DNA of 45,503 nucleotides, taken from assembly GCA_026393455.1 (NCBI GenBank), contig JAPLAE010000024.1, positions 1 to 45,503 on the forward strand. The letters are read 5' to 3'. This stretch comes from Actinomycetota bacterium. GTDB lineage: Bacteria; Actinomycetota; Acidimicrobiia; Acidimicrobiales; Acidimicrobilacustridaceae. The notes beneath the pieces were generated by a model, which saw only the letters and a program-made list of their open reading frames with translations, was not told the origin of the DNA and did no database searches. Positions 1 through 45,503 of the stretch are shown here, piece by piece. Each line of letters starts with the position of its first letter. Within the stretch, counting starts at the first letter, position 1. A program made the position numbers and the translations under genes.

Positions 1-938
1 TTGTCGCCGGCGGCGATGTGCACGCCGCTGCGCTCATGATCCTGAGTTGCAGTGCGCCGGAATGACATCACCGGCCCTCGCCACCTCAAGAACTCTTCGA
101 CGAACGCCGACGGGCATTCTTGTCCTCGCCACGGATCAAACAGTGTTGGCGTTTGAACCCATGAATGAATCATCTCGGTCATCGAATGGGCAGTCGTACT
201 CAGCCCGCCCACGAGGACCGCAGGGAAGAAGCCCACGATTTCCGCGTCGCTCAAGCGATGAACACCGTCATCATCAACGATCTCGGCGTTAGCAAGGTCA
301 GCGACAACGCCCAGATGCCGATCTGGATTCGCGCGCACATCAGTAATGAGCGAAAGCGCATACTCGGCAATGTCACGCTGCATCTCGGGTCGAGGGGCCA
401 GACCCGGATTCACTTCGGGATCTTGGAAATCGGCCATCACTCGAGTGATCTCTATGAGCCCGGGCCAGTCAGATTCTGGCACCCCAAAGAGCGTTGCCAC
501 CATCTGAAAAGAAAGTTCTTCGGCCACTGAAACAAAGTCATGAACTTCGCCATCGAGCAGTTCATTAACGAGACGCGCGCACGTCTCCTCGATCAGCGGG
601 ACCATGCGCCTGATCTGACCTGGAGTGAATGCCGCACTCACAAGTTTGCGGTAGCGCGTGTGTTGAGGCGGATCTTGATTGACGAACATTCGTCGACGAG
701 CGATCAACTCCTCTTCCGAGCGAGCTTCTTCGATTGACGAACCCTTCAAGGAGTTCGAGTACAACTCCCAATCTCTGTTCGCGGCAACAACGTCATCGAA
801 CCGAGAAAACACCCAATACCCGGGACCATCAACTTCTTCGTGCCAAGAGATCGGTTCGTTGTCTCGCAACCACTTGAAGTAGTCGCGCGGAACGCCGCTC
901 AGGTACAGATCAGGATTTACAAGATCGAGTTTGTCCAC
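1..938 (-). CDS. Cytochrome P450, C-terminus cut by window edge
   Basis: Heme monooxygenase expected to hydroxylate a hydrophobic substrate using electrons from a ferredoxin. The frame is open from a GTG at 938 to the left edge, giving 312 residues. The C-helix region reads DPPQHTRYRKLV (residues 89-100), the K-helix ExxR is at E282-R285 (EEFLR), and FRRTA follows at 293-297; the heme-cysteine loop lies outside the window. The I-helix reads VGGLSTTAHSM (243-253), so the acidic residue that usually precedes the threonine is a serine. The GTG sits 9 nt after the stop of the upstream SDR gene, so it is probably last or near last in a P450-SDR-P450 operon. The family call is firm; the substrate is unknown. 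Confidence 0.93.
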   Translation of the reverse strand, partial: MDKLDLVNPDLYLSGVPRDYFKWLRDNEPISWHEEVDGPGYWVFSRFDDVVAANRDWELYSNSLKGSSIEEARSEEELIARRRMFVNQDPPQHTRYRKLVSAAFTPGQIRRMVPLIEETCARLVNELLDGEVHDFVSVAEELSFQMVATLFGVPESDWPGLIEITRVMADFQDPEVNPGLAPRPEMQRDIAEYALSLITDVRANPDRHLGVVADLANAEIVDDDGVHRLSDAEIVGFFPAVLVGGLSTTAHSMTEMIHSWVQTPTLFDPWRGQECPSAFVEEFLRWRGPVMSFRRTATQDHERSGVHIAAGD

Positions 939-947
939 GTCTCGCTC

Positions 948-1655
948 TTAGAGTTTCGGCGTGCTTGCCATCTGGCCACCGTCGACCGTCAGGTCAAGGC
1001 CACTGATCCACGCTGACTCATCACTCGCGAGGAATAGAGCAGCCGATGCAATATCCATCGGCTCTCCGATTCGACCAAGCGGAAGGCCGGCAGCAAGTCG
1101 CTCTTCGTGGTCGTCGACGATTGACGCGATCATCGGCGTGCGAATAACCCCAGGAAGGATCGCGTTGACTCGAATACCTAGAGGACCGAGGTCGAGCGCT
1201 GCGGCTTTCGTAAGACCCCGCAACGCGAACTTTGATGTCGTATACGCCGAGGAGTTGATGGTCGCCGAAACACCATTAAGTGAAGAAATATTGATGATGG
1301 ATCCCCCACGGGGCATGTGCGGGACCACGGCCTGAATCCCCAGAAGTGGTCCAAGCAAATTGACGTCAAGTACCTGCTGAAAATCGACGAGAGGCATCTC
1401 GTGAACGGGAGCGAGCGCTCGGATACCTGCGTTGTTCAACAACACATCAACGCGTCCGAACTTCTCGATCGCACCGCCAACTGCTTCAGCCCAACTCTCG
1501 GGCGAGGTCACATCGAGGTGAATCCCATCGTGATCAAGCACATCGCCAGCAATGACATGGGCCCCTTCAGCGGCGAATCGTTCAGCTTCGGCCTGGCCCT
1601 GTCCACGAGCAGCGCCAGTGATGATGACAACTTTCCCCTCAAGCCGACCAGCCAT
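948..1655 (-). CDS. Short-chain dehydrogenase/reductase (SDR)
   Basis: NAD(P)-dependent oxidoreductase of 235 residues, the usual length of a classical SDR. It shows the Rossmann motif TGAARGQG near residue 14, the structural NNAG motif, a serine in the INISS segment and the YTTSK catalytic Tyr/Lys pair. A late PGVIRTPM segment and a C-terminal VDGG complete the fold. It lies between two P450 genes on the same strand, with 29 nt and 9 nt gaps, so it most likely oxidises an alcohol made by one of them (inference). The ATG at 1655 opens MAGRLEGKVVIITG, the normal SDR start. Confidence 0.95.
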   Translation of the reverse strand: MAGRLEGKVVIITGAARGQGQAEAERFAAEGAHVIAGDVLDHDGIHLDVTSPESWAEAVGGAIEKFGRVDVLLNNAGIRALAPVHEMPLVDFQQVLDVNLLGPLLGIQAVVPHMPRGGSIINISSLNGVSATINSSAYTTSKFALRGLTKAAALDLGPLGIRVNAILPGVIRTPMIASIVDDHEERLAAGLPLGRIGEPMDIASAALFLASDESAWISGLDLTVDGGQMASTPKL

Positions 1656-1684
1656 GACTCCCCCTCATTTGCGAAGGCCAGACG

Positions 1685-2820
1685 CTAGTTCGCGACCATG
1701 TTCGCCAAAAGCCGCGCCGGGCCATGCGCCCAAAACACCTCGACGCCTTCGAACTCGGAATTCACGAGACTGACTTCCTTCACGCGATCAAGGAAGACAT
1801 CCAGTGCCACACGAGCTTCAAGTCGGGCAAGTGTCGCCCCGGGACACACATGAGGTCCACCTCCGAAGGAAAGGTGCGCTCTCGGGTCAGAGCGGTCGAG
1901 GCGGAAACTATTTCCGTCCTCGAACTTATTGGCGTCACGATTCCCTGAACCAATACCGAACGCCACTTTCTCTCCCGCAGGAATCTCAACCTCAGCCACA
2001 TTGCTGTCGATCATGCAGTTACGCATCAGAAATTTCACGGGCGGATCAAGTCGTAAACACTCCTCGACCGCCAACGGGATGAGTGAGCGGTCATTTTGGA
2101 GTGTCGCGAACAACTCAGGGTCTCTCGAGACACGCCACAAAAGATTTCCAATGAGGTGCCGAGTAGTTTCATTTCCCGAAACGAAAAGGAAAACGAGTTG
2201 CGTTCTTGCCTCGATCTCGGTGAGTTTGCGTCCGTTGACCTCTGTGTTGATGAGTCGGGTTATGAAATCATCAGTAGGTTCGCGGCGGCGGTCAGCGATT
2301 AATCCGTCTACATAAGCGACAAACTCTGGATGCGCGCCGGCAAGCCCTTCTCCCCGTTCGTTGCGATTCTTCGTCGGGTAAGTGCCCTGCACAACTTCGT
2401 CTGACCAGTTTGCCCAACGCCAAAAATCTTCTGGTGGCGCACCGAGCAGATGAGCGATGACGTTGTTCGGAACTGGCATGACGTAATCCGAAACCAGATC
2501 GACCGGTCCCGGAGTACGAAGAATGTCATCGAGCAGCGAATGGCAAAGTTCGAGGCAAAACGGTTCGACGCGACCAATGCGATGAGCGGCAATTGCAGAG
2601 TTGATGATTTTACGGATCTGACCATGACGCGGTTCAGGGATTTCACTCCCGGTTCACGGAAGCTGGCAATGAAACGGTCGACGCTCTTTGCTCCGTCGAC
2701 TGTGTCGTCATAACGCGCGAAATACCACGCCCCCATTTCGGTCTTCGAAACAGGACACTGTTGGCGCAATTGAGCAAATCCAGGATCATCGAATGCAGCG
2801 GACAACGGATCAAACGTCAT
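1685..2820 (-). pseudogene. Cytochrome P450 interrupted by a one-base frameshift
   Basis: The first ~60 residues from the ATG at 2820 (MTFDPLSAAFDDPGF...) are a P450 N-terminus. The frame then changes at the TTT run 2641-2643 (AAA on the coding strand). One extra A would restore a continuous reading, ...GVKIPEPRHGQIRKIINSA..., into the downstream frame, giving about 378 residues. The downstream part has the I-helix SGNETT, the K-helix ExxR (EECLR) and the heme loop FGGGPHVCPG. Either the gene is newly broken or a base was lost from the homopolymer in sequencing; the otherwise intact motifs fit both. The SDR gene follows after 29 nt. The 264-residue downstream frame could in principle start at the GTC/ATG region near 2479 but would lack the P450 N-terminal half. 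Confidence 0.85.
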
Positions 2821-2901
2821 GACTACCCCCTCACTTCGGAGCCTAGTCGTATCGACGCTCGAAGTCGCTCGGCATCAAGATCGTGCACGTCCTAGGCTGA
2901 G

Positions 2902-2928
2902 AACAGACACCACCAATGGTGTTCTGTT
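2902..2928. promoter_or_regulatory. Imperfect inverted repeat in divergent promoter region
   Basis: AACAGACACCA and TGGTGTTCTGTT are inverted copies around a CCAA centre, with one extra base in one arm. The repeat lies in the 120-nt gap between the divergent P450 (start 2820) and VOC (start 2941) genes, 12 nt before the VOC start. It could be a dimeric-repressor operator or a 5' leader hairpin. No regulator gene is adjacent, so the partner is unknown. Confidence 0.35.
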
Positions 2929-2940
2929 ACAGGGGGAACT

Positions 2941-3381
2941 GTGGCTATCTACCCACACCACGTTGGCATCTGCGTTACCGATCTCGAGAAATCACTTCGA
3001 TTCTGGTGCGACGGAATGGGTTTCGAAACCACGATGGTCCCGCCCGTTGGCGGCGAGTGGTCCGATTCACTCGAGGTTGGCGGCGAGGTCGACTTCACTG
3101 CCCATTTCATTAAGCGCGACGGATTCGAATTCGAACTCCTCTACTACCGCACTCCCGGCACCCATGGCTCCCCATCGATGTCGCGCAATCAGGTGGGCTT
3201 CACCCACTTCGCGGTCTACGTCGACGACATGGACGCCGAGATTGCCCGCCTTGTCGACTGCGGCGGCACGGTCATCGAAAAGACACGCACCAAGATGGGT
3301 GAGGGCGCAGAATCCGTCGAACTCGTCTTTATCGCCGACCCTGATGGCGTTCGAGTTGAACTCATGAAGGCCGGAGAATGA
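2941..3381 (+). CDS. VOC (glyoxalase/dioxygenase) superfamily protein
   Basis: A 146-residue vicinal-oxygen-chelate protein, the length of a single two-module chain. The first module opens with HHVGICVTDLEKSLRFWCDGMGF and the second with FTHFAVYVDDMDAEIARL, ending FIADPDGVRVELM. H7 of the first module, H of GFTHFAV and the glutamate of VELM are the candidate metal ligands. The GTG start follows a strong AGGGGG ribosome site. The family includes glyoxalases, ring-cleavage dioxygenases and methylmalonyl-CoA epimerases, and the sequence does not decide which. It is divergent from the frameshifted P450, so a catabolic role is plausible. Confidence 0.9.
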   Translation: MAIYPHHVGICVTDLEKSLRFWCDGMGFETTMVPPVGGEWSDSLEVGGEVDFTAHFIKRDGFEFELLYYRTPGTHGSPSMSRNQVGFTHFAVYVDDMDAEIARLVDCGGTVIEKTRTKMGEGAESVELVFIADPDGVRVELMKAGE

Positions 3382-3474
3382 ACGTTTGAGACAATCCCGT
3401 CTCAGCCGGTCCAGAACTTCTACGCTTATCTCAGGGGCATCTTCGATGTCACCGCTAACCCAAAGGGGGATCCA

Positions 3475-3834
3475 ATGCGTCCTGTTGGAAAAATCCGTAA
3501 TCCAATCGTTGTCATTTTATTGACCATTGTCACTCTTGGCATTTATGGCATCTACTGGCATTACGAAATGTTCAAAGAAACGAACGAGTTCGACAATGAA
3601 GGCATCTCCGGCATCGTCGGCCTGTTGATCACGATCGTCTGCGGCATCGTCGCCATCTTCCTTATTCCGTGGCAGATCGGCGAAACCCGCAAGCGTGCCG
3701 GTATGCCTGAGCGCATAAACGCGATCCACGGACTGTGGATTCTGCTTCCCTTTTTGGGCGTTTTCATCTGGATCGTTCAGGTTCAGAATGCCGCCAATGA
3801 ACTGTGGGAAGCACAGGGCGCTGTCGCTGCCTGA
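3475..3834 (+). CDS. DUF4234 membrane protein
   Basis: A 119-residue integral membrane protein. It opens with KIRNPIVVILLTIVTLGIYGIYWHYEMFKE, the hallmark of DUF4234, with the conserved TLGIY-x2-YW segment. Three hydrophobic stretches are visible, at about residues 9-27, 45-64 and 84-102. The ATG is preceded by AAAGGGGG at good spacing. A strong hairpin lies 20 nt after the stop, so the gene is probably monocistronic. The family has no established function. Confidence 0.88.
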   Translation: MRPVGKIRNPIVVILLTIVTLGIYGIYWHYEMFKETNEFDNEGISGIVGLLITIVCGIVAIFLIPWQIGETRKRAGMPERINAIHGLWILLPFLGVFIWIVQVQNAANELWEAQGAVAA

Positions 3835-3853
3835 TAAGCAAACCTCTGTTTCG

Positions 3854-3881
3854 CAAACGCCCCGGTTCGCCGGGGCGTTTG
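3854..3881. terminator. Intrinsic terminator hairpin between convergent genes
   Basis: A perfect 12-bp stem, CAAACGCCCCGG with CCGGGGCGTTTG, closes a TTCG tetraloop. It is followed on the plus strand by GTCGTTTTCC. It sits between the DUF4234 gene and the converging DUF2752 gene and may serve both. Confidence 0.88.
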
Positions 3882-3904
3882 TCGTTTTCCGCTGCTAACT
3901 CGAA

Positions 3905-4351
3905 TCACGCAAAAGTCGGGTTGAACGCGATGTTCCAGATCCAAGAAACAGTGACTACCGCAACAACAAATGCAACGGGTATGCGAACAACAGAAACTGC
4001 GCGAGTTCTCGGGATCGCCCACAGAGCAAGGATGATCATTCCGCACAGGAAAGCAACGAACCCGAAAGGCTGAAACCGCAAAGATGCTGATAGGTCGAAA
4101 TGCAGAAGCGAACGAGCTGACCGGGTCATCCCACACAGCGGACAAGGAACTCCCGTAATCGTTAACAACGGACACGGAGGAATGGGCGAGAACGGTAGAA
4201 CCATTCCGACCACAGCAAGACCCAAGCAACCAACGACGAGCCAACGCAGTGGTCGCAACGGCACCGCCATCGACGCCGCCAACCGGGAACGCTTTGCCGC
4301 GCACCCGGCATCATGAACATGGTCAGCAGAGTGAGGATGCTCCGCCGTCAT
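3905..4351 (-). CDS. DUF2752 membrane protein
   Basis: A protein of 148 residues from the ATG at 4351. It has the DUF2752 core CPLLTITGVPCPLCGMTRSARSLLHFDL, with cysteines spaced as in that family, followed by RFQPFGF and two more hydrophobic segments. A basic, histidine-rich N-terminus precedes the first membrane helix. A longer frame runs upstream to 4516, but it would overlap the F420-type gene; the ATG at 4351 has CGGAG upstream and lies 13 nt after that gene's stop, so the short form is preferred. The function of the family is unknown. Confidence 0.85.
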   Translation of the reverse strand: MTAEHPHSADHVHDAGCAAKRSRLAASMAVPLRPLRWLVVGCLGLAVVGMVLPFSPIPPCPLLTITGVPCPLCGMTRSARSLLHFDLSASLRFQPFGFVAFLCGMIILALWAIPRTRAVSVVRIPVAFVVAVVTVSWIWNIAFNPTFA

Positions 4352-4364
4352 CAGAAACTCCGAC

Positions 4365-4790
4365 TTATGCCTTCTCGCAAATAACGAGTGGGATGTCGCG
4401 TTCGGTGGATGCTTGATACGCGTCGTAGGCAGGCCAGGCCGTAGTTGCGATCGACCAGTACTTCGCCTTTTCGTCAGGCGTCGCAACGCGAGCGACGAGA
4501 GCGTGAACATCAGCACGATCCTGAACCGTCACAGATGGATTGGCCACCATGTTGTGGAACCACTGCGGATTATTCGGCGCACCACCCATGGAGGCGACAC
4601 AGAAATACCGCTCGCCATCGGTAACACGAATAAGTGGGGTGCGACGGAGCTTGCCCGATTTCGCACCGGTCGTGGTCAGCACGATGGTTTCGGCGCCTTC
4701 CCAGAGGAATCCGTCCTCCCCGTTCGTAGAGAGATAACGCTCAACGTGATCGGCAATGGGTTCCCAAGGGCTTGGTTCGTACTGGCTCAT
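4365..4790 (-). CDS. Deazaflavin (F420)-dependent nitroreductase-family protein
   Basis: A 141-residue split-barrel protein from the ATG at 4790. It shows the family pattern VLTTTGAKSGKLRRTPLI, then CVASMGGAPNNPQWFHNMVANPSVTV and a C-terminal YWSIATTAWPAYDAYQAST. These are the family's recognised cofactor-contact segments, as in the Mycobacterium Ddn-like enzymes. Members reduce quinones or activated alkenes with F420H2, so the host should make F420 (inference). The longer upstream frame to 4958 has no family similarity and crosses the divergent promoter. DUF2752 follows after 13 nt. Confidence 0.92.
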   Translation of the reverse strand: MSQYEPSPWEPIADHVERYLSTNGEDGFLWEGAETIVLTTTGAKSGKLRRTPLIRVTDGERYFCVASMGGAPNNPQWFHNMVANPSVTVQDRADVHALVARVATPDEKAKYWSIATTAWPAYDAYQASTERDIPLVICEKA

Positions 4791-4874
4791 ACCCCAAACG
4801 CTATCTGGCCCAAGCCAGTGCCAGGGGCCGCGGTATCCCTCAGCCAGCGGATCCTGCGCAATAGCGTTGGCACC

Positions 4875-5225
4875 ATGAGTGGTGCAGCAACTTTCTTCTC
4901 GATCATCACCGCGCTCGTCATGCTTGGGAGCGCGGCCTACGACTTCACGATGCCTCAATCGGTCATCGAACTCGTTGGGAAATTGGGCCGACGTCCAAAT
5001 TTCGTTCGGACTCTCGGCGTCACCAAAGCTCTCGGAGCCCTCGGACTCGTCGTGGGCCTAGCCGTTGGACCTATTGGTGTTCTTGCCGCACTCGGACTCG
5101 TTGCCTATTTCATTTTGGCCATTCGGGCCCACGCCAAACTCGGAGACTCGGGCGCAGAAACACTACCGGCAGCGGCGTTGTTCATTCTGAGCGCTCTTAC
5201 GCTCATTACGAATCTCTTTTCGTAA
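4875..5225 (+). CDS. DoxX-like small membrane protein
   Basis: A 116-residue protein with four predicted membrane helices, at about residues 3-20, 42-62, 64-83 and 97-114. The central sequence VRTLGVTKALGALGLVVGLAVGPIGVLAALGLVAYFILAIRAHAKLGD has the DoxX-like pattern, with an RAHA motif after helix three. The ATG at 4875 is chosen because the frame upstream overlaps the divergent F420-type gene. Function is unknown; DoxX relatives have been tied to quinone or oxidative-stress roles. A terminator follows the stop. Confidence 0.8.
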   Translation: MSGAATFFSIITALVMLGSAAYDFTMPQSVIELVGKLGRRPNFVRTLGVTKALGALGLVVGLAVGPIGVLAALGLVAYFILAIRAHAKLGDSGAETLPAAALFILSALTLITNLFS

Positions 5226-5287
5226 CGAGCCAGCGAGCACCTGAACTCTCGACACGCGCCTTCAATCAGCGTGATCGGAAAACGATA

Positions 5288-5313
5288 AAGGCCCCGGAGT
5301 GATCCGGGGCCTT
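5288..5313. terminator. Bidirectional terminator hairpin
   Basis: A perfect 10-bp stem, AAGGCCCCGG with CCGGGGCCTT, has a 6-nt AGTGAT loop. It lies between the convergent DoxX-like and amidohydrolase genes. The AA/TT ends give short U runs in both directions. Confidence 0.85.
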
Positions 5314-5347
5314 CTCGCGTGCTTGTAGTTCTCAACGCAGGCTGAAC

Positions 5348-6577
5348 TCAGCCCGCCTTGGAAAGCTGAGCGGCTGAACGCTCAAGCGCCTGGTTCGCTC
5401 CCGAGGGAAGCGATGTGAGAGGCACTGCAATCTCTCCGACGGTGGGGCCGTACTTGTCAGCAAATGGCTGCAAGGCCTTGAGGTCGAAGTTGTAGAACTC
5501 CGCAGCGTTGCCAGCAAGAATCTGCTGAATCTGCGTGGGTTCAAGGTGACCGAGAACCTGACGGAGATGTTCACGCGTGAATGGGTGCGTGCCTTCTTCG
5601 TGCGGGTAATCGTTGCCCCACATCATCTTGTCGATGCCGAGGATGTCAAGACCGGCCGAAACATCGGCAGGTGTCGGCTGGCTGATTCCAACAAAGCAGC
5701 TCTGGGCAAAGTACTCGGCAGCGGAACGAGGAGGAACAGTTTCGCCCTCGAAACGCATTTCGCCGACCTTGTTGCCGCGCATGCCATTAAGCAAGCTGTC
5801 CATCGAATCAAGCAGCGGCGGAATCCACGCGCAACCAGTTTCGGTAAGCGCGAACTTGAGATTCGGATGACGCTCAAACACGCCCGAAAGAATCATGTGC
5901 ACAAGCGGGCGCTGCGAGTAGTACGGAATCTCGATGAAATGAACCAACGGCATTGCCGGCGCTGGGTGGTACTTGGGACCACCGGTGCCACTATGAGCGT
6001 TGACGGGGATGTTGTTTTCGGCACAAGCCGCCCACAACTCGTCGTAATCGGGATGGTAAAGCGGCTTGATCCATTCAGCAGTCGGCGGAACTGCACCGAT
6101 GAGAACGCCACCACGAAGACCGTTTTCTTTGCACCAAATTGCATCGGCGATTGCGTCGTCGACGTCGTTCAGGAAGATCTGTCCTATGCCGGCGCGACGC
6201 TCGGGAGCGCGGCTGCAGTAGTCGGCCAGCCAACGGTTGTGCGCCTGGACGCCGGCGTGACGATGTTCGTACTCGTCGGGCGTTGGCGGCTGCGCAAAGA
6301 GCACGAAGTTCGGGAAGAACGGCGGGACGGTGTTGGGGTAAATAACCTCAGCAATAACGCCATCGGCAAACATGTCGCCATCACGACGGTCGTCGTCCCA
6401 GTTGCGAATGCGCAGGTCAGTGTCCTTCAGGTCCTTGAAGGGGTTCTTGTACTTCTCGCGCCATGCGTCAAAGTCGTCGCGGTACTTGGGGTCAAGAAAT
6501 TCTCGATACTGAACGTGGCTGCCACCCGCGTGGGTGTCGGCCGAAATGATGATGTAGTGGTCATCCGGTCCGAGCAT
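5348..6577 (-). CDS. Amidohydrolase family protein (ACMSD-like)
   Basis: A 409-residue TIM-barrel hydrolase or decarboxylase of the amidohydrolase-2 group. D14-T-H16 in ISADTHAG takes the place of the first DxH metal motif, H195 in VNAHSGTG follows the fifth strand, and D323 in WGNDYPHEEG closes the site. Homologues of this length are abundant in actinobacteria and sit near P450 and CoA-ligase genes; the reaction (C-C or C-N cleavage, or decarboxylation) is not known. The start has a clear AAGAGGAG site. The gene downstream of SDR 6709-7566 by 131 nt may form its own unit. Confidence 0.9.
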   Translation of the reverse strand: MLGPDDHYIIISADTHAGGSHVQYREFLDPKYRDDFDAWREKYKNPFKDLKDTDLRIRNWDDDRRDGDMFADGVIAEVIYPNTVPPFFPNFVLFAQPPTPDEYEHRHAGVQAHNRWLADYCSRAPERRAGIGQIFLNDVDDAIADAIWCKENGLRGGVLIGAVPPTAEWIKPLYHPDYDELWAACAENNIPVNAHSGTGGPKYHPAPAMPLVHFIEIPYYSQRPLVHMILSGVFERHPNLKFALTETGCAWIPPLLDSMDSLLNGMRGNKVGEMRFEGETVPPRSAAEYFAQSCFVGISQPTPADVSAGLDILGIDKMMWGNDYPHEEGTHPFTREHLRQVLGHLEPTQIQQILAGNAAEFYNFDLKALQPFADKYGPTVGEIAVPLTSLPSGANQALERSAAQLSKAG

Positions 6578-6708
6578 GATGTCTCCTCTTGCTGTTCAGG
6601 CCCAAGGATTGGGCGGGGCCACCCAAAGGTGCAATGTGTTGACTGAATCATAGGTGGTGCAACAGGTCAACAGTTGAACCGAAGGGTGGCGTTTTACTGT
6701 GTCTGAAG

Positions 6709-7566
6709 TCACAGACCCTTTGGGCGATTCGTGAAGCGCTCTTCTGTCGGCGAGAAGAACCACCCCGCCCCAGCTTTGGTCCCACCATCCACCGGGATGT
6801 TGTGACCAGTCACATACGCCGACAGATCCGAGGCGAGGAAAAGCGCAACCCGCGCCTGATCCTCTGGCCAGCCAAGACGACCGACCGGAGCCCATGCCTC
6901 CCAAAGATGCTCATACCCAACAGATGTCGAGATGTAATCGACCTGGGGAGTTTGGGTGAGGTCAGGACCGATGCCGTTGACCCGAATTCCGTTGCGACCC
7001 ATCGAGAGCGCAAGGTCGGTGCTGAATTTCGCGCTCGCAGCTTTCATTGCGCCATAGATGGGATCGCCGGGGTATCCGCGCATTCCCTCAACGGAATGAA
7101 CGTTGACAATCGATCCGCCACCACCGGCGATCATCGATTCGAGAAAACACTTCGTCGACGCAACCGTCGAAAAGAAGTTGATGTCGTACATCGCCTTCCA
7201 TGATTCCGGCGAGGATTTCCGAAAACGCTCAAGCGGTCGAAAATCTCCGACGTTGTTAACGAGAACCTGCACATAGGCATGGTCTGCGAAAATCGCCTCG
7301 GCTGCATTCTGGAGTTGTTCCCAGTCGCGACAGTCTGCGATGTGCGCTCGAGCCTTTCCGCCAGCCGCTTCGATATCAGCAACCGCTTCACCTGCGACAG
7401 TCGCGTCGATGTCGATAATTTCAACAATGGCGCCGTGCTGAGCGAAGAGACGCGAAATCGCACCACCAATGCCCGTCCCTCCACCAGTCACGACGGCGAC
7501 GCGTCCTTCGAGAAGTCGATTCCAATCGCCAATAGGTATTGGTTGCGGATACTGGTGGTCAGTCAT
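6709..7566 (-). CDS. Short-chain dehydrogenase/reductase (SDR)
   Basis: A 285-residue NAD(P)-dependent oxidoreductase. It shows TGGGTGIGGAISRLF, then NNVG where most SDRs have NNAG, a VHS serine and the YGAMK active-site pair. The tail after VDGG is extended (TKAGAGWFFSPTEERF), longer than usual. The ATG at 7566 (MTDHQYPQP) is preferred over the start 30 nt upstream. It precedes the amidohydrolase on the same strand with a 131-nt gap. A role in the nearby oxidative pathway is inferred from neighbours only. Confidence 0.93.
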   Translation of the reverse strand: MTDHQYPQPIPIGDWNRLLEGRVAVVTGGGTGIGGAISRLFAQHGAIVEIIDIDATVAGEAVADIEAAGGKARAHIADCRDWEQLQNAAEAIFADHAYVQVLVNNVGDFRPLERFRKSSPESWKAMYDINFFSTVASTKCFLESMIAGGGGSIVNVHSVEGMRGYPGDPIYGAMKAASAKFSTDLALSMGRNGIRVNGIGPDLTQTPQVDYISTSVGYEHLWEAWAPVGRLGWPEDQARVALFLASDLSAYVTGHNIPVDGGTKAGAGWFFSPTEERFTNRPKGL

Positions 7567-7641
7567 CTTCGAATCCTGCCACGATCGCCAATGCAACGCC
7601 TTGATCTCATGATTTGTAGTTCTTTAGGTCAGGATGGAGCG

Positions 7642-8475
7642 GTGCGAGTACTTACCTGGAACCTCCAAGGCCGAATAGGCGCATGGGAAAAACGCCAACT
7701 CGCGATCGAATCTGTGCTCACTTCCGTTTCACCAGACCTCGTCATGCTTCAAGAGTCTTGGGTGGAACCAAACGGACGCACTCAGGCCTCGCTCCTCGCA
7801 GAACGTCTGGGCTTGCACTCCGCTACTGCGATCGAACTGGCCGGCTTCGACACGTACCCGCAAGCGACCTACTGGGTCGTCAATGCAATTATCTCTCGCT
7901 GGCCGCTCCAGATCCGTCGAGCCGTTTCACTGGTCGATGAAAACGGTCAACCCACGTGGAGGCATGTGCTTGCCGTGACCGTCGACCGACCCACCGAACT
8001 TGGCGGACCATTTCTCGCCGCCGGCACTCATCTTGAACACGGCATCGATCGATCCGAGACCCGTTCTGCTCAGATGAACCATGTCGTAAACGAAATCGCT
8101 GACCTTCTCGGTGACTCGGACACTCGTAAACAATCACTGCCGGCGGTTGTTGCCGGAGATTTCAACGCTGTGCCCTGGTCTGACGAGGTTCGCCGCGCAA
8201 CTGGAGCATCGGCGCCATATCTCCCCTCCTTCGTTTTGGTCGATGCATGGGAGGCATGCGGAAATACAACCCGAGGCGATACTTGGTCAACCGAAAACCC
8301 ACTTGTGCCCCGCAAGGCCGTGTACCCGAATCGCCGACTCGACTACATCACCACAACTGCACCGCGGCTCCGCAACCACGGATCGTTTGAGTCTTGCTTC
8401 CTTGCCGGCATCGATCAGGTTGATGGAACGCAACCGTCGGACCACTACGCCGTTGTTGCAGAGGTCGAACTATGA
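7642..8475 (+). CDS. Endonuclease/exonuclease/phosphatase family protein
   Basis: A 277-residue protein of the DNase I / EEP fold. It opens VRVLTWNLQG, has the metal-binding glutamate in VMLQESW, then GTHLEHG, VVAGDFNAVPW and the terminal SDHYAVVAEVEL. N, E, D, N and H of the active site are all present. The GTG at 7642 follows GGAG and AGGA; an in-frame ATG at 7609 would add 11 residues. The stop overlaps the next gene by 4 nt, so the membrane protein is translationally coupled. The substrate (nucleic acid, phosphoinositide or other phosphodiester) is not clear. Confidence 0.9.
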   Translation: MRVLTWNLQGRIGAWEKRQLAIESVLTSVSPDLVMLQESWVEPNGRTQASLLAERLGLHSATAIELAGFDTYPQATYWVVNAIISRWPLQIRRAVSLVDENGQPTWRHVLAVTVDRPTELGGPFLAAGTHLEHGIDRSETRSAQMNHVVNEIADLLGDSDTRKQSLPAVVAGDFNAVPWSDEVRRATGASAPYLPSFVLVDAWEACGNTTRGDTWSTENPLVPRKAVYPNRRLDYITTTAPRLRNHGSFESCFLAGIDQVDGTQPSDHYAVVAEVEL

Positions 8476-8918
8476 CCGGTTCGATCGCCGAAGCGGTGCT
8501 GATCGCTCAGGTCTTGGCTTCAGTGGGAATGTTCGGCGTCATTTGGACCATTCAACTTGTGCACTATCCGCTCATGGCGCACATCCCCCCGAGTGCGTTC
8601 GTTGAGTACGAGCGTCGACACACAAAAGCAATTTCTCTCATCGTCGGTCCCCTCATGGCCGTTGAAGGACTCTGTGTTCTCGCCGTCTTCTTTGCTCGCC
8701 CATCGGGGATTCCGTTTGGGCTTGCATTAACGGGCGGCATCGTTGAAGCGGTTGCAATCGGAACGACTGCATTCGTTAGCGCACCTTTGCATGGGCGCCT
8801 CGAAAAGGGTTACGACGCCGCCCTGCTCTCACGATTGATTCGAACGAATTGGTTCCGAACAATCGCATGGACGGCTCGAGGCTTCATTGCCGTTGCCATG
8901 CTCGTCGCCTTTCTCTGA
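8472..8918 (+). CDS. Four-helix membrane protein of unknown function
   Basis: A 148-residue protein with four hydrophobic helices, at about residues 6-28, 54-73, 79-101 and 131-148. VHYPLMAHIPP follows the first helix, and an EYERRHTKAIS segment precedes the second. The HYP...H pattern resembles the anthrone-oxygenase-like DUF1772 group, but I cannot confirm membership. The ATG lies in an ATGA overlap with the EEP gene, so the two are made together and may act together. Confidence 0.78.
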   Translation: MTGSIAEAVLIAQVLASVGMFGVIWTIQLVHYPLMAHIPPSAFVEYERRHTKAISLIVGPLMAVEGLCVLAVFFARPSGIPFGLALTGGIVEAVAIGTTAFVSAPLHGRLEKGYDAALLSRLIRTNWFRTIAWTARGFIAVAMLVAFL

Positions 8919-8940
8919 GCGAACCGACTGGCCTGGCTTC

Positions 8941-9342
8941 TCAAGAGCCTTCGGAGAGAAGGATTGAGCCCAAGCCCATTCGCACACATGCTGCTTCAAG
9001 AGTTGCGACAAATCGCTTGCTGTCGCCGTTCAAAGACTCGAGTTCTTTTGCGTTGAGCACCACCGTTATTTCGCTTGTGGTGCGAGCAACCACAACGGGA
9101 AATTCTCCGGACGAAGCCGCTATGACATCTACTGGAGCATCGTTGCGGTGGAATGTTGTGAACTCGATCGCTAACGAATCTCGCGCCGACCGCCACTCTG
9201 GCTTTTCACGAAAAGCACCATGAGTGATTTCGCAAAGCGAACAATGCGACCGCCCGAAACGTGCACTGAACCAATAACGAAGTTCACCTGATGTCGTACC
9301 ATCGGCGTCATACACGCCAATGAGGCTGACATCGGAACGCAC
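8941..9342 (-). CDS. Unrecognised protein with CxxC motif
   Basis: A 133-residue protein from a GTG at 9342. It opens LIGVYDADGTTSGELRYWFSARFGRSHCSLCEITHG, with a CSLC pair near residues 34-37 followed by a histidine, suggesting a thiol or metal site. No signal peptide or membrane helix is seen. Similar small proteins occur in actinobacteria to my recollection, without a known function. It starts 3 nt after the stop of the 9346-10467 gene, which suggests coupled translation in the same operon. Confidence 0.75.
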   Translation of the reverse strand: MRSDVSLIGVYDADGTTSGELRYWFSARFGRSHCSLCEITHGAFREKPEWRSARDSLAIEFTTFHRNDAPVDVIAASSGEFPVVVARTTSEITVVLNAKELESLNGDSKRFVATLEAACVRMGLGSILLSEGS

Positions 9343-9345
9343 GGG

Positions 9346-10467
9346 TTAGATAGCTCCGTCAAGAATGTCGTTGAAGCCGAATTGCGTGTGGGGTCCGATG
9401 ATGATCTGTTCGAAAATCCCAACTCCCACTTTTTCGCCCAGTCGCGCTCGGACAATGTGGTGAACGTGTTGGTGAGTGAAATCTTCGGGACTGATGTCGG
9501 AGAAATTCCAGTCTTCGCGACCGACCTCAAGCTCGCCATGCCAAACACCATGACCCCACTCTGGGTTCATGTAGCCCAGAGCCCGCATATCGAAGCGAGC
9601 AATCGGTTCCAATTCGAGTAAGTGTGCTTCTCCCCCTTCACCCCTGAGATCGATCTCTACATGTGTCACCCAACGAGTTCCGGGGTGGAACGTAAGCCTC
9701 TGACCGACAGGATCAAACCGGCTGACCGAATCGTCTTCAAGGGTCACCGTCGACGGGACGGGATCGATGACACCAATGCGATGGCCATCGGGCCTCCAGA
9801 AAACGCCACCCGGTCGCTGGAACCAGCCAGCAACCACGCATTCATCGTCGAAGTGAATCGGCGACCATAACCATGCATTCGGAGGCCCGCTCGAGGGTCG
9901 CCCGATAACGGGTGAACCCACAGGGCGCACACCCCACGAGCGATCACGAATACCTACAACCTCTTCGTGAGTGAATTCGGTGCGGTCACCATCAACATCG
10001 ACAAACCCCTCCCACGTGCCGAACTGCATGTATCGAGCCATATCAATAATCGTGTGAGGTCCGTCGGTCATCACCGTGTGATCTTCGAGCAGTGCTCCGA
10101 CACGCGAACGCCAACGCATATCGCAAGTGATTCCCGTTTCATTCGGACCAACCGAATATCGCAACTGACGGAACGGTTCGATGATCTCAAGTTTGGCGGG
10201 GCCAATCGTTAGTTCCGTTGGATCTGCCGAGGCTCGTCGCGACGCGTGGAACGCATGCTGCGAACCATTCTTCGAGATCGAGACTGAGGTGTCCTGGACC
10301 TGAAGGTTGTTGTAACGACCAAACGCAATTTCGATCTGGAATTCACCACCACGATGGGTCGCCCCGAACCAGTAACGGCCGTAGGAGTTTCGATCGGTGG
10401 TCGCCGACAGCGCTATCGGCTTGGGCACCTGGTGGATCGGAAATTCATCGAATGGCGTGAGAGTCAT
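9346..10467 (-). CDS. AttH/CrtC-like (DUF7064/7065-type) protein
   Basis: A 373-residue beta-rich protein. It shows EVVGIRDRSWGVRPVG and WSPIHFDDECVVAGWFQRPGGVFWR, resembling two-domain lipocalin-like proteins related to hydroxyneurosporene-hydratase (CrtC) and AttH. The RDRSWG motif is the best match. No signal peptide or membrane segment is visible. It follows the acyl-CoA ligase by 56 nt and precedes the CxxC protein by 3 nt. A GAGGAG site supports the ATG at 10467. Such proteins often sit near P450 and CoA-ligase genes, so binding or conversion of a lipid-like intermediate is inferred. Confidence 0.7.
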   Translation of the reverse strand: MTLTPFDEFPIHQVPKPIALSATTDRNSYGRYWFGATHRGGEFQIEIAFGRYNNLQVQDTSVSISKNGSQHAFHASRRASADPTELTIGPAKLEIIEPFRQLRYSVGPNETGITCDMRWRSRVGALLEDHTVMTDGPHTIIDMARYMQFGTWEGFVDVDGDRTEFTHEEVVGIRDRSWGVRPVGSPVIGRPSSGPPNAWLWSPIHFDDECVVAGWFQRPGGVFWRPDGHRIGVIDPVPSTVTLEDDSVSRFDPVGQRLTFHPGTRWVTHVEIDLRGEGGEAHLLELEPIARFDMRALGYMNPEWGHGVWHGELEVGREDWNFSDISPEDFTHQHVHHIVRARLGEKVGVGIFEQIIIGPHTQFGFNDILDGAI

Positions 10468-10523
10468 GATTCTCCTCGGTCGAAAACTGCGAAAGCGAAC
10501 ATCGTGTGTTCACTGCTTGTCGG

Positions 10524-12116
10524 TCAGAACGGTTCCGGCTTGGCGTCGGCGATATCGCGCAATTGATTCTTTGCGATCTTCTCGAGCGTTGCCCGTGGGA
10601 AGTCCTCAACAAAATAGGCAGCACGCGGAACCTTGAAATCAGACAGGTTCTGCTTGCATAATTCGAGGATCGCAGATTCGAGTTCGGCATCGCTCGGAGC
10701 ATTCGCACCCTTGATGACAAAAGCCACGGGGACAACATCAAGCATTGGATGTGAACGACCAACGACGGCAACGTCACCTACACCGGGAACGGTACGACAC
10801 AGGTCTTCAACCTCTTTTGACGAAACATTCTCTCCGCCGACCTTCAACATGTCTTTGTCGCGCTCGGTGTAGAAGATCGCTCCGCCATCGCCCATACGGA
10901 CCATGTCGCCAGTCTTAAACCAGCCATCTTCAGTGAACGTCTTCGCATTGGCATCGTCATTGTCGTAGTACTCGAGGAATAACTGAATACCGCGAGTGCC
11001 TCGCAGCCAAAGTTCGCCGACCTTGCCATCGTCGAGAACTTCGCCAGTTTCAGGATCGACGATAAGCGTCTCGTAGCCAGGAGTCGCTTTCCCAAGAGAA
11101 CCTGGAGGGATATCGCCGTACAAACCAGATCGAGTCGCATGCGTGACGGTTTCGGTCATCCCGTAGGCAGCGAGCACTCGACAACCAATGAGTTGTTCAA
11201 GCGGCGGAGCAATCGCTCCGAACACCGCTGCCTTGAGTTTGTTCTCGGGAATCGGTTGACCCTGCACCGCAAGGTAAACAAAGGGAATCAGTGAGATATG
11301 AGAAACATCGTGCTTCACGACGACGTCCCAAAAACGACTGGACGAGAACTTCGGCTGGAGAACAACCGTTCCGCCCACGCCGAGAATCGACCACATCGAC
11401 CACGACTGTGCGTTGACATGAAAGAACGGCAGGAAGATCAGATACACCGAACTTGGGTCAGCTCCGATGTTGTCCGGCCCAACGCGAGTTCCCCAGAGCG
11501 TGTTGGCATGGGTGTGCACAACGGCTTTGGGCCGTGACGTCGTTCCGGAAGTGAACATGATGCCGACGGGAAGCATTGGCTCGGCGCGTCGTGGAACAAA
11601 CTCTTCGATATCAGCGAAAAGATCGTCGAATGACTGCTGACCATGAGCAGATTGTTCAGCGCTCGCCGCTTCACCTGAGTTGTCTTCGGTGACAGCAATC
11701 CATTTCAGATTCGGGCCGCTTGCTGCAACAACTGCTGCGTACTGTGGTTGCGTGATCGCCGCGACCGCTTTGGTGTGGTCAATGAAATAGGTGAGTTCTG
11801 CAGCAACCGAGCGTGTGTTTGTGGTGACTCCAGCGGCACCGACCGTTGCACACGCGTACCAGGCCAGAACCATTTCTGGGCAGTTATCCGAATGGATGAT
11901 GACTTTGTCGCCCTTTTGGATTCCGTTCTTCTGAAGTCCAGCTGCGAGACGTCGAACCTCTGACCAAAACTCTGAGTAGGTCCACGTTGCTACCTCGCCG
12001 CTCCGCGGTTCCCAGATCAACACGGGGTGATCGGGCCGACGCTCAGCCAAGCGCGCGAGCAACCACGGCACGTCTTGACCCGTCATCTGGAACTTTGAGA
12101 CGACATCGGCGTCCAT
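10524..12116 (-). CDS. AMP-dependent acyl-CoA synthetase/ligase
   Basis: An adenylate-forming enzyme of 530 residues that would activate a carboxylic acid as acyl-AMP and then acyl-CoA. It shows the P-loop FTSGTTSRPK at about residues 188-197, YGMTET, GWFKTGDM, and the C-terminal LEKIAKNQL, which carries the catalytic lysine although the glycine usual before it is glutamate. The ATG at 12116 (MDADVVSKF) has AAAGGGGGA upstream; the frame extends 96 nt further but lacks support. It opens a three-gene minus-strand operon. The acyl substrate is unknown. Confidence 0.93.
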   Translation of the reverse strand: MDADVVSKFQMTGQDVPWLLARLAERRPDHPVLIWEPRSGEVATWTYSEFWSEVRRLAAGLQKNGIQKGDKVIIHSDNCPEMVLAWYACATVGAAGVTTNTRSVAAELTYFIDHTKAVAAITQPQYAAVVAASGPNLKWIAVTEDNSGEAASAEQSAHGQQSFDDLFADIEEFVPRRAEPMLPVGIMFTSGTTSRPKAVVHTHANTLWGTRVGPDNIGADPSSVYLIFLPFFHVNAQSWSMWSILGVGGTVVLQPKFSSSRFWDVVVKHDVSHISLIPFVYLAVQGQPIPENKLKAAVFGAIAPPLEQLIGCRVLAAYGMTETVTHATRSGLYGDIPPGSLGKATPGYETLIVDPETGEVLDDGKVGELWLRGTRGIQLFLEYYDNDDANAKTFTEDGWFKTGDMVRMGDGGAIFYTERDKDMLKVGGENVSSKEVEDLCRTVPGVGDVAVVGRSHPMLDVVPVAFVIKGANAPSDAELESAILELCKQNLSDFKVPRAAYFVEDFPRATLEKIAKNQLRDIADAKPEPF

Positions 12117-12236
12117 TGATCTCCCCCTTTGAGATACGGCCCCAATCGAAGCCACGTGACCATCTTGTCCCACAGAACGCCGACCGGCGACACCGCCATC
12201 CCCCGACGCCATTCTGAGCCCACATAGCCTTGACGT

Positions 12237-12803
12237 GTGCGCACATCTCGAGCCCTCTCTGTCGGCCTTTTCACCGTCGCCATCATCGCTACTGCCTGCA
12301 GTTCCGGTTCCGACAAGGCATCATCGACTGCCTCGACCGGTTCAAGTTCTACGACGCCGAGCACCTCTAGTGCCTCGCCGACAAGTTCCTCAGCCTCAAG
12401 CACCCGGTGCATGGCCGATCAACTCAAGGGCACGATCGGCGAGACCCAATCTGGGGCGGGGCAGCGTTATACGGCGCTCATTCTGACCAATACCAGTGCG
12501 AAGGTCTGCGATCTGCGCGGCTTCCCCGGCGTTTCGCTTCTCGATTCTTCGTCCAAGCAAATTGGCCAACCCGCATCACGTGAAGGAACCGAAGGCCCAA
12601 CCCTCACCCTTCAGCCAGGCGCAAGCGCCAGCGCCACGTTGCACACGAGCGCGTCAGGGATGGGCGCAGCGTGCGATCCGACATCGACGCAAGTCAAGGT
12701 GTACCCGCCCGACAACACCGCATCACTCTCTATTGCTGCGGCGTACACGGCATGCGGCGGATTTAAGGTGAGCACCCTTGTTGGTGGCACCACCGGGAAC
12801 TAA
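12237..12803 (+). CDS. DUF4232 lipoprotein
   Basis: A 188-residue protein exported and likely lipidated on C21. The N-terminus MRTSRALSVGLFTVAIIATACSS is a signal peptide with a lipobox-like ATAC. A Ser/Thr-rich linker at residues 23-55 is followed by a DUF4232 domain, CMADQLKGTIGET through the final cysteine at about 175. DUF4232 is a beta domain common in actinobacterial surface proteins and has no defined role. The GTG at 12237 gives the intact signal peptide, although the upstream ribosome site is weak. It is divergent from the acyl-CoA ligase. Confidence 0.85.
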   Translation: MRTSRALSVGLFTVAIIATACSSGSDKASSTASTGSSSTTPSTSSASPTSSSASSTRCMADQLKGTIGETQSGAGQRYTALILTNTSAKVCDLRGFPGVSLLDSSSKQIGQPASREGTEGPTLTLQPGASASATLHTSASGMGAACDPTSTQVKVYPPDNTASLSIAAAYTACGGFKVSTLVGGTTGN

Positions 12804-12863
12804 GTAGGAGTTTCAAGGTCCCGTTTTTTCCACAACTGCGCTTCCGTTTAATTTGGAACACTG

Positions 12864-12892
12864 TTGCAATAAGAGTTGCCCGACCGTAATGT
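12864..12892 (+). promoter_or_regulatory. Probable sigma-70-type promoter, leaderless
   Basis: TTGCAA at 12864-12869 and TAATGT at 12887-12892 are separated by 17 nt. A start of transcription 6-7 nt downstream would fall on or next to the ATG at 12899. No ribosome-binding site precedes that ATG, so a leaderless mRNA is likely. Confidence 0.5.
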
Positions 12893-12898
12893 CGGTTC

Positions 12899-14452
12899 AT
12901 GGCATCTCAGAGCATGCAACTTGCCCCTAGGAACCCGTTTCTCGCCGACAGCGAAAGCTCAATGGCCCACAATGACCCCGCTCAGCAGGACGCCGTTGGC
13001 ATCGTTGGGCCTGTGGGTCCGACCGGCTCGGTTTCCGATCGACTGAGTTACTCCCCAGTCGGTCCGGGTTGTTTTGGTTCTGCAATTAGTTCTGCATATT
13101 CCGATGGTCGGCGCGTCATTTGGGTCAACCCACGCGGCCGTATCGCCAAACTCGATTACGACACCATGGAACTGTTGGCAACCCTTGAGCTCGATAACGG
13201 CCCCGACTACGACCTTGCTGCACACGAAGCCGGACTCGAAGGTCTCGACTCTCTTACAGGCATGGACGCGGTCATGCACGCCGTTTCGCTGAGTGCGGCC
13301 TACTTAACGGGCGTTACCGGCGTGTATTACGTGCTTGATTGCGACGGGAATTATTTCGTTGGTTACCAAGATCACGTCGTTGCGTTTGGCGATGCGGTTC
13401 CTGGCGACCCCGACTCGCCGATTGTGGTGCGGCGTCGATTTGAACGTCCACCCGAAGTCACCGGAAGTTTCGTGGGCATCAACATGTCCTATGACGGTCG
13501 ATTAATCGTCAGCACCGAGAACGGATGGGTGCTTTCCGTCGATCGCGATTTCACTTCCTACGAAGCAATCCAGTTGCGCCACAGCGAAGGTGCTGAAGAA
13601 TTCACCAGCGCCCGATTCGCTGAACTTGGTCGCGGCGGACATTCATGGATGCGCAAGAGCTTGTGCGTGGATGACGCCGGCGGGATCTATCTGCCTTCGA
13701 ACGATCACATGCATAAAGTCGTCTGGACAGGAACACGGCTGTCAACCGACGAGTCCGATGGGGCATGGACGGAGCCCTACCTCAATGAGAATGGCTTCGG
13801 TTGCGGCACTACTCCCTGTCTCATGGGGTTTGGCGACGAGGACCGATTCGTCGTCTTCGGAGACGGCGCCAACGTCGTCAACATCACCCTCATGTGGCGC
13901 GACGACATTCCCGAAGACTGGAAACAAATCTCAGGGACATTGTCTCGACGCATCGCTGGTTTCGGTCGCGCCGATATGGGAAATCCAAACCTCGAAGAGA
14001 TCCAAACTGAGCAATCAATAACCGTCTGCGGTTACGGCGCGATGACAGTGAACAACGAACCAGCGTCGATACCCGAGGGTTTCCCTCCCGGGGCCAAGCG
14101 ACTGTTTGTCTTTTGGCTAGGCAGCGACCCCGCCTATAGGCCACTCGGACTTCATAAATATGAATGGAATCCTGAAACTCGGATGCTCGAACATGCGTGG
14201 GCGAACAATCAGGTGTCCTCCCCGAACTCCGTTCCCGCCGTGAGTATGCCGAGCAACACCGTGTACACGTTTGGAACCCGAGACGGTCAGTGGACGATTG
14301 AAGGCTTGAACTGGACAACGGGCGAATCGACGTTTCACTACCTGCTCGGTGGCGCTCGTTACAACGCGTTGGGCGGCACACCACAACTCGACATACAAGG
14401 GCGCTTCATTTGGTCGGGCCCGTTTGGCCTCAACCGCCTCGAGAACCGTTAG
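12899..14452 (+). CDS. Unrecognised protein, possible beta-propeller
   Basis: A soluble protein of 517 residues with no signal peptide or membrane helix. It contains repeated hydrophobic-then-Gly/Asp segments such as RVIWVNPRGRIAKLDYDTMELL, MSYDGRLIVSTENGWVLSVDRD and CVDDAGGIYLPSNDHMHKVVW, like the blade strands of a propeller. I do not recognise the family. It is placed downstream of the lipoprotein and convergent with tetR, 10 nt away. The ATG at 12899 fits the leaderless promoter; an alternative ATG at 12962 would drop 21 residues. Function is unknown. Confidence 0.75.
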   Translation: MASQSMQLAPRNPFLADSESSMAHNDPAQQDAVGIVGPVGPTGSVSDRLSYSPVGPGCFGSAISSAYSDGRRVIWVNPRGRIAKLDYDTMELLATLELDNGPDYDLAAHEAGLEGLDSLTGMDAVMHAVSLSAAYLTGVTGVYYVLDCDGNYFVGYQDHVVAFGDAVPGDPDSPIVVRRRFERPPEVTGSFVGINMSYDGRLIVSTENGWVLSVDRDFTSYEAIQLRHSEGAEEFTSARFAELGRGGHSWMRKSLCVDDAGGIYLPSNDHMHKVVWTGTRLSTDESDGAWTEPYLNENGFGCGTTPCLMGFGDEDRFVVFGDGANVVNITLMWRDDIPEDWKQISGTLSRRIAGFGRADMGNPNLEEIQTEQSITVCGYGAMTVNNEPASIPEGFPPGAKRLFVFWLGSDPAYRPLGLHKYEWNPETRMLEHAWANNQVSSPNSVPAVSMPSNTVYTFGTRDGQWTIEGLNWTTGESTFHYLLGGARYNALGGTPQLDIQGRFIWSGPFGLNRLENR

Positions 14453-14462
14453 CAGCGGTGCT

Positions 14463-15095
14463 CTATCGGCGTGACCGATCGGTCATGAATGAGTTCCGAC
14501 CGAGATCCGTTGCTTCCGCAAGCAACGCCAACCTCGAGCCAGATCGGATTCGGTGTCGCCGTTCGTCAGCTGAAATGACTCCTAACGCTGAGAGTCGCAT
14601 CGCTGTCCCGACCACCGCTTCAACGACTGTCCGCAACACGTCGATATCGGTGTCCTCGTTCAGTTCGCCGCGACGAACAGCAGCTTCAAGCTCCGGAGCA
14701 AAGCCATCGCTCGCGCGATGCTCACCAAGAAATGGTTTCAAAACAGCTATGTCATCAGTGAGCTTGAGGTACATCGCGCCAGAAACCGAGTTCAGCACGA
14801 GGTCCGCGCTTGCGACCAGCCCTTCGCAAAGAGCACACAGATCGGAAGCGCCGCGAAGTGCATCAAAATCGGTACTTAGGTCTGCATTCACCTTTTCGAA
14901 ACAGGCCCGAACAATCGCCTCGCGTGATTCGAAGAGGTTGTAGAGGGTGGCGACACTGACATCGGCCTTCGCCGCGAGTTGGCGCATCGAGAACCCGTGC
15001 GATCCATTTGTGTCGATTAACTGGCGAGCTGCGGACAGGATGATTTCTCGGTTCGTCACTTTTCGCTCGCTGCGACCATCCACTCGACTTTCCAT
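14463..15095 (-). CDS. TetR-family transcriptional regulator
   Basis: A 210-residue repressor-like protein. The N-terminal helix-turn-helix is ILSAARQLIDTNGSHGFSMRQLAAKADVSVATLYNLFESREAIV (residues 19-62). The C-terminal domain is alpha-helical and is expected to bind a small molecule. It is divergent from the P450/CoA-transferase/sulfatase operon across 139 nt, so control of that operon is likely (inference). No extended palindrome is evident in the promoter gap; a 14-bp palindrome lies at the gene's own 3' end. Confidence 0.93.
   Translation of the reverse strand: MESRVDGRSERKVTNREIILSAARQLIDTNGSHGFSMRQLAAKADVSVATLYNLFESREAIVRACFEKVNADLSTDFDALRGASDLCALCEGLVASADLVLNSVSGAMYLKLTDDIAVLKPFLGEHRASDGFAPELEAAVRRGELNEDTDIDVLRTVVEAVVGTAMRLSALGVISADERRHRIRSGSRLALLAEATDLGRNSFMTDRSRR
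14472..14485. repeat. 14-bp perfect palindrome at tetR 3' end
   Basis: TGACCGATCGGTCA reads the same on both strands. It lies inside the last codons of tetR and next to the stop of the convergent gene. TetR operators are often palindromes of this size, but the position inside the gene makes a chance match possible. Confidence 0.3.
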
Positions 15096-15234
15096 CGCAG
15101 CACCTTACGGCCCACGCCTTCTGCTGAGCGACACGTACGGCTCGCGAATCCCTCGTTCCAATCATGTTCTTCAAATTTCCCTACACGCTGCGGCATAACA
15201 TCTAGTCGCCTCTAACGAAACCAACGGAACCGAC

Positions 15235-16527
15235 ATGACCATAGATAGCTCATCGGACATCGACTTCAGCGACATTGACGTCACCGACCTTGATGTCTTT
15301 GCCCAGCGTCATCCCCACGAGTGGTTCACGTTCCTACGCGAACAGGCTCCTGTTTGGCGTCACCCAGCATCTGAAGGAAGCGACGGTGAAGAGTTCTGGG
15401 TCGTGAGTTCGTTTGAGCACGTCACTGAAGTCCATCGTTCTGGTCTTCTCTACAGCCATCAAACAGGTCCGGGCCGCAATGGCGCAGGAGGGATCGCGCT
15501 CACTGACCTTCCCGCTGAAATGGGTCCAGGGCTTCAGATGGTTTCAACTGACCCGCCCCAACACACTCGCTATCGCAAACTCGTGAATTCCGGCTTTACA
15601 CCGAGGATGATCCGCCGACTCGAGGAAAGCCTCCGTGAACGAACTACGGCAATCCTCGATCGCGTGACACCAAAGGGTGAATGTGACTTCGTTACTGAAG
15701 TTGCGGCCGAACTTCCGCTTATCGCCATCGCCGAAATCATCGGTGTACCCGAAGAGGATCGATCTCTCCTCTTCGACTGGTCGAACAGGATGATCGGTGG
15801 ACAGGACGACGAGTTCAAGACGAGCGAAGTCGGCGCTAGCGACGAATATGCCAACACAGTGATGGAAATGGCGATCTACGCCCATGGACTCACCGATAAA
15901 AAGCGTGAGGTTCGAGGCGATGACCTCTGGTCGCGTCTCATCGACGCAAGCGTGACGATGGAAGACGGTTCGGTAGTTGAACTCTCAGAACTCGAGCGCG
16001 ACCTCTTCTTTACTCTTCTCGTTATCGCTGGCAACGAAACCACGCGCAACGCGATCTCTAAGGGTCTCATCGCGTTTATGGATCATCCTGATCAATGGCA
16101 GCGGTGGCTCGAACACCCGGAAATGGCCGACACGATGGTCGATGAAATCCTTCGTTGGACCAGCCCAGTCAACTTCTTCCGTCGCACCGCAACTGCTGAC
16201 ACCATCCTCGGGGGTCAGCGCATCACTACCGGAGAAAAAGTTGTTCTTTGGTATCCGTCGGCCAATCGAGACGAAGCCCAGTTCCCCGATGCCGACTCAT
16301 TCGACATTGCCCGCACTCCGAACAATCACGTGGCCTTTGGTGCAGGTGGGCCCCATTTCTGTCTCGGTTCAAACCTCGCGAAACTTGAGATCAAGGTAAT
16401 GTTCGAAGAACTCGGCAAGCGAGTACCCGACATTCATCAGTCAGGACCGACGGAGCGACTGCGAATGAATCTGGTCGATGGCATCAAACATCTTCCGGTC
16501 TCGTTCAACGCCACACCCTCGTCATAA
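15235..16527 (+). CDS. Cytochrome P450
   Basis: A complete P450 of 430 residues. It has the C-helix DPPQHTRYRKLV (106-117), I-helix IAGNETT (264-270), ExxR at E304-R307 and heme loop [11 protein letters not shown] with C376. These fit the bacterial CYP125/142-like group that oxidises steroid or isoprenoid side chains in mycobacteria, but the substrate is not shown by the sequence. The CoA-transferase gene follows after 15 nt and the sulfatase-like gene after that. The divergent TetR gene is probably its regulator. Confidence 0.95.
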   Translation: MTIDSSSDIDFSDIDVTDLDVFAQRHPHEWFTFLREQAPVWRHPASEGSDGEEFWVVSSFEHVTEVHRSGLLYSHQTGPGRNGAGGIALTDLPAEMGPGLQMVSTDPPQHTRYRKLVNSGFTPRMIRRLEESLRERTTAILDRVTPKGECDFVTEVAAELPLIAIAEIIGVPEEDRSLLFDWSNRMIGGQDDEFKTSEVGASDEYANTVMEMAIYAHGLTDKKREVRGDDLWSRLIDASVTMEDGSVVELSELERDLFFTLLVIAGNETTRNAISKGLIAFMDHPDQWQRWLEHPEMADTMVDEILRWTSPVNFFRRTATADTILGGQRITTGEKVVLWYPSANRDEAQFPDADSFDIARTPNNHVAFGAGGPHFCLGSNLAKLEIKVMFEELGKRVPDIHQSGPTERLRMNLVDGIKHLPVSFNATPSS

Positions 16528-16542
16528 GGAAGAGGCGAACCC

Positions 16543-17748
16543 ATGACGACCACACCGCAACACACGGGACCACTGTCTGGCGTCAAGGTGCTCGATCTTT
16601 CGATCGCTCTCACGGGCCCCTATGCCGCAGCACTCCTAGCCGATCAAGGCGCCGACGTTGTCAAGATTGAGCGGCCCGGCATCGGCGACATCGCCCGATG
16701 GGTGGGAGTGGCCGTCAACGGCATGAGCGCGTTCTACCTCGCTTGCAATCGGGGGAAGCGCTGCATCGCTCTCGACCTCAGCACCGCCGAAGGGCAGGAA
16801 ATCGCGGTGCAGCTTGCGGCCGATGCAGATGTGATCCTGCAAAACTTTCGACCCGGTGTCATTGATCGCCTGGGACTTGGCTACGAAGCAATTCGAAAAA
16901 TCAATCCAGATGTCGTCTACGCATCGATCTCCGGTTACGGACCCGTCGGTCCTTATCGAGATCGCAGCGCGTACGACACATCTATTCAGGCATACGCCGG
17001 ATTCGCCGCCACGCAAGCCGAACCTGGCGGCGGGCCGCCCACGTTCCTGCGCCAGAATGCTGCCGACAAGGTGAGTTCCCTCTATGCCGCGCAAGCAATC
17101 ACTGCGGCACTCTTTGCTCGAGCCAGCGGACGCGGCGGCCAGCACCTCGAATTAGGTATGGCCGATGCTTGTGTCTCGTTCCTTTGGGCAGAAGCTGCCG
17201 GCAACGAAGTTCTTCTGGATTCCGACGGAACCATGCCATCGAGTTTCAATGCCGGATTTTCGCCTATGCGCTTTCTTGATGGCTGGGGAATCGTTGTTCC
17301 CACCACCGACGCGGACTTTGCAGGAATGTGCAAGTCACTCGATGTCGAAGGTTGGGATGACCCTCGAATCAAAACCGTTGGCGAACGTCGAAAGAACCGC
17401 GATGTCCTAGAACCAATCATGGACATGTGTTACGCGATGGCAGCGAATCTCACTCAGGCTGAGGCAACCGAACGATTTATACGAGAACGAGTCGCATTCG
17501 CAATGGTTCTCACGGCTGCAGAAATGGTCGATGACCCCCATGCAGTCGCGATCGGAATGTTCGAAGAGTTCGACCACCCCGTTGTCGGCAGGGCCCGACT
17601 TCCGCGCCATCCCACGCAGTTTCATGAGACGCCGGCATCTCTCGCCGGAGGCGCACCCGCACTCGGGCAGCACACCGACGAAATCCTCACCGAACTCGGT
17701 CTTTCCGAACGCATTGCGTCGTTGCGCGACGCAGCAATCGTTGCTTAA
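16543..17748 (+). CDS. Family III CoA-transferase (CaiB/BaiF)
   Basis: An enzyme of 401 residues that moves CoA between acids. It begins GPLSGVKVLDLSIALTGPYAAALLADQGADVVKIERP, the family signature. D145 in RSAYDTSIQA is the expected catalytic aspartate, and GNR-like nucleotide contacts are at residues 69-73. The AAGGAAGAGG ribosome site is strong. It lies 15 nt after a P450 and 27 nt before the sulfatase-like gene, so it probably activates a product of the P450 as its CoA thioester. Confidence 0.94.
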   Translation: MTTTPQHTGPLSGVKVLDLSIALTGPYAAALLADQGADVVKIERPGIGDIARWVGVAVNGMSAFYLACNRGKRCIALDLSTAEGQEIAVQLAADADVILQNFRPGVIDRLGLGYEAIRKINPDVVYASISGYGPVGPYRDRSAYDTSIQAYAGFAATQAEPGGGPPTFLRQNAADKVSSLYAAQAITAALFARASGRGGQHLELGMADACVSFLWAEAAGNEVLLDSDGTMPSSFNAGFSPMRFLDGWGIVVPTTDADFAGMCKSLDVEGWDDPRIKTVGERRKNRDVLEPIMDMCYAMAANLTQAEATERFIRERVAFAMVLTAAEMVDDPHAVAIGMFEEFDHPVVGRARLPRHPTQFHETPASLAGGAPALGQHTDEILTELGLSERIASLRDAAIVA

Positions 17749-17775
17749 TCACTTTTCGATCTAAGAAAGAAATCA

Positions 17776-20070
17776 ATGAGCGAGAACAAGACCTCCGGCA
17801 CCTACCCCGGTTTCGGCGGAAAAGTAGGGCGCGTCTTCGCCACCTCGGAATCCTGGTGGCCCGAGCGTCCGGTCTCGCCGGAAAACGCGCCCAACATCGT
17901 CATCCTTGGCTACGCCGACACTTCCCCATACGGAAGCGAAATCGCAACGCCGAACATCGAACGCTTAGCGAGCAACGGCCTCCAGTACAGCAACTACCAC
18001 TCAACTCCGATGTGCTCGCCAACGCGTGCCGCCCTCCTCACCGGCATGAATCCTCACGCTGCCGGTGTCGGAACCGTCGCACACGCCGATCCCGGCTTTC
18101 CTGGTTACGCGATGGAACTGGCCGAAGACGTTGTCACACTTCCTGAGACCCTTCGAGCGAACGGTTATGCCACCTACATGGTCGGCAAATGGCATCTGGC
18201 CAAAGACTCTGACCAATCCGATGCCGGGCCGCGTCACTCGTGGCCTTGCCAGCGAGGCTTTGATCGCTTCTACGGATTCCTCGACGGATTCACAAACCTT
18301 CATCAGCCTCATCGCCTGGTTCGCGACAACACGCCGGTCGATACCGACACCTACCCCGACGGCTACTACTTCACCGACGACATCACCGACGAAGCAATTG
18401 CCATGATCAAGGCGGGCAAAGCCTCGGCCCCCGACCAACCGTTTTTCCTTTATGTCGCTCACGGCGCAATTCATGCACCCCTGCACGCGAAGGCTGCCGA
18501 CATTTCGGCCCAAAAGGGGAACTATTCCGGAGGCTGGGACGAACTTCGCCTACGACGCTTCGCTCGCCAAAAAGAGCTCAGCGTCTTTGGCGACGAGGTC
18601 GTGCTGGCTCCTCGCAACACCGAAGCCAACAATGACGTCGAGCCATGGGATGAACTTTCCGACGACCAGAAGCAACTTTACGCGCGCTACATGGAAGTGT
18701 TCGCTGCCATGGTCACCAATGTCGATGACAACACCGGGCGACTCCTCGACACCCTCGACGACATGGGCGAACTCGACAACACCATCGTCATCTTCACTTC
18801 CGACAATGGGGCCTCTCGTGAAGGCGAAATGGTCGGCACCAGCGCGTACATGGCCCATGTCGGCCATGAAGGCGACGACATCGAGACCGACCTCTCGCGC
18901 ATCGATCTCATTGGCGGCCCACAAACTTCTCCGCATTACCCGCGTGGCTGGGCGATGGCGGGCAACACACCGTTCCGTCTGTACAAGATCAACACCCATG
19001 CGGGCGGGCATACCGTCCCATTTCTTGTTTCGTGGAAGGCCGGAGGTTTCAATGGCGGAACACTTCGACACCAGTACTCGCACGTCTCAGACATCTTCCC
19101 GACGCTGCTCGACATCCTTGGCATCGAACCCCTCACTAAGCGAAACGGAAATTCGGTAAAGCCCATCACTGGCTCGAGCATGACCCCGACACTCGCGTCG
19201 GCCAATGCCCCCGACCAGCGCACTGAAGCTGTTTACGAAATGATCGGTCACCGTGGCTTCTACCGGGACGGTTGGGAAGTCGTGACACTCCATCAGCCCA
19301 TGACGCCGTTCGATGATCGCGAATGGGAGCTCTACAACCTCGCTGTTGATCGCACTGAACTCAATAACCTCGCTGAAAGCGAACCAGAGAAGCTCGCTGA
19401 ACTCATCGACGCCTGGGACGAAGCTGCGTGGGACGGCCAGATCTACCCGCTCGATGAAGGAATCGGTCTTAAGTACGTCCTTCGACCACCGCGCACTGTC
19501 GTCTTCGAAGAACCACTTGCCATCTGGCCGGGAACGCCGACGCTCGAACGTTGGCGATCGCTGATGTTGATCTGGCTTCGGTCATTTCGGATTGAAGCAC
19601 CAATCACCGTCCACGAAGGCGCTATCGGAACTATCGCGGCACACGGCGATCAAAGTGGCGGCTACGGCCTCTACATCATCGAGGGTCAACGACCCACGCT
19701 CGTACATCACACTGGTCGAGGCGATCTCGCGATCGTCACCGGTCCATCGCTCTCCCCCGGCGACCACCTACTCGAATGTTCATTCGACGCGATCGGCAGC
19801 CGAACATGGAAGCTCTCGCTCACCGTCGATGGTGTGACGGTCGACGAACATCCTGAAGTGCAGATGCTGTTTGCGATGTCGCCGTTTGAAGGAATCAGCG
19901 TCGGGCGCGACCCTCGTTCGCCAGTGTGGTGGGAACGATACGAAACCCATGGTTCGTTCCACTGGACCGGAACACAGGGACCTGTCCGCTGGATTCCAGG
20001 CGACAAGGATCCCGATCAACCCGAAGACCTCATCGGTCTCCTTCGAATGCTCGGCGAGAAATTCGAATAG
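17776..20070 (+). CDS. Sulfatase-like protein apparently lacking the metal-binding DD pair
   Basis: A 764-residue type I sulfatase homologue that should hydrolyse a sulfate ester. C80-S-P-T-R is the formylglycine motif, K138/H140 in GKWHLA, H233 in HGAIHAP, D342/N343 in TSDNG, and a lysine in FRLYKINTHAGG are all kept. But between PN (39-40) and GYAD (45-48) only IVIL remains, where I recall about nine residues ending in a DD metal pair. A roughly five-residue in-frame deletion would explain this. Activity may be lost or altered. A C-terminal beta region of about 150 residues follows residue 600. It is the third gene of the P450-CaiB operon. Confidence 0.9.
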   Translation: MSENKTSGTYPGFGGKVGRVFATSESWWPERPVSPENAPNIVILGYADTSPYGSEIATPNIERLASNGLQYSNYHSTPMCSPTRAALLTGMNPHAAGVGTVAHADPGFPGYAMELAEDVVTLPETLRANGYATYMVGKWHLAKDSDQSDAGPRHSWPCQRGFDRFYGFLDGFTNLHQPHRLVRDNTPVDTDTYPDGYYFTDDITDEAIAMIKAGKASAPDQPFFLYVAHGAIHAPLHAKAADISAQKGNYSGGWDELRLRRFARQKELSVFGDEVVLAPRNTEANNDVEPWDELSDDQKQLYARYMEVFAAMVTNVDDNTGRLLDTLDDMGELDNTIVIFTSDNGASREGEMVGTSAYMAHVGHEGDDIETDLSRIDLIGGPQTSPHYPRGWAMAGNTPFRLYKINTHAGGHTVPFLVSWKAGGFNGGTLRHQYSHVSDIFPTLLDILGIEPLTKRNGNSVKPITGSSMTPTLASANAPDQRTEAVYEMIGHRGFYRDGWEVVTLHQPMTPFDDREWELYNLAVDRTELNNLAESEPEKLAELIDAWDEAAWDGQIYPLDEGIGLKYVLRPPRTVVFEEPLAIWPGTPTLERWRSLMLIWLRSFRIEAPITVHEGAIGTIAAHGDQSGGYGLYIIEGQRPTLVHHTGRGDLAIVTGPSLSPGDHLLECSFDAIGSRTWKLSLTVDGVTVDEHPEVQMLFAMSPFEGISVGRDPRSPVWWERYETHGSFHWTGTQGPVRWIPGDKDPDQPEDLIGLLRMLGEKFE

Positions 20071-20074
20071 ATGA

Positions 20075-21310
20075 CTACGCCGGTGAAGCGATGCTGTCCC
20101 ACGTAATCGGCACGTGGGAAAAACCGTCGATGAGATTCGAGTGGACACGCGGATAGTCCTTGGGATCTCCGACGAATTGAAGTCCTTCGAAACGGGTGAG
20201 AATTTCCTCGAACATGATGCGACCCTCGATGCGGGCAAGGTTGGCACCAAGACAGAAGTGCGGGCCACCAGCACCAAATGCCACATGATCGTTCGGGTTA
20301 CGCCGAACATCGATGGAATCGGGGTTTTCAAACGCGAGGTCGTCACGATTCGCAGAGGCGTACACCATCAGCACACGCTCGCCGGCCTTGATCTTCTTAC
20401 CGGCAAGTTCAGTATCGACTGTTGCCGTACGGGTGAACTGGATCACCGGAGTAGAAAAACGCAGCAGCTCTTCGATAGCTGTTGGGATCACCGAAAGATC
20501 ATTTCGAACGATGTCGTACTGATCCGGATTCTGAAGCAGGGCGAGCGTTCCGGTTGTGATCAAGTTTCGAGTGGTCTCCGAACCGGCGTTCTGCAGAAGC
20601 ATGAAGAACAGTTCGATTTGGAATGCCGTGAGCTTCTCGCCTTCGACCTCGGCATGAAGCAACACGCTCATGAGGTCATCGCTCGGATTGTCGGCTCGCT
20701 CGGCACACATTGCGTCGGCGTACATGAACATGTCGGTTGCTGCCTGCGCGCGCTCTTCGGGGGTGACAGAGGCATCGAACCCAAAGGTTTTTTCGGTCCA
20801 GTCGAAGACCTGGGCACGGTCAGCCTCGGGAACGCCGACCATGTCAGCAATCACGTGAAGCGGAAGCCACAACGCAAGATCATGGACGAGGTCGGCGCTT
20901 GTGCGGTCGGCCAATCCGTCGATGATGTCATTGGTACGCGTGCGTAGCATTTCTCCGAGTTCTGCAACGCGCTTCGGGGTGAAGCCCTTGTTGATGATCT
21001 TGCGGAGTTTCATATGGTCGGGCGCATCGAGGCTGATCATCAACTGATCGCTGCCGCCAGATGCCGATTCGTTGATGCCATCGTCAATGAAGGGATCGGG
21101 CGCGTTGCGATAGGTCGACGCGTCTCGAGAAACCTGCTGCACCTCGGCGTAGCGAGTCACCACCCATAACTTTTCTCCCTGATAGGAGGGATGATCGAGA
21201 CATGCGACGGGGTCGTTCTCACGAAGCCACCGGTAGTAGTCGTAGGGAACGCCGTGCGCGTAGGTCTCAGCATCGTGAAGAAGGGGCGCATCTACAAACG
21301 TGTCAGTCAC
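20075..21310 (-). CDS. Cytochrome P450
   Basis: A complete P450 of 411 residues from the GTG at 21310, which has AGAGGAG 5 nt upstream; the frame extends 39 nt further without a better site. It shows [18 protein letters not shown]-helix AGSETT (242-247), ExxR at E281-R284 and heme loop [11 protein letters not shown] with C353. It follows the nitronate-monooxygenase-like gene by 72 nt and converges with the sulfatase-like gene, with only 4 nt between stop codons. The substrate is unknown; the sequence is close in pattern to the 15235-16527 P450. Confidence 0.95.
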
Positions 21311-21382
21311 AGGGACTCCTCTAGGGGAATTCAAAGATTTGCCAGTCAAGACCCACAGTGGGTCGTCGTGCGGGTTCTTTGC

Positions 21383-22504
21383 TTAGTCGTTCAGAATTGA
21401 TGCCATACGTTCAGTCGTCTCAATCCACTCTTCCACCATTTCACGCACGACATCTTTGGTGGGGCGAACCTTGTTGAGGCGACCAACGATCTGACCTACC
21501 GGAAAGCCGATCAATTCGCGGGTGCCCACGCGTTGAGTGCGACGACCAGCTTCTTGATGAAGGATTCCCTGCAACGGCATCGGCAAGGTCCCTGGCGAAT
21601 CTTCTGCTTCCCACGCATCGGTCCACGCAGTGCGGAGTTGGCGGGCCGGCTTGCCGGTCATTGCTTTCGATCGGACGGTGTCACGCGATGTCGCGGCCAA
21701 CATGTTTTCGAGAGCAACGGGGTTGGTGTCGGCTTCAGTGACGGTGAGCCACATCGAGCCCGTCCATGCCCCCTGCGCTCCAAGCGCGATCGCAGCAGCC
21801 ATCTGTCGGCCCGTGGCAATACCTCCAGCAGCAAGAACCGGAATATCTGGCCCGACCGCATCGACGACCTCGGGCACGAGCACCATCGTTGAAATTTCAC
21901 CGCAGTGACCACCGGCTTCGGTTCCTTGCGCAACGATCACGTCGACACCGATTGCAACCTGACGCTCGGCGTGCACCTTTGATCCGGCAAGACCACCAAC
22001 AAGAATTCCCGCTTCGTGAGCTCGTTCAATCACGTACATCGGAGGCGGGCCCAACGCGTTGACAATCATCTTCACATTCGGATGGTTGAGACAAACCTCA
22101 ACCTGGCTCGGGCCCATTTCGTCGACCCCAAGTCCAGCGGCGGCGACTCGGCCAACGGGAAGATCGGCGGGGAGTTCCGGCACGTTGTAGCGAGTGAGGA
22201 GTTCATCGACGAACTCACGGTGTTCGGTCGGGATCATGGCGTCGAGCGAATCGAATGACGCGTCCTCTCCCCCACCCTTTCCGATGTAGTTCACCGGCAT
22301 GGCGAAGTCGACTCCGTAGGGCTTTCCGTTGACATGCTCATCGATCCAATTGAGTTCGATCTCAAGTTGCTCGGGCCCAAATGCCAGAGCCCCCAGCACA
22401 CCGAATCCGCCCGCATTCGTCACGGCTGCGACGACATCTCGACAATGAGAAAAGGCAAAGATTGGAAATTCAATACCCAGCCGATTGGCAAGCGGAGTGC
22501 TCAT
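21383..22504 (-). CDS. Nitronate monooxygenase-like FMN protein
   Basis: A 373-residue TIM-barrel flavoprotein (2-nitropropane dioxygenase family). It opens NRLGIEFPIFAFSHCRDVVAAVTNAGGFGVLGA, then carries VIVAQGTEAGGHCGE and VLAAGGIATGRQMAAAIALGAQGAWTG, the FMN-phosphate site. The ATG at 22504 has GAGGG upstream; the frame continues to 22804 but that part overlaps the divergent dehydrogenase. Family members oxidise alkyl nitronates or reduce enone-like compounds; which of these occurs here is unknown. A P450 follows after 72 nt. Confidence 0.92.
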   Translation of the reverse strand: MSTPLANRLGIEFPIFAFSHCRDVVAAVTNAGGFGVLGALAFGPEQLEIELNWIDEHVNGKPYGVDFAMPVNYIGKGGGEDASFDSLDAMIPTEHREFVDELLTRYNVPELPADLPVGRVAAAGLGVDEMGPSQVEVCLNHPNVKMIVNALGPPPMYVIERAHEAGILVGGLAGSKVHAERQVAIGVDVIVAQGTEAGGHCGEISTMVLVPEVVDAVGPDIPVLAAGGIATGRQMAAAIALGAQGAWTGSMWLTVTEADTNPVALENMLAATSRDTVRSKAMTGKPARQLRTAWTDAWEAEDSPGTLPMPLQGILHQEAGRRTQRVGTRELIGFPVGQIVGRLNKVRPTKDVVREMVEEWIETTERMASILND

Positions 22505-22688
22505 GGATCCCTCGGTTCGTTGGTGATGGCCACCGACCACGTGCGACACAAGTTCGGCGGATATGAAAAAAATGTAACATGACAAGCGTCGCCGGTGCTG
22601 TGCCGGCTGACACCCCTGCACGTTCAAGGGCATAGATTGCTCAGGCTGCGCCGCTAGGCCAGCCCTGCGCACCTGACTAGGAGTTCTC

Positions 22689-23831
22689 ATGAGGACACGA
22701 GCAGCCGTTCTGTACGGCCCGCATACCGAATACAAGATCGAAGAAATCGAACTCGACGAGCCAAAGGCCAACGAGGTTCTCGTTCGCTTTGTCGCCAGCG
22801 GCATGTGTCACTCCGATGAGCACATGGTCACCGGCGATATGGCCATGGACCCAGCAATCATCGAAATGCTCGGCTGGCAGCAGTACCCGATCATCCTCGG
22901 TCACGAGGGTGGCGGCATCGTCGAGAAGGTTGGCCCTGGCGTCACCGAACTCAAGCCTGGCGATCACGTCGTCACATCGTTTGTTCCTTCCTGCGGACGC
23001 TGCCCATCATGCGCTAAGGGTCAGCAGAACCTTTGCGACAACGGCGCTCATCTTCTTTCAGGTCGCCAAGAGGACGGAACCTCTCGTCACCATCTCCTCG
23101 ACGGAACCGACCTTGCGACCATGTGCTGTCTCGGCACGTTCGCAGAGCACTCCGTTATGAATATCAACTCTCTCGTGAAGATCGAAGAGGATCTTCCGCT
23201 CGACAAGGCCTGCCTTGTCGCATGTGGCGTAACCACTGGTTGGGGTTCGGCTACCTACGCCGCCGAGGTCGCTCCTGGCGACACTGTTGTCGTCATTGGC
23301 ACCGGCGGCGTTGGCATGAACGCTGTGCAGGGCGCGCACCTCGCTGGCGCTCGTTACGTCATCGCACTCGATCCTGTTGAGTTCAAGCGTGAACAGTCGC
23401 AGAACTTCGGCGCCACGCATGTTGCGTCTGATGTTGCCGAAGCACAGGCTCTTCTCGCCGAGCTCACATGGGGTCGCTTGGCCGACAAAGTCATCGTCAC
23501 CGTTGGCGAGGGCAAGGGCGCCGATCTTGAGTCGTACATGGGCATGGTTGGTAAGGGTGGACGACTTGTCTTCACTGCTGTCGCCAACATGAACGAAAAC
23601 GATGTGCAGCTCAACTTGTTTGCATTCGCTATGCAGCAGAAGCAACTCGTTGGCACCATCTTCGGTAGCGCCAACCCCCGTTACGATATGCCAAAGCTTC
23701 TCGGTCTTTACCGGAGCGGACATTTGAAGCTTGATGAGCTCGTCACTCGCACCTACACCCTCGACCAGATCAACGAGGGCTATCAGGACATGCGAGACGG
23801 TAAGAACATTCGCGGCGTCATCATTTACTGA
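22689..23831 (+). CDS. NDMA-dependent zinc alcohol dehydrogenase
   Basis: A 380-residue medium-chain dehydrogenase. Catalytic zinc ligands are C40, the GHE histidine (H72) and C179; structural zinc uses C102, C105, C108 and C116. The cofactor loop is GTGGVG (204-209). The EMLGWQQYPIILGHEGGGIVE region and overall length fit the NDMA-dependent subfamily that works with mycofactocin as electron carrier in actinobacteria (established for the family, inferred here). The ATG follows AGGAGTTCTC. It may oxidise an alcohol made by a nearby P450. Confidence 0.92.
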   Translation: MRTRAAVLYGPHTEYKIEEIELDEPKANEVLVRFVASGMCHSDEHMVTGDMAMDPAIIEMLGWQQYPIILGHEGGGIVEKVGPGVTELKPGDHVVTSFVPSCGRCPSCAKGQQNLCDNGAHLLSGRQEDGTSRHHLLDGTDLATMCCLGTFAEHSVMNINSLVKIEEDLPLDKACLVACGVTTGWGSATYAAEVAPGDTVVVIGTGGVGMNAVQGAHLAGARYVIALDPVEFKREQSQNFGATHVASDVAEAQALLAELTWGRLADKVIVTVGEGKGADLESYMGMVGKGGRLVFTAVANMNENDVQLNLFAFAMQQKQLVGTIFGSANPRYDMPKLLGLYRSGHLKLDELVTRTYTLDQINEGYQDMRDGKNIRGVIIY

Positions 23832-23883
23832 TTTTTTTACAATTGGCAGTTTCCGCACTCGGCGGGTTCGCACGGCCAAACGG

Positions 23884-24774
23884 TCAGCGGACCCGCCGTT
23901 GCAGTGGTGCCTGATGGCAGGCGCAGGAGAAGTGCTGATCACACGGACCAGATCGGCCAATCGGCGCGAAGCGATCAGGGTAGGCAATACCTGCATCGAC
24001 GCGACCGAGAAAGACGCATCCACACTCGGTGCAGGCCCATCCTGATTTGGAAATCGCTACGAGTTCGACGTCTGAGATCCCGAAGGCTGCGGCAACCGAT
24101 TCGGTTGAGCGCGCCCAACGCCCCTTAGCCTCGTCGATCGAGCCACGATCTTCGTTCTCTTGCGAGGGAAGCACCTCCCCCGCCATCACTGCGCCGAGAG
24201 TGGCGCAGGCGATGAGATCTTCGAGGGCCGCAGCGTCCGCTGCTCCTGGGTGCTGGCCCGACAACGCTGTTACATCGAGACGTTCAAGAGCCGAATGCAC
24301 ACGGAGCACAAGTGCTCCTTGTGCTGGCGGTCGACGCGTATGCCACAACGCTCCACTGATGAGAAGTTGTGCACGCTCCGCAACCGCTGCCGCGAGTGGG
24401 TCCGGTTGAACGAATCCGCCGCTCAGCACGAATGTCTGCGTAACAGCCGCTATAACCATGCGCCGCCAGTGGTTACCGATATCGGTTCGGCGTTCCGCTC
24501 TCGTCTGTTCGATCGCATCTGTGGGGGCAACGTGTTCAACCAATAGCGCTTCAAGGATGATCCAGAGCGATTCAACAGCAGTCTCAGGATCCTCAGATGG
24601 CATCCCGTTTTGCGCAGCAATAAAGGCTTGCCGAAGAACGGTTTCGGCACGCTCTTGATTCGCTTCACTAAAGGTAAAGATGTCCGCCGTCTCAATCCCA
24701 GTCACATGGAGATTCTCGCGTAACGCTCCGGCCAAATGGCGAACCGAAGACCAACTCTTTGATCTCATGAGCAC
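23884..24774 (-). CDS. Unrecognised protein with Cys/His-rich C-terminus
   Basis: An alpha-helical protein of up to 296 residues with no membrane segment. The last 60 residues carry CTECGCVFLG and, after a spacer, CDQHFSCACH, giving six cysteines and two histidines, which look like a small zinc-binding unit. The helical middle part does not match a family that I know. The start is uncertain: GTG at 24774 or ATG at 24768, neither with a clear ribosome site. An open frame also runs antisense, but the minus-strand protein has normal composition and is preferred. Confidence 0.65.
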   Translation of the reverse strand: MLMRSKSWSSVRHLAGALRENLHVTGIETADIFTFSEANQERAETVLRQAFIAAQNGMPSEDPETAVESLWIILEALLVEHVAPTDAIEQTRAERRTDIGNHWRRMVIAAVTQTFVLSGGFVQPDPLAAAVAERAQLLISGALWHTRRPPAQGALVLRVHSALERLDVTALSGQHPGAADAAALEDLIACATLGAVMAGEVLPSQENEDRGSIDEAKGRWARSTESVAAAFGISDVELVAISKSGWACTECGCVFLGRVDAGIAYPDRFAPIGRSGPCDQHFSCACHQAPLQRRVR

Positions 24775-24807
24775 AACAGTGGGATCAGACCGACATAGTC
24801 TTCATCG

Positions 24808-25059
24808 GTGGAGACCAACGAGACGACAGTCACGACAACGGCGCCGACCGGAGCTACGACGTCCACACTCATTGGCCCCAATGGCACCGCTCCCGGGATG
24901 AACTTCATCGAACAACAGCAGAAGCCAATGAATGACTCAAGCAATGAGCGTGCGGCCGGATTGCCGTTGCTCTTTGCTGGCGTTGTGCTGCTCGTGGTGT
25001 TTACGGTTGTCTTTGTGCGCGCGTGGCGCCGCAAACAGCGTTCGGTTCCAAGCTCGTAA
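24808..25059 (+). CDS. Small Thr-rich single-helix membrane protein
   Basis: An 83-residue protein. A Thr-rich N-terminus (METNETTVTTTAPTGATTS) is followed by one hydrophobic helix, GLPLLFAGVVLLVVFTVVFV (residues 51-70), and a basic tail RAWRRKQR, suggesting an N-out, C-in topology. A GTG start at 24808 is likely; no ribosome site is seen. The function is not known. Confidence 0.6.
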   Translation: METNETTVTTTAPTGATTSTLIGPNGTAPGMNFIEQQQKPMNDSSNERAAGLPLLFAGVVLLVVFTVVFVRAWRRKQRSVPSS

Positions 25060-25082
25060 CGCGTTCGAACGCGATCCAGAAA

Positions 25083-25877
25083 TCAGTGGCGAAGCAACGA
25101 CAGAAGCCGAAGGATTTCGAGATACAACCAAACGATCGTGACCGTGACGCCAAGCGCTGCGAGCCACTCCATCCGGCGCGGCGTCGTGCCCGACGCAACC
25201 GATCGTTCGATAAATGCGAAGTCGAGAGCGAGGTTCATTGCTGCCACTATGCAGATCACGACGCTTATGCCTATGCCAAGCGGTGTGGGGCTATTCCAAA
25301 ATGTGATGTTTGCCCCAAAGAGCTGAAACAGGAACGTGACGAGATACATCACGCCGATCCCCATCGTGGCCGCGATCGTTATGAGTACGAACTTCGGCGT
25401 GACTTTTACGATCCGAGTCGCGTAAAGCACGAACATCACAAGAACGACGCTGAGCGTTGCCAGAACCGCCTGCACAACGATGCCGTCGTACATTTGGTTA
25501 TAGAACGCCGAGATTGCCCCCAGCGCGGCGCCTTCGCAAAGCGCATACAGGGGAGCTGTTGCCGGCCCCCAGTTGGGCTTGAAAAACGTGGCAAATGCGA
25601 AGCCAAGGGCGACGAGCACGGCAAGCAGAACCCATGCAGGGAACGTCGTAGAGCTGATGGTGACGATCTGGCCTGTTGTCTGATCAAAAACTTCTTGTGT
25701 CGTCTGATGGACCTGAGACCATCCGAACCATCCCGATGCGCAGATAATGGCGAACAACACACCGAGTGCCGACAACGTGCCGCCAATGGTCATCGTTCGC
25801 CCGACGGGCGCAGTTCCATACCCCTCGGTGATGACCTGTTCGAAACGCTTGTCGTTCAATACGGGATTCGCTGGCAT
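25083..25877 (-). CDS. Bax inhibitor-1/YccA-family membrane protein
   Basis: A 264-residue integral membrane protein. After a short polar N-terminus (MPANPVLNDKRFEQ) it has about seven hydrophobic helices, with PLYALCEGAALGAIS and FVLYATRIVKVTPKF as family-like segments. The ATG at 25877 follows GGAAGGA. Members are proposed to be pH-sensitive calcium leak channels; in bacteria the role is not settled. It converges with the small Thr-rich gene. Confidence 0.9.
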   Translation of the reverse strand: MPANPVLNDKRFEQVITEGYGTAPVGRTMTIGGTLSALGVLFAIICASGWFGWSQVHQTTQEVFDQTTGQIVTISSTTFPAWVLLAVLVALGFAFATFFKPNWGPATAPLYALCEGAALGAISAFYNQMYDGIVVQAVLATLSVVLVMFVLYATRIVKVTPKFVLITIAATMGIGVMYLVTFLFQLFGANITFWNSPTPLGIGISVVICIVAAMNLALDFAFIERSVASGTTPRRMEWLAALGVTVTIVWLYLEILRLLSLLRH

Positions 25878-25950
25878 TTCAATCCTTCCCAAACTCGAAT
25901 AGGAACAGTCTAGGAATCACGGCTGCGGATTCCGCGTCACTCCGCAACGA

Positions 25951-26283
25951 TCACTCAGGAACGTTGATTTCGATCCGCCCGGCCTGTTCTCTGACGGAAA
26001 ACGTAACGATGGAACTCTTTTCATCGCGTCGTCCACTGGCTGACAACTTCGATCCTCCGCCCTCGGAATCAAACCGCCAGAAGTGGCTCAAACAAACGAT
26101 CTCCTCGCCATCAACCGCTCCGGCAATACCGAGATGAGACCACTGGTGAGGGCAACGGGCATCGCAGGCCACCACCTTGCCGGCGGTGGTTCGCCACACA
26201 ACGATGTCGCCATCTTCCCGGTCAACCGTCACTATCTGACCCGAGGCAAGCCGCTCGCTCTCCGTCACGTCGATCCAAGGCAT
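25951..26283 (-). CDS. Rieske [2Fe-2S] domain protein
   Basis: A 110-residue single-domain Rieske protein. C44-P-H46 and C64-L-S-H67 are the four ligands of the cluster, 17 residues apart as usual. It looks like a stand-alone ferredoxin component of a dioxygenase or nitrite-reductase-type system, but no partner oxygenase or reductase gene lies nearby. The ATG at 26283 is directly preceded by an in-frame TTG. Confidence 0.92.
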   Translation of the reverse strand: MPWIDVTESERLASGQIVTVDREDGDIVVWRTTAGKVVACDARCPHQWSHLGIAGAVDGEEIVCLSHFWRFDSEGGGSKLSASGRRDEKSSIVTFSVREQAGRIEINVPE

Positions 26284-26369
26284 CAATCGACAGTACCGCT
26301 AGGGGCCGATCCCCAAGAAACATTCCTAAAATTTCAACAAGAAGTATTTCCCCGCCTACGATCCCGGCC

Positions 26370-26879
26370 GTGGATTCATTTAGAGACTTAGTTGACGGCA
26401 ACAGGACCTACGCCTCCGCTTTCCCAAATGCCGAGCTTTCTGCGATCCCCCGCAAGAACCTTGCGGTCGTGACCTGCATGGATTGCCGGATCGATCCCCT
26501 TGCGATCTTTGGCTTCAACGTTGGCGATATCCATGTGATGCGAAATGCCGGCGCACGCGTCACACCCGACACGATCCGCTCGCTTATCAAGTCAGTCAAC
26601 CAACTTGAAGTTGACCGCATTGCCATCATGCATCACAACGATTGCGGCGCGGCCAAAATCGATCTACCTGGTCTGCGAGCAAAGGTGCTTGATGCCACCG
26701 GTTCCGACCCGGAGGATATCGAATTCCATCTCATCGGCGATCAGATCGCCGCGCTCGAGGCGGACATCGAAGCGGTCCGAAGCTGCCCCTACCTTCCTGT
26801 GGGAACCGCAGTAGCCGGCTTCATCTACGACGTTGCCACCGGAATCGCCGCCCTCCACGATTCGACCTTTGTTTCCTGA
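26370..26879 (+). CDS. Beta-class carbonic anhydrase
   Basis: A 169-residue enzyme that interconverts CO2 and bicarbonate. C36, H89 and C92 are the zinc ligands (CMDCR and HHNDCG), with the D38/R40 dyad. The size and the ending FIYDVATGIAALHD match the short type known from Mycobacterium Rv1284. A GTG start at 26370 is used; the ribosome site is weak. It is divergent from the Rieske gene. Confidence 0.94.
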   Translation: MDSFRDLVDGNRTYASAFPNAELSAIPRKNLAVVTCMDCRIDPLAIFGFNVGDIHVMRNAGARVTPDTIRSLIKSVNQLEVDRIAIMHHNDCGAAKIDLPGLRAKVLDATGSDPEDIEFHLIGDQIAALEADIEAVRSCPYLPVGTAVAGFIYDVATGIAALHDSTFVS

Positions 26880-26937
26880 ATCTTCGCGCTGCGCTGTTCG
26901 CTAAAGCGACAGAAGCGTTCGGACTCGGAACAAACGA

Positions 26938-27834
26938 TCAGACGTCGAGGAATCGCGACACAGCGATACCGGCGCCAATCGCGCCAATCGCTACACCCAC
27001 GACGCCAAGTGTCATGAAGATGACAGTCATCTCGCCGCCGCTCACCTGGAAACCGCCTACGAGTGGAATATCCTGGGCACTTGGGAGCCACTTCTGAAAG
27101 AAGGGCTTAAACGCGGCCAACGCAGCAATCGCTAAAAATGCGCCGACGAGCCCTTGTACGAGACCCTCAAGCATAAATGGAACTCGAATAAACCAATTCG
27201 TTGCGCCGACAAGTTTCATAACTTCGATCTCACGTCGGCGAGCAAACATCGCCATTCGAATGGTGTTGAGAATCAGAAGGCCAGCTGCACCCAAGAGGAA
27301 CGCGGCAATCACAAAAATGCCGACGGTCAGTCGACTCGAAAGTTGTTGAATTAATCGAATGGTCTTGGAAGCAAAAACAACCTGATCTACACCGGATCGA
27401 CCCTCATAGGTCAGTCCCAACGATTCGACGGCATCAACCTCTTTGTTGACTGGTTCAACACGGAATGATGGCGGCAGATCCTTGGCCGTCACACTGTCGA
27501 TGAGTTCAGGTGAATCTGCGAAAAGGGTCTGAAACTCTTTGTATGCCTGTTCCTGATCCACAAAGACAATTTTGGATACTTCGGGGCTCTGCTCAAGATC
27601 GTTGTTGAGCGAATCGATCTGCTGCTGAGTGGCATCGATGCGAAGGAACACCACGAACTCAATGCCGCCCTGCCAACGCTGGGTGGCGTTTTCGACGCCG
27701 GATCGGAGCATGAGCGACGCACCCACTAGAGCCAACGACACAGCGACGGTCATGATCGAGGCGAGCGTGATCGTGACGTTACGACCAAGGTTGGAAGTGG
27801 TCTCGCGGAGGAGATAGTCAAACTTGACTGGCAT
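26938..27834 (-). CDS. ftsX: Cell-division ABC-transporter-like permease FtsX
   Basis: A 298-residue membrane protein that, with FtsE, controls cell-wall hydrolases at the division site. The N-terminal helix (about 21-43) is followed by an extracellular domain (about 50-165) with FVVFLRIDATQQQ, then three helices around 170-190, 215-240 and 265-292. ARRREIEVMKLVGATNWFIRVPFMLEG is the family hallmark. ftsE precedes it by 9 nt. The carbonic anhydrase gene converges on it, and no smpB follows. Confidence 0.95.
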   Translation of the reverse strand: MPVKFDYLLRETTSNLGRNVTITLASIMTVAVSLALVGASLMLRSGVENATQRWQGGIEFVVFLRIDATQQQIDSLNNDLEQSPEVSKIVFVDQEQAYKEFQTLFADSPELIDSVTAKDLPPSFRVEPVNKEVDAVESLGLTYEGRSGVDQVVFASKTIRLIQQLSSRLTVGIFVIAAFLLGAAGLLILNTIRMAMFARRREIEVMKLVGATNWFIRVPFMLEGLVQGLVGAFLAIAALAAFKPFFQKWLPSAQDIPLVGGFQVSGGEMTVIFMTLGVVGVAIGAIGAGIAVSRFLDV

Positions 27835-27843
27835 CGGCTCGTC

Positions 27844-28521
27844 CTATTCGTAGACGCCGCGCGCTTGGTCGCGGACGATGGCACCACGGTCGATTTCGAT
27901 CACTCGTCGACGCATCGTGTCGACAATGCCGCGATCGTGAGTGGCCATAACCACAGTGGTTCCAGTTTTGTTAATGCGATCGAGCAACTTCATGATGCCG
28001 ACCGAGGTTGCTGGATCAAGGTTTCCGGTTGGCTCATCGGCCAGAAGGATGAGTGGTCGGTTCACAAAGGCCCGAGCCACTGAGACTCGCTGTTGTTCGC
28101 CACCCGAGAGTTCTGTCGGGAAGCTGTCGGACTTATGACCTAAGCCCACGAGATCAAGAATCGCCGGCACCTGACTGTCGATGACACTGCGCGGACGGCC
28201 GATTACCTCGAGAGCAAAAGCCACATTCTCAAACACCGTTTTTGTGGGCAGAAGTTTGAAGTCCTGAAAGACGCAGCCGATGTTTCTGCGCAGATAGGGA
28301 ATTTTCCAACCCGAGAGTTGTCCGATGTCCTTACCGGCAACATAAATGTGGCCCTTTTCCGGCGTCTCTTCTTTGTTGAGGAGACGAATAAAGGTGGACT
28401 TCCCGGAACCCGACGCACCGACGAGAAAGACGAATTCACCCTTAGCGATCTCGACGTTGGCGTCGCGCAACGCGACGGTCGAGTTCTTGTAGGTCTTGGT
28501 GACGTTTTCGAGCGTGATCAT
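27844..28521 (-). CDS. ftsE: Cell-division ATP-binding protein FtsE
   Basis: A 225-residue ABC ATPase. It has Walker [10 protein letters not shown], the Q-loop VFQDFKLL, signature LSGGEQQR, Walker B LILLADEP and the H-loop ATHD. It partners FtsX, 9 nt downstream. In many bacteria prfB sits upstream and smpB downstream; here the upstream gap of 158 nt is followed by an HD-domain gene. The ATG at 28521 has no strong ribosome site. Confidence 0.96.
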
Positions 28522-28679
28522 GATGAGGGGGTGTTCGGCGCGTGCGAACGGTTATGAGGCTAGACGGGCAACCTCGTGAACTGGTGCCACTCCCCCACAC
28601 GGCCCCAATAAGGCGATTCCGTCGCTTCGCACCTCAGAAGTCGCCCCAATCAACATCTGAATTTCGGCTGAACAGTGCC

Positions 28680-29207
28680 TCAGTCGTCATCAGCGCTATG
28701 AAGCGCCTCGGCAATGACTGGATCAACCGTCCATTGCGATGACGGCAAATGGTGCTCGCGAGCCCACGCAACTGTGAGCGAATCACTCCTCGCTTCTGTG
28801 AGCATCTGCCCCCCGCCTTCGGGATGATTTCGATAGCGACCTACCGAGCGCTTCCACGACGAGGATGAGGAACTCCAGCGGCTCACGTCTTCAGATGTGC
28901 GAACCACCGTTGCTCCAAGAATAGTTGCGACTACGCGCCCCGGAGTTCTGAGACCGGATTGCAACTTTCCACAATCGTGGAGAAGCGCAGCTGCCAACAC
29001 AGAGCGCGTCGCTTGTGGCCCGAGATCCACCTGTACTCGCCTGGCGACGTCGACCGAGTGTCGACGATCGGGACCAGAGAGCGCACACCAAATGGTTCGT
29101 TCTTCGGAAAGAAGAAGCGATTCCGCCCATCTCTGACCTTCAGCCGAGGGCCCGCCGGGGCGAAGACTTCCGAAGAACCGACGAGCAAGGTGCAGAAGCC
29201 GGGCCAC
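28680..29207 (-). CDS. HD-domain phosphohydrolase-like protein
   Basis: A 175-residue protein with a metal-dependent HD fold. RRHSVDVARRV, the AALLHDCGK motif and WAREHHLP supply the expected histidines and aspartates. A basic N-terminus (MARLLHLARRFFGSLR) starts from a GTG at 29207. It is 17 nt after the acidic-repeat/DksA-like gene, at the end of the pyrG-nudix-xerD run. The substrate (nucleotide, cyclic nucleotide or other) is not known. Confidence 0.85.
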   Translation of the reverse strand: MARLLHLARRFFGSLRPGGPSAEGQRWAESLLLSEERTIWCALSGPDRRHSVDVARRVQVDLGPQATRSVLAAALLHDCGKLQSGLRTPGRVVATILGATVVRTSEDVSRWSSSSSSWKRSVGRYRNHPEGGGQMLTEARSDSLTVAWAREHHLPSSQWTVDPVIAEALHSADDD

Positions 29208-29224
29208 GAGACGAGTGCTGTTCT

Positions 29225-29788
29225 CTAGGCCAGATGAGCGCTACATGAACGCGCTTGTGGGGTGACAGCTAGAACAGCATCTTCAATGGCATTGCCACAT
29301 GAATCACAGATGCCGTAGGTGCCGGCATCGAGCTGCTCAAGCGCCCGTTCGACGCCATTCAGTTCACCACGAAGGGCAGCAGCGAGTTGACGGTCGTCAA
29401 CGTCTTGACCATCGAGAACAATGAGGGAATCAAGAACGATCACGTCGCCTTGAGCATCGGCAGCCACAAGATGTTCTTCGACCATGACATCGCCTTCGGC
29501 GTCGACAATCGTGATGACTTCATCAATGAGCACATCGCCGTCTTCATCGAAGATTGCAATCGTTTCGTCGATCATGAGATCGCCTTCGTCATCAGTGACG
29601 ATCGTTTTGTCGTCGATAACTACGACCCCATGACCACCGACGTTAAGAACGTCGATGGTTTCGACATGCTCACCAATGACCATGCCGTCCTCGTCGAGAA
29701 TGTCTTCGGAGAGAACAATCTCATCGACGAGTTCCACGTCTTCGCCCGAGAACCGATCCGGGGCACTCCAGTTTCCAGATTCACTCAT
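29225..29788 (-). CDS. Acidic 15-residue-repeat protein with DksA/TraR-like zinc finger
   Basis: A 187-residue acidic protein from the ATG at 29788. Residues 46-120 form units in which a glycine recurs exactly every 15 residues (54, 69, 84, 99, 114), mostly as GD followed by three hydrophobic residues and acids, for example DEDGDVLIDE and DAEGDVMVEE. The C-terminus, TYGICDSCGNAIEDAVLAVTPQARSCSAH, matches the DksA/TraR finger, but the last cysteine is a histidine (CxxC...CxxH). The helix at 132-152 before it resembles the DksA coiled-coil base. It sits between xerD (10 nt) and the HD gene. Function is not known; RNA polymerase binding is possible only by analogy. Confidence 0.8.
   Translation of the reverse strand: MSESGNWSAPDRFSGEDVELVDEIVLSEDILDEDGMVIGEHVETIDVLNVGGHGVVVIDDKTIVTDDEGDLMIDETIAIFDEDGDVLIDEVITIVDAEGDVMVEEHLVAADAQGDVIVLDSLIVLDGQDVDDRQLAAALRGELNGVERALEQLDAGTYGICDSCGNAIEDAVLAVTPQARSCSAHLA
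29429..29653 (-). repeat. 45-bp coding repeat (15-residue unit)
   Basis: About five units within the DksA-like gene, encoding residues 46-120. The glycine and hydrophobic-acidic pattern is periodic at 15 residues, while the DNA copies are diverged, so the repeat is old or selected at protein level. Confidence 0.7.
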
Positions 29789-29798
29789 GGCCGAGAGG

Positions 29799-30735
29799 CT
29801 AGTGGCGAGTCGCCTTCGCACGCGGATGAGCTGCCTCATAGACGGCAAATAAACGGTCGTTCGAGACCATCGTGTACACCTGTGTCGTCGCGATTGATGC
29901 ATGCCCCAACAGCTCTTGGACAGCACGAATATCGGCACCATGATCGAGCATGTGTGTCGCACAGGAATGGCGAAGAACATGCGGGGTGAGCCGATCACCC
30001 AATCCCGCTGAGTCTCCGTACTTCCTCACAATCGCCCACGCCCCTTGCCGGCTCAGCCGACCACCGCGTGCATTCAAAAAGACAGCATCGGCATCGGTCC
30101 TTCGAGCGAAGTGCTCTGGGCAAACCGTGGGCCGACCATCATCATCGAGCCACTGAGCTAACGCGACTCTCGCCCATCTTCCGATCGGGACGACACGTTC
30201 TTTGGCGCCCTTACCGAAGAGCCGCAGCAAACCACCATCGAGGTCAACATCGCCGAGGCCCAGAGCACAGACCTCCGAGATTCGCGCGCCAGTGCCGTAC
30301 AGCACCTCGAGAATGGCTCGGTCGCGACGATCAAGAGGCATCTCGCCCACGACCTGCTCGAGCAGCGACGTGATTTCTGCCTCGGTCAGGGCTTTAGGGA
30401 GACCGGCGGGAACACGCGGTGTCTCGATAGCTGCGGAAGGATCCGTTGACGCCAAACCCTCGTCTGAACGGAAACGATGGAGCGAACGCACCGAAACCGT
30501 CGCCCGCTTCACCGAAGAGGGCGCCAAGCCTCGTGCCCGCAAAACGCCGACGTAAGCATCGAGATCGGCGGGACGCACCGAATCAATTGTTCGGTCATTT
30601 TCGGTAAGCCAACGACAGTAGGACCTGAGATCACGACGATATGCCGAAAGGGTGTTCGTCGAACGACCGCGTTCTGCCGCTAACCAAATGAGGAACTCCT
30701 CGACATCGAGAGGAAGTTCCTGCTCGTCGGCTAAG

Positions 30736-30743
<8 letters not shown>
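29799..30743 (-). CDS. xerD: Site-specific tyrosine recombinase XerD-like
   Basis: A 314-residue recombinase that resolves chromosome dimers at dif. The N-terminal SAM-like domain is EEFLIWLAAERGRSTNTLSAYRRDLR. The catalytic residues are R in GTGARISEV, K in GKGAKERVVP, HxxR in HVLRHSCATH, H in LGHASIATTQVYT and the tyrosine of that last motif. The GTG at 30743 overlaps the Nudix stop by 8 nt; an upstream TTG at 30779 would add 12 residues. Length and the final EAAHPRA fit XerD better than XerC. XerC is not in the window. Confidence 0.93.
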
Positions 30744-34617
<3,874 letters not shown>

Positions 34618-34632
34618 TCAGATTCCACTCGC

Positions 34633-35493
34633 CTATCGATCGGACAGACCGAACTTGGCCTTGAGGATGGAGTGAAACTCGCGAGGACCTGACAACACAA
34701 GACGAGCAACATGATCGGAAGCACGACAACGAATGACGTCTCCTGGTTGCAACTCGCCGAGATGTCGACCATCGACCACAAGCGCTGCTCCGCGATTTCC
34801 GGCGACAGTCAGAGCGATATCGGAATCGTCATCGAGGATCAAGGTGCGATCAAACAACATGTGCGGCGAAACTGGCGTGAGCAAAAGGGCTCGATGTGTG
34901 GGTTCCACGATGGGGCCGCGAGCCGAGAAGGCATAGGCCGTGGACCCCGTGGCTGTCGCAACGATGAGTCCGTCGGCGGCATAGGGGGTGAAGAACGTGC
35001 CATCGAGGGCAACGTCAAGCCGAATCGTGTGACCGGATCCCGTCTTCTCGAGAACCGCTTCATTGAGAGCAAGGACGTTGCGCTCGGATGTGGCCCCAGA
35101 AGGTGCTTCGATGTCGATTTCGAGCAGCATGCGTTCTTCGATGAGATGTTCCCCCGCGAGCACGCGCTCAAGAGCAGAACGAAGACCATCGGGTTCAATG
35201 TCGGTGAGGTAACCGAGGGTGCCGAGGTTCACACCCAGCACCGGAACTTCGTGTCGAGCAACAAGCGCAACGGTGCGCAACATTGTCCCGTCGCCGCCGA
35301 GGCTCACGGCAAGTTCGAGCCCAGCACCAAACCCTTCTTCGCTCACACCAAGATCAGCGCGGCCAAGGCGAGCAGCATCAAGTTCCGGAAGGACGACCTG
35401 ATGCCCGGCAGCGACAAGCCACTCGATGGTGTCGCGCGCTACGGCAGCGGCTTCGGCTCGGTCCGGATGAAGGACAAACGCAAAGGACGCCAT
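34633..35493 (-). CDS. nadK: NAD kinase
   Basis: An enzyme of 286 residues that phosphorylates NAD to NADP. The GGDGT motif is at residues 66-70, followed by GVNLGTLGYL, ALNEAVLEK and DGLIVATATGSTAYAFSARGPIVEP. The ATG at 35493 has GGAGGG upstream. The tlyA stop lies 2 nt before it, so the genes are one transcription unit. Confidence 0.96.
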   Translation of the reverse strand: MASFAFVLHPDRAEAAAVARDTIEWLVAAGHQVVLPELDAARLGRADLGVSEEGFGAGLELAVSLGGDGTMLRTVALVARHEVPVLGVNLGTLGYLTDIEPDGLRSALERVLAGEHLIEERMLLEIDIEAPSGATSERNVLALNEAVLEKTGSGHTIRLDVALDGTFFTPYAADGLIVATATGSTAYAFSARGPIVEPTHRALLLTPVSPHMLFDRTLILDDDSDIALTVAGNRGAALVVDGRHLGELQPGDVIRCRASDHVARLVLSGPREFHSILKAKFGLSDR

Positions 35494-35495
35494 CT

Positions 35496-36356
35496 TCAGA
35501 TCCCTCCGTCGCCAAGTTCCGATGGCTCCCGCCAACCGGTGACGGCATTAAATGCTTCTCCCAAACAGTGACTTTCGATCATGACATGACCGGCAACGGC
35601 TTCGGTTGATCCGGCAAACCGACCGAACAGAATGAATTCGACGTTGCCGTCTGAACCGGTAATGGGTGAAACCATGACCCCCATGATGGCCGCATTCCTC
35701 TCCAAGAGTGCACCCGATACTTCGGAAAGCACCCGGAACCAGATTGCAGGGTCTTCGATGATGCCTTTTCCCTTGCTCACTTCGGTTCGACCCGCCTCGA
35801 ACTGAGGCTTTACGAGCAAGACATAGACCGCACCTGGAACCGACGCGGCTGCAAGTGTGTCGAGGACCAACGCCAGAGAGATGAAGGACAAATCGCCCAC
35901 CACAACGTCGACTGGCTCGCCGAGTAACGAGGGATCGGCCGTGCGGAGGTTCGTTCGCTCAATTGATCGCACCCTCGGATCGGCTCCCAGACGCTCGTGG
36001 AGTTGGTTGTGTCCAACGTCGACAGCGACAACCTCGAGAGCTCCGTAATTGAGCACACAATCAGTGAACCCACCGGTGGAGGCACCGGCATCGAGCACGC
36101 GTGCGCCATCGATAATCGCGTGAAGCCCAAACTGCTCGATCGCACCTTCGAGCTTGGCTCCCGCCCGACTCACATACTTCGGCGGAGGCCCATGAACAAT
36201 GACCGGCTCCGCGGCATCGACCATTCGCGAGGCTTTCGTGGCCGGAGCACCACCAACAGTCACACGACCAGCAGCGATCGCGGCTTGCGCTTGTTCTCGT
36301 GAAGGAGCGAGGCCTCGTCGCACGAGTTCTGAATCGAGACGTCGGCGTGCCCCCAT
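35496..36356 (-). CDS. tlyA: TlyA-family rRNA 2'-O-methyltransferase
   Basis: A 286-residue methyltransferase that in relatives modifies 16S and 23S rRNA. An N-terminal S4 RNA-binding domain (RRRLDSELVRRGLAPSREQAQAAIAAGRV) is followed by KYVSRAGAKLEGAI and the SAM site VLDAGASTGGFTDCVL. Late KPQFEAGR and VSPITGSDGNVEF are family motifs. The ATG at 36356 is chosen; the frame continues upstream to 36428 within the HAD gene. nadK follows after 2 nt. Confidence 0.96.
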   Translation of the reverse strand: MGARRRLDSELVRRGLAPSREQAQAAIAAGRVTVGGAPATKASRMVDAAEPVIVHGPPPKYVSRAGAKLEGAIEQFGLHAIIDGARVLDAGASTGGFTDCVLNYGALEVVAVDVGHNQLHERLGADPRVRSIERTNLRTADPSLLGEPVDVVVGDLSFISLALVLDTLAAASVPGAVYVLLVKPQFEAGRTEVSKGKGIIEDPAIWFRVLSEVSGALLERNAAIMGVMVSPITGSDGNVEFILFGRFAGSTEAVAGHVMIESHCLGEAFNAVTGWREPSELGDGGI

Positions 36357-36366
36357 AGTTGCGACG

Positions 36367-37149
36367 CTACCGACCGCGTTCGCTATCCGACAGGGCCTCA
36401 GAGACCAAGACCTGCAATGACTCGGCAATCATGTCGGGCTCGGGCGTGACGGGCAGGTCTGAATCAGCGGTCACGCCCGTAAGCACAAGAGCGAACTTCC
36501 AGCCGAGTGTGTGAGCGAAGAGACCGTCGGTATCGGGACGGTCACCAACCATGATCCCGGTCGCCCCGAGCAGGTCATGGACCATGTCGGCGATGGGTTG
36601 ATACGGCTTTCCCGCGATCTCTGGCGTGACACCCGAGGCAACTGCAATAGACGCCAGCAACGCGCCCCCGCCAGGCACGGGGCCGCTCTTCGTGGGATAG
36701 GTGGCGTCGTCGTTCGTGCCCAGCAGGCGAGCCCCTGCTCGAACAGCGACCGCTGCTGCAGTCATCCGTTGGTAGTCGAAGGTGGGGTGATACCCGACCA
36801 CGACGACATCGACCGATGCTCCAAGTGCCCCCGGATCGCTTGCGTCGATGACCTCGACATTTCGCCGCTGGAGTTCGTCAACAACGCCCGGTCCAGCGCA
36901 GACCAGCGCTCGCGAGCCGGGCTCAACAAGTGCGGCGGCCGCCATGGCAGAGGTAATCACTCCATCGGAGGCGTCGATGCCATGTCGCTCGAGTTTCGCG
37001 GCAATGTCATCGCGGCGCCCAAAGGAAAAGTTCGTAACGAATCCCACGCGTTCGCCGGCGGCGCGCAGTAGCGCAATTGCATCGCTCGCACCGGCGATGG
37101 GCTCGTCTTCGAGCCACACCACGCCATCGAGATCAAGGGCCCATGCCAT
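36367..37149 (-). CDS. HAD-IIA phosphatase
   Basis: A 260-residue phosphatase of the NagD/p-nitrophenylphosphatase type. D6 and D8 in ALDLDGVVW form the catalytic site, VTNFS gives motif II, GKPYQP motif III and GDRPDTDG motif IV. The syntenic Mycobacterium gene is described as a glycerol-3-phosphate phosphatase; the same role here is inferred. It starts the HAD-tlyA-nadK-recN run and is divergent from the DUF1015 gene. Confidence 0.92.
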   Translation of the reverse strand: MAWALDLDGVVWLEDEPIAGASDAIALLRAAGERVGFVTNFSFGRRDDIAAKLERHGIDASDGVITSAMAAAALVEPGSRALVCAGPGVVDELQRRNVEVIDASDPGALGASVDVVVVGYHPTFDYQRMTAAAVAVRAGARLLGTNDDATYPTKSGPVPGGGALLASIAVASGVTPEIAGKPYQPIADMVHDLLGATGIMVGDRPDTDGLFAHTLGWKFALVLTGVTADSDLPVTPEPDMIAESLQVLVSEALSDSERGR

Positions 37150-37240
37150 AAGGAGAGTCTCCCACCCCTTCGCCGCAATCGTGACGACCAACCGATTTCG
37201 TTCGCGCTGGGCAACGTTGTGAGTCTGATAGGACTACACG

Positions 37241-38425
37241 GTGCCACGCTTTGAACCCTTCATCGGTATCCGTTACGACACCACTTCGCTCGATCCTGCG
37301 CTCGTCACAGCTCCGCCTTACGACGTAATTAGTCCCAGTGATCGTGCGGCACTGATCGCCAGCGCTCCCGCCAACGTGGTGCGGATCGATCTTCCCATCG
37401 ATGGCGACGACCCCTACGGCGACGCTGCACAACTGTTCAATCAGTGGCGCAACGAGGGGGTCTTCGTTGATGACTCCGAGCCCTCGTTCACGGTGTATCG
37501 CATGGAAGCTCCGGACGAGAATGGCATCATTCGCCACACCACTGGCGTTATCGGAGCAATGGAACTCACTCGACCGGGAGAAGGCGACATTCTTCCCCAC
37601 GAGTTCACAACTCCTAAGGCCAAGAGCGATCGCCTCGATCTCCTCCGCTCCACACGTTCGAACCTGTCTGCGGTTTGGGGGCTTTCCCCGGCCACTGGCC
37701 TCACCGCACTTCTTGACACCACCGATGCGCCACTGTGCCGATTCGATTCTGACGGTGTCACCCATACGGTTTGGCTAATAACTGATCCTGCGCGTATCAA
37801 CGCAATTCGTTCGGCAATTGGTTCGGCGCCGATTGTGATCGCCGATGGCCATCATCGTTACGAAACATCGCTCGCCTATCGCGATGAACGTCGAGCCGCC
37901 GACGGCGATAGTGGCGCTGCCAACGCGGTCATGACCTTCGTGGTCGAGTTGGTCGAAGACGAACTCGACGTTGGTCCGATTCACCGCCTGATCTCTGGCC
38001 TACCTGTCGACATTGATCTCGTCGCCGCCTTCGATCCCTTTTTCGAAAGTGAACTATTTCCAGGTTCTGGCCAACCCACGGTTCGTGAGTTACAAGAACT
38101 TGGCGGCCTTGCCCTCGTCACGAGCGATGGCACGTGGCTTCTCCGTCCCCGACAGACCACCATCGCCGCAACCCGCGACCTTGACTCAAGCCGTCTTGAT
38201 TTGGCTCTCGCCGCTCTCCCCGACCATTCGCTCGTCTATCAGCACGGTGTGGATCACATTCAAGCTGCGGTCCGCTCAGGGGCAGCACAAGCGGGTGTGC
38301 TGTTGCGGCCGGTTCGCGTCGATCAGATCATCGAGATCGCCGAGGGTGGCGAAAAGATGCCCCCGAAATCAACGTTCTTCGCGCCGAAGCCGCGAACCGG
38401 CGTTGTCTTTCGTTCCATCGACTGA
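37241..38425 (+). CDS. DUF1015 family protein
   Basis: A 394-residue soluble protein. It opens with MPRFEPFIGIRYDT and the family signature APPYDVIS, and has IVIADGHHRYETSLAYRDE in the middle; GHHRYET is typical. The function of DUF1015 is not established; some members are annotated as kinase-like or phosphatase-like. The GTG at 37241 follows AGGA. A strong terminator follows the stop. Confidence 0.9.
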   Translation: MPRFEPFIGIRYDTTSLDPALVTAPPYDVISPSDRAALIASAPANVVRIDLPIDGDDPYGDAAQLFNQWRNEGVFVDDSEPSFTVYRMEAPDENGIIRHTTGVIGAMELTRPGEGDILPHEFTTPKAKSDRLDLLRSTRSNLSAVWGLSPATGLTALLDTTDAPLCRFDSDGVTHTVWLITDPARINAIRSAIGSAPIVIADGHHRYETSLAYRDERRAADGDSGAANAVMTFVVELVEDELDVGPIHRLISGLPVDIDLVAAFDPFFESELFPGSGQPTVRELQELGGLALVTSDGTWLLRPRQTTIAATRDLDSSRLDLALAALPDHSLVYQHGVDHIQAAVRSGAAQAGVLLRPVRVDQIIEIAEGGEKMPPKSTFFAPKPRTGVVFRSID

Positions 38426-38466
38426 GGTCGATCAGTTGGGAAGTACTGCAAAACAGCGGCCAACGT

Positions 38467-38496
38467 AAACGGGCCGGCCACAAGGCCGGCCCGTTT
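38467..38496. terminator. Intrinsic terminator between convergent genes
   Basis: A perfect 13-bp stem, AAACGGGCCGGCC with GGCCGGCCCGTTT, closes an ACAA loop. It lies between DUF1015 and the converging aldolase gene. The AAA/TTT ends give a short U run in either direction. Confidence 0.88.
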
Positions 38497-38520
38497 CTTA
38501 CGGAGTTGTCAGAACGTCAC

Positions 38521-39576
38521 TCACGCAATGGTGATTGATTCGTCCAGGTAGACGTCTTGAATCGCATTCAGCAATGCGACACCCTCGGCCATGGGGCGTT
38601 GGAACGCCTTTCGCCCGGAGATGAGGCCTGTGCCACCGCCACGCTTATTGATGACGGCAGTACGAACCGCGTCGGCAAGATCGGAAGAGCCCTTCGACTC
38701 TCCACCGGAATTGATGAGACCAATTCGACCCATGTAGCAATTTGCGACCTGCCAGCGGGTGTAATCGATGGGATGATCGGAGACGAGTTCGCTGTAAACG
38801 AGTTTCGACGTCTTTCCATAGCCCTCGAGAGCGTTGTAGCCGCCATTCCTGGTCGGAAGCTTCTGTTTGATGATGTCGGCCTCGATGGTGACGCCAAGAT
38901 GATTGGCCTGCGCAGTTAAATCGGCCGCATCGTGGTAATCGACACCGTCGACTTTGAACGCGTTGTTGCGCAGGTAGCACCACAGCACCGTGAACATCCC
39001 GAGTTGGTGGGCACGATGGAACGCCTCGGCCACTTCGATGATCTGGTGATGAGATTCGGGAGACCCGAAATAGATGGTCGCACCGACGCCAGCAGCGCCG
39101 AGTTCGTAGGCCTCTTCCACCGTGCCAAACATGATCTGATCGAACTCGTTGGGATAGGTCATGAGTTCGTTGTGGTTGATTTTCACAATGAACGGGATCT
39201 TGTGCGCGTACTTTCGCGACATCGTGCCAAGAACGCCGAAGGTGGTTGCGACTGCGTTGCATCCACCTTCGATCGCAAGCTTGATGATGTTTTCGGGATC
39301 GAAGTACATCGGGTTCGGAGCAAATGACGCTGCTCCAGAATGTTCAATTCCTTGATCGACAGGAAGGATCGAGACATAACCGGTGTCGCCAAGACGGCCG
39401 TGGCCGAACATTGACTGAAGGTTGCGCAGAACCTGTGGTGAGCGATCGGACTGCATGTAGACACGCTCGACGATGTCGCCACCTGGTTTGTTCAACTGAT
39501 CTTTGGTGATGCCCTTACACGTGAAGCTCAGCAACTCTTCGGCTTCGTCGCCGAGTAGTCCTTTGATATCGGTCAT
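38521..39576 (-). CDS. fbaB: Class I fructose-bisphosphate aldolase (FbaB/DhnA type)
   Basis: A 351-residue glycolytic aldolase of the archaeal/E. coli FbaB type, the same length as FbaB. K237 in [10 protein letters not shown] is the expected Schiff-base lysine; [19 protein letters not shown] and TVLWCYLRN are family segments. Its leader upstream carries two inverted repeats. ssb lies 115 nt upstream on the same strand. Confidence 0.93.
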
Positions 39577-39593
39577 GCGTCTCCTCGATCACC

Positions 39594-39613
39594 TGGTGGG
39601 CCCGGGCCCACCA
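39594..39613. repeat. 20-bp perfect palindrome in the aldolase leader
   Basis: TGGTGGGCCCGGGCCCACCA is self-complementary. It lies 17 nt before the aldolase ATG, so it may form a strong mRNA hairpin near the ribosome site or be an operator. Confidence 0.6.
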
Positions 39614-39620
39614 AGTCCGT

Positions 39621-39638
39621 GATGTGCCACGGCACATC
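39621..39638. repeat. 18-nt inverted repeat upstream of the aldolase
   Basis: GATGTGCC and GGCACATC are perfect inverted arms around AC. It lies between the 20-bp palindrome and a third repeat. Confidence 0.55.
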
Positions 39639-39640
39639 GA

Positions 39641-39678
39641 TCTGTCTGTTGGCTCAGAGACTAGGCCAGTCAGACAGA
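39641..39678. repeat. Inverted repeat 3' of ssb
   Basis: TCTGTCTG and CAGACAGA are perfect arms, with an inner TGGC/GCCA pairing. It begins 13 nt after the ssb stop. No U run follows, so it is not a clear terminator. Confidence 0.5.
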
Positions 39679-39691
39679 CCGACTCAGCGCC

Positions 39692-40108
39692 TCATTCGAG
39701 GTTGAGGCCCGCCACACGAGGCTCGAGCGAAGTGCGGATGCGGGCAAAGGACCGGGCACTGAGAACTTTCTCGGCCAGAACTTCGGTTCGGCTCGCAGTA
39801 GAGCCAGCGGCACGGAAAAAGCGTCGGCGAACTCGACCGATCACCACGACGTCGTCGCTTTCGGCCAATTTCGACGCCGAGACCGCGGGGTTGAGCCACG
39901 CGACCGGGACGGTTTCGGCCGGAAGATCATCGTCTCTGACCGTGAGGTCAAAGGAGAGGAGTTCGTCACCCGAAGGCAGACTCCGGTACTCCGGATCACG
40001 GCGAATAACACCGCGGAGAACAACAAGATTGGTTCCACAGGGAACGAGTTGTGGAGCAGTAGACGCCGGAGCGAGTGAGGCGGTGCCTCTCGTAACGGAA
40101 GTGGCCAT
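39692..40108 (-). CDS. Divergent single-stranded-DNA-binding protein
   Basis: A 138-residue OB-fold protein. NLVVLRGVIRRDPEYRSLPSGDELLSFDLTVRD matches the SSB core, followed by DVVVIGRVRRRFFRAAGSTASRTEVLAEKV. The acidic C-terminal tip of housekeeping SSBs is absent; the protein ends LEPRVAGLNLE. It also lies apart from rpsF/rpsR, so it is probably a second SSB. GGGAGG supports the ATG at 40108. Confidence 0.85.
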   Translation of the reverse strand: MATSVTRGTASLAPASTAPQLVPCGTNLVVLRGVIRRDPEYRSLPSGDELLSFDLTVRDDDLPAETVPVAWLNPAVSASKLAESDDVVVIGRVRRRFFRAAGSTASRTEVLAEKVLSARSFARIRTSLEPRVAGLNLE

Positions 40109-40126
40109 GGGACCTCCCAAATCGGT

Positions 40127-40143
40127 GATCGGTCAAACCGATC
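40127..40143. repeat. Short inverted repeat upstream of ssb
   Basis: GATCGGT and ACCGATC are 7-bp inverted arms around CAA, 18 nt before the ssb start. A possible operator. Confidence 0.3.
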
Positions 40144-40192
40144 GTTGGACGTTGGGGAAGTGATTCAGACCGTAGATCTCAGGTGAGACAGT

Positions 40193-41509
40193 TCACCGAA
40201 GTGCACGAACTCGACGTCGAATGTCTGCGAAATCGGGATCGACGGCTTCAACGCGTCCGAACATGGTTCGCGCCTTCGGGAGGTCTCCGCTCCGCTCATA
40301 AAGATCGGCCAGCGCATAAGCGCGGCGCAAATGATGCGGCATCGGGCGCTTGGGAAAGTTAAAACCTTGTTCGAGGAGCGAGATTGCTGCTGCAAGATCA
40401 TCTCGGTCAGCAAACGAGCCAGCCATGACGATTCGGCCTTCTGTTACCAGTTCAGCACTCGGCGAGGCTTCTCGAAGTTCATTCCAAAGCTCTGCGACCT
40501 GCGTCCATTGACGCATCGCTCGATAGCAATCGGCAAGCACCGGGTGCTGATCGGTTGAATTGCTCAACAACCGAAACGCCTCAAGTTCGCGCGCTGCTGG
40601 TTTCCAGTTCTCTTTGCGATACAGCGTGAGTCCGTATAACTCGTGAACTGCAGCCACTGTTGGCGCTTCATCAACAAGTTTCTTGAGAATGCGGGCGGCA
40701 TCACCAAAGCGATCGGCTTCGAAGTGTTCGGCCGCTTCGGTCAAGCGCTTTTCAACGCGTTCAGTCCGAGCGTTCCCGACAGCGCGACTCAGTTGTTCGC
40801 GAACCTCGCCGGCCAGATCGATAGGCGCCGGGTCTCGTCGGCGAGAGGAACTTCGAGTGGCTGCAGCAGAGGTTTCGTCGCGCACATCGATAATCAGCGC
40901 ATCATCTTCCGCAGCGCGCGCGTCATTTGCCGCACGTCGTTCGGCATCGGTCGCTTCATCAGGAATCGACCCAGGGGCAGCCCGTCGCACTGCGTCGGGT
41001 CGACGCTGGGGTGTCGCTGCTTCGACTGCATCGCGCCAAGCGCGTGATGCACCTACGACACGCCGGCCAGTGGCCGCGCCTGCTCCACGACGGGCGACGC
41101 CACCCCATGTGCGCGGTGTTTCGAGCGGCGGACCTTCTGCCCATCCGTCTTCGGACGTTGATCGACGCGTGGCACGGTCGTCGCCGCCGCTGCGCGCCCG
41201 ACTGCTTGGAGCATTCCCGGAACGGGGGCGATCGGAACTGGGGGCTCCGCGACTGGGACGGCCAGTACTTGAGCGATCAGATGATCCAGAACGATCGGAC
41301 GATCCCGATCGACTTGAGGAACCGGATCGACTTGAGGAACCAGACGGTTTCGACCCGGATCCGCCCTTGGGGCCCCCGTTCGAACCGCCCTTCGAACTGC
41401 CTCTCGGCGCCCCTTTCGGAGCTCCGCCCTTGGCGGCGGGCCGGGATCCTCCACGAGGGCTACTTGACTTGCCCGAGCGCGACGAACCGGAAGAAGGGGG
41501 ACTGGCCAT
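40193..41509 (-). CDS. TPR protein with low-complexity Ser/Gly/Arg N-terminus
   Basis: A 438-residue protein. Residues 1-120 are disordered and basic, with (S/D)RSGSS units repeating every six residues at 60-81. Helical TPR-like repeats fill about 265-438 (AAEHFEADRFGDAARILKKLV, YALADLYERSGDLPKARTMFGRVEAV). A role in binding nucleic acid or protein is suggested by the head and the repeats only. The gene is next to the rRNA operon, with its start 82 nt from the rRNA terminator. Confidence 0.85.
   Translation of the reverse strand: MASPPSSGSSRSGKSSSPRGGSRPAAKGGAPKGAPRGSSKGGSNGGPKGGSGSKPSGSSSRSGSSSRSGSSDRSGSSDRSSTGRPSRGAPSSDRPRSGNAPSSRARSGGDDRATRRSTSEDGWAEGPPLETPRTWGGVARRGAGAATGRRVVGASRAWRDAVEAATPQRRPDAVRRAAPGSIPDEATDAERRAANDARAAEDDALIIDVRDETSAAATRSSSRRRDPAPIDLAGEVREQLSRAVGNARTERVEKRLTEAAEHFEADRFGDAARILKKLVDEAPTVAAVHELYGLTLYRKENWKPAARELEAFRLLSNSTDQHPVLADCYRAMRQWTQVAELWNELREASPSAELVTEGRIVMAGSFADRDDLAAAISLLEQGFNFPKRPMPHHLRRAYALADLYERSGDLPKARTMFGRVEAVDPDFADIRRRVRALR
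41267..41332 (-). repeat. 18-bp coding repeat (SRSGSS unit)
   Basis: Short tandem units inside the TPR gene, encoding residues 60-81 with period six. Likely unstable in copy number. Confidence 0.6.
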
Positions 41510-41591
41510 ACGACCAACCTACCGGCACCGGACCACGACCTTGAAAACGTCGAATTCGAGGCGTTCAAAGATTCAGAAAATTGACGGAAGC

Positions 41592-41622
41592 AAAACGAGA
41601 AAAGGACCCCCGAAGGGGCCCT
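41592..41622 (-). terminator. Intrinsic terminator of the rRNA operon
   Basis: On the minus strand AGGGCCCC and GGGGTCCT pair around TTCG (with one G-U), followed by TTTTCTCGTTTTG. It lies just after 5S. Confidence 0.88.
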
Positions 41623-41639
41623 CTTCTTTCTTTAGAAAT

Positions 41640-41751
<112 letters not shown>

Positions 41752-41820
41752 GAAACCTTTGTCAAAAGGGTGCGCCAGAACCGACCAAAGGTCGGACCTG
41801 TCGCGGCCCCTTCAGAACTC

Positions 41821-41840
41821 CATAGCGAGCACGAACATCT
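41821..41840 (-). other. 3' arm of the pre-23S processing stem
   Basis: This 20-nt segment is complementary to 44884-44903 at 19 positions plus one G-U pair. The two arms flank 23S and fit an RNase III processing stem. Confidence 0.75.
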
Positions 41841-41845
41841 GTGTC

Positions 41846-45503
<3,658 letters not shown>

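Follow-up and report, generated by a model that had tools for sequence, protein, structure and literature searches.

A sulfatase gene without its first metal-binding aspartate pair in the consensus of one draft actinobacterial genome

The window, a 45,503-bp stretch of DNA from a draft Actinomycetota assembly, encodes a putative sulfatase that, compared with the relatives we examined, carries a deletion on its first metal-binding aspartate pair, while the rest of the open reading frame (ORF) is intact. We favour, at roughly 60%, a recent loss-of-function allele of an ordinary sulfatase over a new kind of protein. The deletion is known from the consensus of one draft assembly, the only genome of its species examined. 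The gene and the positions discussed below are as follows.

17776..20070, + strand: ORF of 764 aa, candidate type I (formylglycine-type) sulfatase (PF00884), open throughout
17890..17895, + strand: codons of P39-N40, conserved residues ahead of the metal strand
17903..17905, + strand: deletion junction, where 15 bases of five close relatives are missing (two equivalent placements, 1 shared base)
17908..17919, + strand: codons of G45-Y46-A47-D48, with D48 lying 8 residues past N40
18013..18027, + strand: formylglycine motif C80-S-P-T-R84, intact
18187..18195, + strand: K138-W-H140, intact
18472..18474, + strand: H233, intact
18802..18807, + strand: D343-N344, second metal-ligand pair, intact

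The sulfatase ORF and its 15-base deletion

In a Pfam profile search the ORF matches PF00884 with 195 bits (E 2.3e-57; cut-off 25), and by this domain together with the formylglycine motif C/S-x-P/A-x-R, present as CSPTR at residues 80-84, it would be classed as a type I (S1, formylglycine) sulfatase. With a score so far above the cut-off, annotation would likely call the protein active. The ORF joins the profile only from position 13, whereas the intact orthologue L014 joins at position 1, with 214.2 bits. The nearest solved relatives found by phmmer are arylsulfatases: PDB 7all is the top match (E 9.5e-84, best stretch residues 38-354), followed by a group of 536-residue arylsulfatases with 4cxk (E 3e-82) and 1hdh (E 6.9e-82). 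The last of these, described in PMC5066984 as Pseudomonas aeruginosa AtsA of SulfAtlas family S1_4, aligns over residues 44-549 and presents the formylglycine and D-N motifs in the order seen in the window protein, but is described there as having Asp13-Asp14, and it comprises 536 aa against 764 aa for the window protein. The 7all protein differs by a five-residue insert, containing DD, exactly opposite the gap in the window protein.

The five closest relatives are same-genus orthologues (L006, L007, L008, L009 and L014), which are 95-96% identical to the window protein, have the same start, share C-S-P-T-R and GKWH with it, and all have a CoA-transferase gene upstream, as in the window. Where the window protein reads PNIVILGYAD, these five read PNIVIILCDDLGYAD and keep ILCDD at the metal strand; the Asp-Asp that follows PN, i.e. 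the first calcium pair, is absent from the window protein. The original prediction, made from the letters of the window alone, had proposed an in-frame loss of about five residues including DD. Alignment with the close orthologues bears this out, with DD in five of five and the window alone without it, and sets the size at exactly 15 bases against L007. Taking these 15 bases out of L007 reproduces window positions 17888-17926 with zero mismatches; the same removal leaves one mismatch to the window in each of L008, L009 and L014, and four in L006.

Deletion by slippage in one step was rejected, as the junction shares only 1 base. By eye, a two-step path is possible, in which one of two ATC codons was lost and then a segment between CCTT repeats 12 bases apart. 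The window protein fails the published Ca-binding 1 pattern in both its strict and its loosened form, a failure that by itself proves little because many DD-bearing relatives fail too (the strict form matches only 25 of 54 such relatives, the loosened form 41).

Outside the first metal pair the active site is complete in the residues we checked: C80, R84, K138, H140, H233, D343, N344 and K404 are all present. On re-reading of the sequence, P39-N40, IVIL, G45-Y46-A47-D48, C80-S-P-T-R84, K138, H140 and H233 all stand where they had been placed by the original prediction; the second metal pair is likewise kept, but its numbering (D342/N343) was off by one and is corrected here to D343/N344. This second calcium pair, with its Asp-Asn-Gly pattern, appears as NTIVIFTSDNG at 335, and the pattern is found in 53 of 54 relatives as well; GKWH, at 137 in the window protein, is in all 54. 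For the histidine of the PFF..H motif, the strict published pattern gives no match in the window protein and matches only 27 of the 54 relatives, while a loosened form finds PFFLYVAHGAIH at 222 and matches 49 of them.

Conservation and role of the aspartate pair

A search of a genome collection returned at least 587 relatives of the window protein, and DD is present in all of the best 80 of these at least 587, as read row by row by eye; a family-wide absence of the pair is thus ruled out. The sole relative found on a viral contig also keeps DD. Alignment A2 contains 54 of the best 80, and in every one of these 54 exactly six residues separate PN from DD. The fixed spacing and the conservation of DD rule out a chance wording of a variable region. 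The genus is represented by 21 genomes; apart from the window's own, 17 of them have a match of at least 70% identity over most of the protein, a count that leaves out two partial matches covering the site (G006:C208 at 78% and G002:C148 at 58%). All 17 of these orthologues, as fetched, keep DD, and they are hardly independent evidence because 14 of them seem to coincide with members of the best 80.

The shortened junction itself was sought by a degenerate pattern specific to that junction. It occurs in one of 37 genomes of the family and in one of 397 genomes of the order (an even sample of a larger set), in both cases the window's own. A literature search for DD-less or pseudo-sulfatases and for ARSA D30H, made with particular word combinations, found nothing.

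The role of the pair is known from characterized sulfatases. The metal-site descriptions name as calcium ligands Asp31/Asp32 in sulfamidase (PMC4014121), D45/D46 in iduronate sulfatase (PMC5472762) and Asp13/Asp14 in AtsA (PMC5066984); the last source gives conservation among 4058 aligned sulfatases as 96% for Asp13 and 76% for Asp14, and a review describes calcium as essential in sulfatases (PMC10154612). In human sulfamidase two disease alleles are reported at the second of these positions, D32G with early and D32E with late onset (PMC4014121). What they share with the window gene is a lost or altered ligand in the first calcium pair, but as described each replaces a single residue, and sulfamidase is only distantly related within the family.

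Selection and the surrounding genes

Against the five close orthologues, the window gene gives dS of 0.37-0.62, dN of about 0.02 and dN/dS of 0.034-0.057. Its private changes number 5 nonsynonymous to 19 synonymous, compared with 17 to 123 for the other five genes summed (odds ratio 1.9, Fisher p=0.33), so that relaxation is not clearly visible in them, though a weak one would be compatible with these counts. The low dN/dS and the private changes therefore indicate a gene constrained for most of its lineage's history, and from such long constraint it follows that the deletion is recent, bound to the strain, or not real. Long-standing pseudogenisation found no support, given the low dN/dS; a long-dead gene should show more relaxed change.

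Two genes lie upstream of the sulfatase in the same direction.

15235..16527, + strand: cytochrome P450 gene (PF00067), absent here in L006 and split in L008
16543..17748, + strand: CoA-transferase family III gene (PF02515), directly upstream of the sulfatase, no gaps against relatives

Downstream, on the opposite strand, are another P450 gene and a nitronate monooxygenase-type gene. This context suggests the breakdown of some sulfated organic compound.

For the indel background of the region, relatives' ORFs of at least 150 aa from L006, L007, L008, L014, L131 and L132 (five genomes; L131/L132 are records of L009/L014) were searched against the window with tblastn at E 1e-30 and at least 60% identity. 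Every row of the sulfatase frame contains five gaps and all other rows contain 0; many of the latter stem from spurious ORFs in other frames, and a local alignment may leave the ends of an ORF unseen. A generally raised number of indels in the contig was accordingly rejected for the neighbouring ORFs compared. At the DNA level, small gaps against close relatives are found e.g. between genes and in nearby pairs that cancel, and in L014 where the sequence has diverged, at 24-26 kb. Against more distant relatives such gaps are common, and some fall within the sulfatase gene (three bases near 18865). The P450 gene of L008 is without 41 bases opposite window position 15841, and its ORF is split, by either a real loss or an assembly error.

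Loss of function, consensus error and other readings

The first strand ends without both aspartates and three residues next to them, a loss that should abolish activity. Without the pair, calcium would not be properly bound, the formylglycine nucleophile would not be oriented, and sulfate esters would remain uncleaved; a sulfatase in this state may also fold poorly. That the reading frame is still open would follow from the length of the loss, a multiple of three, and from its youth, which has left no time for further decay. We infer both the loss of activity and the existence of the deletion in the organism.

The main rival, which we consider unlikely, is that the consensus records a mistake of sequencing or assembly, or else a minor variant, and that the living population has an intact enzyme. 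The genome is a fragmented draft (152 contigs, 82.86% complete), selection that has stayed purifying to the present day is the pattern of an intact gene, and the L008 P450 indicates that odd small losses do occur in such assemblies. A second sulfatase gene of the same assembly (L004, G000:C108:2873-4030, + strand; PF00884) has an isolated internal TAG where all four relatives fetched (L127, L128, L129 and L130) are open, and an isolated lesion in two of five sulfatase genes fits either gene decay in the lineage or errors in the consensus. Against an error, a k-mer assembler would hardly create a junction with 1 shared base without supporting reads, and the neighbouring ORFs compared show no other gap.

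If the deletion is real, the protein might still work, with D48 moved to where the second Asp would sit, giving a one-Asp metal site. D48 follows N40 at a distance of 8, just as the second Asp does in the relative tested, the remainder of the ORF is conserved, and a table in PMC4014121 appears, tentatively, to give phosphonate monoester hydrolase a single Asp (Asp12) at the first metal site. The Asp retained, however, would be the less conserved of the two (76%, against 96% for the one lost; PMC5066984), which makes a working one-Asp site improbable; the loop that follows would also have to make up for a first strand shortened by five residues, and the pattern for this junction matches none of the other genomes among the 397 searched. 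More specifically, a natural sulfatase with a rebuilt one-Asp site, in which GYAD is pulled back and activity is kept or shifted, seems to us very improbable. The slimmest chance of all goes to a pseudoenzyme that only binds, holding its sulfated substrate uncleaved, and is retained for that role. Its ORF, formylglycine motif and H233 are indeed intact, but five scattered private amino-acid changes in one genome give no sign of a new selected role, and sulfate binding should weaken too once the calcium ligands are gone, since two sulfate oxygens are described as coordinating calcium in iduronate sulfatase (PMC5472762).

A working variant and a binding-only protein are thus the least likely readings, ranked below the loss-of-function allele and the consensus error. 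Of the functional outcomes proposed at the outset, abolished catalysis is what the published structures lead one to expect; a changed activity or a role in binding only found no support, with the junction in one of 397 genomes and private changes that are unremarkable. If the deletion is real, the loss-of-function allele would be a clean natural case of a metal site lost in one short step with the frame surviving; if it is an error, the gene is a caution against inferring function from single draft genomes. Either way, existing knowledge of sulfatases is unchanged.

Maturation and other sulfatases in the genome and genus

FGE-type PF03781 has no match in the window's genome at E 0.001, but a radical-SAM maturase gene matches TIGR03942 with 460.1 bits over positions 1-362 of 363 (G000:C91:14562-15722). 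Judged by this profile match, a formylglycine-generating system is predicted for the organism, and a genome without sulfatase maturase was rejected. Counting the window's own, there are five PF00884 genes in the genome. L001 and L002 have both DD and the Cys motif, L004 and its relatives L127, L128, L129 and L130 have DE instead of DD at the metal site, and the scan of L005 showed no such motif pair.

Across the genus, PF03781 is found in one of 21 genomes, as an incomplete match on the edge of a contig, though the genus sulfatases carry Cys motifs; TIGR03942 is above its cut-off in 11 of the 21. Five genomes that are at least 93% complete and have the sulfatase (G007, G010, G015, G018 and G020) are below the cut-off for both profiles, with TIGR03942 matches only near 40 bits, and loss at contig ends is possible. 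In G014, a run of distant sulfatase-like matches (C29:1756-17443) comprises nine distinct open frames by their listed lengths and is possibly a locus for a sulfated polymer.
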